This document shows positions 1-64,000 of a DNA stretch of 64,000 bases, piece after piece (position 1 is the stretch's first letter; each line of letters starts with the position of its first letter). This DNA is from Bacteroidia bacterium (lineage in GTDB: Bacteria; Bacteroidota; Bacteroidia; UBA4408). The notes under the pieces are model-generated. The model was given only the letters and a program-made list of their open reading frames with translations. It did no database searches and had not been told where the DNA came from. The translations under genes and the position numbers were made by a program. Location of the stretch: the NCBI GenBank assembly GCA_020845635.1, contig JADLFI010000026.1, positions 67,329 to 131,328 on the forward strand, given 5' to 3'.

Positions 1-506
1 TTCAATTTATTGGCTCTCCACAATGGCTGCATGGTTTGCCATGGAAGTTGATGTTTTAGGAAAAGTAATAAGAAGTTAGTTTCTTTGGGTGGAATCCAAT
101 TCATAGAGGCAGGCATATCACCTTTTAGTTTCTTGAATATACTCATGGAAAAAACCCACATATCATAATCCGGAAATAAATGTGCTTGGCTTACCCTTTG
201 TTCCAAACAGAATGTTTCCAACAAATCATCGGTATCAAAAAATATAACAAATTCCCCGCTTGCATTTTCCAATCCCTGATTGCGGCATATATTGGCACCT
301 TGGTTAATGTTGTTATAAATAACCGAAACTCTTGAATCTTGTTCTGCAAGCTTGCTCAAAATCTCTTTGGAGTTGTCGGTAGAGCCATCATCTACAATTA
401 TCCACTCCCAGTTTTTATAGCTTTGCCCCAATATTGTTTGGGCCGTATCCTCAATAAAAGGAGCTTTATTAAAATTGGCAGATATTATTGAGACCAATGA
501 TTCCAA
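1..506 (-). CDS. Family 2 glycosyltransferase, 3' end beyond the window
   Basis: The protein transfers a sugar from a nucleotide-sugar donor, probably in cell-surface polysaccharide or glycoprotein synthesis; donor and acceptor cannot be told. About 168 N-terminal residues are present. They show the GT-A pattern: SIISANFNKAPFIEDT at the N-terminus, a DDGSTDNSKEIL nucleotide-binding motif, NQGANICRNQGL, and FFDTDDLLE as the DxD metal-binding site. The rest lies off the left edge. No ATG is available: an in-frame TAA lies at 540-542, just upstream, so I chose the TTG at 506, which puts MESLVSIISA at the N-terminus. A TAnnTTTG promoter element sits 28 bases upstream. The family call is firm; the start is tentative. 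Confidence 0.85.
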   Translation of the reverse strand, partial: MESLVSIISANFNKAPFIEDTAQTILGQSYKNWEWIIVDDGSTDNSKEILSKLAEQDSRVSVIYNNINQGANICRNQGLENASGEFVIFFDTDDLLETFCLEQRVSQAHLFPDYDMWVFSMSIFKKLKGDMPASMNWIPPKETNFLLLFLKHQLPWQTMQPLWRANKL

Positions 507-534
507 AAGAATAATATATATAAAAGTAAGGGTG

Positions 535-542
535 CAAATTTA
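535..542 (-). promoter_or_regulatory. Bacteroidota -7 element of the glycosyltransferase gene
   Basis: TAAATTTG matches the Bacteroidota TAnnTTTG element. It lies 28 bases before the proposed TTG start. I see no clear TTG -33 element at 19-21 bases, so this is a half promoter. Confidence 0.45.
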
Positions 543-1273
543 ACAAGAAATATTTCAGTAAGGTATAATAATAACAGTTAATATTTTTGTGCTCATTTTA
601 CCAATTACAGTTATGACAAGGTTTTATGTATCATCTTTATTATTTAATGATGGTTTTCAGAAGCCACTTAATATGATAAATCTACTGCACGTTCCTCAAC
701 TAGTTCAATCAATTAACAATGAGAAGTAGGTAATTAACATGTTATATTTACAATTGTTACTTAGGTTAATAACTGCGGAGATTGGGTTGATGATAAGTGT
801 TTACATTGATTAATTTTATGCTTATTTTTTAAATATAATGGCCTTGGGGAGGGAGATTGGCATTGTTGTACCAAAGCATAATTGCCCAAAGTTACCAACT
901 TGACAAATGGCATTTTTGTTTGATGTATAATTATCTATTACTCCTATGACTAAATAGGTTAACAAATTAATCAAACACTTAACCAATTAAGATTAATAAT
1001 TGACTTGGTTTTTGCTATTTCTTTTTATTCAGCTATTTCATAAATGTGCTACCAGTATTTAAGTTTTGTGAGGAATACATATTACAAAAAATAAAATAAG
1101 CAGTAACTGAATAACATACGTAATGTTATTTTTAAGGAGAGCATAGTGCCTATAAGGCATCATCCTTTTGAACAGTTTCTCATTGCGGCTCAAAATGTTT
1201 TGCAGTTGACCTTCATTGTCAATTGATAAAGTTAAGCTTTAGGGAACGATAAAAGAAATCAAATTAGAGGAAA
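543..1273. other. Gene-poor stretch between the glycosyltransferase and tRNA-Lys
   Basis: About 730 AT-rich bases with no convincing coding region. The longest reading I examined is a 50-codon minus-strand frame with no recognisable family features. One small perfect hairpin, AATAACAT-ACGTA-ATGTTATT, lies at 1110-1130 and is followed by only three T, so it is a weak terminator candidate at best. I see no RNA gene here, although one cannot be excluded by eye. Confidence 0.5.
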
Positions 1274-1303
1274 TAAAAAAAGCCACAGATTTGTGGCTTT
1301 TTC
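1274..1303 (-). terminator. Intrinsic terminator of tRNA-Lys
   Basis: Read on the minus strand, AAAAAGCCACA and TGTGGCTTTTTT pair around a four-base loop (AATC) and run into T-rich sequence. The hairpin begins directly after the tRNA 3' end. Confidence 0.85.
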
Positions 1304-1305
1304 AG

Positions 1306-1378
1306 TGATCCCGCTGGGGCTCGAACCCAGGACCCCAACATTAAAAGTGTTGTGCTCTACCAACTGAGCTACGGAATC
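1306..1378 (-). tRNA. tRNA-Lys (anticodon TTT)
   Basis: A 73-base cloverleaf. The seven-base acceptor arms GATTCCG and CGGGATC pair, with one G:T. The D arm is GCTCAGTTGGTAGAGC. The anticodon stem CAACA/TGTTG closes the loop CTTTTAA, giving anticodon TTT for lysine. The T arm is CTGGG-TTCGAGC-CCCAG and the discriminator base is A. The 3' CCA is not encoded, so it must be added after transcription. A two-element promoter lies upstream and a terminator directly downstream, so the gene is probably a single-tRNA unit. Confidence 0.97.
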
Positions 1379-1399
1379 GGTTTTTTAACAAAACGGCTG

Positions 1400-1430
1400 C
1401 AAATATAGCAGTAGTTTTTATTGCTTCCAA
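1400..1430 (-). promoter_or_regulatory. Promoter of tRNA-Lys
   Basis: On the minus strand TTG and TATATTTG are separated by 20 bases, matching the Bacteroidota -33 and TAnnTTTG -7 elements. The -7 element ends 21 bases before the mature tRNA. Confidence 0.75.
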
Positions 1431-1685
1431 ATAGATTTGATAAATTTCTAAAATAATTTAGCGCTTTATTTATATCGAACTGATTATCATACATATATAA
1501 TCTGAAATAATTATTAAAAATAAATGTGAATAAAAATTATCAGAAAAATGAATATCAATACATTTTAATACCCTGATGTAGATTCATTTTTTGAATCAAA
1601 ATACTCTAAAATCTTCAAAATACTTATTAATATAATATTGTTTATAGAAAACAATGAAGCTTTAGTTAGGTTTCAATTATCGTAC

Positions 1686-1693
1686 TATTTTTG
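1686..1693 (+). promoter_or_regulatory. -7 element of mtgA
   Basis: TATTTTTG matches TAnnTTTG. It ends only 5 bases before a GTG at 1699 and 20 bases before the ATG at 1714, which favours the ATG as the start. No clear TTG -33 element. Confidence 0.5.
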
Positions 1694-1713
1694 TTAAAGT
1701 GTTTATTACAATA

Positions 1714-2421
1714 ATGTTAATATTAGGGTTTATTTGGAAGTGGCTTAAGAGAATATTTTTTATTGCTCTTTTGAGTAGTATTTTATCAGTGTTGTTGTTT
1801 AAGTATGTAAAGGTACCCATTACGCCTCTAATGATAGGTAGAAGTGTTGAGTTTATAGCCAATGGGCAAATGCCAATATTAAAAAAATCATGGGTTAAAC
1901 TTGATGATATGTCGCGAGAAATGCCATTAGCAGCAATATGTGCCGAGGATGGTAATTTTCTAAATCATAATGGTTTTGATTTTGACGCTATGAAAAAGGC
2001 CTGGGAATACAACAAAAGAAATAAAGAAAAAAATAAGAAACTAAAAGGTGGAAGCACCATTTCGCAGCAAGTAGCTAAGAATGTGTTTTTATGGCAGGGC
2101 AGAAATTATTTGCGTAAAGCGCTTGAAGCTTATTTTACATTATTAATAGAAACCTTTTGGAGTAAACACAGAATTATGGAGGTTTATTTAAATGTTATTG
2201 AAATGGGCGATGGTATTTATGGAGCCGAGGCTGCATCGCAAGAATACTATAAGAAATCATGTAAAAACTTAAACCGTGGTGAGGCCGCTTTAATAGCTGC
2301 ATGTTTTCCTAATCCTAGAAAATTTAGCCCATTAACGCCCAATAATAAAATATATAAAAAGCAGCAAAAAATAATACATTTAATGCGTATGCAGGGTTAT
2401 ATAAAGTGGGATATAGAATAA
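1714..2421 (+). CDS. mtgA: Monofunctional peptidoglycan glycosyltransferase
   Basis: A GT51 enzyme that polymerises lipid II into glycan strands without a transpeptidase domain. One N-terminal membrane segment is visible (about 25 residues after the start, FFIALLSSILSVLLF). The catalytic motif is CAEDGNFLNHNGFD with the Glu of EDxxF, followed by KGGSTISQQVAKN and SKHRIMEVYLNVIEMGDGIY, the ordered GT51 motifs. The 235 residues are normal for MtgA. An in-frame GTG at 1699 would add five residues, but it lies 5 bases after the -7 element, so I prefer the ATG. It converges on aroC with a two-base gap and no visible terminator between them. Confidence 0.93.
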   Translation: MLILGFIWKWLKRIFFIALLSSILSVLLFKYVKVPITPLMIGRSVEFIANGQMPILKKSWVKLDDMSREMPLAAICAEDGNFLNHNGFDFDAMKKAWEYNKRNKEKNKKLKGGSTISQQVAKNVFLWQGRNYLRKALEAYFTLLIETFWSKHRIMEVYLNVIEMGDGIYGAEAASQEYYKKSCKNLNRGEAALIAACFPNPRKFSPLTPNNKIYKKQQKIIHLMRMQGYIKWDIE

Positions 2422-2423
2422 TT

Positions 2424-3494
2424 TTATTTAACGGCATTCTGCCTGAGCATAAAATCCATTATAACCATAGCCGACATAGCTTCTACAATAGGTACTGCAC
2501 GAGGAACAACACAAACATCATGTCGGCCTGAAACTGAGATTTCAGTATTGGTAAATTGTTTGGTAATACTGTTTTGCTTTTGCTTTATTGAAGATATGGG
2601 CTTAAAAGCTACATTAAAATAAATTGGCGCTCCATTGCTTATTCCCCCTTGAATGCCACCCGAATTATTACTTAAAAAAAATAGTTTTCCGTTTTTTATT
2701 TCCATAGCATCATTTTGTGTTGAGCCTTTTTGAGCTGCTCCCGCAAAACCACTTCCGTATTCAAACCCTTTAACCGCATTAATACTTAACATGGCTTTTC
2801 CAAGATCTGCTTGTAATTTATCAAATACGGGCTCACCTAAACCTGCCGGAACACCATCAATAACACATGATATAATTCCGCCAAGCGTATCGCCTTGCTG
2901 TTGATTCTTTTTTATCTCTTCCATCATTTGCAAGGCTGTATTATTGTCGGGACATCTAACCTCGTTACTGTCAATAAGGTTAAAGTCAATATTGTGCAGG
3001 TTTAGCTTTACACTTCCAATTTGCGAAACATAAGCATTTATGGTTATACCATATTTTTTGAGCCATAATGTTGCTATTGCTCCTCCAACTACACGTGCAA
3101 TAGTTTCGCGTGCCGATGCTCTCCCGCTTCCTCGATAATCACGATGTCCGTATTTTTGTTGATAAGTATAATCAGCATGCGAAGGACGAAAAACATCTTT
3201 CAAATGGTCATAATCTTTTGGTTGTTGGTTTTCATTGCGAATCATAAAAGATATAGGGACTCCGGTGCTTTTACCTTCAAAAACACCTGATAAAAATATT
3301 AGTTTATCTTTCTCATCTCTTGGCGTAACCAAGGCTGACTGACCGGGTCTTCTTCTATTGAGCTGCTGCTGAATATACATTTCGTCAATCAATAAACCCG
3401 GAGGACAACCGTCAATAATTCCTCCAATGGCTTCGCCATGGCTCTCTCCAAAAGTAGTTAACCTATACAAAGTTCCAAAAGTGTTTCCCGCCAT
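2424..3494 (-). CDS. aroC: Chorismate synthase
   Basis: Converts 5-enolpyruvylshikimate 3-phosphate to chorismate with reduced FMN, the last step of the shikimate pathway. The 356 residues are full length. Family motifs are present: [20 protein letters not shown] near the N-terminus, [19 protein letters not shown] in the middle, and [13 protein letters not shown] toward the C-terminus. The gene stands alone; aroE of the same pathway lies more than 30 kb away in an unrelated operon. A near-consensus -7 element (CACCTTTG) lies just upstream of the start. Confidence 0.97.
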
Positions 3495-3907
3495 ATTATA
3501 TTCTTTTAGATTAGTACAAAGGTGTATATTCTTTTTTTAATATGCGATATAAATTATTTACTTGTTAGCCTTATTTTTTTCCATATTTAATCAAACATCA
3601 GATAATTGTTGAAGAGGAAAGTAATAATATGAAAGCTCTAATAAAGTAATGGCCAATTTTTTTATCTTCAATAAATTATTTATGCACAGGAACTAATCTT
3701 CTAAAGAATGCTTTTGAACATGACATAGCTGTGTAACTCACATTGCTTATCCAAACTCAGCAATTTGCGCCTTAAACAAAGAAGTATATATAACTGAAAG
3801 AGTAAAATTAGAGTTTCGCGTGGCACAATTACCAACCATATAAAGACCAACTGTAGGTTTAAAGCTTAATAAACTATAAGTTTAAAATCTGTTATCGGTA
3901 CTGCCAA
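3495..3907. other. Intergenic region between aroC and the ytxJ-like gene
   Basis: About 410 AT-rich bases with no convincing gene. The imperfect inverted repeat TTTAAAGCTTA/TAAGTTTAAA at about 3858-3886 could form a hairpin downstream of the ytxJ-like gene, but no T-run follows it on that strand. Otherwise I see only the aroC promoter region. Confidence 0.5.
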
Positions 3908-4261
3908 TCAATGAATGTTTTCATTCAGCCAATCTTCATTAATATCGTTGTGGCTTGTGTGGCATACTACTGAACCATTTTTAAGAATAATTATTTGTGG
4001 CGATTGATGCTCTACTTTTAATTGTTGGGCAATATAATTGGACACATTTCGGTACGCCAGCAAATCTAAATAATAGTAGGGAATATGATGCTTGTCAAAA
4101 AAATCTGATTTATCCATTCTTTTTAAAGCCATACTGCTAATAGGGCATCGGGTACTATGTTTAAAAATAGCATAAAAAGTGTCTGAGGTGTTTTTTGACC
4201 GGTGTATTAAATCATCAAAATCCTTCTCGGAGCTAATATTAATATGCTTATTGTTATTCAT
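3908..4261 (-). CDS. YtxJ-type bacilliredoxin-like protein
   Basis: A thioredoxin-fold protein of the YtxJ family, linked to bacillithiol redox chemistry: such monothiol proteins are thought to remove bacillithiol from oxidised cysteines in the cytoplasm. The 117 residues are the usual length. The signature FKHSTRCPISSMA carries the single active cysteine (Cys39), and SPQIIILKNGSVV precedes the expected C-terminal helix. There is no signal peptide. It is the second gene after a 43-residue lipoprotein gene 30 bases upstream, behind a strong promoter, so the two probably share a transcript. The family call is good; the redox role is inferred from the family. Confidence 0.88.
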   Translation of the reverse strand: MNNNKHINISSEKDFDDLIHRSKNTSDTFYAIFKHSTRCPISSMALKRMDKSDFFDKHHIPYYYLDLLAYRNVSNYIAQQLKVEHQSPQIIILKNGSVVCHTSHNDINEDWLNENIH

Positions 4262-4291
4262 CTCTGAAACAATTTATCAGTTCAGGTTTCG

Positions 4292-4423
4292 TTAAACAGA
4301 ACGTGTGTTGTTTTGAGGAGATATTATTTTTCCATAAGCCGGGCAACGTTCATGTGTTCTACAAGAAGCCAGGAGCAAAACAACTGTTGAAAAAACTAAT
4401 AAAATAAGTATGTTTTTTTTCAT
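4292..4423 (-). CDS. 43-residue lipoprotein upstream of the ytxJ-like gene
   Basis: I read a short frame starting ATG AAA AAA AAC. The protein begins MKKNILILLVFSTVVLLLAS and continues CRTHERCPAYGKIISPQNN to the end at TRSV. It has a basic start, a hydrophobic core and a lipobox LLAS-C, so the mature lipoprotein would be only about 23 residues. That part contains a second cysteine in RCPAYGK. The gene has a two-element promoter and lies 30 bases before the ytxJ-like start. I do not know its function. The complete signal peptide and lipobox in so short a frame, with the promoter, argue that it is real. Confidence 0.75.
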   Translation of the reverse strand: MKKNILILLVFSTVVLLLASCRTHERCPAYGKIISPQNNTRSV

Positions 4424-4494
4424 ATTTCCCATTTTTCATTTCTCTATATGAAACGAATAATTAATTTTAATGTTTCAAAAGATAAATTAAGGCA

Positions 4495-4524
4495 CAAAGG
4501 TAAATTTATTAAATTATTATTCAA
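4495..4524 (-). promoter_or_regulatory. Promoter of the mini-lipoprotein-ytxJ unit
   Basis: On the minus strand TTG, 19 bases and TACCTTTG give an exact Bacteroidota promoter. The leader to the lipoprotein ATG would be about 65 bases. The divergent BamA-like gene starts 38 bases to the right. Confidence 0.8.
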
Positions 4525-4562
4525 ATTTTGCTTTAATTTTTAGTCTATTTGTCGAAAATAAA

Positions 4563-6341
4563 ATGCAGATTAACACCAAATTGTTAATAAAAGATATAAA
4601 ATGTTGCTTCATTTTTATGGCAATCGGGAGCATATTTCCCTTATATGTCAATGCACAGGCTAATATTATAGTTCAACTCAAATCAGAGCCAAACAGTCAG
4701 GAAGAGAAGAAATTTATTAAAAAAATAAATAAGCAATACCACGTTAAAGATAGTTTGTCGGCTATTGCGGTTGCTGAGCAAATAAAACTTAAAGCTTTGA
4801 GTAAAGGCTTTCCTGAAAGTGAGTACTATTTTAATAAAAACAGTAGTACTCAATATGATTTAAATTTCAGTTTTGGAAAGCATTATCGTTGGATTAATTT
4901 AAAATTCAATCCTTTGTATCGCGATATATTATACAAATCAGGGTTTAGAACCAATGATTATAGAAACAGTATATTCAATTACAACAAACTTGATTATTTA
5001 TTTGAAAATTGCTTGATAACCTGCGAAAATATGGGTTATCCATTTGCCCAAATAGGGCTTGATAGTGTTCGAATAGAGCACAACACAGTAAGTGCCTATA
5101 TTAATCTTCAACTTTTCCATCTTGTAAAGATTGATAGTGTAATCATAAAAGGCAATCCACGTGTTTCTGAATATTTTTTAACGAATTATATTGGGGTTAA
5201 ATCAGGCGATGTTTATCGTGAATCAAAGATTAAAGCCATAGAAAACAGAATAAAGGAACTCAGCTTTGTTAGGGAAATTAAACCTTTTGAGTTTACATTT
5301 ACCCCTAAAGAAAATAAACTAATATTATATTTAGAACACAAAAAAGCCAATCAGTTTGATGGTGTTTTAGGCTTTTTACCTTCAGAAAAAACCAATAAAA
5401 TTGAGTTTACCGGACAAGCACACTTAAAATTGCTAAACGCACTCAAACAAGGCGAGCTCATTGATGTTGACTGGCGCAAATTACAATCTAACTCAAGAGA
5501 TATAAAAGCTAAACTTTCTTATCCGTACCTATTGAATACACCATTGGGAATTGACCTTAATTTAAAACTGTTTCAGAAAGACACTACTTTTATTGAGGCT
5601 ACTCAAAATGCAGGGTTACAGCTTCTGCAAAACGGAAACAATTATTACAAAGTATTTATCAATAATCGTAACCTCTCGCTTGTATCAACTGCCGGACTTG
5701 ATAAACTAACCTCACTGCCAAATTATGCTGATGTTAGAACTATCAGCTATGGTGTTGGATTGAAGCGGGAGAAAGTGGATTATCGTATCAATCCGCGAAA
5801 GGGTATTATAGTTATTGCCAACATATCAGCCGGTAATAAATATTTACGCCAAAACCCAAAGATAAACGAAAAATTATACGAAAATGTAGAAAAGAAATCA
5901 CCTGTTTCTCAAGGTGACATTCATAGTGATATATATATTCCTTTGTTAAAGCGAAGCACCATTAATATTGGTTTAAAAGCAGCTGCAATGTACACACGTA
6001 ATTTATTTACCAATGAGTCTTTTCGTATTGGTGGCAACAGCAATTTAAGGGGGTTTGATGAAGAGTCAATTTATGCAAGCGCATATAGCATTGGAAACAT
6101 TGAGTATCGTTATATTTTTGAGCAGAACTCTTTCTTATTTATTTTTTTTAATGGGGCATATTATGAGTTAAAAACCAATCAAAGCTACATAAAGGACAAT
6201 CCTTATGGGTTTGGTGCAGGGATAAGCTTTCAGACAAAAGCCGGAATTTTTTCCATATCCTATGCCTTGGGTAAGCAGTTTAATAATCCTATACAATTAC
6301 GTTCGGGGAAGGTACATTTCGGAATAGTAAGTTTATTCTAA
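4563..6341 (+). CDS. BamA/TamA-family outer-membrane protein
   Basis: An Omp85-superfamily protein expected to insert or export other proteins at the outer membrane. A signal peptide ends near YVNAQA (about residue 32). One or two POTRA-like modules follow, the clearest at about residues 155-225 (VKIDSVIIKGNPRVSEYFL...). A C-terminal beta barrel occupies about residues 265-592. The conserved loop motif is visible in RIGGNSNLRGFDEESIY (Arg496-Gly-Phe), and the protein ends with a terminal Phe (IVSLF). At 592 residues it is shorter than the housekeeping BamA of Bacteroidota, so it is more likely a TamA-like or accessory paralogue. Its last codons overlap the convergent ATL gene by 9 bases. Confidence 0.85.
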   Translation: MQINTKLLIKDIKCCFIFMAIGSIFPLYVNAQANIIVQLKSEPNSQEEKKFIKKINKQYHVKDSLSAIAVAEQIKLKALSKGFPESEYYFNKNSSTQYDLNFSFGKHYRWINLKFNPLYRDILYKSGFRTNDYRNSIFNYNKLDYLFENCLITCENMGYPFAQIGLDSVRIEHNTVSAYINLQLFHLVKIDSVIIKGNPRVSEYFLTNYIGVKSGDVYRESKIKAIENRIKELSFVREIKPFEFTFTPKENKLILYLEHKKANQFDGVLGFLPSEKTNKIEFTGQAHLKLLNALKQGELIDVDWRKLQSNSRDIKAKLSYPYLLNTPLGIDLNLKLFQKDTTFIEATQNAGLQLLQNGNNYYKVFINNRNLSLVSTAGLDKLTSLPNYADVRTISYGVGLKREKVDYRINPRKGIIVIANISAGNKYLRQNPKINEKLYENVEKKSPVSQGDIHSDIYIPLLKRSTINIGLKAAAMYTRNLFTNESFRIGGNSNLRGFDEESIYASAYSIGNIEYRYIFEQNSFLFIFFNGAYYELKTNQSYIKDNPYGFGAGISFQTKAGIFSISYALGKQFNNPIQLRSGKVHFGIVSLF

Positions 6342-6692
6342 ATCTTCAAGCATGGTTGCCGGCTCCCAGTAGTGAAGATGAAAATTTACAACAGTATCAT
6401 TCTTTACTTTAATGCCTTCCATCTCCAGTAATTCCTGCATTTCAGTTGGAGTAGCAAAATGGTGTTTTCCACTCAATTGTCCGTTACGGTTTACTACCCT
6501 ATGTGCAGGCACTGGCGGAACTTGGGTATGGGCGTTGTTCATGGCGTAGCCAACCATACGCGATGCGCGTGAATGACCTAAAAATCGGGCTATAGCTCCG
6601 TAAGAGGTTACTCTTCCGTAAGGTATCAAACGGGTTACTTCATACACCTGAACAAAAAAATCATCACTCTTTTTAAATTTTATTTTAGCCAT
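6333..6692 (-). CDS. Alkyltransferase-like protein (ATL, MGMT fold without the active cysteine)
   Basis: The fold is that of the C-terminal domain of O6-alkylguanine-DNA methyltransferase. The helix-turn-helix region IPYGRVTSYGAIARFLG and RASRMVGYAMNNA are typical, but the active-site PCHRV motif reads VPAHRVV, with Ala63 in place of cysteine. Such proteins cannot accept the alkyl group; known ATLs bind O6-alkylguanine and flag it for nucleotide excision repair. The 119 residues fit an ATL. It lies 3 bases after the murF-alr stop and may belong to that operon, and it overlaps the convergent outer-membrane gene by 9 bases. Confidence 0.9.
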   Translation of the reverse strand: MAKIKFKKSDDFFVQVYEVTRLIPYGRVTSYGAIARFLGHSRASRMVGYAMNNAHTQVPPVPAHRVVNRNGQLSGKHHFATPTEMQELLEMEGIKVKNDTVVNFHLHYWEPATMLEDLE

Positions 6693-6695
6693 TCT

Positions 6696-9167
6696 TTACT
6701 CATGATAATAAACTCTTTTTATGCGAGATGATAAACAACTCAGGATTTCGTAAGGTATAGTTTCGGCTGCTTTGGCTAACTGAACAATAGAATATTCCTC
6801 TCCAAAAACAATTACTTCATCGCCTTCCTGCGCTTGTATTTTTGTAATATCAAGCATAGTCATATCCATACATATATTGCCAATGGTAGGTGCAGGCATT
6901 CCGTTAATCATCATTACTCCTACTCCGTTACCTAATTTGCGTGTGTATCCATCGGCATAGCCTATGGGAACTGTGGCAATTTTCATACTCTTCAATGCCC
7001 TTCCTTTACGGCTGTATCCAATACTTTCACCGGCTTGCAAATTTTTTATTTGACTGATAACTGTTTTTAATTGCACAGTAGGTATCAATGACTGATTATT
7101 ACTATCCGCCAAACCATGCATTCCTATTCCCAATCTAACCATGTCAAATTGATAATTCTTAAAGCGCAATACACCCGAACTGTTTAAAATGTGCTTTATG
7201 AATTTATATTTAAGATGTTTCTCTAAGGTTTGGCACATCTCGGTATAATTATTTATTTGCTGTATGGTAAAATCATCATGGTCTTTTTCATCACTGGCGG
7301 CCAAGTGCGAGAATACAGATTTTACTTCCAACTGATGGTTGTTTTTTAATCTCACACACAATTCGTTCATATCGTTTAATTCGAAACCCAAGCGGTGCAT
7401 TCCTGAGTCAAGTTTAATATGTATGGCTACTTTTTCTTTGGTATTTTTTTTGATAAAATCACTATACTCTTTCAATATTTTAAAGCTGTAAATTTCGGGC
7501 TCCAAATTATATTGAATCATATTGTAAAAACTTTGTACCTCCGGATTCATAACCATTATGGGAAGTTTTATTCCAGCCTTTCGCAGCTCTACCCCTTCAT
7601 CGCTATAGGCAACGGCCAGGTAATCAATACGATTGTATTGCAAAATATTGGCAATTTCAAAACTTCCACTGCCATACGAGAAAGCTTTAACCATAGCCAT
7701 AACCTTGGTTTCAGGGTGTAAATAAGTTTTAAAATAGTTAATGTTAGCCACCAAAGCATTCAAATTTATTTCAAGAATGGTTTGATGTGTTTTTTGCTGA
7801 AGAAGTTTACTTATTTGTTCAAACTTAAAAGTTCTCGCACCCTTAAGTAGTATGGTCTCGTCTTTAAATGACGAGATGGGTATTTGTTCTATAAAATCTT
7901 CCGTAGATTTATAGAATTTAGAATTTTCCGGAAATAGAGCTGCATTGTTACATAGGGCCTCTCCTATTCCGATTAATCTTGAAACTCCTTTGTCTTTGCA
8001 CATAGCAGCGACTTCTTCGTATAATTTTTCTTCCTGCTTGCCACTTTGTAAAATGTCAGATAATATCAGTGTTTTTTGGTTGTGTTGATTTTGTTGATTT
8101 AAAAAATCAAGTGCAATAGATAAGGAATCAATATCTGAATTATAACTATCGTTAATTACCGAACAATTGTTTATTCCTTGTTTCATTTCAAGACGCATGG
8201 CTACAGGGCTTAGTAAATTCATTCTTTGCCCGATAGTCAAATTATCATAATTCAAATAAAGCATCAAACACCAGCAATGAATAGCATTTTCTATAGAAGC
8301 TTCATCAACAAAAGGAATAGTAATTTCAATAAAATTATTTTTGTATATGGCCTTTAAATTGGTTTCCTGCCTATCTTTTTCGACTTTTACTACTAACAAA
8401 TCAGCATTATGCTTTCTGCTCCAAGTAAAAAATGAAGTATTTTTCAAAAGACTACTTTTTCTAAGCTGATTATTCAGTTCTTCATAATCCTTACAGTATA
8501 TAAGTATTTCAGATTGTTGAAATAGTTTTATTTTTTCTTCAATCTTTTGGGTAAGATTTACAAAGTTTTCCGCATGGGCTTCCCCAATATTAGTAAAAAT
8601 TCCTATTTGGGGTCGAATAATCTCTGCTAAATTTTGCATTTCGTAAGGCAAAGAAATACCTGCTTCAAAAATTCCGAAATTATTGAACTCGTTTATTTGC
8701 CACACACTGAGCGGAACTCCTACTTGGGAGTTATAACTCTTAGGACTTTTTACAATATGATAATCAGTATGTAATAACTGGAACAACCACTCCTTAACTA
8801 CTGTTTTACCATTGCTTCCTGTAATTCCTACTACCGGAAAGTTAAATCTGCTGCGATGTTCACTAGCCAGTAATTGTAAGGCTTTTAGTGTATCTTTTAC
8901 CAATAAAAAGTTGGCTTGTTCATACTTTTTATGGTAATGACTTTCGTCAGAAATAACAAAATTTCGAAAGCCTGATTTGTACAAATCATCAATATAACGA
9001 TGCCCATTATTACGCGCTCCAATAATGGCAAAAAATATGGTCTCCCTATTATTTTTAATATTTCGGCTGTCAATAGCCAAGGTATCAATAAATACTTTTT
9101 CTGATTGATATTCGGCAAGAAAAACAGCGTGGATTAATTCAGCAATATCCTGAACTGTATATCTCAT
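6696..9167 (-). CDS. murF-alr: Bifunctional MurF ligase/alanine racemase
   Basis: One polypeptide that makes D-alanine and attaches D-Ala-D-Ala to the UDP-MurNAc tripeptide. The MurF part covers about residues 1-450, with the Mur-ligase P-loop GITGSNGKT at 114-122, MRLEMKQG near 324 and a NDSYNS motif near 339. The alanine racemase part covers about 460-823, with PLP lysine Lys494 in [12 protein letters not shown] and the second-site tyrosine in [10 protein letters not shown]. The fusion is common in Bacteroidota. It starts within the stop of tdk (ATGA, four-base overlap), so translation is probably coupled. Both domains look complete. Confidence 0.96.
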
Positions 9168-9754
9168 AAATTTTTACTTAATACTGTTTGCTCTATATAA
9201 CAATCACGGCATAAAGGTTGATAACTGTCTTTTTCTCCCAGCAACACTAGATTTTTGTCGGCAGTCATTCTATGCGAGTGATTTGCTAAACTCCCGCACA
9301 TAACGCATACTGCATGAACCTTAGTTACATATTCGGCTATAGACATTAATGAAGGCATAGGACCAAAAGGTTTTCCTAAATAGTCCATATCTAATCCGGC
9401 AGCTATTACTCGAATACCACGGTTGGCCAACTGGTTGCATACTTCAACAATTTCCATATCGAAAAACTGGGCTTCATCAATACCAACCACATCAACTTCG
9501 TGCGCCAGCAATAGTATTGAAGCTGCATTCTCAACAGGCGTTGACATAATGGTGTTAGCATCATGTGAAACTACATTAGCATCATCATATCTTTTATCAA
9601 TAGCCGGTTTAAATATTTCAACTTTTTGTTTTGCAAAGTTAGCCCTCTTTAGCCTGCGTATAAGTTCCTCTGTTTTCCCTGAAAACATAGATCCGCAAAT
9701 AACTTCAATCCAACCTTTTCTTCTTTGTGTGTTTGATATATTCTCAAGAAACAT
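9164..9754 (-). CDS. tdk: Thymidine kinase
   Basis: Phosphorylates thymidine to dTMP in the salvage pathway; type II, TK1-like family. The P-loop GSMFSGKT lies at residues 21-28, the DEAQFF motif marks the Walker B region, and a structural zinc site is formed by CVMC and CRDC. The 196 residues are full length. It heads a tdk, murF-alr, ATL run in which the first two genes overlap by four bases. A -7 element (TACCTTTG) sits 32 bases before the start. Confidence 0.97.
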
Positions 9755-9786
9755 ATTTATTAATCATAGTAATTCTTATTGTAAAA

Positions 9787-9794
9787 CAAAGGTA
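9787..9794 (-). promoter_or_regulatory. -7 element of tdk
   Basis: TACCTTTG on the minus strand matches TAnnTTTG. A TTG lies 23 bases further upstream, slightly wider than the usual 19-20. Confidence 0.55.
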
Positions 9795-9998
9795 ATATAA
9801 ATTGGGATAAATATTTTCAATTGTTTTGTATTAAATAATAAATAGTTATGAAGTGAATAAAAAATATAAAAAACATGATATTTATTGCTATAAAAGCAGT
9901 ATGAACAAGTTGTAAAAAAGGATTAATTAGTTATTAATAGTTGTTTAAAACATTTATCACATTCGTTTAAATTAACAATATTTTTTACACAGGCATAT

Positions 9999-10006
9999 TA
10001 ATTTTG
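9999..10006 (+). promoter_or_regulatory. -7 element of purH
   Basis: TAATTTTG matches TAnnTTTG and ends 16 bases before the purH ATG. No clear TTG -33 element at the usual spacing. Confidence 0.5.
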
Positions 10007-10022
10007 CAGTAAAATTTATGCT

Positions 10023-11549
10023 ATGATAAATACGCAACGAGAAATAAAAAATGCTCTGATTTCTGTATATTACAAAGACAACTTAGAACCTATACTGGAA
10101 CAATTAAAAGCTTTAAATGTAAACATCTATACCACGGGTGGCACACAGGCTTTTATTGAGAAACAAGGAATAGCAACGCATACGGTTGAAAAACTTACCG
10201 GATATCCTTCTATTTTGGGCGGTCGAGTAAAAACCTTGCATCCCAATGTGTTTGGGGGTATTTTAGCTCGAAAAAACAAGCCTGAAGATATAGCAACAAT
10301 TGCACAATATAATATTCCGTTTTTCGATTTAGTTATCGTTGATCTTTATCCTTTTAGCGAAACGGTAGCCTCTTCCAATAATCTGGAGGAAATTATTGAA
10401 AAGATTGATATTGGAGGTATTTCATTGATTCGGGCGGCTGCAAAAAACTACCATGATGTTTTAATTGTTTCAAGCCGACAACAATATCAGCAGTTGTTAA
10501 CCATTTTGATAAACAATAAAGGAACAAGTCATATTGAGGATAGGAAGGCATTTGCTAAAGAAGCGTTTTATATAAGTTCACAATACGATAGGGCTATTTT
10601 TAATTATTTTGCCGATAACAATAATGATTTAGGGATGTACAAAGACCTGCCTGAGCACAGCCTCCGATATGGCGAGAATCCCCATCAAAAAGGACGTTTT
10701 TATGGGCATTTAGATAATATGTTTATTAAGCATGGCGGTAAGGAAATATCCTATAATAATTTATTAGATATTGATGCTGCTATTAATTTAATTCATGAAT
10801 TTAATGAACCTACCATAGCTATTTTAAAACATAATAATGCTTGTGGATTGGCTACTGATACCAATCTTGTAGAAGCATGGAAAAAAGCCCTTGCAGGAGA
10901 TCCGGTATCGGCATTTGGTGGGGTTATTATTTGCAATAGTAAGGTTAGCAAGGAAGTAGCCGAAGAAATGAATAAACTGTTTTTTGAGGTGTTAATAGCC
11001 ACAGATTTCGATAATGATTCTTTATCCATATTATCACAAAAAACAAACAGAATATTATTAAGTTTAAAGCAAAGCAAACTCCCTGATTTAACTTTCAGGA
11101 GCTTGCTAAACGGGGTAATAGAACAAGACAGAGATACTGTAGTTGAAACCCCTGAACAGCTTAAAATAGTTACAGAAACGCACGCTACTATTGAGCAAAT
11201 TAATGATTTGCTATTTGCTAATAAAATAGTAAAACAGAGTAAAAGTAATTGTATTGTGTTGGCTAAAAACAATCAACTAATTGCGAGTGGTGTAGGGATG
11301 ACTTCGAGAGTTGATGCGTTGAAACACGCCATTAGCAAAGCTCATGAGTTTAATTTTGATTTGAAGGGTGCCGTAATGGCTTCTGATGCTTTTTTTCCTT
11401 TTCCCGATTGTGTTGAGATAGCGTATAAGGCAGGCATTTCGGCTATCATTCAGCCGGGAGGTTCGGTCAAAGATAATTTATCTATTGACTTCTGTAATAA
11501 ACACCAATTAGCCATGGTTTTTACAGGGGTTCGCCATTTTAAACATTAA
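10023..11549 (+). CDS. purH: Bifunctional AICAR transformylase/IMP cyclohydrolase
   Basis: Catalyses the last two steps of purine synthesis, from AICAR to IMP, using 10-formyltetrahydrofolate. The N-terminal cyclohydrolase domain (about residues 1-190) shows the MGS-like fold with TTGGTQAFIEKQG and GGRVKTLHPNVFGGIL. The transformylase domain follows, with LRYGENPHQKG, ILKHNNACGLA and the conserved C-terminal stretch DAFFPFPDCVEIAYKAGI. The 508 residues are full length. It stands alone, with the -7 element close to the start. Confidence 0.97.
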   Translation: MINTQREIKNALISVYYKDNLEPILEQLKALNVNIYTTGGTQAFIEKQGIATHTVEKLTGYPSILGGRVKTLHPNVFGGILARKNKPEDIATIAQYNIPFFDLVIVDLYPFSETVASSNNLEEIIEKIDIGGISLIRAAAKNYHDVLIVSSRQQYQQLLTILINNKGTSHIEDRKAFAKEAFYISSQYDRAIFNYFADNNNDLGMYKDLPEHSLRYGENPHQKGRFYGHLDNMFIKHGGKEISYNNLLDIDAAINLIHEFNEPTIAILKHNNACGLATDTNLVEAWKKALAGDPVSAFGGVIICNSKVSKEVAEEMNKLFFEVLIATDFDNDSLSILSQKTNRILLSLKQSKLPDLTFRSLLNGVIEQDRDTVVETPEQLKIVTETHATIEQINDLLFANKIVKQSKSNCIVLAKNNQLIASGVGMTSRVDALKHAISKAHEFNFDLKGAVMASDAFFPFPDCVEIAYKAGISAIIQPGGSVKDNLSIDFCNKHQLAMVFTGVRHFKH

Positions 11550-11861
11550 TAATTAAATTAAGCCTACGGTCAATATTTTATTTACTGTGTATCCACAAAG
11601 AGCATGGATAAGCATATTATACAATTATTCACACATACTCCTTCATTTTCTATCAAGAAAATTTTCAATTTCGATAGAATTAATCGGTATATTTAAGTTT
11701 GGTTCCAATTTTCTTCAGAGTATTATTAGTTTTCGCATAATATATAAATTTCTCTGATGCAAAACGAATTATTCATTTAATAATGAAGATTATATTTGCC
11801 CCTACAAAAACATAAAAGCCCTTAAAAAAAGGGCTTTTATTAAAATGACTGAAACTAAAGG
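11550..11861. other. Intergenic region between purH and the stress-protein gene
   Basis: Convergent spacer of about 310 AT-rich bases. The only structure I see is the strong hairpin at its right end. Confidence 0.6.
11812..11840 (-). terminator. Intrinsic terminator of the universal stress protein gene
   Basis: ATAAAAGCCC and GGGCTTTTAT pair perfectly around a nine-base loop. The hairpin is AT-rich on both flanks, so it may act in both directions, but it lies just past the stress-protein stop and over 260 bases past purH. Confidence 0.8.
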
Positions 11862-12743
11862 CTAACCATTTAAGCTTGTTTTACTGCTAAATACTGCAGG
11901 ATCAGGAGTTATACTCATTACAGGAATCTTTGAACGGTTTACAATTTGTTGGGCGAAAGGACCAAGAAAAATACCGGCTATATTATCTTCCTGTTCGGTC
12001 ATTATCACAATTAAATCACTCTTCATCTTTTTAGCATACTTCATAGTAACCATAGCTAAATTGTCTCCTTCAACCATTTTCATGGTATAGTTTACATCAT
12101 GCTTTGCAAAATAATTTTCAACTTGTTCCAGTTTCTTATCTAAGGCAACAGCAGCATCATCATCATCAACACTTAATATACCAAGTATATGAACTTTGGA
12201 GTTGTATTTCTTGGCTAATTCTAAAATATATCGAACTTTCTCTCTTGAAGGATCAGAGTTATCAATAGGACATAATATATTATCAAAACCAACTTTTGAC
12301 ACATTGGTTTGTACCGTAATTACAGGAACTTGTGAAACGGTAACCACTCTAAAAGCATTACTTCCTAAGAAAAACTCTTGAAAACCACTAACACCATGTG
12401 TTCCCATAATAATAATATCTATTTTATTTTCATCAGATATTTGTTTTATGGCTTTGGCAATTTTTCCTGTTTTAAGAACATAGCTTACTTTTACACCTGA
12501 TTTAACACGCAACTCATTACACAAATTTTCAAGCTTTTCAACAATTGTATTTTCGGCACGTTTTTTATCGGAGGTTGTAAAAGAACCTAAATCAAGTTTG
12601 GCAACCATAGTTTCCATTACGTGTGCAAGAATAATATCGGCCTTAAACAATTTAGCCATAAAGGTGGCATGTTCAAGTGCTAATAAACTGTTGGCTGACA
12701 AATCAACAGGGACAAGGATTTTATTAATTTTAAAGGTATTCAT
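11862..12743 (-). CDS. Tandem-domain universal stress protein
   Basis: Two UspA-like domains, about residues 1-145 and 150-280, in a cytoplasmic protein of 293 residues. The first ends with the ATP-binding pattern G-2x-G-9x-G-S (GTHGVSGFQEFFLGS, residues 114-128) and so probably binds nucleotide. The second keeps the strand pattern but has MTEQEDNIAGIFLGP at that place and lacks the first glycines, so it is probably degenerate. UspA proteins respond to starvation and stress; no ligand can be read here. It is a single gene with its own terminator and no consensus -7 element. Confidence 0.93.
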   Translation of the reverse strand: MNTFKINKILVPVDLSANSLLALEHATFMAKLFKADIILAHVMETMVAKLDLGSFTTSDKKRAENTIVEKLENLCNELRVKSGVKVSYVLKTGKIAKAIKQISDENKIDIIIMGTHGVSGFQEFFLGSNAFRVVTVSQVPVITVQTNVSKVGFDNILCPIDNSDPSREKVRYILELAKKYNSKVHILGILSVDDDDAAVALDKKLEQVENYFAKHDVNYTMKMVEGDNLAMVTMKYAKKMKSDLIVIMTEQEDNIAGIFLGPFAQQIVNRSKIPVMSITPDPAVFSSKTSLNG

Positions 12744-12833
12744 AGGCGAACATATTTTCAGATTTATGTAGCCAAATTCCGAAAATATTCTTAAGAAACA
12801 AAATTTTTTTATTAAGTTGTGAAATTTACAGAC

Positions 12834-13313
12834 CTATTTTGTAAAATAACTTATAGGTACGTCATTGTTAATCTCTACAGGCAATGTTTTGCTTACCCCC
12901 ATAACACGGGCTTTTACCTGACCACTGCCTTTAATATTTATTTTCTTTGAAAATACCATTGAAAGTATTGACGAAAAACCACCAACAGCCAAATCGCCAT
13001 AGTTGGCTTTAATAACAAAGCGATGCGCCTCTTCACTATTGCCCTTCAGCTTTACTTTTTCTTGTAATTTAACTTTACCAATATTAGTTTGATTAATGGT
13101 TACATTCATATCTAAACCTGTAACAGTAATGCTAGTTTTATTGGGGTTTCGCAATAAAATATACAACTCGGCTGTGGCTGAATTTTTTTCGGTTTTCAGC
13201 AGTTTAAAAGACTCAATCTTTTTAAATTCTATGTCTTTAAATGTACACGAACTAAGATTTATAAGTATGACTAATAGGGCAAGTATTTTTGGAAGCCATT
13301 TTTTGTAAATCAT
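12834..13313 (-). CDS. LEA type 2-like lipoprotein
   Basis: A 159-residue lipoprotein: basic start, hydrophobic core and lipobox NLSSC with the acylated cysteine near residue 23. The mature part has the beta-sandwich pattern of the LEA14/water-stress family (AELYILLRNPNKTSITVTGL, a conserved NPN turn, then alternating strands). In Bacteroidota such proteins are common and uncharacterised; a role at the inner leaflet of the outer membrane is only a guess. An imperfect -7 element (AAAATTTG) ends three bases before the ATG. Confidence 0.78.
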   Translation of the reverse strand: MIYKKWLPKILALLVILINLSSCTFKDIEFKKIESFKLLKTEKNSATAELYILLRNPNKTSITVTGLDMNVTINQTNIGKVKLQEKVKLKGNSEEAHRFVIKANYGDLAVGGFSSILSMVFSKKINIKGSGQVKARVMGVSKTLPVEINNDVPISYFTK

Positions 13314-13439
13314 CGCAAATTTTTATTACCTATTTACGCATACATTTAAAGGAAGTTGCCTCTACTTCACCAAGATTTGTTAAAACAAAAAAATAAAATT
13401 AGACTCCTCAAATTTGTACACTATTCATCCTTTGGTGAT

Positions 13440-14207
13440 TCATACCAATTGATAATAGTCAGCCCCGGAAATATGAATACTAAATAGTTTACGGGCACTT
13501 TCGTGGTAATGATGACTGCTACTATTACCATCAGCATTGTCATATAAATTGCAATTGGTACTGTTTCGACCTAAAGTGGACATTATGTGTAAACATGAGT
13601 TTTTTGCAGTTTCTTGATGACTAAACAACTTCTTACATAACTCTCCAATAGCCTGATTGTAATAGATTAAAACATCCTTATAGTATGATTTGTTGCTATG
13701 TGCAATATCCGTATCTTCCAAATTTAAATATATATCCTGATAATCACTAATAGCCTTATGGGCAGCAACAAATATCATTTCATCGTTTCTGTATGGAAGC
13801 TCTGAAATGGAACTTTGTGTTTTTTTTATTTCAAAAGGCAGTTGCAATTGCTCTACAGCCTTAGTTGTATGTGAGTTATTATTACTGATAAACACAGCTT
13901 GGCGATTGTTTAGCTCTAATTTATTTAGTAACGAACAAAGTGATTCGGCATGTTCCAAAACCGATCCGTCATAATTTAATTGCGTATTAAAATCTATCTT
14001 TAAATTATTGTTTGCTTGAAATTCTTTTAAAAAGCTGCTTTCAAAAGCACTCATAAAATCATCATAGGCAATTCCTCCACTAATAAGCAGGTAAACATTT
14101 TTACTCATATTATGACTAGTAATAGACTTTGCCAATGATTGATTGGCAATAGCTAAACCCACCAATCCAAGACCTGTGTTCTTTAAAAATTTTCTCCGTT
14201 CCATCAT
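13440..14207 (-). CDS. Secreted protein with an RR-type signal, possibly alkaline-phosphatase/DUF1501-like
   Basis: The N-terminus MMERRKFLKNTGLGLVGLAI resembles a twin-arginine signal (RRKFLK) followed by a hydrophobic stretch. The 255-residue protein has NLEDTDIAHSNKSYYKDVLI and a later CLHIMSTLGRNSTN, which recall the 'DTD.AHSN' and 'GR' segments of DUF1501 and alkaline-phosphatase-fold proteins. No complete metal-ligand set is evident, and the C-terminal SSSHHYHES is histidine-rich. It sits two bases after the dipeptidase stop, in the same minus-strand run. I am sure it is an exported protein but not of the family. Confidence 0.6.
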   Translation of the reverse strand: MMERRKFLKNTGLGLVGLAIANQSLAKSITSHNMSKNVYLLISGGIAYDDFMSAFESSFLKEFQANNNLKIDFNTQLNYDGSVLEHAESLCSLLNKLELNNRQAVFISNNNSHTTKAVEQLQLPFEIKKTQSSISELPYRNDEMIFVAAHKAISDYQDIYLNLEDTDIAHSNKSYYKDVLIYYNQAIGELCKKLFSHQETAKNSCLHIMSTLGRNSTNCNLYDNADGNSSSHHYHESARKLFSIHISGADYYQLV

Positions 14208-14209
14208 GT

Positions 14210-15574
14210 TTATTTTTTATACAGTTTATTAAAATTATTAAAGAAGTGTGGTATTGTTTCAATACCTTTAAAGAAGTTAAACAAACCATAGCTCTCGTTT
14301 GGCGAGTGAATGGCATCACTGTCTAAACCAAATCCAAGCAATACGGAATCCAACCCTAAAACAGTTTTAAACATAGCTACAATGGGAATACTTCCGCCAC
14401 TTCGCATGGGTATAGGTTTTTTGCCAAAAGTAGTTTCCATAGCCATTGAAGCTGCTTTGTAAGCTATAGAGTTAGTAGGAGTAACTACCGGTTGCCCCCC
14501 ATGATGCGGTTTTACCTTAACTTTTACTGAAGGCGGGGCTATCTTTTGAAAATAATCGGCAAATAGTTTTGTAATTTTTTCACTATCCTGATGAGGCACC
14601 AAACGCATTGATATTTTGGCAAAAGCCTTTGATGGAATTACTGTTTTAGCACCTTCACCAATATAGCCACCCCAAATGCCATTTACATCAAGAGTAGGTC
14701 GTATAGATGTTCTTTCGTTAGTAGAATATCCTTCTTCACCGTGTATATCTGATAAATCAAGCGCTTTTTTGTATTCATCTAAACTAAATGGAGCCTTTGC
14801 CATTTCAGCTCTTTCTTCTGCACTTAATATTTCCACATCATCATAAAAGCCCGGAATAGTAATAACATTTTTATCGTTTTTTAGTCTAGCTATCATTTCA
14901 CACAAAACATTGATTGGGTTGGCCACTGCACCACCATATAGGCCAGAGTGCAAATCGCGGTTAGGGCCGGTAACTTCAACTTCAACATAACTTAAACCGC
15001 GCAACCCAACAGTTATTGAAGGAATATCGTTAGCTATTATTCCTGTATCTGAAATTAAAATGATATCAGCTTTCAGCTTTTCTTTGTTTTCATTTACAAA
15101 TATTCCAAGGTTGGTTGAGCCAACTTCCTCTTCCCCTTCAATCATAAACTTAACATTGCAAGGCAGGGAATTGGTTTTAAGCATTGTTTCAAGGGCTTTA
15201 ACATGCATAAACATTTGCCCCTTATCATCACACGCACCTCGAGCGTAAATTTTATCATTTTTAATTACCGGCTCAAAAGGTTTAGATTCCCACAAATCAA
15301 GCGGGTCTGGAGGCTGCACATCATAATGTCCATAAACCAAAATAGTAGGTAAATTATTATCTATTATTTTTTCGGCATAAACTATAGGATTTCCGGCTGT
15401 TTTACAAACTTCTACCTTATCGGCCCCGGCTTTAATGAGTGATTCAGCAACGGCCTTCGAAGTCTTTTCCACATCGTTTTTAAAATCAGGGTCGGCACTA
15501 ATTGAAGGAAGACGCAATAACTCAAACAATTCTTGCAAAAAGCGTTCTTTATTTTGTTCTATATATTGTTTCAT
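14210..15574 (-). CDS. M20-family dipeptidase
   Basis: A cytoplasmic zinc metallopeptidase related to carnosinase and PepV-type dipeptidases. Metal and catalytic residues are in YGHYDVQPPDPLDLW, ARGACDDKGQ, EGEEEVGS and the late IHSPNESYG. A dimerisation domain occupies roughly residues 190-340. The 454 residues are full length. It lies 19 bases after the membrane spermidine-synthase-like gene, in one direction with four neighbours. The exact dipeptide substrate cannot be told. Confidence 0.92.
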   Translation of the reverse strand: MKQYIEQNKERFLQELFELLRLPSISADPDFKNDVEKTSKAVAESLIKAGADKVEVCKTAGNPIVYAEKIIDNNLPTILVYGHYDVQPPDPLDLWESKPFEPVIKNDKIYARGACDDKGQMFMHVKALETMLKTNSLPCNVKFMIEGEEEVGSTNLGIFVNENKEKLKADIILISDTGIIANDIPSITVGLRGLSYVEVEVTGPNRDLHSGLYGGAVANPINVLCEMIARLKNDKNVITIPGFYDDVEILSAEERAEMAKAPFSLDEYKKALDLSDIHGEEGYSTNERTSIRPTLDVNGIWGGYIGEGAKTVIPSKAFAKISMRLVPHQDSEKITKLFADYFQKIAPPSVKVKVKPHHGGQPVVTPTNSIAYKAASMAMETTFGKKPIPMRSGGSIPIVAMFKTVLGLDSVLLGFGLDSDAIHSPNESYGLFNFFKGIETIPHFFNNFNKLYKK

Positions 15575-15593
15575 AGTTCTGATATTTTAGTGA

Positions 15594-17123
15594 TTATTTG
15601 AATAAAGGTACATTTCTTTGATTAAAATCAGTAATAGCTGTTGCAATATACGAATTTCTCCAGGCAATTGCCGCTTCTTTGTTTAAAACTTCCAATTGCG
15701 GTATATTATCTGTAAGAACCGGTAATGGAGAAAGTTCTTGTGGCGAAAATACAAAACTGTTATGTAAAGTACTGAAAGGATTAAGTGCTGCAAAAATTAA
15801 TAAGTTTCCTTGTTCTTCGTGCTCTGAGCTGGAAATGATTTTAATCTTAAATCCTGCATGAAGTATAGTTTTGGCTATAGCTTTCATTCCCAAACTTTTA
15901 TTGCCGGTTTTAAAACCGTATCCGTTTAATACAATTAAACCATTAGAGGTCAAACTTTTTTTTATAATTTCTAAACTTTCAGATGTAATAATATGTGTGG
16001 GATTCTCTTCGCCTTTAAAAACATCAAAAACAATTAAATCGTATTGTTGGTTTGAATGGTTTAAAAACCTTCGAGCATCATCAATATATACTTTGACCTT
16101 TGGGTTTAAATCAAAATATTTTTTAGCCGCAATACTTACTCTTTCATCTAACTCTACTGCATCAACATCAAAATTGTGATTCACTAATTCATTTGCTACA
16201 CAGCCCCCGCCTAATCCCAACAATAAGGCTTTTCCGCCCTTTAGCTGATGGGCACTTTCATTGATTAAAATATCTGCATAAGGAAAATACTTATTGGTGC
16301 TGCTATTTGGGCGATAAATTGTTTGGATTATTCGGTTAAACATCATCATTCTTATATAATCGTGAGGTTGGTTATAATTGTTGTTTTCATACACCGGATA
16401 ATCAACAACCATTATTTGACCTAACATCCCTTCCTCATTATACAATACTTTAATATCTGAATTAAACGAGTCTTTTTTTAATATGAAATAACCTAATCCG
16501 ATAAACAACAAAACCACAGATAATACCTTTTTGGGCTGATTGAGAAATGCCAACAACGGAAATACCGCCAAGCACAACCCTGTAATGTAGGCAGGTAATT
16601 TTAACCCATAAGTAGGTATAATATAAAAACCCATCACAAAAGTAATAATAATACCGCCTACCGTAGAAATCGCATAAATTGTTCCTGAGGCACGTCCGGC
16701 ATGATATCCGTTGTAACTCAGCCTTTCAATAATTAAAGGCGAAACCATGCCCATAAAAAAGACCGGGGGAAGCAATAATAAAAAGGCAGAAAAAATGATT
16801 GAAGGTAAAATACTTAAACCTTTAGTAACATTAACTAAAAGTGCAGATGTAACAGGCATAAGCATAATAAATGCTGAAGCCAATAATACTATGTAAAAGA
16901 GAAAATTGTTTTGTTTGTTTTTTTCGGCAAAAAAACCACCGCTAAAATATCCGAGTGCTAAACCGCCCAATGTCATAGCCATAATAGTAGCCCAAACGTA
17001 CAGAGAAGACCCGAAATAAGGAGCTAACATTTTGGCACCTATTAATTCGGCACTCATTACCGCTGCACCTTCAGTGAATGAAAGTAAAAACAAAAAAGGC
17101 AATGAGCTTGAATTTATTCTCAT
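15594..17123 (-). CDS. Membrane-fused spermidine-synthase-like protein
   Basis: The N-terminal half (about residues 1-230) has at least seven hydrophobic segments. The C-terminal half is a Rossmann methyltransferase-like domain of the spermidine synthase superfamily: LLGLGGGCVANELVNHNFDV, VELDERVSIAAKKYF and DLIVFDVFKGEENPTHI. True aminopropyltransferases have GGGDG and a DSTDP-type motif. Here they read GGGCV and DVFKG, so polyamine synthesis is doubtful. Proteins of this fused layout are widespread and uncharacterised. The start is two bases after the acyltransferase stop, so the pair is probably cotranscribed. Confidence 0.85.
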   Translation of the reverse strand: MRINSSSLPFLFLLSFTEGAAVMSAELIGAKMLAPYFGSSLYVWATIMAMTLGGLALGYFSGGFFAEKNKQNNFLFYIVLLASAFIMLMPVTSALLVNVTKGLSILPSIIFSAFLLLLPPVFFMGMVSPLIIERLSYNGYHAGRASGTIYAISTVGGIIITFVMGFYIIPTYGLKLPAYITGLCLAVFPLLAFLNQPKKVLSVVLLFIGLGYFILKKDSFNSDIKVLYNEEGMLGQIMVVDYPVYENNNYNQPHDYIRMMMFNRIIQTIYRPNSSTNKYFPYADILINESAHQLKGGKALLLGLGGGCVANELVNHNFDVDAVELDERVSIAAKKYFDLNPKVKVYIDDARRFLNHSNQQYDLIVFDVFKGEENPTHIITSESLEIIKKSLTSNGLIVLNGYGFKTGNKSLGMKAIAKTILHAGFKIKIISSSEHEEQGNLLIFAALNPFSTLHNSFVFSPQELSPLPVLTDNIPQLEVLNKEAAIAWRNSYIATAITDFNQRNVPLFK

Positions 17124-17125
17124 AA

Positions 17126-18310
17126 TTAATTGGAACCACTTTTTATAATAGTAAATCTAGATTTTAGCTTTAAGAACCAACCTTCAAAATATTTATACGA
17201 CAACCACGAAATTAATATAGAAACTGCTGTAACACTAACATACGTTAACAACTGAGTTAATATTTGGTTGGAAGGTTCAATCCCTAATTTCTTTAAAACA
17301 TAGAAAACTGCAGGAATAAGCATAAAATGGTACATATAAATACTGTACGAAATATTACCTAAAAATACATATACTTTATTTTCGAGTTTTAGAAAAGAAT
17401 TTGGGTTACCGGATACGTTTAAAATAATTAATAAAAATACAACACTATAAACTAAATGAATACCATCTTGAATAGCCGGTGGTGTAAATAAAATGAGTAG
17501 TGGAATAAATAGTAATGATACAAGTAAAACCCAAGTTTTGTAAACATATTGTTGAATTAATTCTTTTTTGGTAAATAGAAAATATGCCCCCATGCCTCCA
17601 ATAGTCATACATTCAATTTTGCTCATGGCAAAGAACTTTTTCAGAGCCAGAAATCCGGTGCTATTAAATCCTAAATGAGATAATAGCAATAAGAACACTT
17701 TAATAGCCATCATCACAAAGAATACTACAAGCAACATTCTGAAAATATTTTTTGCTTTTTTGGCTAGTACCGGCCATATTAAATAAAACTGCTCCTCTAC
17801 TCCTATTGACCATGTTTGACTAATATGCGGTACAGGGTGAAACATGGCATGCGCAATATTCGGCAATATTATCAGGTACAAAAAAAGATTGAGTCCGAAA
17901 TTGTCGTTAAGTTCTTTGTTGGCAAATGCTATACTTCCGGTAGTAAAATATGGAATAACAAAGAAACCTAAGATGACAATTAAATAATACAGTGGCCAAA
18001 TTCTTAAAATACGTCTTACATAGAATTTTTTGACAGCTACGGTTTTAGTTTTGGCCTTTTCAACCAGAAGTAAATAAGTAATTAGAAAACCGCTCAGAAC
18101 AAAGAAAAAATAAACTCCCAAACTCCCAAGCTCAAAAACAAACTTTTGAATAATACTTCTAAGTGTTAGGTTGTTTCCACTATTTTCAACCCAAAAAGTA
18201 GGGTATCCCTGAAAACTCTTTATCAGCTCAATATGCGTGATAACAACAGCAAAAGCAGCATAAAATCTTAGCCCATTGAGTCCCGGAAAATAAACTTTGT
18301 TATTTTCCAT
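17126..18310 (-). CDS. Membrane acyltransferase (acyltransferase 3 family)
   Basis: An integral membrane O-acyltransferase of the OafA type, with about ten hydrophobic segments in 394 residues. The N-terminus shows the family pattern GLNGLRFYAAFAVVITHIEL with the conserved histidine. FFFVLSGFLITYLLL and YVRRILRIWPLYYL follow, then HISQTWSIGVEEQFYLIWP, the family signature. These enzymes acetylate or acylate exported sugars; the acceptor is unknown. It heads a minus-strand run with the spermidine-synthase-like and dipeptidase genes. Confidence 0.93.
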   Translation of the reverse strand: MENNKVYFPGLNGLRFYAAFAVVITHIELIKSFQGYPTFWVENSGNNLTLRSIIQKFVFELGSLGVYFFFVLSGFLITYLLLVEKAKTKTVAVKKFYVRRILRIWPLYYLIVILGFFVIPYFTTGSIAFANKELNDNFGLNLFLYLIILPNIAHAMFHPVPHISQTWSIGVEEQFYLIWPVLAKKAKNIFRMLLVVFFVMMAIKVFLLLLSHLGFNSTGFLALKKFFAMSKIECMTIGGMGAYFLFTKKELIQQYVYKTWVLLVSLLFIPLLILFTPPAIQDGIHLVYSVVFLLIILNVSGNPNSFLKLENKVYVFLGNISYSIYMYHFMLIPAVFYVLKKLGIEPSNQILTQLLTYVSVTAVSILISWLSYKYFEGWFLKLKSRFTIIKSGSN

Positions 18311-18499
18311 AGATGCTATAATTCATAAAGTTTATAAAGTTTATTAAAAGGCAAATATCTTAATTTTTTCTATTTTCGGATTTATAATAAATCTGAAATT
18401 AACTTTTAATGTGCAAAATAAAGAGTAAAAACCGTTATCCTAAAGTAAAATTTAAAAATAAAAAACGGAAAAATGATAAGCTTTGTAGTAAAGTATGAA

Positions 18500-19141
18500 T
18501 TATTTTTTCTTTAACTCTCCTCCTAATTCTATCACGCAATTGTATTCATATACCTTATGCCTCCTGATGGCTGTACCAATATAACGGGCATTTTTATCTA
18601 ATAATGATTTGCGATGTCCAACATCAACAATATCTTGATCTATTAGTAAATCAATGACAATAGCTAAGGGGTTGTTTAATCCATACTGACAATTTTCTTG
18701 AACTAAAGAATAAGGATGAGTAACCGATTTTGCACGCTGAATTAAACTGCTGTTATTAGATGAAACATGACCAACCTTTCCATGTGTGCCCATATCAATA
18801 GCATGCCTTTTGGCCGACTCAAACAAATCGAATTTTGGGATTAAAACGCAAGCAGAAGGCATAGCATATAAGTCGGAATAGAGGCTTTTTAGGTAATTAT
18901 TTTTACTAATTTGAGCAGTATCAACATATTGTTTTAGATAAGTATCCGCAAACAAACTAGGATTAGTTCTTACTAAATTCAGATAAAAAATAACTTCTTT
19001 CTCGGCTTTACTTAAATAGCCTATGTCCTTGGCTGTATTGCATTTTTCAAGTACCGCTTTTTCCCATGGTGAAGGAATAGTGTCTGCATTTTCTTGAGAC
19101 AAGAGAAAAAATGGGATAATATAAACTAATAATAACTTCAT
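18500..19141 (-). CDS. Secreted CAP-domain (SCP-like) protein
   Basis: A signal peptide (MKLLLVYIIPFFLLSQ) is followed by a CAP domain in about residues 45-205. The conserved features are EVIFYLNLVRTNP, SAKRHAIDMGTHGKVGHVSS with the cavity histidine, QENCQYG, and DVGHRKSLLDKNARYIGTAI. Bacterial CAP proteins are extracellular or periplasmic with no agreed biochemical function. I start at the ATG that begins the signal peptide; a GTG 51 bases upstream would put 17 unrelated residues before it and run through a nested inverted repeat. Confidence 0.87.
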   Translation of the reverse strand: MKLLLVYIIPFFLLSQENADTIPSPWEKAVLEKCNTAKDIGYLSKAEKEVIFYLNLVRTNPSLFADTYLKQYVDTAQISKNNYLKSLYSDLYAMPSACVLIPKFDLFESAKRHAIDMGTHGKVGHVSSNNSSLIQRAKSVTHPYSLVQENCQYGLNNPLAIVIDLLIDQDIVDVGHRKSLLDKNARYIGTAIRRHKVYEYNCVIELGGELKKK

Positions 19142-19148
19142 ACCATTT

Positions 19149-19200
19149 TCTATACAGCATGAACTATGCCAATTATTGGCATAACTGCCCACAGTATAGA
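19149..19200. repeat. Nested inverted repeat upstream of the CAP-domain gene
   Basis: An inner perfect palindrome TATGCCAA-TTA-TTGGCATA occupies 19165-19183. An outer pair TCTATAC (19149-19155) and GTATAGA (19194-19200) brackets it nearly symmetrically. The whole lies 8-59 bases before the CAP-gene ATG and in no other gene. It could be a double operator or fold into hairpins in the leader RNA. I see no TAnnTTTG element here. Confidence 0.7.
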
Positions 19201-19267
19201 TAATATCATTAAAAATAGTAACAAATAACAGTATTTATTCTGTATAAAAAAAATCACTTTAAAATAC

Positions 19268-20911
19268 TTAATTTAAAGGAATCCCATCTATGTATGTTTT
19301 TATAACCTTAATAAATGGAATTTCATACTCATTGCAATTCATAATATCTTTATCAATAATGATAAAATCGGCTACTTTGCCCGGCTCAAGGCTTCCTTTC
19401 TGTTTGTCTTCAAAACCTGCATACGCAGCCCATATTGTAAATGCTTGTATAGCCTGCTGACGACTTATTTTATTTTGGGGTTCAAACCCTCCGGCAGGTA
19501 TTTTTCTAATATCTTGACGAGAAACAGCCGCGTATATTCCTAAAAACGGGTTAACGTCTTCAACAGGAAAATCACTGCCTCCGGCAATCATTCCGGCATA
19601 AGTTATCAGTTTCTTATATGCATAGGCATTACTGGCTCTTTCTTTTCCTATTCGATCGTAAACCCAATACATATCAGATGTAGCATGGGTAGGCTGTACG
19701 GAAGGAATAATTTTATTTTTTCTGAATTTCTGAAAATCATTTTCATTTATTACCTGTGCATGTTCAATTCTCCATCGTCTTTGGGTATTGCCTTGTAGAA
19801 CCTTTTCATATAAATGCAACATAAAACGATTGGCCGAGTCGCCAATACAATGGCTATTCATTTGAAAGGCAGATGCTGCAATTCTTTGTGCGTAAACCTC
19901 CAGGCTATCAATAGACGAAACAAAGAAGCCTCTTTCATTTTTTCGATCTAAATAGGGGTTTAATAAACAAGCCCCACGCGAGCCTAAAGCACCATCAGTG
20001 TATATTTTAAATGAGTTAACGGTAAGTTTTGGTTTGAAAACTGCTCCATTTTTTAGATAAAAATGAAAGTTTTCAACCTTGGGATTTAACATAGCATAAA
20101 TCCTCATTTTGAGTAGTCCCACAGTTTGCAAACTATCTAAATAATCAATGGCAGCTTTATCAATTCCTGCTTCGGCTACCGAGGTTAATCCAACCTTAAG
20201 ACAGTTTTCCTGTGCTTTTAATAAAAGTTTTGTTTTATCCTGTTTACTTGGCTCCGGGATTAGTTTAGTTACATAGTCAACAGCATTATCAACGAGAATC
20301 CCGGTTAGCTCTTTTTTACCTTTGCTCAATTTGGTTTGAAATATACCTCCCTCCACCTGAGTGTTTGGGCTTACACCTGCCATTTCGAGGGCTTTTTTAT
20401 TTGCCAATGCCGCATGACCGTCAATTCTGATAAGTACAACAGGCTTATCAGGAAACAATAAGTTTAAACTATCATTATTTGGAAATTCCTTGGATACCCA
20501 ATCGTTTTGATCCCAACCCCGCCCCTTTATCCAATGTATTTCAGGATTTTCTCGTGCAAAATCAACTATTCTATCGAGCACAGCATGAAAAGATTTTGTT
20601 CCTGTTAAGTTGGCTTCGTTTAAAGCCAAGGCATAATAATAAAAATGAGTATGAGCATCGTAAAGTCCCGGTAAAATGGTCTTTCCGTTCAAATTGTTTT
20701 TTTCTTTAGCATCATACTGTTCAAATATTTCATTGCTCTTACCTGTTGCGATAATCTTTCCGTCTTTAACGGCCATAGCTTCTGTTCGCGAAAACAATGA
20801 ATCTACAGTATAAATATTGGCATTATAAATTATATAATCAACCTTAGTTTTTTGGGTACAACCGCCCCCTATCAACACCAGCAAAAAATAGCACAATACA
20901 AGCTTTTTCAT
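19268..20911 (-). CDS. Amidohydrolase lipoprotein (YtcJ-like, amidohydrolase family 3)
   Basis: A metal-dependent hydrolase of the YtcJ group, tethered as a lipoprotein. The signal MKKLVLCYFLLVLIGGGCTQ ends in lipobox IGGGC. Features of the fold follow: LPGLYDAHTHFYYYA (metal-binding HTH), SFKIYTDGALGSRGA, RRWRIEHAQVINENDF, GGSDFPVEDVNPFLGIYAAV and a C-terminal GSLEPGKVADFIIID. The substrate is unknown; relatives act on amide or formamide bonds. I start at the ATG because the TTG 12 bases upstream lies inside the -7 element. Confidence 0.92.
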   Translation of the reverse strand: MKKLVLCYFLLVLIGGGCTQKTKVDYIIYNANIYTVDSLFSRTEAMAVKDGKIIATGKSNEIFEQYDAKEKNNLNGKTILPGLYDAHTHFYYYALALNEANLTGTKSFHAVLDRIVDFARENPEIHWIKGRGWDQNDWVSKEFPNNDSLNLLFPDKPVVLIRIDGHAALANKKALEMAGVSPNTQVEGGIFQTKLSKGKKELTGILVDNAVDYVTKLIPEPSKQDKTKLLLKAQENCLKVGLTSVAEAGIDKAAIDYLDSLQTVGLLKMRIYAMLNPKVENFHFYLKNGAVFKPKLTVNSFKIYTDGALGSRGACLLNPYLDRKNERGFFVSSIDSLEVYAQRIAASAFQMNSHCIGDSANRFMLHLYEKVLQGNTQRRWRIEHAQVINENDFQKFRKNKIIPSVQPTHATSDMYWVYDRIGKERASNAYAYKKLITYAGMIAGGSDFPVEDVNPFLGIYAAVSRQDIRKIPAGGFEPQNKISRQQAIQAFTIWAAYAGFEDKQKGSLEPGKVADFIIIDKDIMNCNEYEIPFIKVIKTYIDGIPLN

Positions 20912-20920
20912 GTATAAAAC

Positions 20921-20928
20921 CAAAAATA
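20921..20928 (-). promoter_or_regulatory. -7 element of the amidohydrolase gene
   Basis: TATTTTTG on the minus strand matches TAnnTTTG, 9 bases before the ATG and just past the SDR stop codon. The transcript would be nearly leaderless. No clear TTG -33 element. Confidence 0.5.
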
Positions 20929-20929
20929 T

Positions 20930-21685
20930 TTACCTTCTTATAGTAGTTGTTGAATTTGCCTGAGCTTTGGGGGTAATAACAATATCACTAATATTTACAT
21001 GATCGGGACGCGAAACTGCCCAGAAAATTGCCTCGGCTATATCATGAGCAGTTAATGGTGTTACTCCAATATATACGTTTTTAGCACGATTTTCATCGCC
21101 TTTAAACCGTACCAAACTAAATTCTGTTTCAACCATTCCCGGAGCAATATTAGTTACCTTTACACCATATTGCAAAAGGTCAATACGCATGGTTTGAGAT
21201 AATGAATCTACTGCATGTTTAGTAGCACAATAAACATTTCCATTGGCATAATTTTCTTTACCTGCAACTGAGCTTAAGTTAACAATATGACCACTCTTGC
21301 GTGCTGCCATTTTTGGGGCAATTAAACGAGTTATATAGAGCAACCCCTTTAAATTAATATCAATCATAGTTTCCCAATCGCTCAAAAGCCCTTCTTGTAT
21401 TGGACTAAGCCCTGCTGCCAACCCTGCATTATTAATTAATACATCAATATTTTTAAATTCATCAGGCAATGATTCAATTGCTTTTTTACACTCTTCGTGC
21501 TTGGCAATATCAAAGTTAAGACTATGTACTGATGAGTTATATTTTGAATGTAACAGTTTTTCAAGATTTTCAAGACGCTCTTTTCTACGCCCGGTAATAA
21601 TAATTTGATATCCGTTTTTTGCAAATAAAGTAGCACAAGCCTCACCTATACCTGAAGTTGCTCCGGTTATTAAAATAGTTTTCAA
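20930..21685 (-). CDS. Short-chain dehydrogenase/reductase (YdfG-like)
   Basis: An NAD(P)-dependent classical SDR of about 250 residues. The cofactor motif is TGATSGIGEACATLF and the R residues in TGRRKERL suggest NADP. NNAGLAAG, the catalytic Ser (NLSSVAG) and YCATK with the Tyr-x-x-x-Lys pair are all present. The group resembles YdfG/serine dehydrogenases; the substrate is unknown. The frame is open further upstream to an ATG at 21778, but a two-element promoter lies inside that extension. I therefore start at TTG 21685, giving MKTILITGATSGIG. Confidence 0.85.
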   Translation of the reverse strand: MKTILITGATSGIGEACATLFAKNGYQIIITGRRKERLENLEKLLHSKYNSSVHSLNFDIAKHEECKKAIESLPDEFKNIDVLINNAGLAAGLSPIQEGLLSDWETMIDINLKGLLYITRLIAPKMAARKSGHIVNLSSVAGKENYANGNVYCATKHAVDSLSQTMRIDLLQYGVKVTNIAPGMVETEFSLVRFKGDENRAKNVYIGVTPLTAHDIAEAIFWAVSRPDHVNISDIVITPKAQANSTTTIRR

Positions 21686-21708
21686 AGTTTTGGGTTTTAT
21701 GATTTTCA

Positions 21709-21739
21709 CAAATGTATTATCTTTTAATAAATATAACAA
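21709..21739 (-). promoter_or_regulatory. Promoter of the SDR gene
   Basis: On the minus strand TTG, 20 bases and TACATTTG form a two-element Bacteroidota promoter. Transcription would begin near 21703, about 18 bases before the TTG start codon. Confidence 0.72.
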
Positions 21740-21917
21740 TTTATAAGGCTTTACAACTGTCAATAATGAACCATACATACATATTTTGCCTTACGCATTT
21801 CGGTTCAATAAATACAACCAACAGTTCAAAAGACCTTGAAATGAATGAAATATTTTTTTTGCAAATAACTAACAATCAAATGTTTACATATTTAATAAAA
21901 AGCAACATTATATTTTC

Positions 21918-21947
21918 TTGTTATATAATTAAAAAAAAGTAAATTTG
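21918..21947 (+). promoter_or_regulatory. Promoter of the TPR membrane protein and ribH
   Basis: TTG, 19 bases and TAAATTTG: an exact match to the two-element Bacteroidota promoter, 25 bases before the ATG. Confidence 0.85.
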
Positions 21948-21972
21948 CGCTCCGTAAAAAACAAACATAGTT

Positions 21973-22656
21973 ATGTCCAATAAAGATAAAAAAGAAGTTT
22001 TAGTAGATGTACAGGAAGTTTACAGCAAAGCTGAACGATATATTGAGGAAAACAGAAAAAGTTTAGCTATTATAGTTGGTGCCTTAGTACTGGTAATTGG
22101 CGGTTATTTTGCCTGGAAACAATTCTATTTAAAACCTCTTGAAGATGAAGCCCAAACAACCATGTTTATGGCACAAAAATATTTTGAACAAGATTCTATA
22201 CAAAAGGCTATTGATGGCGATGGCAATTACAAAGGCTTTAAATATATTATTGAAGAGTACGGAATTACAAAATCGGCTAATTTAGCTCATTATTATTTAG
22301 GTATATGTTACTTAAATCAAGGTAAGTTTCAGGAAGCCATAGATAATTTAAAGGAGTTTGAAACCGAAGATGAAATTTTAGGACCTATTGCTACCGGTGC
22401 GATTGGCGATGCCAATATGGAATTAAATAAGAAAGAGGAAGCAGTAACATTTTACCTGAAGGCTGCCAAACAAAACGATAATAAATTTACTTCCCCTTTA
22501 TATTTAATGAAGGCTGCAATGGCTTATGAGGAACAAAATGATTACAAAAATGCCGTAAAAATTTACGAGCAAATTAAATCAAACTATCCTGACAGTAATG
22601 AAGGACGTGAAGTAGAAAGATATTTGAATCGTGCTAAAATGTTAGCCGGCATTTAG
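21973..22656 (+). CDS. TPR protein with an N-terminal membrane anchor (YfgM-like)
   Basis: A 227-residue protein with one membrane segment (about residues 31-48, LAIIVGALVLVIGGYFAW) and a periplasmic tail of TPR-like helical pairs (LAHYYLGICYLNQGKFQEAI, KAAMAYEEQNDYKNAVKIYE). This layout resembles YfgM, an ancillary subunit of the SecYEG translocon, but similarity in a TPR region is weak evidence of the same job. It is followed after 20 bases by ribH, and both probably share the upstream promoter. Confidence 0.8.
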   Translation: MSNKDKKEVLVDVQEVYSKAERYIEENRKSLAIIVGALVLVIGGYFAWKQFYLKPLEDEAQTTMFMAQKYFEQDSIQKAIDGDGNYKGFKYIIEEYGITKSANLAHYYLGICYLNQGKFQEAIDNLKEFETEDEILGPIATGAIGDANMELNKKEEAVTFYLKAAKQNDNKFTSPLYLMKAAMAYEEQNDYKNAVKIYEQIKSNYPDSNEGREVERYLNRAKMLAGI

Positions 22657-22658
22657 GA

Positions 22659-22674
22659 TTAAGATATATCTTAA
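22659..22674. repeat. 16-base perfect palindrome before ribH
   Basis: TTAAGATATATCTTAA fills the gap between the TPR-gene stop and the ribH ATG two bases away. It could be an operator or a small leader hairpin (six-base stem) over the ribosome entry site. I see no riboswitch-like sequence. Confidence 0.5.
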
Positions 22675-22676
22675 CC

Positions 22677-23174
22677 ATGTCATCTGCCAATAAAAATCTT
22701 TCTCAAAACGAGTTATTTTCTGTAATTCCGCCTACCCCGGGTAAAAAATACGCTATAGTGGTTTCTGAATGGAATCATGAAATAACTTCAGCTTTGCGCG
22801 ATGGTGCCTATAGCACTTTAATAAGCTATGTTCCTGAAAATGATATTGAGGTTTTTTATGTACCCGGTAGTTTTGAGCTTACTTTTGGTGCACAACAAGT
22901 GCTTGAAAGCAACAAGTTTGATGCTGTAATTTGTTTAGGGTGTGTAATTCAGGGCGAAACAAGACACTTTGACTTTATTTGTCAGGCCGTTTCTCAGGGC
23001 ATTACGCAACTTACTATTCAATATAAAAAGCCTGTTATTTTTGGCGTTTTAACTACAGATAATGTAGCGCAAGCAAAAGACCGTGCCGGTGGTAAACATG
23101 GCAATAAAGGTGTTGAAGCAGCAGCCACAGCCCTTAAAGCTGTTGACCTTATGACTAAAATTTCAAACGGATAA
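22677..23174 (+). CDS. ribH: 6,7-dimethyl-8-ribityllumazine synthase
   Basis: Condenses 5-amino-6-ribitylamino-uracil with 3,4-dihydroxy-2-butanone 4-phosphate, the penultimate step of riboflavin synthesis. The conserved stretches are VVSEWNHEIT, VPGSFELTFGAQ, GCVIQGETRHFDF with the catalytic His, and FGVLTTDN followed by DRAGGKHGNKGVEAA. The 165 residues are full length. Other rib genes are not in the window. A perfect palindrome lies immediately before the start. Confidence 0.97.
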   Translation: MSSANKNLSQNELFSVIPPTPGKKYAIVVSEWNHEITSALRDGAYSTLISYVPENDIEVFYVPGSFELTFGAQQVLESNKFDAVICLGCVIQGETRHFDFICQAVSQGITQLTIQYKKPVIFGVLTTDNVAQAKDRAGGKHGNKGVEAAATALKAVDLMTKISNG

Positions 23175-23476
23175 TTTCACCGTTTCCAGTCTTTATTAGA
23201 TATTTTAGAATTAGAAGTGTTTCAATGAATATCCTCATTTCAAAAGGTATTATAAATATTCAATAAGCAACATAGTTTACACATTCCTTGATATTTCTAT
23301 ACATTTCTCGGTTAGTTATTTCATGTTTAATAAAACATACTTTATTAAAATATGTAGAATAGTAAAGAATGCTTTGAATATTTTTCCAATAAAGTTGTGG
23401 CTATGTTTTTAGGAATTATAATGAAATGAAATGAAATGAAATGAAATAGGTAGTATTTATGTAAAGTACTGCAAAC
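23175..23476. other. Convergent spacer after ribH
   Basis: About 300 AT-rich bases between two convergent stop codons. It holds a short tandem repeat and no gene or clear terminator that I can see. Confidence 0.55.
23421..23447. repeat. Five-copy pentanucleotide repeat (ATGAA)5
   Basis: Five exact ATGAA copies followed by AT. It lies between two stop codons, so changes in copy number would not switch a reading frame or a promoter of either neighbour. Confidence 0.9.
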
Positions 23477-23995
23477 TTAATACGATATAAACAACTTTAT
23501 TTGTTTCTGAATATCATTTAAAAGCGGCTCAGAGACAATTTTATTTTCTTGAATATGTTGTAAAATAAGTGAAATAGGTAATTTGTAAGGCATTACATTG
23601 GCATTCAAATAGTGCAAAATTCCGGTTAAATGGTCTATACCTCTTAAATTTCCTCCCCTTCCGGTGGCCACCCCGGTTAGTGCAATCTTCTTGTTCTCCA
23701 AAGCTTTGTGTGGCAATGCGTCAATAAACAATTTTAAGACTCCAGGAATACTTCCATTATACTCAGGAGCAATAATCATTATTTTTTGAGCATTAACAAT
23801 GTATTTATCTACTATTTTTTCAAACTCATTATGCTTAATACCTATACTTTGATCCAAGATTAAATTTCCATCAATATCTTCAAGACTAATACTTTGGAAA
23901 GGAATATTAATATTTATTAAGAATTGTTCATAAGTTTTTGAAACAATGGAAGTTCTATTATCAGGCCTATTAGTAGCGTTAAGCAAGGTTATCAT
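23477..23995 (-). CDS. NAD(P)H-dependent FMN reductase
   Basis: A flavodoxin-fold oxidoreductase of the FMN reductase family, 172 residues and cytoplasmic. The phosphate-binding loop is NATNRPDNRTS, and APEYNGSIPGVLKLFIDAL is the family signature around the flavin. GVATGRGGNLRGIDHL follows. Relatives reduce FMN, quinones, azo dyes or chromate, so the substrate is open. It is a single minus-strand gene; no TAnnTTTG element stands out upstream. Confidence 0.9.
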   Translation of the reverse strand: MITLLNATNRPDNRTSIVSKTYEQFLININIPFQSISLEDIDGNLILDQSIGIKHNEFEKIVDKYIVNAQKIMIIAPEYNGSIPGVLKLFIDALPHKALENKKIALTGVATGRGGNLRGIDHLTGILHYLNANVMPYKLPISLILQHIQENKIVSEPLLNDIQKQIKLFISY

Positions 23996-24154
23996 TATAT
24001 TTTTTTCAACAAAAAACTGTTTAAATTATTAACAAATAAAAAGCTATAAGAATTGTAAATTCGCGTAAAATTTTAATTCTTATGCAACTTGCTGCAAAGG
24101 GATAAAAAAAATAGGAAATAGAAAAATAATTTATTTTAATATTTAATATACATA

Positions 24155-24838
24155 ATGCAAATAACCTATTACGGACATTCGTGTTTTGAGGCTGTATTGG
24201 GCGGAAAGAAAATTCTTTTCGACCCTTTTGTTTCTGATAATGAATTAGCCAAAAACATTGATATTAATAACATTAAACCTGACTACATTCTTATTTCGCA
24301 CGGTCATTATGACCATGTTGCCGATACCGTGAGCATAGCCAAACAAAGTGGAGCAAAAGTAATAGCCAATTTCGAAATTGTTCAATGGCTCAACAAACAA
24401 GGAGTTGAAAATACACATCCAATGAATACCGGTGGCAAGTGGATTTTTGACTTCGGAAAGGTAAAATGTGTATCGGCTGTACATAGCAGTAGCTTACCCG
24501 ATGGTTCGTATGGGGGTACAGCTATGGGTTTTATTATTGAATCGCAAGATGCCAATTTTTATTACTCGGGCGACACAGCTCTTACCTACGATATGAAACT
24601 TATTGGTGAATTTAGAACCTTAGATTTTGCATTTCTATGCATAGGCGATAACTTCACCATGAGTGTTGACAATGCCCTCATTGCTGCAGATTTTATTAAA
24701 TGTAATAAAATAATTGGAATGCACTACGATACCTTTGGGTATATAAAAATAAACCATGAGGAAGCTATCAAAAAATTCAGTTACCAAGGAAAAGAGTTAG
24801 TTTTAATGAAGATAGGAGAAACAATTAATTATAAATAA
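24155..24838 (+). CDS. UlaG-like metallo-beta-lactamase-fold hydrolase (UPF0173 family)
   Basis: A metal-dependent hydrolase of 227 residues with the metallo-beta-lactamase fold. YYGHSCFEA at the N-terminus, SHGHYDHVADT (the HxHxDH site), YYSGDTALTYDMKLI and GMHYDTF are the family landmarks. The substrate is unknown; UlaG relatives hydrolyse lactone or phosphodiester bonds. It ends 24 bases before parA, in the same direction, and may share its transcript. Confidence 0.9.
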   Translation: MQITYYGHSCFEAVLGGKKILFDPFVSDNELAKNIDINNIKPDYILISHGHYDHVADTVSIAKQSGAKVIANFEIVQWLNKQGVENTHPMNTGGKWIFDFGKVKCVSAVHSSSLPDGSYGGTAMGFIIESQDANFYYSGDTALTYDMKLIGEFRTLDFAFLCIGDNFTMSVDNALIAADFIKCNKIIGMHYDTFGYIKINHEEAIKKFSYQGKELVLMKIGETINYK

Positions 24839-24862
24839 AAGGAGCATATATCATTAACCATT

Positions 24863-25669
24863 ATGGGTAAAATAATTTCAATAGCCAATCAGAAAGGTGG
24901 AGTAGGAAAAACAACCACAGCTATTAATTTAGCTGCAAGTCTTGCAGTACTTGAGTTTAAAACACTGTTAGTAGATGCCGACCCGCAAGCTAATTCAACT
25001 TCGGGGGTGGGTTTTGACCCAAAAAATATTAAAACTAGTATTTACGAAGCTCTTATAAACGAGGCCGAACCTAAAGATATTATACTTGAAACCACTACGC
25101 CTAATTTGTACTTGTTACCTGCACATATTGACCTCGTAGGGGCTGAAATTGAAATTATTAATATGGCCAATCGCGAGCACATGATGCGTGCCGCCTTAAG
25201 CAAAATAAAAAATGATTTTGACTTTATCATCATTGACTGCTCTCCTTCATTGGGTTTGGTTACCATTAACTCTTTAACTGCTTCTGATTCGGTAATAATT
25301 CCGGTGCAATGCGAGTATTTTGCTTTAGAAGGATTGGGAAAACTTTTGAATACCATCAAGATTGTTCAAACCCGTTTAAATCCCGACTTAGAGATTGAAG
25401 GAATATTACTAACTATGTATGATATACGTTTGCGTTTAAGTAATCAGGTGGTTGAAGAAGTTAAAACACATTTTCAGCAAATGGTTTTTGACACTATAAT
25501 TCAACGCAACACCAAATTGGGCGAAGCCCCTAGCTTTGGCGAAACTATTATTATGCACGATGCTACCAGCAAAGGTGCCATCAATTATTTGAATTTAGCA
25601 CGCGAGATATTACAAAAAAATGGGCTTACTAGAATAGCCACCGATGATAAAACATTACCTGAAGAATAA
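24863..25669 (+). CDS. parA: Chromosome-partitioning ATPase ParA
   Basis: A ParA/Soj-type ATPase that moves ParB-parS complexes during chromosome segregation. The deviant Walker A motif is KGGVGKTTTAINLAASL, with DADPQANSTSG after it and the Walker B region FDFIIIDCSPSLG. The 268 residues have no N-terminal DNA-binding extension, as in chromosomal ParA. It is followed after two bases by parB. A purine-rich AAAAGGAGCAT lies about 20 bases before the start, rather far for a ribosome site. Confidence 0.96.
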   Translation: MGKIISIANQKGGVGKTTTAINLAASLAVLEFKTLLVDADPQANSTSGVGFDPKNIKTSIYEALINEAEPKDIILETTTPNLYLLPAHIDLVGAEIEIINMANREHMMRAALSKIKNDFDFIIIDCSPSLGLVTINSLTASDSVIIPVQCEYFALEGLGKLLNTIKIVQTRLNPDLEIEGILLTMYDIRLRLSNQVVEEVKTHFQQMVFDTIIQRNTKLGEAPSFGETIIMHDATSKGAINYLNLAREILQKNGLTRIATDDKTLPEE

Positions 25670-25671
25670 AC

Positions 25672-26595
25672 ATGAGCAATAATCAGAAAAAAAGAGCATT
25701 AGGAAAGGGATTAAGCGCCCTGTTAGAAGATAATAAAACGGATATTACCACAAGCAGTACTATTAGTGATATTCCGGTGGCTACTGTAGGTAACATTGCC
25801 AATCTTAAGATTGAACAAATTGAAGCCAATCCATTTCAGCCCCGTACACATTTTGAAGAGGTGGCTTTAACTGAATTAGCTGACTCTATTGCTACACACG
25901 GAATTATTCAACCTGTAACCGTTCGTAAATTAGGTTATGATAAATACCAGTTGATTAGCGGTGAAAGACGTTTTAGAGCTTCGCAATTGGCCGGCCTGAA
26001 AGAGATTCCGGCCTATATCAGAATAGCTAACGACCAAGCCATGCTTGAGATGGCATTGGTTGAAAACGTACAGCGCGAAAACCTTGATGCTATTGAGGTA
26101 GCTATAAGCTATAAAAGATTGATATATGAATGCCAGCTAACCCAGGAAGCCGTAGCCGAAAAGGTAAGTAAACAAAGAAGCACCGTTACCAATTATTTGC
26201 GATTATTGAAATTACCCGAAGAAATTCAACTAGGATTAAGAGAACAAAAAATAAGTATGGGACATGCCAGGGCTCTTATTAATATTGAAAATAAAGATAC
26301 GCAATTGGCTATTTACAACACCATTGTTGATCAAGATTTATCTGTACGCGACACCGAAGAGCTAGTGCGTGAAACCTCTAAAGCAGGTATAACCGCTTCC
26401 GAAAATATCGAAAAAACAAAGTCAGTAAAAGTAGGGGTTAATCAAAGTACAGATATAAACCTAAGTAAAGATTTAAAGCAACACTTTAACAAACATGCCG
26501 AAATAAAAAGAGCGCCAAATGGAAAAGGAAAGATTATTTTGCCTTTTTATTCTGAAGATGAAATGAATCTGTTCATTCAACGTTTACTTAAATAA
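25672..26595 (+). CDS. parB: ParB/RepB/Spo0J partition protein
   Basis: Binds parS and, as a CTP-dependent clamp, forms the partition complex. The N-terminus KKRALGKGLSALLEDN is the ParA-interacting region. NPFQPRTHFEE and GERRFRASQLAGLKEIPAY belong to the CTP-binding ParB domain, and a helix-turn-helix (LTQEAVAEKVSKQRSTVTNY) follows. The C-terminus fits the dimerisation region. The 307 residues are full length. I found no good parS copy in the window. Confidence 0.96.
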   Translation: MSNNQKKRALGKGLSALLEDNKTDITTSSTISDIPVATVGNIANLKIEQIEANPFQPRTHFEEVALTELADSIATHGIIQPVTVRKLGYDKYQLISGERRFRASQLAGLKEIPAYIRIANDQAMLEMALVENVQRENLDAIEVAISYKRLIYECQLTQEAVAEKVSKQRSTVTNYLRLLKLPEEIQLGLREQKISMGHARALINIENKDTQLAIYNTIVDQDLSVRDTEELVRETSKAGITASENIEKTKSVKVGVNQSTDINLSKDLKQHFNKHAEIKRAPNGKGKIILPFYSEDEMNLFIQRLLK

Positions 26596-26609
26596 AATAC
26601 TTCCATTGA

Positions 26610-27239
26610 ATGAAGTACCATTTTAACTATATATCAATAGCCGTACTTCTGTTTTTATTGTTTAACTTAGGTGTAACCTGTGCTCAGGATATTCATAAGC
26701 AAGGCTTGATTTATAGTCTTTCACATAATATTTCTTTCAACGATTCGCTACTAAGAAAAAACCCGAGCTCAAATTCCGAAAAGAATAAATTACACAGCCC
26801 TAAAAAAGCCATTATCCTCAGTGCTGTTGTTCCCGGTGCCGGTCAGATATATAATAAAAAATATTGGAAAGCTCCTATTGTATGGGCAGGGCTTGGTGCA
26901 TGTGGCTATCTGATTCAATATAATCATAAATTATATAAAGATTATAGAAATGCCTTATTGCAAAGAGTAAATTTTGGCAGCACCGAGCCGGATAAATATA
27001 TTGATTTATACAGTACCGACCAACTTTTGACTCTTCAAGATCAATATCGTCAAAATCGTGATTTATTTATTATTGCCGGAACGGTTTTCTATGTGATAAA
27101 TATGGTTGATGCATTAGTTGATGCTCACTTGTTTACCTTTGATGTAAGTGACGATTTGAGTTTAAGATGGCAACCTTTGTATCAGTACTCGCCATGCGCT
27201 GGAGGTAATGCAGCCATATCATTAAATTTAAGATTCTAA
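26610..27239 (+). CDS. DUF5683 membrane protein
   Basis: A 209-residue protein with an N-terminal signal or membrane segment (about residues 9-24) and the conserved DUF5683 core KKAIILSAVVPGAGQIYNKK followed by YWKAPIVWAGLGACGYLIQY. One further hydrophobic stretch is FIIAGTVFYVINMVDALVDA. The family is typical of Bacteroidota, found next to parA-parB in many genomes, and uncharacterised. Here it begins 14 bases after parB, so the three genes are probably one operon. Confidence 0.88.
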   Translation: MKYHFNYISIAVLLFLLFNLGVTCAQDIHKQGLIYSLSHNISFNDSLLRKNPSSNSEKNKLHSPKKAIILSAVVPGAGQIYNKKYWKAPIVWAGLGACGYLIQYNHKLYKDYRNALLQRVNFGSTEPDKYIDLYSTDQLLTLQDQYRQNRDLFIIAGTVFYVINMVDALVDAHLFTFDVSDDLSLRWQPLYQYSPCAGGNAAISLNLRF

Positions 27240-27242
27240 TTT

Positions 27243-27259
27243 TTTCAATAATATTGAAA
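27243..27259. repeat. Inverted repeat between DUF5683 and mutS2
   Basis: TTTCAAT-AAT-ATTGAAA, a perfect 7-base-arm repeat three bases after the DUF5683 stop and 22 bases before the mutS2 start. It is AT-only apart from one C and one G, so a chance repeat, a weak terminator or an operator are all possible. Confidence 0.35.
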
Positions 27260-27281
27260 CTAATAATTACATTTTTTTGAA

Positions 27282-29360
27282 GTGAATTTTTATCCGACAG
27301 ATGCCGATATACACCTTGAATTTGACAAGATAAAAAAACTAATTGTCCAAAACTGTCGAAGTGCATCATCAAGTGCTATGGCTCAAAATATAAAGCCTGT
27401 ACGCAACACTGTTCAGTTGCATCTATTATTGGAGCAATGCAATGAGTTTAAAAATATATTACAATACAAAGCACCTTTTCCTGATACCTCATTTAATGAT
27501 ATAAGCCGTGATATTAAAATGCTGTTCGTTCAAGGCTCTGTTTTAACTCCCGAACAGTTCGGAAACATTAGGTCGGTAAGTGCTTTGGTTAATAATATCA
27601 TTCATTTTTTTACCGAAAAACAGAAGCAATATCCTGCTTTATCAAAGATTACCGAAAAAGTTTACATTACCCATGAAATAATTGATGCCATAAATCAAAT
27701 TATTGATATGCATGGCGAGGTTAAATCAAGTGCTTCAAAAGAGTTAGGGTTGATAAGAATTGAGCTAAGCAGCAAACGGAGAGAGTCGGAAAGAAAATTC
27801 AGAGTGTTTGTTAACAATCTTAAGAAGTTGGGCTGGCTTAGGCAAAATGAAGAAAATTTTTATAATGGGCGCAGAGTACTCTCAGTGTTAACAGAGCATA
27901 AAAGAGATGTGAAGGGATTAATTCATGGGAGCAGCGAAACAGGCAAAACTGTGTTTATTGAGCCTTCAGAAACTATTCAGATAAATAACGAAATAGCCGA
28001 ACTGGAACAAGATGAAAAGAAAGAAATATATCGCCTGCTCAGGCAGCTAACCAACGATTTAAGAGCATTTAAAGAACTTATTCAACATTATCAGGAAGCT
28101 CTTACCATTATTGATTTTACACGAGCTAAGGCATTGTTGGCATATCAACTTAATGCTCATTTGCCAACCATTGAAAAACAACCTATATTACGACTTGTAA
28201 ATGCTTATCATCCCCTACTCTTTTTGCAAAACAAACAACAACACAAAGCTACTGTTCCTTTAAATATTGAACTTCATGCCGGGCAACGAATATTGGTTAT
28301 CAGTGGGCCTAACGCAGGAGGCAAATCGGTAACACTAAAAACTGTAGGTTTGTTGCAAATAATGCTGCAAAGTGGTTTAACCATACCCGTGGCCGAAGGT
28401 TCAGTAATGAGTCTATTTAATAATATTTTCAGTGATATTGGCGATAGCCAAAGTATAGAATACGAACTAAGCACCTATAGTAGTCGTTTAGTAAAAATGA
28501 AGTATTTTTTAGAACATGCTAATCGAAGAACCTTGGTACTTATTGATGAATTTGGTACAGGTTCTGACCCTGAATTGGGAGGCGCTATTGCTGAAGTAGT
28601 ATTAGAAGAATTGGCTTCTAAAAAAGTAATGGGAATCATTACTACGCACTACTCAAATATTAAAATACTTGCTCAAAATTTACATAGCGTTTGCAATGCC
28701 AGCATGGATTTTGATGCACAAACTTTATTGCCAAAATACCAACTCATTATAGGGCAACCCGGAAGCTCCTTTACTTTTGAAGTAGCCCAAAAAACAGGTA
28801 TTCCAAGCAATATACTTGAGCGTGCCCGAAAAAAAGTCAATAGAGATAAGCTTAAACTAAACAATTTACTTAGTTCCTTACAAAAAGAAAAAGACAAAGT
28901 AAACAAACAATTTAAAGAGCTTAAGGCAAAGGAAGAACAAGCAAATAGTGCGCTGATTAAATATGAGCAATTAACAGAAAAATTGCATCAGAAATTAGAA
29001 ATTAATAAGGCTCAAAATGAGGAGAAATCCCGCTTGTCTGAATTAGGAAAAAAGTTGAACATTCTAAGTACCGATTGGAATAACGTAAAAAACAAGAAAG
29101 ATGTAATTCAGAAATTTGTTGGTTTGATGACTGCCGAAAAAAAGAAAAGTATTGCTCGTGAAAGTGAATCAAGAAAAGAGCAAAGGAGGCAAAAAATACT
29201 AAAAGTAAAGAAAGAGCAAATAAAAGTTGGAAGCACTGTTAAACTAATAGGTACGCAGCAAAGCGGTATTGTTGAAGAAATAAAGAAAGAAAAAGCCAAA
29301 ATAGTATTTGGGGAAATTATAAGTATAGTTTCATTAGAAAATCTTGAATTGTGCGATTAA
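27282..29360 (+). CDS. mutS2: MutS2-like ATPase without an Smr domain
   Basis: A MutS-superfamily ATPase. MutS2 acts on recombination intermediates and on collided ribosomes in other bacteria. The core and clamp helices occupy about residues 1-300. Walker A is GPNAGGKSV (342-350), Walker B is LVLIDEFGTGSDPELGG, followed by GIITTHYSNIK. A long lysine- and glutamate-rich coiled coil follows (about 510-640), then a small KOW-like end (VKLIGTQQSGIVEEI). Typical MutS2 continues into a nuclease-like Smr domain; here the protein stops at residue 692. The start is GTG. Confidence 0.88.
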   Translation: MNFYPTDADIHLEFDKIKKLIVQNCRSASSSAMAQNIKPVRNTVQLHLLLEQCNEFKNILQYKAPFPDTSFNDISRDIKMLFVQGSVLTPEQFGNIRSVSALVNNIIHFFTEKQKQYPALSKITEKVYITHEIIDAINQIIDMHGEVKSSASKELGLIRIELSSKRRESERKFRVFVNNLKKLGWLRQNEENFYNGRRVLSVLTEHKRDVKGLIHGSSETGKTVFIEPSETIQINNEIAELEQDEKKEIYRLLRQLTNDLRAFKELIQHYQEALTIIDFTRAKALLAYQLNAHLPTIEKQPILRLVNAYHPLLFLQNKQQHKATVPLNIELHAGQRILVISGPNAGGKSVTLKTVGLLQIMLQSGLTIPVAEGSVMSLFNNIFSDIGDSQSIEYELSTYSSRLVKMKYFLEHANRRTLVLIDEFGTGSDPELGGAIAEVVLEELASKKVMGIITTHYSNIKILAQNLHSVCNASMDFDAQTLLPKYQLIIGQPGSSFTFEVAQKTGIPSNILERARKKVNRDKLKLNNLLSSLQKEKDKVNKQFKELKAKEEQANSALIKYEQLTEKLHQKLEINKAQNEEKSRLSELGKKLNILSTDWNNVKNKKDVIQKFVGLMTAEKKKSIARESESRKEQRRQKILKVKKEQIKVGSTVKLIGTQQSGIVEEIKKEKAKIVFGEIISIVSLENLELCD

Positions 29361-29842
29361 TCAAGAGTAAATACTTAGCCTGAACTAATCTATGTTTCCG
29401 CTTTCCGTAATAAATGGATACGAAATTGCAACTCCAATTCTAATAAGGTTAACTATCCGTTGAATTTACAAATGAAATAGAAGTCAATGATTATTTGTTA
29501 AGGTACAAACCTAAAGTTCTCAACCTAAAAACCAGTTTTCTTGATGACAGTTATTAAAACATTGTTGTTTTCATAGCTAATCCATCCGATGGTTAAAGGT
29601 AAATTATTGTTATGATACCCTTCAGCATAGTGTTTCTAAGCATATTATATAAGAAATCCAAAGGCAGGCTAACATATAAAATATATAATAATTAAATTAT
29701 AGCCAAGTATCATCTCAATTTGTTACTATAAATAGAGGCAGTATACATTTTAAAGAATTTCATACTTTTCTAGAAAATATTTTCAATTATTCTTCATAGT
29801 GTCATAAATACACTTTATATTTGTAAAATAATAGCAATTATT
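29361..29842. other. Intergenic region between mutS2 and the GAPN-like gene
   Basis: About 480 AT-rich bases with no open reading of note, no terminator with a good stem and no tRNA. Only the -7 element at the right end is recognisable. Confidence 0.5.
29816..29823 (+). promoter_or_regulatory. -7 element of the GAPN-like gene
   Basis: TATATTTG matches TAnnTTTG, 19 bases before the ATG. A TTC 20 bases upstream is a near match to the TTG element. Confidence 0.55.
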
Positions 29843-31459
29843 ATGAATAATTCAGAAATACAATTTCCGGAAATAAACCAAATACCTAAAGAGCACAGTA
29901 TAGAACAGAGTATTGAGTTAAAACAGTATTTGTGCAATGGTGAATTAATTACCTGGAACGGATCTACTCAAGATGTCTTATCTCCTATATACATTAAGCA
30001 CAACAATGACATTAAACCTTTGCGATTAGGCTCCTTTCCATTACTCAACAAAGAAGCCTCATTGCAAGTACTAAACAGTGCCGTAAGTGCTTATGATTTA
30101 GGAAAAGGAGTGTGGCCAACTATGACAGTAAAGAAACGAATAGAGCACATGTCGGCTTTTGTAAAAGCAATGAAGGAAAAAAGATTGGAAGTTGTAAAAT
30201 TGCTCATGTGGGAAATTGGAAAAACACTAAAAGATTCTGAAAAAGAATTTGATCGTACTATTGATTATATTACTGATACCATCAATGCTTTAAAGGAATT
30301 AGACCATGATTCATCGCGTTTAAAAAATGAACAAGGAATATATGCACAAATAAGGCGTGGCCCATTAGGTGTGGTGCTCTGTATGGGGCCTTATAACTAT
30401 CCGCTAAACGAAACCTTTTGTACGCTAATACCTGCTTTAATTATGGGAAATACGGTAATATTGAAACCGGCCAAGCACGGTGTTTTATTGCTATGCCCAT
30501 TAATTGACGCTTTTAAAAACTGTTTCCCTCCCGGAGTAATTAATATTATATACGGTCATGGAAAAGAAACCGTAGGTACTATAATGGAAAGTGGGAAGAT
30601 TGATGTATTTGCATTTATAGGTTCAAGTAAAACAGCCAATATTATTAAAAAATTACATCCAAAACCTAACCGTTTGCGTTCAGTGTTAGGTCTCGAAGCA
30701 AAAAACCCGGCCATAATTTTACCTGATGCCGATTTGCAATTAGCGGTTGAGGAATGTGTATTAGGTACTTTGAGCTTTAACGGGCAAAGATGTACAGCCC
30801 TAAAAATGATTTTTGTACACGAAAATCTAAAAGATAAATTCTTGGAATTGTTTATTAACAAAATAAATATGCTTAAGGCCGGTATGCCTTGGGAAAAAGA
30901 TGTGATGCTTACTCCCCTACCCGAAAGCGATAAACCAAGGTATATGAAAGATTTAATTGACGATGCTTGTCAGTTAGGAGCCAAAGTATTAAATACTAAT
31001 GGTGGTCATGTTCAACAAAGTTTTGTGTTTCCGGCAGTACTTTATCCGGTCAATAATAAGATGCGAGTATATCACGAAGAGCAGTTTGGGCCGGTAATTC
31101 CTATTATATCATTTAGTAAAATTGAAGAGCCTATTAATTATATGGTTGAATCAAACTATGGACAACAAGTAAGTATTTTTGGGAATAATCCCGATAAAAT
31201 TGCCCAATTAATAGACCCTTTGGTAAATCAGGTATGCCGTTTAAATTTAAACAGTCAGTGTCAACGTAGTCCGGATGTATATCCTTTTAATGGCCGGAAA
31301 GACTCAGCCGAAGGTACGCTAAGTGTGTTTGATGCCTTACGAGTATTTAGTATTCGTACTATGGTTGCAGGCAAAGAAAACGATATCAACAAAAGCTTAA
31401 TCAGTGCCATCTTAGAAGGCCGTAAAAGCAATTTTCTTTCTACCGATTATATATTATAA
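29843..31459 (+). CDS. NADP-dependent non-phosphorylating glyceraldehyde-3-phosphate dehydrogenase-like protein
   Basis: An aldehyde dehydrogenase of 538 residues closest, by eye, to GapN, which oxidises glyceraldehyde 3-phosphate straight to 3-phosphoglycerate and yields NADPH without ATP. The catalytic cysteine is Cys317 in [10 protein letters not shown], the general base Glu285 in GLEAKNPAI, and the cofactor-site stretch is [21 protein letters not shown] is the family hinge region. Another aldehyde dehydrogenase specificity is possible. A GlcNAc-kinase-like gene follows after 39 bases. Confidence 0.83.
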
Positions 31460-31498
31460 TTTATTTATTATTGTTCAAAAATTTTAAACCTACTTAAC

Positions 31499-32350
31499 AT
31501 GTATTTAATTGCCGATAGCGGATCAACTAAATGTGACTGGATGTTGCTAAAAAATGATAACCAAAGAGAGTCGTTTAGTACTATGGGGTTTAACCCATTT
31601 TTTCATAACGAAGAAATCATCAAAAATGCCATCATTAACAATGAAGAACTTTCAAAATATGCCCTTGATGTAAAGCTTGTTTTCTTGTACAGCGCAGGGT
31701 GTAGCAGTAAAGAATTAAAGCTTATTGTAGAGCACGGATTAAAAGCAGTTTTTAAAAATGCTAATATTTATGTTGACCACGATTTGGTTGGTGCGGCCTT
31801 TTCAACATATAATGGTGAACCCGGAATTACCTGTATATTAGGAACAGGCTCTAATTCGTGTTATTTTGATGGTGATAATGTTACAGAAGAAGTTCCCGCT
31901 TTAGGATATATATTGGGAGATGAAGGTAGCGGAAGCTACTTTGGAAAGAAAATGTTAGCCGATTATTTATATAAAAAACTTCCTTCCGATATCCAAAACT
32001 ATTTACAAAAGGATCTTAAACTAACAAAAAAAGAAATCTTTGAAAATGTTTATATGAAACCGCATGCCAATGTATATTTAGCATCATTCATGAAAATATT
32101 ATCAAATTATAAAGAAAGCGAGTATGTTAAAGTTAATGTGGAGAATGGTTTACGTCATTTTATTACCAACCACGTATGTTGCTTCCCAAATTACAATAAA
32201 GTTCCGGTACATTTTATAGGTTCTATTGCCTTTCATTTTGAAGATATTTTGCATAAGGTTTTAAAAGATATGAATATAAAGGCAGGAAATATTATTAAAA
32301 AACCCATTGACGGTTTGGTTGATTACCATCTAAAATACTTGATAAAATAG
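31499..32350 (+). CDS. BadF/BadG-type ATPase, probable N-acetylglucosamine kinase
   Basis: An ASKHA-fold kinase of 283 residues. The phosphate-binding loop MYLIADSGSTKCDWML opens the protein. ILGTGSNSCYF is the second phosphate loop, and LGYILGDEGSGSYFGKK fits the N-acetylglucosamine kinase signature. Such enzymes phosphorylate GlcNAc or related amino sugars recovered from peptidoglycan or chitin. The gene is in line behind the GAPN-like gene and probably cotranscribed. The kinase activity is well supported; the sugar is inferred. Confidence 0.83.
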   Translation: MYLIADSGSTKCDWMLLKNDNQRESFSTMGFNPFFHNEEIIKNAIINNEELSKYALDVKLVFLYSAGCSSKELKLIVEHGLKAVFKNANIYVDHDLVGAAFSTYNGEPGITCILGTGSNSCYFDGDNVTEEVPALGYILGDEGSGSYFGKKMLADYLYKKLPSDIQNYLQKDLKLTKKEIFENVYMKPHANVYLASFMKILSNYKESEYVKVNVENGLRHFITNHVCCFPNYNKVPVHFIGSIAFHFEDILHKVLKDMNIKAGNIIKKPIDGLVDYHLKYLIK

Positions 32351-32450
32351 TAGTAACCCATCATATTTTAAGGTAATCTCCTTTTGCAAAATATTTTTTT
32401 ATTAACAATGAAAATATATTCAATATTCATAAGTTAATAGGGTGTTCAAT

Positions 32451-32480
32451 TTGTGATTAAAGATTTATTGATTAATTTTG
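32451..32480 (+). promoter_or_regulatory. Promoter of the TPR-comA-rhodanese-dedA-aroE operon
   Basis: TTG, 19 bases and TAATTTTG form an exact two-element promoter. It lies 138 bases before the first ATG, an unusually long leader for this window. Confidence 0.75.
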
Positions 32481-32528
32481 TATGGTAAAACAAATAGTTA
32501 GTAGGTAGTGGTCATTTTTTTACTTTGA

Positions 32529-32568
32529 GAATATACAAAAGGGGTTATAAGATAGTAGATGTATATTC
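32529..32568 (+). ncRNA. Possible hairpin in the operon leader
   Basis: GAATATACA (32529-32537) and TGTATATTC (32560-32568) pair perfectly around a 22-base loop, inside the predicted 5' untranslated leader. A second small palindrome (CTTTTAAAAG) lies next to the purine-rich AGAGGAAG before the ATG. No known riboswitch class is recognisable. Confidence 0.4.
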
Positions 32569-32618
32569 CATAAAATGATTCAAAATAAAAAATCTCTAAC
32601 TTTTAAAAGAGGAAGTAT

Positions 32619-34031
32619 ATGTTTGATGATTCAGATGAAGAAAAAAGCAATTCAGAGCCTTCTGAATTAATACAAAGAATAGAAGAATATTTTAAGATTG
32701 GAGGTCAAGCTTATTTCAATGAGGAAGAGTATGATGAAATTATCAATATATATTCTGAAAACAAGTCCTATCAAAAAGCACTAAAAGTTACCGAAATTGC
32801 CTTAAAACAATATCCTTTCAGCGTTGTTTTTCTACTTCGCCAGGCACAACTATATGGCGCTTCTAATCAAATTTCAAAAGCATTTGAAGCATTATCAAAA
32901 GCCGAGGTTTTTGACCCTAATAATGATGAAATATGGTTTACAAAAGGGACTTTATACAGTCATTTAAATGAGCATGATAAGGCCATATACTTTTATAAGC
33001 AAGCCTTAAAAATCAGCAACGAAGCAGATGAAATATTGATGATGATAGCCATTGAGTATGAAAATAAAAAGGATTTTGAAAAAGCTATTCATTATCTAAA
33101 AAAAGCAGTAAGTAAAAATATTGAAAACGAGTTGGCACTATATGAACTTGCTTGGTGTTATGAAGAAGCCGGCCTACTCCCCGAAAGTATAGAATATTAC
33201 AATTCATTACTTGATGATTATCCTTATTCGGTCTCGGCATGGTATAATCTCGGGATGGCTCATAGCAAACTGAAAGAATTTGATAAAGCCATTGAAGCAT
33301 TTGATTTTTGCTTAGCCATTGAAGAATCATTCTCCTCAGCCTATTTCAATAAAGCCAACGCTTTAGCTAATCAGGGTGAGTTTGCCAAAGCTATTGAAGT
33401 TTATAAAGAAACCTTTGAGTATGAGGAACCCGATGCCTATACACACTACTATTTAGCTGAATGTTATGAGAAATTAGAAGATTATACCCAAGCATTAATA
33501 CACTATCAAAAAGCCGTAAAAATTGACCCTGAATTTTCCATAGCTTGGATAGGAATTGGAGCTATTTACGATATAAAAGAAAGTTATATCGAGAGTCTTT
33601 TTCATATTAAAAAAGGATTAGATCTAGACCCGAATAATGCTGAATATTGGTATCTTTATGGCGATGTACTATACAATGCCGGATGCCCTGAGGAAGCTAT
33701 TGAAGCCTATAAAAAAACCATGTTGCTTGATAAATCAGATATTGATGTACGCATTGATTTGGCATATGTTTATCATGAATTTGGGTATCAACAAGAATTA
33801 GACGAAATTATTCAAAACCTGTTGAATGATTATGGCCTTGATAATGTTGATATGGTATATATTTATGCTGCTTATTGCTTTGTAACAAATCAAAGTAAAG
33901 AAGGTTTAATCTATTTAGAGGCTGCTTTAGATTTAGATATAGAAGGGGTTGATAGATTTTTAGATTTTGACCCCTCGTTTATTCACAACCCAAAAATTAT
34001 TGATTTAATTAGTTTATATAAAGAAATTTAA
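32619..34031 (+). CDS. Tetratricopeptide-repeat protein
   Basis: A 470-residue protein made almost wholly of TPR units, about eleven, such as AWYNLGMAHSKLKEFDKAIE, AYFNKANALANQGEFAKAIE and AWIGIGAIYDIKESYIESLF. No signal peptide or membrane segment is seen and the N-terminus is acidic (MFDDSDEEKSNSE), so it is probably cytoplasmic. TPR proteins are scaffolds; no partner is visible from the sequence. The stop overlaps the ATG of the ComA-like gene by one base (TAATG), which suggests translational coupling. Confidence 0.92.
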   Translation: MFDDSDEEKSNSEPSELIQRIEEYFKIGGQAYFNEEEYDEIINIYSENKSYQKALKVTEIALKQYPFSVVFLLRQAQLYGASNQISKAFEALSKAEVFDPNNDEIWFTKGTLYSHLNEHDKAIYFYKQALKISNEADEILMMIAIEYENKKDFEKAIHYLKKAVSKNIENELALYELAWCYEEAGLLPESIEYYNSLLDDYPYSVSAWYNLGMAHSKLKEFDKAIEAFDFCLAIEESFSSAYFNKANALANQGEFAKAIEVYKETFEYEEPDAYTHYYLAECYEKLEDYTQALIHYQKAVKIDPEFSIAWIGIGAIYDIKESYIESLFHIKKGLDLDPNNAEYWYLYGDVLYNAGCPEEAIEAYKKTMLLDKSDIDVRIDLAYVYHEFGYQQELDEIIQNLLNDYGLDNVDMVYIYAAYCFVTNQSKEGLIYLEAALDLDIEGVDRFLDFDPSFIHNPKIIDLISLYKEI

Positions 34032-34819
34032 TGAATTTTAAATTAAAACACCTGCCCGAGCGTAATAGTAAACCACGCAATAGTGGAATTACTATGATGA
34101 TGGATAAAGGACTAAGCATAAAAGAAGTAGAAAACTTTATTGAAACAAGTGCTGATTATACTGACTTGGTAAAACTTGGGTTTGGCACTTCTTACCTTAC
34201 AAAAAATCTTTCCCAAAAAATAAAACTATACCAAGAAGCCGGAATAAAAGTATATGTTGGAGGAACTCTTTTTGAGGCTTTCATAATAAGAAATCAATTT
34301 GATGATTATTGTCGCTTTATGGATAAGTTTAATCTTACCGTAGCCGAAGTATCTGATGGGTCAGTGTCTATGAATCATGATGTTAAGTGTAGTTATATCA
34401 ATAAATTGTCTAAAAACTACACAGTTCTTTCAGAAGTAGGCTCAAAAGAAGAAGGGATTATTATTCATCCCAACAAATGGATAGGCATGATGAAAAAAGA
34501 ACTTGAAGTGGGGTCATGGAAAGTTATTGCAGAAGCACGCGAGAGCGGAAACGTTGGTATTTACCACCGTGATGGGAAAACACATACTATGCTCATTGAC
34601 AAAATTGTCGCAAAAATTAATGTTACTGATATTATGTGGGAAGCTCCCATAAAAAGCCAACAAGTGTGGTTTATTAAAAATTTTGGCACTAATATTAATC
34701 TTGGAAACATTGGGGTAAATGATGTAATCCCTTTAGAAACATTAAGATTAGGGTTACGTGGAGATACCTTCTTTACTTTTTTACCTAAAGAATTAAATCA
34801 AAGCATTGAAACTATATAA
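34031..34819 (+). CDS. Phosphosulfolactate synthase-like protein (ComA family)
   Basis: A TIM-barrel enzyme of the ComA family, 262 residues. ComA adds sulfite to phosphoenolpyruvate to make phosphosulfolactate, known in coenzyme M synthesis of methanogens and in sulfolactate formation by Bacillus. Family landmarks are GITMMMDKGLSIKEVENFIE, DYTDLVKLGFGTSYL, KVYVGGTLFEAF, VAEVSDGS and IAEARESGNVGIY. Here no other coenzyme M gene is near, and the product may feed sulfonate metabolism or something else. Family call firm, substrate inferred. Confidence 0.87.
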   Translation: MNFKLKHLPERNSKPRNSGITMMMDKGLSIKEVENFIETSADYTDLVKLGFGTSYLTKNLSQKIKLYQEAGIKVYVGGTLFEAFIIRNQFDDYCRFMDKFNLTVAEVSDGSVSMNHDVKCSYINKLSKNYTVLSEVGSKEEGIIIHPNKWIGMMKKELEVGSWKVIAEARESGNVGIYHRDGKTHTMLIDKIVAKINVTDIMWEAPIKSQQVWFIKNFGTNINLGNIGVNDVIPLETLRLGLRGDTFFTFLPKELNQSIETI

Positions 34820-34827
34820 ATATCAAT

Positions 34828-35154
34828 ATGTCTCAGATTAAAGAAATTACCGTTCAAGAGCTTAAAGCCATGCGCGAAAGTAAACAAGAACATCAATTAA
34901 TTGATGTTAGAGAGGAAAGCGAAGCCGAAGTAGCATCTATCAATGGAACTCTTATCCCGATGGGCGAAGTCCCTGATAGAATTAATGAAATAAGAAAAGA
35001 TATTCCGGTAATTGTTCATTGCCGCTCAGGAGCTCGTTCTTCATCTGTAATACAATATTTGCAGGCTAATCACAATTTTACTAATTTATTTAATCTTAAG
35101 GGTGGTATTTTGGCTTGGGCCGGTGAAATTGACCATACTTTACCAACTTCATAA
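34828..35154 (+). CDS. Single-domain rhodanese-like protein
   Basis: A 108-residue rhodanese domain without signal peptide. The loop IPVIVHCRSGARSSSVIQYL holds the catalytic cysteine, preceded by LIDVREESEAEVASI. Such proteins carry persulfide sulfur between donors and acceptors. It is between the ComA-like and DedA genes, 8 bases after the former. A sulfur-related partnership with the ComA-like protein is possible but is not shown by the sequence. Confidence 0.93.
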   Translation: MSQIKEITVQELKAMRESKQEHQLIDVREESEAEVASINGTLIPMGEVPDRINEIRKDIPVIVHCRSGARSSSVIQYLQANHNFTNLFNLKGGILAWAGEIDHTLPTS

Positions 35155-35161
35155 TTATTGC

Positions 35162-35803
35162 ATGATTGAACTTTTTAAGCATATTATTCATCTTGATTTT
35201 GATTGGATTTTTGCACAGTATGATACCGCCATTTATTTAATTCTATTCCTCGTAATTTTTATTGAAACAGGACTGGTTTTAATGCCTTTTTTACCTGGCG
35301 ATTCATTGTTGTTTACGGCAGGTTTGTTTGCCCGCACCGGACATTTAGAGCTAAGTTATATTCTTATTTTACTTTTTATAGCTGCTGTATTGGGCGACAA
35401 TGTTAACTATTTTATAGGAAAAAATATTGGTCTAAAAATGCTTCAAATTAAGTTTAGAGGTAAAAGGTTGGTAAAACAAGAGTATCTTACCAAGACACAA
35501 GACTTTTATGAAAAGTATGGAACAAAAACTATTATTATGGCCCGCTTTGTTCCTATAGTACGTACCTTTGCACCGTTTGTAGCAGGAGTAGCCGAAATGA
35601 AATATCGCAAATTCTTATCGTACGACATCTTTGGAGGCGCATTGTGGATTGGAAGCCTTACTATGGCAGGATATTTTCTTGGACATTTTGAATGGATTAG
35701 AAATAATATTGATTTGGTTGCATTGGCAATTATTTTTGTTTCTGTATTACCTATCATTATTGAGGTAATAAAAGCAAAAAGCATTAAAGCTAATAAAGCA
35801 TAA
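35162..35803 (+). CDS. DedA-family membrane protein
   Basis: A 213-residue polytopic membrane protein. Conserved DedA features are ETGLVLMPFLPGDSLLFTAG (Glu and the FLPGDS motif), LGDNVNYFIGKNIG and MARFVPIVRTFAPFVAGVAE. DedA proteins are membrane transporters; UptA, one member, recycles undecaprenyl phosphate across the membrane. The start is the ATG 7 bases after the rhodanese stop. A longer frame beginning at a GTG inside the rhodanese gene is open but would add 20 residues with no conserved match. Confidence 0.93.
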   Translation: MIELFKHIIHLDFDWIFAQYDTAIYLILFLVIFIETGLVLMPFLPGDSLLFTAGLFARTGHLELSYILILLFIAAVLGDNVNYFIGKNIGLKMLQIKFRGKRLVKQEYLTKTQDFYEKYGTKTIIMARFVPIVRTFAPFVAGVAEMKYRKFLSYDIFGGALWIGSLTMAGYFLGHFEWIRNNIDLVALAIIFVSVLPIIIEVIKAKSIKANKA

Positions 35804-35808
35804 TAAAT

Positions 35809-36585
35809 ATGAATCTGGGCCTTATTGGCAAGTCATTAAAACATAGTTTTTCAAAGCATTATTTTGAGCAAAAATTTATGCATGGTAACTATGGTCATTG
35901 CAGCTATCAAAACTTTGAACTTCCCGAAATAAATGAGGAAATATTGAATGGTATAATTGAACAAAACGCTTTAAGCGGGTTTAATGTAACTATTCCGTAT
36001 AAAGAACAAATTGTTCCATTTATTCATCAACTAACGCCAGAAGCAAAAGAAATTGGAGCTGTTAATACTGTTTTAATTGAACCTCATAAAAACAATCACA
36101 AATACTACTTAAGCGGATATAACACTGATTATATTGGTTTTTTAAAATCTATACGTCCCTTTCTAACATATCAGCATCAAAAAGCACTTATTTTGGGTAC
36201 CGGGGGTGCTGCAAAATCTATTCATTATGCCTTAAAATCACTTGGTTGCGAATGTTGGTTTGTAAGTAGAGATAAAAAAGAAAATATATTACAACACTTT
36301 GTATATAGTGAATTAAACGAAACTATAATTAAACACTTTAAATTGATAGTTAACACTACTCCATTAGGGACCTTTCCTCAAGTTGAAGACTTTCCTCCTA
36401 TTCCATTTCAGTACATTGGAAAAGAACATTTGTTATTCGACTTAATATATAATCCGGAAACAACCGTATTTCTGGAATATGGGCGGAAACAAGGCGCTGC
36501 AATAATAAACGGACTATCTATGTTACAATTTCAGGCTGAAGAAGCATGGAAAATATGGAATCAAAAAAAAGGGAACAGCGATTAA
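35809..36585 (+). CDS. aroE: Shikimate dehydrogenase
   Basis: Reduces 3-dehydroshikimate to shikimate with NADPH. The N-terminal substrate domain has LIGKSLKHSFSKHYF, SGFNVTIPYKEQIVPF with the catalytic Lys and AVNTVLIE. The Rossmann domain has LILGTGGAAKSIHYAL and NTTPLGTFP. The C-terminal INGLSMLQFQAEEAW is also conserved. The 258 residues are typical. It is last in the operon, and a hairpin spans its stop codon. Confidence 0.96.
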   Translation: MNLGLIGKSLKHSFSKHYFEQKFMHGNYGHCSYQNFELPEINEEILNGIIEQNALSGFNVTIPYKEQIVPFIHQLTPEAKEIGAVNTVLIEPHKNNHKYYLSGYNTDYIGFLKSIRPFLTYQHQKALILGTGGAAKSIHYALKSLGCECWFVSRDKKENILQHFVYSELNETIIKHFKLIVNTTPLGTFPQVEDFPPIPFQYIGKEHLLFDLIYNPETTVFLEYGRKQGAAIINGLSMLQFQAEEAWKIWNQKKGNSD

Positions 36586-36594
36586 ACTGTTCCC
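36571..36594 (+). terminator. Hairpin over the aroE stop codon
   Basis: GGGAACAG and CTGTTCCC pair around an eight-base loop that contains the TAA stop of aroE. The downstream side reads TCTCCACC, without a T-run, so it is a poor intrinsic terminator on this strand. Its A-run on the left would serve a minus-strand terminator, but no minus-strand gene approaches. Confidence 0.4.
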
Positions 36595-36707
36595 TCTCCA
36601 CCATGAAAAAAAAATTACTATGTAATTCTTTACCCAATATTAACGAAAAAAAATTGATTTAGGTTTCATTTTTTTATCATCAATAACAAATATTAATAAT
36701 AAAGTAT

Positions 36708-36715
36708 TATTTTTG
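36708..36715 (+). promoter_or_regulatory. -7 element of the four-cysteine lipoprotein gene
   Basis: TATTTTTG matches TAnnTTTG, 29 bases before the ATG. No TTG element at the usual spacing. Confidence 0.5.
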
Positions 36716-36744
36716 CAAATAATTATCATAAAAAAACAATTACC

Positions 36745-37701
36745 ATGCGTCCATTTACATTCCGTTTAGTTATTGTTGCTCTTGCTTCAACTGTACTTTT
36801 TTCGTGCAAAAAGAAAGAAGAAAATAAACCTCTTGATAATAATTTAAAACAATTTTATCAAGAATCTAATGATATTAAAAGCGAGTCAGATATTGTAAAC
36901 AATGATATTAATTCCTCTATTAAAGATACCCGCATTGGTGGACGCGTGGGTGCCACCTACTCGAGCGACCTATGTGGTGTAACCATTGATACCAGCCAGT
37001 TGGCTAACAAAATATTAATTTATAATTTTGATGGAGTAACTCCATGCTTTAGTCCGTCAAGAACAAGATCCGGGCAGATTAAAGCCGAACTGATTAATGG
37101 GAATAATTGGAGCGATATGGGAGCTGTTTTGAAAGTTTCATATATCAATTACAAAGTAACACGCTTAAGCGACAATAAAACAATTATGTTTAACGGTGTT
37201 AAAACTCTTAAAAACATAACCGGAGTTGATTGGTTAAGTTTTTTCTTTAGTAATGCCAATTTCCAATTTCAGGAAAGAGCATTAAATATTCAAATAACAC
37301 TGAACAATAATACTCAAGCTGTTTGGAATACCGCACGTTTAACTACATGGGACTATGTTCAAGCTAATGCTACTCCCGGAATTCCTTATGCCTATGTAAA
37401 ATTTACCACCACCGGAGATACAACCATTAACGGAATTCAAAATTCTGATTCATGGGGAACAAATCAATTCAATCAACCCTTCTCTATCTCCTTCCAATCG
37501 CCTTGGGTGTCAAATACCTATTGTGGTTTGTTAAGACCTAATTCAGGTGTTATTAATTTACAAGCAGGTCCTAATGCGGCCTCTTTAACTCTTGGTGTTG
37601 ACCAAAGCGGTAATCCTTCAACTTTAAGTTGTGCATACGGTTACAAAGTAACATGGACACCAAATGGAGGCACCCAACAAAATTTGGTGCAGAGTTACTA
37701 A
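36745..37701 (+). CDS. Bacteroidota lipoprotein of unknown function
   Basis: A 318-residue lipoprotein. The signal ends at lipobox LFSC with a charged start KKKEENK, which might act as a surface-export signal of the Bacteroidota type, though this is only a suggestion. The mature part is beta-rich, with four cysteines: DLCGVTID, VTPCFSPSRTRSGQIKAEL, YCGLLRPN and LSCAYGYK. They would allow two disulfides. I recognise the RTRSG stretch and the flanking pattern as common in unassigned Bacteroidota lipoproteins but cannot give a function. A strong terminator follows. Confidence 0.8.
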   Translation: MRPFTFRLVIVALASTVLFSCKKKEENKPLDNNLKQFYQESNDIKSESDIVNNDINSSIKDTRIGGRVGATYSSDLCGVTIDTSQLANKILIYNFDGVTPCFSPSRTRSGQIKAELINGNNWSDMGAVLKVSYINYKVTRLSDNKTIMFNGVKTLKNITGVDWLSFFFSNANFQFQERALNIQITLNNNTQAVWNTARLTTWDYVQANATPGIPYAYVKFTTTGDTTINGIQNSDSWGTNQFNQPFSISFQSPWVSNTYCGLLRPNSGVINLQAGPNAASLTLGVDQSGNPSTLSCAYGYKVTWTPNGGTQQNLVQSY

Positions 37702-37730
37702 AATATATAATTACTTAATAAATATTTCGG

Positions 37731-37765
37731 TTACTCGTAACTTATTTTAGGTTACGAGTAATTTT
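37731..37765 (+). terminator. Intrinsic terminator of the lipoprotein gene
   Basis: TTACTCGTAAC and GTTACGAGTAA are exact complements of 11 bases around a nine-base loop, then TTTT. Confidence 0.85.
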
Positions 37766-37853
37766 AATGCTCTTGTAATTAGGTTTTATTTAGGATATAA
37801 AAAATATTATTTTGTACTTGCATAATTAATGTTTGCCATTTTAATATTTTTAT

Positions 37854-39152
37854 ATGTTCCGAGTAAATTATAAAATCGTTTTAGCATTAATTGCTTCTAT
37901 TTACTTATTGGTAAGTATCAATATAAATTTTGGAAAAAACAAATGGCAGGATGTTTTAGAAAGCGATGCCTGGGGTTATTATGCTTATTTACCTGCCGTC
38001 TTTATATATCATGATTTGGAATTTTCTTTCTATGAAAAAGTAATGAATGAAGGATATTTCGAACCAAGATTAGCTTATGATTATAGGGTAAAAATTGAAA
38101 ATCACACCTCCAATAAATATTTCTGTGGAACAGCCTTAGCTATTAGTCCATTCTTTGCCATAGCTCATTTCATTTCAGCTATAACCAATCATCCTACAGA
38201 TGGTTACAATCGTACATACATATTAATGGTAAATATGGCTGCAATTTTTTATACTGTTTTAGGATTGTTTTTTCTTTATAGGCTATTACTGTTTTATGTA
38301 AAAAATGTAAGCTATGCCCTAATTACAATTTTGGCTTTTGCCTTTGGTACTCAATTGTTTTACTATTCTATCAATGAGCCGGGAATGTCGCATGTTTACT
38401 CATTTTGCTTTATTAATTTGTTTTTATGGAGTAGTAAGAGTTGGATAGAGTTCCGAAAAAATTTTTATTTATATATAGCCTTTGCTGCACTGGCAATGGT
38501 ATTTTTAATAAGGCCTATTAATATGTTAATTATATTTTTTATTCCGTTTCTTTCGGGTAGCATATTACAATTTAAGGCTGATGCAATAAGTTATTTCAGC
38601 AATAAAAAACTGCTTATCGGAAGCATTATTTGTTTTCTTGTTATTGCTGCAATTCAACCATTAATATACTATATACAAACCGGACATTGGTGGATAGATT
38701 CCTATCCGGGAGAAAATTTCAACTTTCTGCAGCCACACATAACTCAATCGTTATTCAGTTTTCGTAAAGGTTTGTTTATTTACACCCCCTTGGTGTTTTT
38801 GGCCCAATTAGGAATGACTCATTTGTATCGCACAAATAAATTTAATCTAGTCAGCTATTCTCTTTTTTTCTTTCTAATCACATACATTATTTCATCGTGG
38901 TGGATATGGTATTATGGTGGTGGTTTTTCATTGCGTCCCTTCATTGAATATTTTGGCATATTTGCTATTTTGCTCGCTATTTTATTAGAAAACTCCTCAA
39001 ATAAAAAGTTATTAATTATAGGTATAATCTTAATAGTTTTATTATGCCAAATACAAACCTATCAATATAGGTACTTTATAATTCACTGGAGCGATATGAA
39101 TTTTAACAGCTACCTAAATACCTATAAGGCATTGTTTAATTTGCAATATTAA
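37854..39152 (+). CDS. Polytopic membrane protein, GT-C glycosyltransferase-like
   Basis: A 432-residue protein with about ten hydrophobic segments and a luminal or periplasmic loop after the first one (KWQDVLESDAWGYYAYLPAV). An acidic pair in that first loop is a hallmark of GT-C enzymes such as the PMT/ArnT group, which use a polyprenyl-phosphate sugar donor. The later hydrophilic stretch QTGHWWIDSYPGENFNFLQP lies before further membrane segments. Function unknown; I infer the GT-C fold from layout only. It converges with rodA with a 10-base gap. Confidence 0.62.
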   Translation: MFRVNYKIVLALIASIYLLVSININFGKNKWQDVLESDAWGYYAYLPAVFIYHDLEFSFYEKVMNEGYFEPRLAYDYRVKIENHTSNKYFCGTALAISPFFAIAHFISAITNHPTDGYNRTYILMVNMAAIFYTVLGLFFLYRLLLFYVKNVSYALITILAFAFGTQLFYYSINEPGMSHVYSFCFINLFLWSSKSWIEFRKNFYLYIAFAALAMVFLIRPINMLIIFFIPFLSGSILQFKADAISYFSNKKLLIGSIICFLVIAAIQPLIYYIQTGHWWIDSYPGENFNFLQPHITQSLFSFRKGLFIYTPLVFLAQLGMTHLYRTNKFNLVSYSLFFFLITYIISSWWIWYYGGGFSLRPFIEYFGIFAILLAILLENSSNKKLLIIGIILIVLLCQIQTYQYRYFIIHWSDMNFNSYLNTYKALFNLQY

Positions 39153-39162
39153 CTATATATTC

Positions 39163-40425
39163 CTACCTCAAAATATCTAAACGATAAGCGTCAAGTTTAA
39201 CCAGAATAAAGAGCAATATAGTAAAACTCCATAATGACGAACCGCCATAACTAAAGAATGGAAGAGGAATACCTATTACGGGTGCTAAACCTATGGTCAT
39301 TCCTATGTTTATCATTAAATGAAAAAATAAAATAGAAACTACCCCATAGGCATAAATTCTACTAAATTGCGACCTTTGTCTTTCGGCCAAAAATAAAATA
39401 CGTAAGAATAGTAAAATAAACACCAATATCACAGTAGCAGTACCAACAAAGCCCCACTCCTCACCTACTGTACAAAAAATAAAATCGGTACTCTGCTCCG
39501 GAACAAAATCATATTTTGTTTGAGTGCCATTTAAAAAACCCTTACCGTAAATGCCGCCTGAACCAATAGCAATAAGACTTTGATTAACGTTATATCCGGC
39601 TTTTTTAATATCTGCCTCTTTGCCTAAAAAAACATCTATTCTTTTTCTTTGATGTGGCTGTAAATGATTGTAGGCATAATCAACCCCGTATATTACGCTT
39701 GAACAAACAACAATCATTCCTATTAACAAGAAAATATTTTGACGAGATTTCCGCATAAACAGAAATAATATTACAGATAATGAGAATAAAACTATAAGTA
39801 AAATAAGTTTATCAACAAGTAGCGCAAGCATAAATAAAACAAGCATTAGCATACCAAAAAGCAAAAAATTACCCGATAGTCCTTCGCGATATAATACCAA
39901 GATAAAAGATATAAACACCAATGCCACGCCTGTTTCGTTTTCTAGTAAAATAAGAATGATAGGTGTAATAATAATTATGGTAGATATTATTTTAGTTTTA
40001 GTATCGGTCATTTTAATCCCTAATTGGGACAAGTACTTGGCTAATACCATAGCGGTGGCAAACTTGGCAAACTCGGCAGGTTGCACACTAAACTCACCTA
40101 TCTTAAACCATGATTTACTACCTGAAATTTCTGTCCCAAAAAACAATACTGCTACTAAAGAAATTAGGACGATTATCCATAATGGCCAAGCAATGGCTGC
40201 ATAAAAATTACCATCAATAATCAATATAACAGTAGCCAGTAATATAGAGGTTACAATCCAAATCATTTGTTTTCCGTACTTCTGACTTAAATCTGTAATT
40301 AGTTGGTGTTCCTCATTATATACCGAGGCATAAATATTTATCCACCCCATTCCAACAAGCAGTAGGTAAAAGATAACTGTTATCCAATCAATATTACTAA
40401 ATATACCTCTTTGTGATTTTCTCAT
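39163..40425 (-). CDS. rodA: SEDS-family peptidoglycan polymerase RodA
   Basis: The glycosyltransferase of the elongation machinery. The 420-residue membrane protein has about ten segments. Conserved features are AEFAKFATAMVLAKYLSQ, FDFVPEQSTDF (read YDFVPEQSTDFIFCTVGEEW), and the end motif PFFSYGGSSLW. It overlaps the stop of the PBP2 gene by four bases, so the pair is translationally coupled. They form the last two genes of the mreB-mreC-mreD-mrdA-rodA run. Confidence 0.96.
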   Translation of the reverse strand: MRKSQRGIFSNIDWITVIFYLLLVGMGWINIYASVYNEEHQLITDLSQKYGKQMIWIVTSILLATVILIIDGNFYAAIAWPLWIIVLISLVAVLFFGTEISGSKSWFKIGEFSVQPAEFAKFATAMVLAKYLSQLGIKMTDTKTKIISTIIIITPIILILLENETGVALVFISFILVLYREGLSGNFLLFGMLMLVLFMLALLVDKLILLIVLFSLSVILFLFMRKSRQNIFLLIGMIVVCSSVIYGVDYAYNHLQPHQRKRIDVFLGKEADIKKAGYNVNQSLIAIGSGGIYGKGFLNGTQTKYDFVPEQSTDFIFCTVGEEWGFVGTATVILVFILLFLRILFLAERQRSQFSRIYAYGVVSILFFHLMINIGMTIGLAPVIGIPLPFFSYGGSSLWSFTILLFILVKLDAYRLDILR

Positions 40426-42269
40426 TTTTTATCGGTTTCTTTTTTCGATTTATTTTCAGTAGAAAGAACCACACCTTCTAACATTCTTTTTTCCATTTCA
40501 GGCTTACTTATGGAATCACGTAAATACTTTTCAATCATTAAACCGCCTATTGGTACTGCCCATGAAGCCCCCCAACCACCGTTCTCTACCATTACAGCAA
40601 TAGCTATTTTAGGATTGTCGCGAGGGGCAAAAGCAACAAATACTGAATGGTCTTTTCCATGTGGGTTTTGTGCTGTTCCGGTTTTTCCGCATATCACAAT
40701 ATCTTTAAGCTTTGCTGCTGTAGATGTTCCATGGTCAACAGCCCCTTGCATACCGTCAATAATGGGATCAAAATAACGAGCATCAATCTTAGTTTGATGT
40801 TTTATTTTGTATTCAGGATGTGGTTGTTTTGATTCGCCAATGCCTTTAATAATATGTGGTGTATAATAGAAACCTCTATTAGCAATGGAACACATTATAT
40901 TTGCCATTTGTAGTGGTGTTACTCCTAACTCTCCCTGCCCTATTGATAATGAAACAATAGTGGACGACTTCCATCCATTGACTCCAAAATATTTATCATA
41001 ATATTGTTGGGTAGGGACGTTGCCCGGTAATTCTTGAGGCAAATCGGTGTGTATCTTTTTTCCAATTCCAAAGCTTAAAACGTACTCGCGCCACGCATTG
41101 TATCCGTCAACCACACTTGGATATTTCTTTTTATTGTCAATAATACTTCTAAAAACATAGCAAAAATAAGAATTGCAAGATGTTGAAACAGCTCCGGGCA
41201 AATCCATGGGGCTTGGATGAGGATGGCACTTAGGTTTCCCACCCATTACAGGATACCCACGGGCGCATGGATACCGTGTTTCACGAGAAGTTACCTGTTC
41301 TTGCTCTCCAATTAACCCGTTAATTAATTTAAAAGTAGAGCCCGGTGGGTAATATGCCATTAAAGCGCGGTTAAACAGGGGAAGCCTATTATCGACAAAT
41401 AGTTTGCCGTAATTTTTTGTTCTTTCTCTTCCAACTAATAAATTGGGATTATACGAAGGACTGGAAACGCAGGCTAAAATTTCGCCTGATGATGGTTCAA
41501 TAGCAACTATAGAGCCTGTTTTATTTTGTAACAATAATTCGCCATACTTTTGCAATTTGGCACTTAATGATGAAACTAAATTTAAACCCGAAATAGCCAA
41601 GGTATCATAAATACCATCTTTAAATCTACCCTTTGGTCTGTTAAAAACATCAACCATCATAATTTTCAAACCTTTCCTTCCTCTCAGTTCTTTTTCGTAT
41701 GATTTCTCAATTCCACTGATACCAATATAATCGCCCATTTTATAATAAGGATTTTTTTTAATGATGGCTTCTGAAACTTCGCCCACATAACCTAAGGTAT
41801 GGGCTGCTATTTCTTGTGGGTATTTGCGCAGCGTACGCGATTGAACAAAGAAACCCTGAAACTTATAGAGCTTTTCTTGCAAGGCGGCATAGGTTTCTTT
41901 GGATAATTGTTTTTCGAAAACAGATTCTTTGTAAGGTGAATATGCCCGCGCTTGCTTATATTTTTTTATAAATTGTTCTTTGGTTATTCCTACTGTTCGA
42001 CAAAAATCGGCAGTATCTAATTCTTTTACCTGCCGGGGGGTTACCATCAAATCGTAAGCTACCTCATTATATACCAGCAATTCTCCGTATCTATCATAAA
42101 CTAAACCACGTGCAGGATACTCAGTAACATACCTAAGAACATTATTTTCTGCTGATAATTTATAAGTATCATTAATTACTTGAATATAAAATAATCTGAG
42201 CAAATAAATAATACCTACAGCTATAAATATACCGGCAATAACATATCTTCTTCCCGTCAGAGCATTCAT
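40422..42269 (-). CDS. mrdA: Penicillin-binding protein 2
   Basis: The transpeptidase partner of RodA, 615 residues. One N-terminal membrane segment (about residues 11-27), a PBP dimer domain (about 50-220), then the penicillin-binding domain with the active serine in YYPPGSTFKLINGLIG, the SxN motif in VSTSCNSYFC and KTGTAQN. An acidic-basic C-terminus (KSKKETDKK) follows the domain. The order and size match PBP2 of other Bacteroidota. Coupled to rodA by a four-base overlap. Confidence 0.96.
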   Translation of the reverse strand: MNALTGRRYVIAGIFIAVGIIYLLRLFYIQVINDTYKLSAENNVLRYVTEYPARGLVYDRYGELLVYNEVAYDLMVTPRQVKELDTADFCRTVGITKEQFIKKYKQARAYSPYKESVFEKQLSKETYAALQEKLYKFQGFFVQSRTLRKYPQEIAAHTLGYVGEVSEAIIKKNPYYKMGDYIGISGIEKSYEKELRGRKGLKIMMVDVFNRPKGRFKDGIYDTLAISGLNLVSSLSAKLQKYGELLLQNKTGSIVAIEPSSGEILACVSSPSYNPNLLVGRERTKNYGKLFVDNRLPLFNRALMAYYPPGSTFKLINGLIGEQEQVTSRETRYPCARGYPVMGGKPKCHPHPSPMDLPGAVSTSCNSYFCYVFRSIIDNKKKYPSVVDGYNAWREYVLSFGIGKKIHTDLPQELPGNVPTQQYYDKYFGVNGWKSSTIVSLSIGQGELGVTPLQMANIMCSIANRGFYYTPHIIKGIGESKQPHPEYKIKHQTKIDARYFDPIIDGMQGAVDHGTSTAAKLKDIVICGKTGTAQNPHGKDHSVFVAFAPRDNPKIAIAVMVENGGWGASWAVPIGGLMIEKYLRDSISKPEMEKRMLEGVVLSTENKSKKETDKK

Positions 42270-42330
42270 TTTTCAAAAAGGCAATTATATTTTTCAAGAA
42301 ATTCCACAACTAATTTATGTATTAATTTCT

Positions 42331-42852
42331 TTATTTTCTTTTTTCTTTTGGTTTATATATCAACATTTGGCTAATAATAATTAATATCATGGTAAACACC
42401 ATGCTTGAGCCTATACGAACAAGTGTGGGTACAAATTCACCTAGTTCAAAAACTTCCAAAAAGAAATAAATAAAATGATGGATAAAGACCAATAAAGCAG
42501 AATACGATAAATACCACGATAATCCAAGGTAGTGCAATGTAGGTTCTGTAGAATTATCATACCCATCGCGCGGTGAAAATAATTTTAATATATAAGAGCG
42601 CGAATAGCCCATAGCCACACATGCAGCGGCATGCATACCCATGGTGTCCTGAAACATATCAACCAATAAGCCCGCTACTAATGATACTAACATCACTAAC
42701 CAAATTGGTGTTGAAAATGGCAGCATTAAAATAATGAATAAATATAAATACGGATTTACATAACCATTCCATTGAATATTATTCAGTATTAATACCTGCA
42801 ACAGTATAAAAAAAACAAAGCGTAATATTTGTTTAAATATTAAGTTAATCAT
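42331..42852 (-). CDS. mreD: Rod-shape-determining membrane protein MreD
   Basis: A small polytopic protein, 173 residues with about five membrane segments, that links MreC to the elongation complex. Sequence identity is always low in this family; the call rests on size, the hydrophobic pattern, the conserved MGYSRSYILKLFSPR stretch and the position between mreC and mrdA. Its start overlaps the mreC stop by eight bases. Confidence 0.9.
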   Translation of the reverse strand: MINLIFKQILRFVFFILLQVLILNNIQWNGYVNPYLYLFIILMLPFSTPIWLVMLVSLVAGLLVDMFQDTMGMHAAACVAMGYSRSYILKLFSPRDGYDNSTEPTLHYLGLSWYLSYSALLVFIHHFIYFFLEVFELGEFVPTLVRIGSSMVFTMILIIISQMLIYKPKEKRK

Positions 42853-43675
42853 GTTGTGATCTTTCTTCTAAATCCTTTTTTTCGGCTCTTAATATGTTGT
42901 TAATGATATATACGTGATTAATGTTTTTGAGATTGGCAGTGTATTTTACCTTTATCTTATAAAACTCACCTCCTTCTTTAAGTGTCCAGCTATCAACTGT
43001 TCCTATAACAATATTGCTTGGGAAAATATCTGAATAATTACTGGTAACAATGGTGTCACCTTTATTAATTTTAATATGAGTTCCAATATCTAACAATAAG
43101 CCATATCGATAATCTCCTCCCTCCCAAATTAGTGAGCCTAACTCATTATATTTTTTTATTTTGGCGCTAATCTTAGCATCTTTATTTAATATACTTAACA
43201 CGGTGCAAAAATTGGCTGATACTTCTTTGGTGTAACCAATAATACCATTAGTTGATATTACAGCCATGTCGGCTGCTATTCCTTGATTAGAGCCACGATT
43301 TAGAGTTAAAAAATTATTTCTTCGGTTAACAGAATTATTGACAACATCAGCAGGAATATAAGTATATTGCTGTTTTAATATAGTATCATTAACTGTGGTT
43401 TGAGTGGTTATATACTTAACATAAGAATCTAACGATTTACTGTGTAAACGGGCGTTCTCCTCCGTAAGCAATTTATTAGTTTCTTTTAATGCAAAATATT
43501 CTTTAATTGAATTTACGGTAGTAAATAAATTACCAGCCACCATATTGGAAGAGCTTATCCACGATGATTTTTGAAATGAGTTATTGCTGAAAATTAAGTA
43601 AAAACAAAAAACCTCAAGTATGATAAAGAATACAAAGTTAAAATACTTCCATAAAAACCTAAGGAGGTTATGCAT
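42845..43675 (-). CDS. mreC: Cell-shape protein MreC
   Basis: A bitopic protein with one N-terminal membrane segment (about residues 13-28), a periplasmic coiled coil (about 62-90) and two beta domains. NRRNNFLTLNRGSNQGI and GDTIVTSNYSDIFPSNIVIG are the family-typical stretches. The 276 residues are typical. It assembles with MreD, RodA and PBP2, and lies 34 bases downstream of mreB. Confidence 0.95.
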   Translation of the reverse strand: MHNLLRFLWKYFNFVFFIILEVFCFYLIFSNNSFQKSSWISSSNMVAGNLFTTVNSIKEYFALKETNKLLTEENARLHSKSLDSYVKYITTQTTVNDTILKQQYTYIPADVVNNSVNRRNNFLTLNRGSNQGIAADMAVISTNGIIGYTKEVSANFCTVLSILNKDAKISAKIKKYNELGSLIWEGGDYRYGLLLDIGTHIKINKGDTIVTSNYSDIFPSNIVIGTVDSWTLKEGGEFYKIKVKYTANLKNINHVYIINNILRAEKKDLEERSQHD

Positions 43676-43709
43676 TACTATTTTTTTCTTTAAACCCTAA
43701 TAAAAGGAA

Positions 43710-44732
43710 TTATTTAATTAGGAATTGAAACTTTCCAATATTTTTCAAAGCTATTCCTGTTCCTCTGGCTACTGCTCTTAACGGATCTTCGGCAATATGT
43801 ACGGGCAATTTGGTTTTTAATGAAATACGTTTGTCTAACCCGCGCAGTAATGAACCACCTCCGGCTAAGTAAATACCGGTACGATAAATATCGGCTGATA
43901 GTTCCGGAGGAGTCATTTCTAAAGCGCTTAAAATAGCCTCTTCAATCTTTGATATTGATTTGTCAAGGGCATGGGCTATTTCAACATAACTAACCATAAT
44001 TTCTTTAGGAATACCTGTCATTAAATCGCGCCCATGTACTGCATAATCCGGTGGCGGATTATCAAGATCAGTGCTTGCTGCTCCTACTTCAATCTTTACT
44101 CGTTCTGCCGAACGTTCTCCAATTAAAATATTATGCTGCCTTCTCATATACTCCTCAATATTGGCTGTAAAATCATCACCTGCAGTTCGTATTGATTTAT
44201 CACATACAATTCCACCTAAGGCTATTACGGCAATTTCACTGGTACCTCCACCAACATCAATTATCATATTACCCATTGGTTCTTCTACATCTATACCAAT
44301 GCCTATGGCGGCTGCCATAGGTTCGTGAATTAAGTAAACTTCCTTACCTCCGGCATGTTCGGCACTGTCTCTTACAGCTCTCTTTTCAACTTCAGTAATC
44401 CCTGAAGGAATACATATTACCATTCGCAATGAGGGTTGAAACAAGCGTCTGCCTTGGTTAATCATTTTTATCATTCCCTTAATCATTTCCTCGGCAGCTT
44501 CAAAATTGGCTATTACGCCATCTTTTAAAGGGCGAACAGTTTTTATATTTTCATGGGTCTTACCATGCATCATCATTGCCTGTTTTCCCACAGCAATAAT
44601 TTTTCCTGAGGTTCGGTCAATGGCTACTATAGATGGCTCATCTACAACAACTTTATCATTATGTATTATGACGGTATTGGCAGTACCTAAATCTATTGCT
44701 ATTTCTTGTGTCAGAAGGTCAAAAAAACCCAT
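43710..44732 (-). CDS. mreB: Actin-like cell-shape protein MreB
   Basis: Forms membrane-associated filaments that guide cell-wall elongation. The 340 residues carry the actin-fold phosphate loops IDLGTANTVIIHND and IIDVGGGTSEIAVIALGG, the AEHAGGKEVYLIHEPMAAAI stretch and the adenosine motif YLAGGGSLLRGLD. It is first in the mre-mrd run, and a -7 element lies upstream. It is one of the most conserved proteins here, so the call is firm. Confidence 0.98.
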   Translation of the reverse strand: MGFFDLLTQEIAIDLGTANTVIIHNDKVVVDEPSIVAIDRTSGKIIAVGKQAMMMHGKTHENIKTVRPLKDGVIANFEAAEEMIKGMIKMINQGRRLFQPSLRMVICIPSGITEVEKRAVRDSAEHAGGKEVYLIHEPMAAAIGIGIDVEEPMGNMIIDVGGGTSEIAVIALGGIVCDKSIRTAGDDFTANIEEYMRRQHNILIGERSAERVKIEVGAASTDLDNPPPDYAVHGRDLMTGIPKEIMVSYVEIAHALDKSISKIEEAILSALEMTPPELSADIYRTGIYLAGGGSLLRGLDKRISLKTKLPVHIAEDPLRAVARGTGIALKNIGKFQFLIK

Positions 44733-44767
44733 ATTTTTATATCATTTTTATTATTTCAGAATAGCTA

Positions 44768-44775
44768 CAAAAATA
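44768..44775 (-). promoter_or_regulatory. -7 element of mreB
   Basis: TATTTTTG on the minus strand, 35 bases before the mreB ATG. A TTG lies 22 bases further upstream, slightly wide. Confidence 0.5.
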
Positions 44776-44868
44776 GAATATTATTTATATGTAGTTTCAA
44801 ACAAATATTTTTTTATGAAAATTTATTTTAATAATTAACTAACAAATTTATTGTTATTCTATAACATT

Positions 44869-47018
<2,150 letters not shown>

Positions 47019-47048
47019 ATAGATTCAAATTAAACTTGTTCAAAAATG

Positions 47049-49034
47049 TTATTTAGTCTCGTCAGAAGATGCAGCGCTATAATCACGAAGCATTTTCATT
47101 TGCTCTTTCATATTTTTTATATCATTTCTTAACAGCTCAAGTTTCTTTTTTGATTCTTTCAACAAGGTGTCGGCTCCTTTTGAATTACCAAAGAAACCAA
47201 TATTATTGTCTAATAAAGCGGCTTCGTGTTCCTTTCTTCTTATCTTTTCTTGTAACTGGTACATCTCTTCATTTACTTTTGATTTACCGCCAGGAGAGTT
47301 TGAGATGTGGTTAATTTTATTAATAAATTGTGCTTTAAACTTTTCTGAATTAGTGGTTCTAATATCATCAAAGTGCTTATCAATGGCCTTGCGATAGGCT
47401 GAGTTAATTTTCTCTTTTTCCTTAATAGGCACATGACCAATATTTAACCATTCATTCTGGAAATTTTTTAGATTCTCAAAATTGATATTGTTATCTTCCA
47501 CTTTAACATAGTTTTCAATACGTTCTATCAATTCAGCTTTTGCTTTAAGATTTTCTGCTTGAACTGCATCTTGTTCTGCAAAGTTTAGCTTTTTTCTTTC
47601 AAAAAAATGATCGCAGGCTGCTCTAAATCGCTGCCATATTTTTTCACTCTGTTTATAATTAACAGGTCCTATATTTTTCCATTCTTTTTGTAAAGTAATG
47701 ATATAATCAGTTGTTTTTTTCCAATCTGTGCTGTCCTTTACCTCTTCAACTTTCATACATAAATCGTTCTTTAAACGATAGTTTTCTTGATGTACCTTCT
47801 TAATTTCTTCAAAATACGCTTCTTTTGCTTTAAAGAACTTATCACGTAAAGATTTAAATGTATTCCACAGGGTTTCGTTATCCTTTTTAGCTGCAAAACC
47901 AAGCTTTTTCCAATCGGCAAGAATAAGCTCAAGCTCTTCGGTCATTTTTTGCCAACCTGAAGCATTTTCGGGCAAAGTGGCCGTTGTTTTTTCAAGTGTT
48001 TCAATGAGCTTTAATTTTCCTATTTTATTCTCTTCGTGACGTGCTTTAATAGTTTCAATATAATCTTTTAAACGGGCATAAACTTGATCTGATGCTTTTT
48101 TGAACCTTTCCCAAATTACCTCATTATTTTCTTTTGAAACAGCTCCTGCTTCTTTCCACTCTTCTTGCAATTGTTTAAGACTCTCAATGGCTTTTTTAAT
48201 GGAAGGTTCTATTATTAATTGTTCTGCTTTCTCACAAAGTTCCTTTTTAATTTCAAGATTTTTTTTATAATTTAATTCCCTGAATTCTTTATCAATTTGA
48301 ATATATTCATATACTTTATCGCACGCAAAACGATATGCATCAGAAACTAATTTATGTTCTGAGGCTACCATGCTACCTGTATTTCGCCATTTATCCTGCA
48401 TTTCGTGCAATCTGTCAAAAATATTCTTTAGCTGTAAGCCTCCGTTATTAGCCTCTTCGGCCAAAACTTTCAAATTCTCAACTATTCCTTTTTTAATATT
48501 GGTATTTTCTAATAACTCGGCATCTTTTTTCTTTTTTACCTCCTGACGATGATATTCAAATCCTGTAAATAATGTTTTAAATGCCTGATCTAAATCGTCT
48601 TCTTGGTAAACAAACTCACCTTCAGCACCCCCATCGGCTATAAATTCTTGCAACTTTCTGTTTTTATCATCTTTTACCAATTCAGAATGTGCTAATTTTA
48701 TGGTTCTTATCTCTTGCCATGAGCTTCCATCCTCATCAGTTTGAGCTAACTGTTTTAGCTTCTCAAACAATTCAGGTTTGGAAAGGTTTATATACGATTG
48801 AGCAGAAATCTCTTCTTCTTTTTCCGATAAAATTGCTTCAACTTCATTGTCGGTAGCATTTGTTTCTTCAGCAGAAACAATATCTACGGAATCTTCATGC
48901 TTTAACTGCTCAGAAATATCATCATTAGCTTCTTTCTGCTCGTTATTATGCATACCCTCATTAATTCCAGCAGCCGTGTTAAGTTTATCTTCATTATTTT
49001 CCATTGTTTCTACATTTAAGGATTTTTCTTCCAT
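47049..49034 (-). CDS. DUF349 repeat protein
   Basis: A 661-residue soluble, highly charged helical protein. The first 110 residues are acidic and low in complexity. Five DUF349 units follow, recognised by the W-x(2)-G...rF/Y pattern: MQDKWRNTGSM, LQEEWKEAGAV, ILADWKKLGFA, LQKEWKNIGPV and FQNEWLNIGHV, each followed by a coiled helix. A C-terminal coiled coil ends the protein. Function is unknown for the family. Promoter and terminator both look strong, so it is expressed as a single gene. Confidence 0.9.
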   Translation of the reverse strand: MEEKSLNVETMENNEDKLNTAAGINEGMHNNEQKEANDDISEQLKHEDSVDIVSAEETNATDNEVEAILSEKEEEISAQSYINLSKPELFEKLKQLAQTDEDGSSWQEIRTIKLAHSELVKDDKNRKLQEFIADGGAEGEFVYQEDDLDQAFKTLFTGFEYHRQEVKKKKDAELLENTNIKKGIVENLKVLAEEANNGGLQLKNIFDRLHEMQDKWRNTGSMVASEHKLVSDAYRFACDKVYEYIQIDKEFRELNYKKNLEIKKELCEKAEQLIIEPSIKKAIESLKQLQEEWKEAGAVSKENNEVIWERFKKASDQVYARLKDYIETIKARHEENKIGKLKLIETLEKTTATLPENASGWQKMTEELELILADWKKLGFAAKKDNETLWNTFKSLRDKFFKAKEAYFEEIKKVHQENYRLKNDLCMKVEEVKDSTDWKKTTDYIITLQKEWKNIGPVNYKQSEKIWQRFRAACDHFFERKKLNFAEQDAVQAENLKAKAELIERIENYVKVEDNNINFENLKNFQNEWLNIGHVPIKEKEKINSAYRKAIDKHFDDIRTTNSEKFKAQFINKINHISNSPGGKSKVNEEMYQLQEKIRRKEHEAALLDNNIGFFGNSKGADTLLKESKKKLELLRNDIKNMKEQMKMLRDYSAASSDETK

Positions 49035-49077
49035 GCCGTTATATTCTTTAAATTTTCTAACTTTTTAAATAGAATTG

Positions 49078-49108
49078 CAAATATAGTTTACAGATTTATT
49101 GTATGCAA
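49078..49108 (-). promoter_or_regulatory. Promoter of the DUF349 gene
   Basis: On the minus strand TTG, 20 bases and TATATTTG form a two-element promoter, 43 bases before the ATG. Confidence 0.78.
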
Positions 49109-49189
49109 AATAAAAATTTTGATTAAAATTGGCAAATTTTAAATATAAAGTAAAAAGAATCATTATTATTTGTCCATTACTATTTATAT

Positions 49190-50545
49190 ATGTTTTCTAC
49201 ACGTAACCTTTTATTAATAGCAACTGTTTTGCTAGGAGCGGCTGTGGGTACAATTTATTATACCGAAATGCATGCTGTTATTTCCATAATTATTAGATGG
49301 TTATCTGTATTCTTTTTTTGCTGGTATGGAATAAAAAAGAAAAGTCTTACAGCTTGGATTTTTATAAGCATGATTATAGGTATATTTGTGGGAATTGATT
49401 TTCCTGAAATTGCCAAAAACTCAAAAGTACTAAGCAGTATATTCCTAAAACTTATTAAAACCATAATTGCACCATTGTTGTTTGGCACCTTAGTGGTTGG
49501 TATTGCCGGCCATGCTAACCTTAAACAAATTGGCAGAATGGGTATAAAATCGTTGATTTATTTCGAAATAGTAACAACAATAGCCCTTTTTATTGGTTTA
49601 GCGGCAATAAATATAAGTCAGGCAGGTAAAGGAATTAAATTACCACCTTCTATCGAAAAAATTGAAGTTACTTCAAAACCGCAAAGTGCCTCTGAAATTA
49701 TTTTACATATTTTTCCTGAAAATTTTGCCAAATCGGTTGCCGAAGGTGAAATTCTGCAAATTGTAATTTTTAGTATTATATTTGGTATAGCCTTAGCTAT
49801 GGTTAATGAAAGCAAACGTAAACCAATGATTGATTTTGCCGAAAGTCTATCAGAAGTTATGTTTAAATTTACTAATATAGTAATGTACTCGGCACCTATA
49901 GGCGTTGGTGCAGCAGTGGCCTATACTATCTCTCACATGGGTTTTGATGTATTATCAAATCTTATTAAACTGCTCGTAACCTTATATTTAGCATTAATTG
50001 CATTTGTTTTATTAGTATTGGTTCCGGTAGGATTAATTATTAAACTTCCTTTTAAAGCTTTTATAAAAGCTATAACCGAACCAATATCCATAGCTTTTGC
50101 CACAACAAGCTCAGAATCAGCACTTCCAAAAGCTATGGAAGCTATGGAAAGCATAGGTGTACCCCGTAAAATTGTAAGTTTTGTAATTCCAACCGGCTAT
50201 TCCTTTAATTTAGACGGAACAACCTTATATTTATCTTTGGCCTCGGTTTTTGTAGCGCAAGCTGCCGGTATTGATATGTCATGGGGGACTCAATTAATCA
50301 TGGTTTTTACCTTAATGCTAACCAGTAAAGGAGTAGCCGGAGTTCCAAGAGCCTCATTAGTAATACTATTAGGTACTGCTGCCTCTTTTAATCTGCCTCC
50401 TGAGCCAATTTTTGTTATTTTAGCTATTGATACTTTAATGGATATGGCAAGAACTTCGGTAAATGTTTTAGGAAATTGTTTAGCTACAGTTGTAATTGCC
50501 AAATGGGAAAATGAATTCAATCCGCCAAAAAATATTCAATCTTAA
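49190..50545 (+). CDS. Dicarboxylate/amino acid:cation symporter
   Basis: A member of the DAACS (GltP/GltPh) family that imports glutamate, aspartate or dicarboxylates with Na+ or H+. The 451-residue protein has eight membrane segments plus two re-entrant loops. Signature stretches are LKLIKTIIAPLLFGTLVVGI, FATTSSESALPKAMEAM (the serine-rich hairpin), GYSFNLDGTTLYLSLA and DTLMDMARTSVNVLGN. Substrate specificity cannot be read with confidence. Confidence 0.94.
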   Translation: MFSTRNLLLIATVLLGAAVGTIYYTEMHAVISIIIRWLSVFFFCWYGIKKKSLTAWIFISMIIGIFVGIDFPEIAKNSKVLSSIFLKLIKTIIAPLLFGTLVVGIAGHANLKQIGRMGIKSLIYFEIVTTIALFIGLAAINISQAGKGIKLPPSIEKIEVTSKPQSASEIILHIFPENFAKSVAEGEILQIVIFSIIFGIALAMVNESKRKPMIDFAESLSEVMFKFTNIVMYSAPIGVGAAVAYTISHMGFDVLSNLIKLLVTLYLALIAFVLLVLVPVGLIIKLPFKAFIKAITEPISIAFATTSSESALPKAMEAMESIGVPRKIVSFVIPTGYSFNLDGTTLYLSLASVFVAQAAGIDMSWGTQLIMVFTLMLTSKGVAGVPRASLVILLGTAASFNLPPEPIFVILAIDTLMDMARTSVNVLGNCLATVVIAKWENEFNPPKNIQS

Positions 50546-50625
50546 AAAGTCTGATTTACAAACATTTTACACATTATCATAAGTTTTTCAACAATAACAT
50601 ATTAATATTTGCCGATAAATTTTTT

Positions 50626-50655
50626 TTGGTGGAATAAAAAAAAGCTATACATTTG
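50626..50655 (+). promoter_or_regulatory. Promoter of the PorG-like gene
   Basis: TTG, 19 bases and TACATTTG. The -7 element ends five bases before the ATG at 50661, so the transcript would be leaderless or nearly so. Confidence 0.82.
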
Positions 50656-50660
50656 CAACC

Positions 50661-51635
50661 ATGAAAAAAATTATACTCTTTTTAGGCATTATGAGTTTGC
50701 CTACAATAGGCTTCTCGCAATTTAAATGGGATATAGGAGGTTCAATAGGTGCCTCCAACTACTTAGGCGATATAGGTGGTAAGGATAAACCTCGTAGAGA
50801 TTATTTTACCGATATGAACCTGAGCCAAACAAGAACAGCCGCCAGTGTTTTTGGACGTTACAAATTAACGCCATCTATTTCTTTAAAATCTTCCTTAAAT
50901 TATGTAAGAATTCAAGGTAATGACGCATTAAGTCCATACCCTGCAAGATTTTCAAGAAATTTAAGTTTTAGAAATAATATGTTTGAGTTAGGCGAAACTG
51001 TTGAATACTATTTCTATAAATCGAGCGATATGACAGGACGTCCTGGTCTTAAAGGAAGTCGTAAACGTGTTGATTTTAGAACCTACGTATTTGCAGGGGT
51101 AGCAGGTTTGTACTCTAACCCTCAAGCCAATTACAAAAACAAATGGGTAAATTTACGTGACTATAAAACAGAAAACGTTGCTTACGGTCCTATTACAATT
51201 GTTGTGCCTGCAGGTTTAGGATTTACTTATACTATTAACAGACATTATCGTTTAGGATTTGAATTTGGTTTTAGACAAACATTTACCGATTATTTGGATG
51301 ATGTTTCTACTACTTATAGTCCGGAAGTATTTAAAGATGAAAAAGGTCCAATTGGAAGCCAATATACTACTGACAGAGCTGCATTAGCTAACAGAAATGT
51401 TGAATTAGCCGCAGGTGCCAGCAAAATAAGTCCTGCCAACTACGGATGGTCAGAAGAATTTAATGGTTCAAAACTTAACCAAAGAGGTGATGATACCCAT
51501 AATGATAATTATTTAACTGCAACTGTAAGTTTCAGTTACGTAATTAAAGGTAAAAATAAGTTCTACAAACAAAAATACAAGAGCTTAAGCAAACGAAGAA
51601 AAGTTGTTAAACGTAAATCTAGAGCTAAGTTCTAA
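50661..51635 (+). CDS. PorG-like outer-membrane beta-barrel protein (DUF6089-like)
   Basis: A signal peptide (MKKIILFLGIMSLPTIGFSQ) is followed by a beta barrel of about 290 residues. The opening FKWDIGGSIGASNYLGDIGG is characteristic of PorG-type barrels that belong to the type IX secretion apparatus, and YRLGFEFGFRQTFTDYLDDV fits too. The barrel ends with TVSFSYVIK, then a basic tail follows (YKSLSKRRKVVKRKSRAKF) with about ten Lys and Arg, unusual after a barrel. Other por genes are not in the window, so the secretion role is inferred. Confidence 0.78.
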   Translation: MKKIILFLGIMSLPTIGFSQFKWDIGGSIGASNYLGDIGGKDKPRRDYFTDMNLSQTRTAASVFGRYKLTPSISLKSSLNYVRIQGNDALSPYPARFSRNLSFRNNMFELGETVEYYFYKSSDMTGRPGLKGSRKRVDFRTYVFAGVAGLYSNPQANYKNKWVNLRDYKTENVAYGPITIVVPAGLGFTYTINRHYRLGFEFGFRQTFTDYLDDVSTTYSPEVFKDEKGPIGSQYTTDRAALANRNVELAAGASKISPANYGWSEEFNGSKLNQRGDDTHNDNYLTATVSFSYVIKGKNKFYKQKYKSLSKRRKVVKRKSRAKF

Positions 51636-51644
51636 AAATTTAAA

Positions 51645-51672
51645 GCGGGAAAAATTTCCCGCTTTTTTTTTC
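51645..51672 (+). terminator. Intrinsic terminator of the PorG-like gene
   Basis: GCGGGAAA and TTTCCCGC pair closely and run into nine T. It is the clearest terminator in the window. Confidence 0.92.
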
Positions 51673-51706
51673 TATTTTAGCCACCAAAAATTTTAAATAC
51701 AATTAT

Positions 51707-52762
51707 ATGATTAAAATTATTGAACATCTAAATCAATACAATCCGCATATTATTAATAAGCCGTACGTAATAGCCGAAGCAGGTGTTAATCACGAAGGCA
51801 GTATGGAAATTGCCAAACGATTAATAGAAGAAGCAGCCGAAGGCGGTGCTCATGCCATTAAATTTCAGTCGTACAAGGCCGAAACAATTGCCAGTAAAGA
51901 CAGTCCATACTATTGGGACATAACTAAAGAACCTACAAAAAGCCAGTTTGAGCTTTTTAAGAAATACGATAAGTTTTGGAAAGACGAATATTATAAACTA
52001 AAACTACACTGCGATAAAGTTGGTATTGAGTTTATGAGCACTCCATTTGATGTTGAAAGTGCAAATTTTCTTAATGATATGATGCCGGTGTATAAAATAT
52101 CATCATCAGATATTACCAATTTACCATTTATTGAATACATGTGTAAGTTCAATAAGCCCATCATTCTTTCTACCGGTTCATCGTTTGTATGGGAAATTCA
52201 GCAGGCGCTTGAGACTATTGCTAAATATGGTAATAAAGTATGTTTAATGCACTGTATTTTAAATTACCCTACTCCTGACGAAAATGCTCATTTAGGGATG
52301 ATTTTGCACCAACGCGAACTTTTTGAAGATGTAGTTCCGGGATACAGCGACCATACTTTGCCTAAAAAAATGGAAGTTCTTAAAATAGCTACTTTATTAG
52401 GCGCTGCAGTTCTTGAAAAACATTTTACTCATGATAAAACTTTGCCAGGAAACGACCATTATCATGCTATGGACAAAGAAGATCTGAAGCACTTTTTTAA
52501 TGAAATGGAGTTTACTTTTAAAGTATTGGGTACGTTTAAAAAACAACCATTAGCAAGTGAAGAAAAATCGAGAGCCAATGCTCGTAGAAGCTTGGTAGCT
52601 CTTAAAAATATAAAAGCTAACGAAACCATTACCTACGAACATCTGACCTGGAAAAGACCTGCCAGTGGCATTTCTCCTAAAGATATTAATAGTGTAATAG
52701 GCAAAAAAGCCTTGCGCGATATACAGGAAGATGAAGTGATGAAATGGAATATGCTCTCATAA
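51707..52762 (+). CDS. N-acetylneuraminate synthase-family protein
   Basis: A NeuB-type enzyme that condenses phosphoenolpyruvate with an amino-hexose to make a nonulosonic acid (sialic, legionaminic, pseudaminic or KDN). The TIM barrel spans about residues 15-280: VIAEAGVNHEGSMEIAKRLI, IKFQSYKAETI, STPFDVESANF, SSSDITNLPFI and EKHFTHDKTLPGNDHYHAMD. A C-terminal SAF (antifreeze-like) domain follows (RSLVALKNIKANETITYEHL). The 351 residues are full length. Which acid is made cannot be said. It is 6 bases upstream of a possible nonulosonate transferase. Confidence 0.93.
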   Translation: MIKIIEHLNQYNPHIINKPYVIAEAGVNHEGSMEIAKRLIEEAAEGGAHAIKFQSYKAETIASKDSPYYWDITKEPTKSQFELFKKYDKFWKDEYYKLKLHCDKVGIEFMSTPFDVESANFLNDMMPVYKISSSDITNLPFIEYMCKFNKPIILSTGSSFVWEIQQALETIAKYGNKVCLMHCILNYPTPDENAHLGMILHQRELFEDVVPGYSDHTLPKKMEVLKIATLLGAAVLEKHFTHDKTLPGNDHYHAMDKEDLKHFFNEMEFTFKVLGTFKKQPLASEEKSRANARRSLVALKNIKANETITYEHLTWKRPASGISPKDINSVIGKKALRDIQEDEVMKWNMLS

Positions 52763-52768
52763 TATGTT

Positions 52769-54166
52769 ATGAGTATAGGTCAGAGTTTTTCAGATTTTAA
52801 ACAAGATTTTTATTACAAAGTAAAAGACTTTAAGGTATTTAATTGTGCTGAATTTAATGCTTTAAAAATAGTATTAGATGGTATAAGGGTTGATTATGTT
52901 AGTCGTGGGCCGGTAAAATCTCCAATTATTGGTTCCTATCTTAAATTTGAACTAATAAACAAAATCAAAAGAGTACTTCTTAAAATAAAAAAAACACAGG
53001 TATATTCTACTTCATATCTTGGCTCATTTAGTAAGTACAAATACTTAATTTCTGACGATGGACGAATAGCCCTTGATGCACAGGGAACACCTCATTCGTA
53101 CTATTTTGACACCTTAATTAATTCATTAGGACACAATCAATGTCTGCATATTAGCGATAAAATACGAAATAACAAGGCAAAGTATCATATTCACTATGAA
53201 ACTCTTATTAATACATTGCTTTACTTGCCCAGCAATGAGCATGAAAAAATTTTAATTCGCGAAATAAATATTACATATAACAATATAGTGAAAAGCAATT
53301 ATTTTAATCAAAAAGATTTAGAAAATATAGCCTTTGCTTTTCAGAATTTTTTTAATAAGTACAAAGTGTGGTCCCGTTTTTTAAGTTTTGTAAATCCACA
53401 AACCGCTTTTTGTATTGTGCATTATCATAACGAAGGAAAAATTTTAGCGTTAAAACGAAAGGGCATAAACGTAACTGAATTGCAGCACGGATTAATTTCT
53501 ACAAAAGATGTTTTTTACGTATTTCCGCCTATGACCTCAAGCATTATAAACATAGCGCTCTTTGCCGATGAAATATGGGTATATGGTCAATATTGGAAAA
53601 CGGTGCTAGAAAAAGGTGTAGAATATGTAAATAAAATTAAAGTAGCAGGATATTATTTATACGATAGTTTTGAAGGATACAATCAAATCCTTGATGAAAT
53701 TGATAATTTTGCAGAAGGAAACAAAATAATATTAGTAACCACGCAAACAACATTGCACCAACCATTCAATGATTATATTATTTGGCTTGCAAATGACATT
53801 GCTCAAAAAAAATTACCCTATAAAATAATAGTAAAAAATCATCCCTTAGAGAAAGCTGAACATTATCAAATATTAAATGATCTTAAAAACGTAAAAATTT
53901 ATAATTATCCGTTGCTAGTTTTATTTAAAAAATCTCAAATACACGTGTCAATATATTCAACCACTTTATTTGATGGAGTTAGAGCAGGTGTTCCGGGATT
54001 TGCGTTATACAACGAGCAATATAAAGATTATATTGAAGAAATAATTCAAAGTGGTGTGGCAACTTTACTTCAAATAAAAGAAAATCCAATTGAGAAATTG
54101 GGTAATATAAAAACTGCCCATCCAGACTATTATTACAGCAATTTTGATATTGGTAATTTAATTTAG
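52769..54166 (+). CDS. GT-B-like protein, possible nonulosonic-acid transferase
   Basis: A 465-residue soluble protein I do not recognise as a named family. Visible motifs are ISDDG (Asp96-Asp97-Gly98), LQHG (238-241), KNHP (His358-Pro359) and SIYSTTLFDG (394-403) with GVPG after it. A [D/E][D/E]G motif followed later by HP and a Ser/Thr pair is the pattern of bacterial sialyltransferase families (GT38, GT52, GT80). A capsule or CDP-glycerol-type transferase is an alternative. The gene is six bases after neuB. The spacing of DDG to HP (about 260 residues) is larger than in the best-known members. Confidence 0.55.
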   Translation: MSIGQSFSDFKQDFYYKVKDFKVFNCAEFNALKIVLDGIRVDYVSRGPVKSPIIGSYLKFELINKIKRVLLKIKKTQVYSTSYLGSFSKYKYLISDDGRIALDAQGTPHSYYFDTLINSLGHNQCLHISDKIRNNKAKYHIHYETLINTLLYLPSNEHEKILIREINITYNNIVKSNYFNQKDLENIAFAFQNFFNKYKVWSRFLSFVNPQTAFCIVHYHNEGKILALKRKGINVTELQHGLISTKDVFYVFPPMTSSIINIALFADEIWVYGQYWKTVLEKGVEYVNKIKVAGYYLYDSFEGYNQILDEIDNFAEGNKIILVTTQTTLHQPFNDYIIWLANDIAQKKLPYKIIVKNHPLEKAEHYQILNDLKNVKIYNYPLLVLFKKSQIHVSIYSTTLFDGVRAGVPGFALYNEQYKDYIEEIIQSGVATLLQIKENPIEKLGNIKTAHPDYYYSNFDIGNLI

Positions 54167-54478
54167 TTTTATAACCCAAATAATATAATTAGGTCAAGCA
54201 ACTTATGTAAAGTATGCTCCTGAAATTGATTATATTAGAATCTTTAAACTCTGAGATATTTTCCAAATTGTTTAGTATTTTAAATTAATCTATATTAAAA
54301 AGTTAACTCCTTGTGTATAAAAATCATTATTATTTCGGTGCTTGTAAATTATGTCTTTACACAATTTTCAGGCTCAAAATCATAAATCAATGATGACTAT
54401 CTAATATTTTCCTTCTACTTTTTTTCCCGCTTTTTCGATTAAACAATAATATAATTTAATATTACATTTGCACGGCTT
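54167..54478. other. Spacer before the GT4-type gene
   Basis: About 310 AT-rich bases with no gene and no clear terminator. Only the -7 element at the right end is recognisable. Confidence 0.55.
54463..54470 (+). promoter_or_regulatory. -7 element of the GT4-type gene
   Basis: TACATTTG matches TAnnTTTG and ends 8 bases before the ATG, so the leader would be only a few bases. No TTG element at the usual spacing. Confidence 0.55.
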
Positions 54479-55609
54479 ATGGCAAATGGGTTAACACTAC
54501 ATATTATATCATTTGATGTTCCTTTTCCGCCCGACTATGGTGGCGTGATTGATGTATTTTACAAATTGAAAGCATTGCACAGTAAGGGTTGTAAAATAAT
54601 TTTACATTGCTATGATTATGGAAGAGGTCAGCAAAATGAGCTTGATAAATATTGTCAAAAAGTGTATTACTATAAGCGCAACATGAATGTTGTTCATTTA
54701 CTTGGAAAGTTGCCATTTATAGTTCAATCACGTAACAGTAAAAATTTACTCAACAATTTATTACAGGATAATTACCCTATATTATTCGAGGGGCTTCATT
54801 CGTGCTATTTTCTGGCCCACGAAAAATTAAGAGAAAGATACAAAATTGTAAGGACGCATAATATTGAGCATGACTATTACTCAAACTTATATAAAAGTGA
54901 GAATAATATTTTAAAAAGGTTGTACCTAAAGTTAGAATCGCAAAAATTAAAGCAATTTGAATCGGTACTTAAACATGCCAACTATATTGCAGCCATTTCA
55001 GAAAACGATACTTATCATTTTAGAAGGCAGCACCAATCAGTTTTTACTTTGTCGGCATTTCACTCGTACAATCAGGTAAATATTAAAAGCGGTAAAGGTA
55101 CTTATGCCTTGTATCACGGTAATTTAGCGGTTGCCGAAAATAATTTGGCGGCATTATATTTAGTAAACGAAGTGTTCAGTAAAACTAATTTTAGGTTTAT
55201 TATAGCCGGAAATAAACCTTCAGCCCAATTAAGCGAAGTGGTCGCCAAACACTCTCATATTGAATTAAGAAGTAATATTAGTACACAAGAAATAAATGTA
55301 TTAATTGAAAATGCACATATCAACATTTTGCCAACTTTTCAGGCCACAGGAATTAAACTAAAGTTACTTTCGGCTTTATACTCCGGACGTTATTGTTTGG
55401 TTAACACCCCAATGGTTGCAAACACAGGACTGGAAGAGCTTTGCATAATTAAAGACAGTGCCAAAGATATGGTTAATGAAATTGAAAGCTTAAAGCACAT
55501 TGAATTTAATTCTGCAGAACTACAGCATCGTAATTCTATTTTAAACGGTAAATTTTCTACAGAATACAATGCTCAACTTCTAATTGACAAACTACTTGAT
55601 ATAAAGTGA
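54479..55609 (+). CDS. GT4-like glycosyltransferase
   Basis: A 376-residue GT-B enzyme of the GT4/GT1-like group. The N-terminus SFDVPFPPDYGGVIDVFYKL with the glycine-rich PPDYGG turn is typical. RTHNIEHDYYSNLY and ALYHGNLAVAENNLAALYLV mark the acceptor and donor regions. The late NILPTFQATGIKLKLLSALY stands where the EX7E motif would be, but its first Glu is replaced by Gln. It follows the NeuB pair in the same direction with its own promoter. A role in surface glycan assembly is likely; acceptor and donor are unknown. Confidence 0.8.
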   Translation: MANGLTLHIISFDVPFPPDYGGVIDVFYKLKALHSKGCKIILHCYDYGRGQQNELDKYCQKVYYYKRNMNVVHLLGKLPFIVQSRNSKNLLNNLLQDNYPILFEGLHSCYFLAHEKLRERYKIVRTHNIEHDYYSNLYKSENNILKRLYLKLESQKLKQFESVLKHANYIAAISENDTYHFRRQHQSVFTLSAFHSYNQVNIKSGKGTYALYHGNLAVAENNLAALYLVNEVFSKTNFRFIIAGNKPSAQLSEVVAKHSHIELRSNISTQEINVLIENAHINILPTFQATGIKLKLLSALYSGRYCLVNTPMVANTGLEELCIIKDSAKDMVNEIESLKHIEFNSAELQHRNSILNGKFSTEYNAQLLIDKLLDIK

Positions 55610-55798
55610 CGATTGCTGCTTTATCAATTTTTATAAATAACGGTAAATAAATACTTCTTTTCTCGGAAAAGTTTATAAAGGATTGATTTTAAACCAAAAT
55701 AAACCATTATATCATCTATATTTTCATTCAAAAATTAACTATTAATAGATAGTTTTACACTAAGATTAATAAATGTTTTTTATATAGTTTTTTATCAA

Positions 55799-55806
55799 TA
55801 ACTTTG
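55799..55806 (+). promoter_or_regulatory. -7 element of sucA
   Basis: TAACTTTG matches TAnnTTTG, 26 bases before the ATG. No clear TTG element. Confidence 0.5.
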
Positions 55807-55832
55807 TAAGTTGATAATATATTAGATGCATA

Positions 55833-58565
55833 ATGGATAAATTTACCTTTATAAGCAATGGAGATATTAATGCTTTAGAGAGCAGTTATAACGACTATTT
55901 GAATAATCCGGATTCGGTTGAGTCGAGTTGGAAACACTTTTTTGAAGGATTTGAGTTTGCACGTAAACGTTACGATAGCAATAGTGATGTTCCTGACAAC
56001 ATTGCCAAGGAATTTCAGGTTATTAATTTAATAAACCTATACCGTAGTACAGGGCATTTATTTACAAAAACCAATCCGGTTAGAGAAAGGAGAAAGTACA
56101 CGCCAACCTTGGATGATATTCATTTAATTGGTTTAGGACCTGAGGATATGGATACGGTTTTTCAGGCCGGGAATCAAATAGGTATTGGCCCCGCTACATT
56201 AAAAGACATTATTGCTTTTTTAAAGAAAACATACTGTAATGTTATAGGTGTTGAATATAAGTATATCAGAAATCAAAAAATATCCGATTGGTTGCAAACC
56301 AAAATGGAGAGCAGTCAAAATACCCCTAATTTAAGTAAAGAAGAAAAATTAAGGCTTTTAGACAACATCAATAAAGCAGTAGTTTTTGAAAACTTTCTGC
56401 ACACAAAATTTGTGGGACAAAAAAGATTCTCGTTAGAGGGGGCAGAATCATTAATACCTGCCTTGGATGCAGTTATAGAAAAAGGCTCAGAACTGGGGAT
56501 TGAAGAATTTGTGATAGGTATGGCACATAGAGGAAGACTTAATGTACTGGCCAATATAATGCAAAAAAAATATGAAGATATCTTTAGCGAGTTTGAGGGC
56601 AAAGAGTATGAAGATGAAATGTTTGATGGCGATGTGAAATACCATCAGGGATACAGTACCGATGTTCATACCAATAAAAGAAAGAAAGTACATTTAAGTA
56701 TGGTACCCAACCCTTCGCACTTAGAAGCTGTTGGCCCAGTGGTTCAAGGAATGGCGCGTGCCAAAATAGAATCAATTTACCAAGGAAATAACAAAAAATT
56801 AGCTCCTATATTAATTCATGGCGATGCCGCCATAGCAGCCCAGGGGGTTGTTTATGAGGTAATTCAAATGTCAAAATTAGATGGTTATAGAACCGGAGGA
56901 ACTATTCATTTTGTTATAAATAATCAAATAGGGTTTACAACAAATTACCATGATGCTCGCTCAAGTACTTATTGTACAGATATTGCCAAAGTTGTTCTTT
57001 CGCCTGTCTTTCATGTTAATGGTGATGACGTAGAAGCTTTGGTTTATGCAATTAGGCTGGCAGTAGAATATAGACAGAATTTTAACAAAGATGTATTTAT
57101 TGACTTGTTGTGTTATCGCAAATATGGACATAATGAAGGCGATGAGCCACGCTTTACGCAGCCTATTTTATACAAGGCCATAGCTGCACATAAAAATCCT
57201 AAAGAGATTTATGTAGATAAACTACTTGCTGAAGGTGTTATTGATAATAATAAGTCAAAAGAAATTGAAAAGGCTTTTAAAAATCAACTGGAAGCAAGCT
57301 TAGATGAATCAAGGAATTTAAAGAACTCAAAAATAAATTCATTCTTAGATGGAATATGGAAAGGGGTAAGAATGGATCAAAAGCAAGACTATGATAAATC
57401 TCCTGACACTTCAGTAAAAAAAGAAAAACTATTAAGCATTGCCAATAAAATTGCAGAAATTCCGCAAGGAATGAAGTTTTTTAATAAAATAGAAAACATA
57501 CTTAAAGACCGCCAGAAGATGATTGAAGGTGAAGGTAATTTTGATTGGGCAATGGGCGAGTTATTAGCTTATGGTACTTTACTTACCGAAAACTATCCCA
57601 TTCGCTTTAGCGGACAGGATGTGGAACGCGGAACTTTCTCTCACCGACATGCTGTGATAAAAATTGAAAATAGTGAGCAAGAATATATCCCTTTGAATCA
57701 TTTAAGTAATATTCAAGCTAATTTTAGTATTTATAACTCATTGCTATCAGAATACGGGGTATTGGGATATGAGTATGGTTATGCTATGGCTACTCCATTT
57801 GGCCTTACTATTTGGGAAGCACAGTTTGGAGATTTCAACAATTGTGCCCAAGTTATTTTTGACCAATATTTATCGAGTGCCGAAGATAAATGGAGAAGAA
57901 TGAACGGTATTTGTGTTTTCTTGCCTCATGGATACGAAGGGCAAGGTGCCGAACACAGCAGCGGACGCATGGAAAGATTTTTGCATTTATGTGCACAAAA
58001 CAATATGTATATTGTAAATATAACTACACCTGCCAATTTCTTCCACTGCCTACGCAGACAATTGTATAACTCTTTCCGCAAGCCTTTAATTGCATTCACA
58101 CCAAAAAGTTTATTACGTCATCCAAAGTGTGTATCCAAAATATCAGACTTTACAACTGGAGGATTTAAAGAAGTTTATGATGATACCGATGCAAAAGCCA
58201 GCGAAGTAACAGAAATACTTTTATGCACCGGAAAAATTTATTATGAATTGGCAGAGAAGAGAGAAGATTTAAAGGCTAAAAACATTGCCATTGTTAGGTT
58301 AGAACAGCTATACCCATTCCCAAAAACACAGATTGATGCTATTTTTGCCAAATACAAAAAAGCAAAAAATTACACTTGGGTTCAGGAAGAACCTGAAAAT
58401 ATGGGTGCATGGGCTTATATAATGCGAACTTTACGTCATATTGATTTAAACCTAATTTCGCGTAAAGAAAGTGCAAGTCCGGCAACTGGTTCTTCAAAAG
58501 CGCACGCCAAACAACAAAAAGAAATTATTGAAAAAGCTTTCTCAAAAGTAAGAGTAGAAGCATAA
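55833..58565 (+). CDS. sucA: 2-oxoglutarate dehydrogenase E1 component
   Basis: The thiamine-diphosphate decarboxylase of the 2-oxoglutarate dehydrogenase complex in the TCA cycle. The 910 residues are full length. The N-terminal docking region reads FISNGDINALESSYNDYL with SSWKHFFEGFEF. Core features are RFSLEGAESLIPALD, IGMAHRGRLNVLANI, ILIHGDAAIAAQGVVYE (diphosphate motif start) and HNEGDEPRFTQP. Late features are QDVERGTFSHRHAV, LPHGYEGQGAEHSSGRMERF and VQEEPENMGAWAYI. It is followed after 33 bases by sucB. Confidence 0.98.
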   Translation: MDKFTFISNGDINALESSYNDYLNNPDSVESSWKHFFEGFEFARKRYDSNSDVPDNIAKEFQVINLINLYRSTGHLFTKTNPVRERRKYTPTLDDIHLIGLGPEDMDTVFQAGNQIGIGPATLKDIIAFLKKTYCNVIGVEYKYIRNQKISDWLQTKMESSQNTPNLSKEEKLRLLDNINKAVVFENFLHTKFVGQKRFSLEGAESLIPALDAVIEKGSELGIEEFVIGMAHRGRLNVLANIMQKKYEDIFSEFEGKEYEDEMFDGDVKYHQGYSTDVHTNKRKKVHLSMVPNPSHLEAVGPVVQGMARAKIESIYQGNNKKLAPILIHGDAAIAAQGVVYEVIQMSKLDGYRTGGTIHFVINNQIGFTTNYHDARSSTYCTDIAKVVLSPVFHVNGDDVEALVYAIRLAVEYRQNFNKDVFIDLLCYRKYGHNEGDEPRFTQPILYKAIAAHKNPKEIYVDKLLAEGVIDNNKSKEIEKAFKNQLEASLDESRNLKNSKINSFLDGIWKGVRMDQKQDYDKSPDTSVKKEKLLSIANKIAEIPQGMKFFNKIENILKDRQKMIEGEGNFDWAMGELLAYGTLLTENYPIRFSGQDVERGTFSHRHAVIKIENSEQEYIPLNHLSNIQANFSIYNSLLSEYGVLGYEYGYAMATPFGLTIWEAQFGDFNNCAQVIFDQYLSSAEDKWRRMNGICVFLPHGYEGQGAEHSSGRMERFLHLCAQNNMYIVNITTPANFFHCLRRQLYNSFRKPLIAFTPKSLLRHPKCVSKISDFTTGGFKEVYDDTDAKASEVTEILLCTGKIYYELAEKREDLKAKNIAIVRLEQLYPFPKTQIDAIFAKYKKAKNYTWVQEEPENMGAWAYIMRTLRHIDLNLISRKESASPATGSSKAHAKQQKEIIEKAFSKVRVEA

Positions 58566-58598
58566 ATACTAAATATTCTCAACCATTAAAATTTTAAA

Positions 58599-59861
58599 AT
58601 GATTATAGAAATTAAAGTTCCAAGCCCGGGCGAATCAATTACAGAAGTACAAATAGCTCGCTGGTTAAAAAAAGAAGGTGAATATGTTGAAGAAGATGAT
58701 GAACTTTGCGAAATAGATTCAGACAAAGCAACATTAACCGTAAATGCAGAAAAGTCAGGAGTTTTATCAATACTAGTAAATGAAGGCGATACCGTGAAAG
58801 TAGGTGATATTGTTTGTAAAATAGATACTTCGGCATCAGCACCTAAAGTAAATAAAAGTAAACAGGAAGAAGCACCTAAAACAAGTGCCCCAGCCCCTAC
58901 TCCTACTCCAATTGAGAAAGTTGCACCAATAGCCGAACCAACAGCAAAAAAGACAAGTTCGCAAAACTATGCCAGCGGAACTCCTTCTCCGGCAGCCAAA
59001 AAGATGATGGACGAAAATAAAATACCTGCTACAAGTATCAGTGGTAGCGGCAAAGATGGGCGCATAACCAAATCAGATGTTTTAAACCTTCTTTCAGCCG
59101 GTTTTAAACCATCATCAGAAGTTGCAAACTCGCGTGAAATTGATCGCCAAAAAATGTCAGCATTGCGCAAAAAATTATCACAACGCTTGGTAGCCGTTAA
59201 AAATGAAACAGCCATGCTTACTACTTTTAACGAGGTTGACATGAGTGCTATTATGAGCATTAGAAGCAAATATAAAGATGCATTTAAAGAAAAGTTTGGC
59301 GTAAATATTGGATTTATGAGCTTTTTTACCAAAGCCGTTACCGAAGCCCTTCAATTATATCCCGCTGTAAATGCCATGATTGACGGTGATGAAATAATAT
59401 ATCATAAATACTGCGATATTAGTATTGCAGTGAGTGCTCCTAAAGGCCTGGTGGTACCGGTAATACGCAATGCCGAGAATATGAGCTTAGCCGAAATTGA
59501 AAACAGTATTAAAACATTAGCACTAAAAGCTCGCGAAAATAAAATTACTATTGAAGAAATGACCGGGGGAACGTTTACCATTACCAATGGGGGTGTTTTC
59601 GGGAGTATGATGAGTACACCAATTATTAACCCTCCTCAAAGTGCCATCTTAGGAATGCATAATGTTGTTGAAAGACCTATGGCCATTAATGGTGAAGTAA
59701 AAATTAGACCGATGATGTATGTTGCTTTGTCGTACGATCATCGAATAATTGATGGCCGTGAATCGGTTGGTTTTTTAGTGAAAGTAAAAGAAATGCTTGA
59801 AAACCCTGTAAAAATGCTGTTCGGTTCAAAATCTCCTGAAGAGATTCTTTTAAATTTATAG
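58599..59861 (+). CDS. sucB: 2-oxoglutarate dehydrogenase E2 (dihydrolipoamide succinyltransferase)
   Basis: The E2 core that transfers the succinyl group to CoA. The lipoyl domain covers residues 1-77 with lipoyl-lysine Lys43 in [12 protein letters not shown] proline- and alanine-rich linker follows (about 78-125), then the E1/E3-binding domain ([15 protein letters not shown]...GRITKSDVL). The catalytic domain runs to the end with [11 protein letters not shown]. At 420 residues it is a standard single-lipoyl E2. Together with sucA it forms a two-gene operon; the E3 gene is not here. Confidence 0.97.
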
Positions 59862-59889
59862 TTTATTCTACTTTGCGTAATTCTTTTAT

Positions 59890-60681
59890 ATGATTCAGAT
59901 AACGAGCCTTAGCAATCCTAAAATAAAAGCATTGGTTAAGCTCGAAAAGGCCTCAAAACGTGCCGAAACAGGTATGTTTATTGTTGAAGGCAAGAAAGAA
60001 ATTATGCTTTGTGCTAATGCAGGTTTTAATATTTCCGAGTTATACTATTGTCCGGATATTGTGGACGACTTGTCTTTACTACAACATTCAACATTATCTC
60101 AAGTTCAATTATTTGAAATTACACCTTCCATTTTTAAAAAGGTTGCCTATCGTGAAAGCCGCGATGGATACCTTGCCGTAGTGCAAACCCGATACTTAAA
60201 TCTTAAAGAAATTAAGCTCAGCAATAGTCCACTTATTATTGTGTTAGAAGCTGTAGAGAAGCCCGGTAATCTTGGAGCTGTGTTACGCTCTGCCGATGCT
60301 GCCGGAGCCGATGCCGTTATTGTTTGCCAAAAGAAAACGGATATTTATAATGCCAACACTATTAGAAGCAGTTTAGGTTGCATATTCACCAATCAAGTGG
60401 TTTGTTGTAACAATGAAGAGTGTTTTGAATGGTTAAATCAAAATAATATTTACCCCTATTCAGCAGCCTTAACCGCTCATGAGTTTTATCATGAACAAGA
60501 TTTTACCCAACCTACAGCGCTTATCTTTGGAACCGAGGCCGATGGGTTAAGTAGTTTTTGGTTGAATAATTGCAAAAAACAAATAAAAATACCTATGCGC
60601 GGCAAGATTGATTCATTAAACGTTTCAAACAGTTGCGCCATTGTTTTATTTGAGGCCTGTCGCCAAAGAAATTTCTTATAA
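59890..60681 (+). CDS. SpoU-family RNA 2'-O-methyltransferase
   Basis: A SPOUT methyltransferase of 263 residues, with an N-terminal substrate-binding domain (ALVKLEKASKRAETGMFIVE). Motif 1 is EKPGNLGAVLRSADAAG, motif 2 LIFGTEADGLSSFW and motif 3 PMRGKIDSLNVSNSCAIVLF, the knot that binds S-adenosylmethionine. Members modify 23S rRNA or tRNA; RlmB-like and TrmH-like activity cannot be told apart here. It lies 28 bases after sucB and could be its operon partner. Confidence 0.94.
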   Translation: MIQITSLSNPKIKALVKLEKASKRAETGMFIVEGKKEIMLCANAGFNISELYYCPDIVDDLSLLQHSTLSQVQLFEITPSIFKKVAYRESRDGYLAVVQTRYLNLKEIKLSNSPLIIVLEAVEKPGNLGAVLRSADAAGADAVIVCQKKTDIYNANTIRSSLGCIFTNQVVCCNNEECFEWLNQNNIYPYSAALTAHEFYHEQDFTQPTALIFGTEADGLSSFWLNNCKKQIKIPMRGKIDSLNVSNSCAIVLFEACRQRNFL

Positions 60682-60720
60682 TCAAGTAATATTTATTTCC
60701 TTTTCTCTCTATGACTCCCC

Positions 60721-60743
60721 TATAGGTATCAATTATAGGTACC
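60721..60743. repeat. Short direct repeat upstream of recA
   Basis: TATAGGTATC (60721-60730) and TATAGGTACC (60734-60743) are direct repeats at a 13-base period, 67 bases before the recA -7 element. They might be a regulator site, but no LexA consensus for this group is known to me, so this is only a candidate. Confidence 0.35.
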
Positions 60744-60809
60744 GAATTTCATTGTTGAAAAATATTATTAAAAGTCATAAATAAAATTAGGTAATTAATA
60801 AATAATATG

Positions 60810-60817
60810 TAGATTTG
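60810..60817 (+). promoter_or_regulatory. -7 element of recA
   Basis: TAGATTTG matches TAnnTTTG, 45 bases before the recA ATG. A TTA lies 20 bases upstream, a near match to TTG. Confidence 0.6.
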
Positions 60818-60862
60818 AAATAATCGAGTTTGACTATAATTTAATCAATTAAACATATCCAA

Positions 60863-61900
60863 ATGAGCAAAGAAGTAAAAGAATCAAAAGAAGAAAAGAG
60901 TGCCAAAGAAATCAATAAAGAAAAATTAAAGGCTTTACAAATTACCATAGATAAGATTGAAAAAACCTATGGTAAAGGTGCTATAATGAAAATGGGCGAC
61001 TCGCAAGTTGAAGAGCTTGAAGTCATTTCAACCGGCTCTATAGGTCTTGACACAGCCTTAGGAGTAGGTGGTTTCCCAAAAGGAAGAATTATAGAAATAT
61101 ACGGGCCTGAATCATCAGGTAAAACTACCATTGCCATACATGCCATTGCCGAAGCCCAAAAAAGTGGTGGAATTGCAGCCTTTATAGATGCCGAACATGC
61201 CTTTGACCGTTTGTACGCGCAAAAATTAGGAGTTGATACCGAAAACCTATTGATATCACAGCCCGATAATGGCGAGCAGGCACTTGAAATTGCCGAAAAT
61301 TTAATTCGTTCAGGAGCCATTGATATTATAATTATTGACTCAGTAGCAGCCTTAACCCCTAAAAGTGAAATAGAAGGTGAAATGGGCGACAGTAAAATGG
61401 GCCTACAGGCACGCCTTATGTCACAAGCTCTGCGCAAGCTTACCGGAACCATCAACAAAACCAATTGCTGTTGTATTTTTATCAATCAGTTACGCGAAAA
61501 AATTGGGGTTATGTTTGGCAATCCCGAAACTACTACAGGTGGTAATGCCCTTAAATTCTATGCATCGGTAAGATTAGATATAAGACGCACCGGACAATTA
61601 AAAGATGGCGACAGTGTGTTCGGAAACCGTGTAAAAGTAAAAGTTATAAAAAATAAAGTAGCACCGCCTTTCAGAACTGCTGAATTTGACATATTATATG
61701 GCGAAGGAATAAGTAAAGTAGGCGAAATTATTGATATAGGAGTAGAATTAAATATTATCAAAAAAAGTGGCTCGTGGTTTAGTTACGGGGACACCAAATT
61801 GGGACAAGGTCGCGATTCGGTAAAACAAATACTTGCCGATAATCCTGAACTTGCCGAAGAATTAGAAAATAAAGTTCGCGAAGAGTTATCTAAAAACTAA
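60863..61900 (+). CDS. recA: Recombinase RecA
   Basis: Forms the strand-exchange filament for homologous recombination and stimulates SOS cleavage reactions. Full length at 345 residues. The P-loop GPESSGKTT occupies 81-89. [20 protein letters not shown] comes before it. [34 protein letters not shown] and the L2 region [20 protein letters not shown] follow. The N-terminal 25 residues are lysine- and glutamate-rich. A terminator follows directly. Confidence 0.98.
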
Positions 61901-61917
61901 TCCATATTATTGTTCTC

Positions 61918-61960
61918 AAAAATGTATCTTTGACCTCCTCAAGGATACATTTTTGTTTTT
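61918..61960 (+). terminator. Intrinsic terminator of recA
   Basis: AAAAATGTATC and GATACATTTTT are perfect 11-base complements around a 15-base loop, followed by GTTTTT. Confidence 0.88.
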
Positions 61961-61980
61961 ATTAATCCTGATTAAAACTT

Positions 61981-62985
61981 ATGATTAAACAATCTTTCTT
62001 GTTATTGCCTCTGTTAGTAATCCTTTTTTCTTGCAACCCCAAAAAAGAAGAAAAAAAGAAAATAGAATTACCCAAGGATACTACATTAGAGTTATTGAAT
62101 AACAGAATAAACGGCAACAAAAATAATCCTGAATTATATATTCAAAGGGCCGACTTATTATTAAATCAAGGAAAAAGTCAACTGGCATACGAAGATGTGC
62201 TAAAAGCTGTACAATTAGATTCTAACAATTACAACTACCAATTCAAATTATCTGAAATATCTTTTATAGCAGGAAAGTCAAGACAAACAAAAATATCTCT
62301 TGAAAAGTGTTTACAATTAAAACCTGATGATGTTCAGGCTATGCTCAAGTTGGCCGAGTTGTATTTATATGTAAAGGAATACAACCAATCGTTAGATTTA
62401 TTAAAAAAAGCCACCAATATTGATAATCTAAATGCCAAAGCCTACTTCCTTAAAGGAATGAATCTAAAAGTCATAGGAGACACCGCTAACGCTATTGCTA
62501 ACTTTCAGCGGGCAGTAGAGCTTGATCAGGAATACTATCATAGCTATATGCAATTAGGTATTTTATTTGCCACCAAACATAATCCCATTGCTGTTGACTA
62601 TTACAACAACGCATTAAACTTAAACCCACGCAGTACCGAGGCTTTATATGCCAAATCATTGTTCTTTCAAGATCATGGTGATTATAAGTCGGCTAAAGCC
62701 GGTTATAATATGCTATTACAAATTGATTCAACGCATTATTTTTCATACTATAACCTAGGCTATATAGCTTTTAATATTGATAAAGATTATCGTGAAGCAA
62801 CTGTATTCTTTAGTAAAGCTATTAAGTTTAATCCGGCCTATGCCGAGGCATTTTATATGCGTGGTTTGAGCTTTGAAGAATTAGGCGAATACGGGAAAAG
62901 TATAAGAGATTATGTTGAATCGTTAAAGATAGCACCCGAATATGATTTAGCATTAAAAGGCCTTAAAAGGGTTGAAAAAAAATAA
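61981..62985 (+). CDS. TPR lipoprotein
   Basis: A lipoprotein of 334 residues: signal MIKQSFLLLPLLVILFSC with lipobox LFSC and a charged start (NPKKEEKKK). The mature part is built of about seven TPR units (AYFLKGMNLKVIGDTANAIA, YYNLGYIAFNIDKDYREATV, AFYMRGLSFEELGEYGKSIR). TPR lipoproteins act as scaffolds at the envelope, with no specific partner visible. The start lies 21 bases after the recA terminator. Its stop codon is inside a terminator hairpin. Confidence 0.9.
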   Translation: MIKQSFLLLPLLVILFSCNPKKEEKKKIELPKDTTLELLNNRINGNKNNPELYIQRADLLLNQGKSQLAYEDVLKAVQLDSNNYNYQFKLSEISFIAGKSRQTKISLEKCLQLKPDDVQAMLKLAELYLYVKEYNQSLDLLKKATNIDNLNAKAYFLKGMNLKVIGDTANAIANFQRAVELDQEYYHSYMQLGILFATKHNPIAVDYYNNALNLNPRSTEALYAKSLFFQDHGDYKSAKAGYNMLLQIDSTHYFSYYNLGYIAFNIDKDYREATVFFSKAIKFNPAYAEAFYMRGLSFEELGEYGKSIRDYVESLKIAPEYDLALKGLKRVEKK

Positions 62986-63024
62986 TTCCGGCTATAGGTA
63001 TAGAATAACATAAGCCGGAATTAT
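62982..63024. terminator. Bidirectional terminator between the TPR lipoprotein and clpB
   Basis: ATAATTCCGGCT and AGCCGGAATTAT are perfect 12-base complements around a 19-base loop. The left arm contains the TAA stop of the TPR lipoprotein, and clpB ends 31 bases to the right, so it serves both convergent genes. Confidence 0.75.
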
Positions 63025-63054
63025 AACTCATAATTTTGAAGGAATAGTCAGAAG

Positions 63055-64000
63055 CTATTTTACCATTAACTTTTTCTGATCTTCTTTTATAGGCTTTCTG
63101 AAAACAAATTCGTTATCAAAAACATCTAACACAATCTCACTATCTTTTGACACCTTCCCTGCAAGTATTTGTTTAGATAACTCGTTTAGCACTTTCTTCT
63201 GCATAACTCTTTTTACCGGACGTGCACCAAACTGAGGGTCGTAACCTAATTGTGATAACCAATCAATAGCCTCAGGAGTTACAGATAAATTAATATCATT
63301 TTCTTTTAAAGTATTGATAATTCCTTTTATCTGTATTTCAACAATTTTATGTACATTCTCTCTATTCAAAGGAGTAAACATTATTGTTTCATCAATACGA
63401 TTTAAAAATTCAGGCCTGATGGTTTTCTTCAATAATTCAAAAACTTCTATCTTGGTTTGTGTATATACCTTTTCAAAGTTATTATAATCACCTTTCTGAT
63501 CTAATTTGTCAAAATTTTCCTGAATAAGGTGTGAACCTAAATTGGAGGTCATTATTATAATAGTGTTTTTGAAATTTACTACACGTCCTTTATTGTCTGT
63601 TAAACGGCCATCGTCAAGCACTTGCAACAGTATGTTAAATACATCGGGATGAGCTTTCTCAATTTCATCAAGCAACACTACACTATATGGTTTTCTTCTT
63701 ACAGCTTCGGTTAACTGTCCACCTTCATCATATCCAACATATCCGGGAGGTGCACCAACCAAGCGACTTACCGAGTGTCTTTCCTGATACTCACTCATAT
63801 CAATACGGGTCATGCTGTTCTCGTTATTGAATAAAAACTCGGCCAAAGCCTTAGCCAACTCAGTTTTACCCACTCCTGTAGTACCCAAAAATATGAATGA
63901 ACCAATTGGTCTTTTATTATCCTGCAATCCGGCACGACTTCTTCTAACGGCATCACTAATGGCTTCAATTGCTTCATCTTGACCAACAACACGTTTATGT
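63055..64000 (-). CDS. clpB: ClpB-type disaggregase, C-terminal part (5' end beyond the window)
   Basis: The second nucleotide-binding domain and C-terminus of a ClpB chaperone that threads aggregated proteins with DnaK. Reading from the right edge, [20 protein letters not shown] precedes the Walker A motif [37 protein letters not shown] has the pore loop and [20 protein letters not shown] the Walker [16 protein letters not shown] holds the arginine finger and [20 protein letters not shown] the sensor 2. About 315 residues are present. ClpC-like relatives are possible from this fragment, but the GYD pore and end fit ClpB. Confidence 0.93.

Follow-up and report, generated by a model that had tools for sequence, protein, structure and literature searches.

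A conserved Bacteroidia gene set encoding a ComA-family enzyme beside a DedA or DUF368 protein, with a possible link to sulfonolipids

The five genes and their products

We analyzed a stretch of 64,000 nucleotides from the genome of a Bacteroidia bacterium (hereafter the window), in which five genes lie head to tail, with a 1-base overlap followed by gaps of 8, 7 and 5 bases. The initial annotation of these genes stands in this respect, as the five ORFs share the + strand, the spacings are as claimed, and the family matches fit the names given. The features are as follows:

32619..34031, + strand: TPR-repeat protein, 470 aa (ORF list, TPR repeats)
34031..34819, + strand: ComA, (2R)-phospho-3-sulfolactate synthase family, 262 aa (PF02679, 298 bits; TIGR03849; PDB 1u83 and 1qwg)
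34828..35154, + strand: single-domain rhodanese, 108 aa, Cys65 in HCRSGARS (PF00581, 52 bits)
35162..35803, + strand: DedA-family membrane protein, 213 aa, with E35, D47, R128 and R134 (PF09335, 74 bits)
35809..36585, + strand: AroE, shikimate dehydrogenase, 258 aa (PF08501, 69 bits; TIGR00507, 168 bits)
36571..36594, + strand: hairpin across the aroE stop (fold energy and consensus scan)

Judging from the spacing, the five genes would form one transcript; a kinase-like gene lies 5' of the TPR gene, across a gap of 268 bases. The left boundary originally placed at 32451 had to be moved, as the in-frame TTG at that position is directly followed by a TGA, and the TPR gene starts at 32619. The right boundary at 36594 coincides with the end of the hairpin, but aroE itself ends at 36585. 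The hairpin, which overlaps the aroE stop, has a folding energy of -14.2 kcal/mol (z -5.8), a T-run sought on the + strand is absent, and the terminator consensus scan, which returned 2 terminator-like sites against 1.8 expected, called it for the - strand only; it is at most a putative terminator. The TPR protein is probably cytoplasmic, and a scaffold role for it is a guess.

The ComA of the window scores 298.3 bits against PF02679 (Pfam cut-off 25.2) and 258.6 against TIGR03849, an archaeal equivalog model whose cut-off of 280 it does not reach. It matches PDB entries 1u83 and 1qwg, the closest solved ComA being that of B. subtilis. Alignments read by eye indicate that it shares K48, E82, E135, E168, R170, E171, E204, K208, E236 and R239, among others, with the solved structures, and that D109 is replaced by N in the Bacillus protein. 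The protein is probably a working phosphosulfolactate synthase. The rhodanese carries its catalytic Cys65 in a CxxGxR loop, where it is invariant in all 52 relatives collected, and would accordingly be of the active type.

DedA and DUF368 are unrelated families of undecaprenyl-phosphate flippases. The PF09335 match of the window DedA is accompanied by scores below the NCBIfam cut-offs (213.3 versus 236 for NF008102; 58 and 54 versus 300 and 250 for the UptA models). In an alignment, its E35, D47, R128 and R134 correspond to E39, D51, R130 and R136 of YghB with equal spacings, and the DedA proteins encoded at this position in other loci conserve these residues in 31, 30, 31 and 31 of 31 sequences, respectively. 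The window DedA is therefore a probable undecaprenyl-phosphate flippase.

Conserved gene order and exchange of the flippase gene

Comparison of loci revealed the order TPR-ComA-(rhodanese)-(DedA or DUF368)-AroE in genomes from across the class Bacteroidia, and this recurrence takes the arrangement beyond chance. The association extends past close relatives; confinement to these, which would have spoken against the initial annotation, was not observed. In 30 of 36 class loci, and in 75 of the 76 named loci with flanking sequence, comA directly follows the TPR gene. ComA and the rhodanese, whose co-occurrence had been put forward for checking, are found together in some loci, but the rhodanese is missing from most class loci, being present in 2 of 35.

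We tabulated the content of the DedA slot in 105 loci, having excluded 11 of 116 with fewer than 2500 bases to the right of comA. The slot holds DedA in 32 loci and DUF368 in 32, and never both; it is empty in 23 and is occupied by a WD40-type gene in 18. Within the class sample, 18 of 35 loci have an empty slot, so that TPR-ComA-AroE without a flippase is common. The slot DUF368 proteins of loci L037, L038, L040 and L043 score 327-337 bits against PF04018, above the cut-off. A careful ComA tree, from which L035 (a divergent second ComA copy of genome G033) was left out, needs five switches between DedA and DUF368, four of which are forced by well-supported branches. The initial annotation had asked whether other loci have DUF368 in the place of DedA, which they do, and its hint of an envelope lipid-carrier role has gained support from this exchange. 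Repeated replacement of one family by the other in a single slot provides independent genomic support for their doing the same job in Bacteroidota, a phylum for which the available published text reports no test.

The same exchange bears on whether ComA and the flippase belong together at all. TPR-DUF368-AroE and TPR-AroE persist in genomes without ComA, and the neighbours of comA differ in other parts of the phylum. Since the TPR-flippase-AroE arrangement is present without ComA, the two arms may be mere neighbours by chance, their order kept by shared housekeeping expression with no functional tie, and the empty slot in 18 of 35 class loci fits such an account. However, the same order is kept in many families, and the ComA tree has a flippase of the other family re-entering the slot on no fewer than four occasions, both of which count against it. 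We judge the arguments to be evenly poised, and a chance origin would be compatible with the other readings discussed below. The best explanation of the five-gene set is a conserved Bacteroidia envelope operon.

AroE had been proposed as a partner in PEP-derived metabolism. This proposal gained no support, as AroE stays beside TPR or DUF368 in genomes lacking ComA and looks like an ordinary shikimate dehydrogenase; it meets the cut-off of PF08501 (69.2 versus 27) and misses that of TIGR00507 (168.2 versus 200.2). We also rejected it as a sulfolactate dehydrogenase on account of its presence at the locus without ComA, the motifs read by eye, which we take to be the usual ones of shikimate dehydrogenases, and the lack of any further AroE match in the 16 genomes searched, a set excluding that of the window.

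ComB, CapA and the cysteate acyltransferase

The statement that nothing else of the coenzyme M pathway is present is correct for the operon but not for the genome, which encodes a ComB homologue (PF04029, 264 bits) on another contig (C18), beside gcvT; this protein misses the NCBIfam ComB equivalog cut-offs. A search of the same genome for ComC (sulfolactate dehydrogenase, PF02615) gave 0 matches, and no dehydrogenase and aminotransferase for converting sulfolactate to cysteate were found. A NifS-like gene divergent from the TPR gene in some named loci, outside the window, was considered as a sulfopyruvate transaminase and discarded, as its products resemble cysteine desulfurases, all below curated cut-offs.

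Among 395 genomes sampled across the phylum, ComB occurs in 98 of 99 with a ComA match and in 115 of 296 without, where the 99 include genomes that may have only a divergent form as well as G019, whose sole match is below the cut-off, and the class count of 35 is unaffected. The divergent 'ComA' proteins L076 and L085 (23% identity), from genomes of other classes, were not counted as orthologues, and, judged by match length, a few further genomes of other classes, such as G050, G058 and G328, may hold only this form. Within the class, ComB is present in 34 of the 35 genomes with ComA and in four without it. The CapA-type cysteate synthase (a scanned copy scores 632 against the NCBIfam CapA cut-off of 600) is found in 49 of the 395 genomes, none of which has ComA or ComB, and its gene adjoins the acyltransferase gene in 18 of 28 genomes. 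The genome of the window has no CapA match at E 1e-125, only a 384-bit CBS-like paralogue. The split between ComA and CapA runs by family, so few of the switches are independent.

A SulA-like cysteate acyltransferase is present in 70 of the 72 class genomes tested, including that of the window and all 35 with ComA; the two exceptions (G002 and G347) lack both ComA and CapA. The copy in the window's genome scores 648 bits against SulA (7u7h), and 603 bits against 28eh ('Cysteate-C-fatty acyltransferase') versus 244 for serine palmitoyltransferase. Its Lys281 is also present in all 29 copies read (of 32) and hence does not discriminate, and the acyltransferase itself was dismissed as a discriminating partner of ComA, being present whatever the cysteate route. 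Seven of the 70 acyltransferase genomes lack both ComA and CapA, three of them having ComB. The archaeal-type cysteate synthase does not cover ComA-less genomes: none of the 72 class genomes exceeds the TIGR03844 cut-off, and five of the nine weak matches were scanned (including those of G261, G363 and G379) and are threonine synthases. No sulfonolipid genes were found linked to comA.

The earlier hint of sulfonate metabolism is strengthened by the co-occurrence of ComA with ComB and the mutual exclusion of ComA and CapA. In Bacillus spores, sulfolactate is stored or exported. (R)-sulfolactate might likewise be the end product of ComA and ComB here, unrelated to sulfonolipids, in line with the lack of ComC in the window's genome, the B. 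subtilis enzyme being the closest solved structure, and the three acyltransferase genomes that keep ComB without ComA. However, neither the exclusion of CapA over 395 genomes nor the acyltransferase in all 35 class genomes with ComA is expected for an unrelated end product, and we regard this explanation as rather unlikely. That ComA supplies a different sulfonate, for instance coenzyme M or taurine, is suggested by its place at the start of coenzyme M synthesis in archaea and bacteria according to the available text of PMC12068725, but is very improbable given that ComC is absent from the window's genome and that the exclusion of CapA is left unexplained. Equally improbable is the addition of sulfolactate to a surface glycan borne on undecaprenyl phosphate, to which gene adjacency points, as the five genes include no glycosyltransferase or ligase and ComA is retained where the slot is empty (23/105) or WD40-type (18/105).

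A possible cysteate route and its relation to known systems

From the comparison of genomes, the sulfonate may serve as a building block of unusual membrane lipids that contain sulfur. ComA would join sulfite and PEP into (R)-phosphosulfolactate, from which ComB, encoded elsewhere, would remove the phosphate; the resulting sulfolactate would be oxidized and transaminated to cysteate by putative enzymes, and sulfonolipid (capnine) synthesis would begin with the condensation of cysteate and a fatty acyl chain by the SulA/CapB-like acyltransferase. By analogy with the two coenzyme M starts in methanogens, ComA-ComB would replace the CapA of other Bacteroidia. Meanwhile, DedA, or DUF368 in other members, would return undecaprenyl phosphate to the cytoplasmic side of the membrane. 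The rhodanese may act for the flippase or provide ComA with sulfite; the TPR protein is perhaps a scaffold, and AroE would be an ordinary shikimate dehydrogenase. Our preferred reading, which we hold at even odds from sequence comparison, is that ComA and ComB supply cysteate to sulfonolipids by an alternative route, and that the operon of ComA has a part in lipid-carrier recycling as well. We hold more tentatively, at somewhat below an even chance, that many Bacteroidia use PEP and sulfite via ComA-ComB as a third cysteate route, the operon tying sulfonolipid supply to lipid-carrier recycling while two unrelated flippase families interchange.

Sulfonolipids are outer-membrane lipids of Bacteroidota that have been tied to gliding, inflammation and choanoflagellate rosettes, and two cysteate sources are named in the available text of the review (PMC10191378). 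If our proposal is true, the ComA-ComB route explains how 35 of the 72 class genomes can have the acyltransferase but neither of these sources. In the gene set, which is common to many Bacteroidia, an enzyme that makes a sulfonate would stand beside a protein that recycles the lipid carrier of the cell wall.

The proposal resembles the CapA-CapB/SulA pathway (PMC10191378, PMC9304779) in the SulA/CapB-like acyltransferase, but differs from it in that no ComA genome has CapA and that PEP and sulfite would be the starting materials for cysteate. It also recalls the Type 1 and Type 2 starts of coenzyme M synthesis in methanogens (PMC12068725, in the text available), namely, a PEP route through ComA and a phosphoserine route through cysteate synthase; here, however, the two routes are proposed to meet at cysteate, destined for a membrane lipid, and the enzyme family of CapA is not that of the archaeal cysteate synthase model. 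The proteins are similar to the ComA and ComB of methanogens and Bacillus in family, conserved charged residues and co-occurrence, whereas here comB is unlinked, ComC is absent, the equivalog cut-offs are missed, and the operon partners are TPR, rhodanese, flippase and AroE. Finally, the window DedA has all four key residues of the COG0586 DedA/UptA flippases described together with DUF368/PopT in the available text of PMC10127716 and PMC9876793, according to which the two families are anti-correlated across genomes of bacteria at large. In contrast to that genome-level pattern, we observed repeated exchange within one operon slot, with a rhodanese beside either family, which bears on a link that PMC10127716 describes as unclear.

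Gene order around comA in Bacteroidota

The five ORFs of the TPR-ComA-rhodanese-DedA-AroE operon and the spacing between them, as described in the initial annotation, were both borne out by ORF reading, and its gene names agree with Pfam. The equivalog thresholds that NCBIfam sets for ComA, DedA/UptA and AroE are not reached by the window's proteins. The start of the operon had to be revised, the TPR start being moved to 32619, and at the end originally assigned, 36594, an inverted repeat that spans the aroE stop comes to its close. The outer genes of the operon and a neighboring feature are:

32619-34031, + strand: TPR gene, start of the operon
35809-36585, + strand: aroE, last gene of the operon
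39163-42269, - strand: RodA/FtsW-type and PBP2-type genes, whose products draw on the lipid-II pathway, lying 2.6 kb 3' of the operon

Matches to PF02679 (ComA) occur in 99 of the 395 sampled Bacteroidota genomes, 98 of them above the cut-off; 35 are from Bacteroidia, the window's own genome counted. We compared 36 ComA loci out of these 35 genomes (the class set, the window standing for its own genome) with a named set, the best 80 of 589 confirmed ComA loci from a scan of genome contigs, which is biased to the window's kin. Genes were labeled by sequence similarity, DUF368 being confirmed with Pfam in four loci (327-337 bits). The TPR-ComA arrangement recurs in other genomes, a TPR gene lying immediately 5' of ComA in 30 of the 36 class loci and, among the best 80 of 589, in 75 of the 76 named loci with flank. 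AroE follows ComA within 6.5 kb in 29/35 class and 34/70 named loci, many of the latter stopping early. The operon association is real and widely conserved.

Some loci (L numbers; coordinates within the locus) carry additional genes. A 196-aa ORF with no Pfam match lies between ComA and rhodanese at L156:6280-6870, and an ORF of the same length comes after ComA in L144, L146 and L148. A NifS-like cysteine desulfurase gene is oriented away from TPR in the three loci checked (L132:1117-3860, L152:1325-2458 and L156:1272-2396), accompanied in L132 by a phosphoglucomutase-type gene; ORF lengths resembling it occur in many further named loci.

Exchange of DedA and DUF368

In answer to a question raised in the initial annotation, the position of DedA (the slot after ComA or rhodanese and before AroE) is filled elsewhere by DUF368, and one locus, L037, reads TPR-ComA-rhodanese-DUF368-AroE, i.e., the window's operon carrying the other flippase.

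Slot content in loci with at least 2500 bases right of ComA (35 class; 70 named, from the best 80 of 589)
DUF368: 8/35 class, 24/70 named
DedA: 8/35 class, 24/70 named
WD40-type match: 1/35 class, 17/70 named
None of these three: 18/35 class, 5/70 named
DedA and DUF368 together: 0/35 class, 0/70 named

The WD40 beta-propeller gene (18/105 loci; L036:6010-6921, Pfam on this locus only) belongs largely to Crocinitomicaceae/Fluviicola-type records. In three loci of family f10 (L039, L050, L064) DedA lies 1.8-4.6 kb off, with other genes intervening.

When mapped on a tree of ComA (115 rows), the DedA/DUF368 label has to change five times, and well-supported branches force four of these changes. 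We also compared 72 class genomes (every one with ComA, every one with DUF368, three with ComB only, plus listed negatives): a homologue of the window's DedA occurs in 7 of the 33 with DUF368 vs 38 of the 39 without (Fisher p 4e-12, kinship ignored). In one of these seven (G194) the DedA copy has an internal stop, and only G115 (2.0 Mb) matches neither family. The window's DedA carries the residues that mark the undecaprenyl-phosphate subfamily, and the slot protein is probably a lipid-carrier flippase. In two f17 genomes (L127, L128) a DedA-like gene adjoins the DUF368 gene, in contrast to the either-or of the ComA operon.

Since the TPR-flippase-AroE arrangement is also found in ComA-less genomes, it is independent of ComA. 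In the ComA-less family f5, DUF368 lies immediately 5' of AroE in 12 of 12 loci and TPR precedes DUF368 in eight; TPR-AroE is retained in G002 and in three f5 genomes without DUF368 (G021, G142, G154). AroE lacks an adjoining TPR in three ComA-less f2 genomes (G261, G363, G379) and two f4 genomes. That the sulfonate and flippase arms are functionally linked can be proposed only tentatively.

The product of ComA

ComB (PF04029), the next enzyme, occurs in 213/395 genomes. Of the 99 that match ComA, all except G300 have it (98), vs 115 of the 296 others. In the window's genome comB lies on another contig, C18, directly 3' of gcvT (L092:6874-8684); a gcvT-cluster gene was seen in 15 of the 17 class ComB loci read, with family identification for this copy only. 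ComC is absent from the window's genome. ComA is very likely a phosphosulfolactate synthase.

Whether its product is destined for cysteate and then sulfonolipid is an evenly balanced question. The window's genome encodes a SulA-like acyltransferase, scoring 307, well below the NCBIfam serine-palmitoyltransferase cut-off of 640. A PLP enzyme adjoins the acyltransferase in 18 of 28 genomes (ComA-less f4 and f5, and one f6 genome), and the one copy scanned (L259) is of CapA type, at 632 vs the NCBIfam CapA cut-off of 600. At E ≤1e-125, which excludes a CBS-like paralogue that nearly all class genomes have (at ~355-413 bits), CapA-type enzymes were found in 49/395 genomes, none with ComA or ComB; the Fisher p of 5e-7 for the exclusion of ComA and CapA is not a fair test because the split follows families. 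Against a sulfonolipid destination, both ComA and CapA are missing from seven of the 70 genomes with the acyltransferase, three of the seven retaining ComB; comA has no sulfonolipid gene linked to it; and ComA neighbors differ elsewhere in the phylum. According to PMC10191378, cysteate has two origins: CapA and, in Alistipes and Odoribacter, an enzyme of archaeal type. The comparison with published work also drew on PMC9304779, PMC11211663 and PMC12068725. No paper pairing sulfonolipid with phosphosulfolactate came up in the literature searched, and among the papers listed none joined capnine to phosphosulfolactate or ComA, the original CapA paper (Biochemistry 2022) lying outside this search.

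In genomes from outside the window's class, ComA is flanked by a 4-alpha-glucanotransferase gene on one side and a gene with a starch-synthase domain on the other (L071:5407-8607, Pfam on this locus only), with resembling ORF lengths in L070, L072-L074 and L077-L083. Two genomes of other classes have a MacB/FtsX-type permease gene beside ComA (L069:6938-9000, L090:6917-9116). A divergent ComA-like protein (L076:6956-7789 and L085:6956-7789; 23% identity to the window's ComA, many key residues gone) is encoded after an MmgE/PrpD gene in L076 and next before an acyl-ACP thioesterase gene in L085.

The rhodanese and its possible partners

Thiosulfate sulfurtransferase activity would free sulfite, the substrate of ComA, and the catalytic-type Cys of the rhodanese is invariant in all 52 sequences collected. 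The co-occurrence of ComA and rhodanese holds for flippase loci, 47/64 of which have a rhodanese within 1.5 kb of ComA vs 1/40 of the others (104 loci; 1/41 in the 105-locus count), an association resting on few independent events (five changes), for which a pairs test could not reach significance. It fails in most class loci (2/16 with a flippase, 0/19 others).

The anti-correlation of DedA and DUF368 in bacteria at large is already published, according to PMC10127716; we found no report of their exchange within one operon in the literature searched. The same source, PMC10127716, describes rhodanese fused to DedA elsewhere, a point in favor of the flippase beside ComA as the other candidate partner of the rhodanese.
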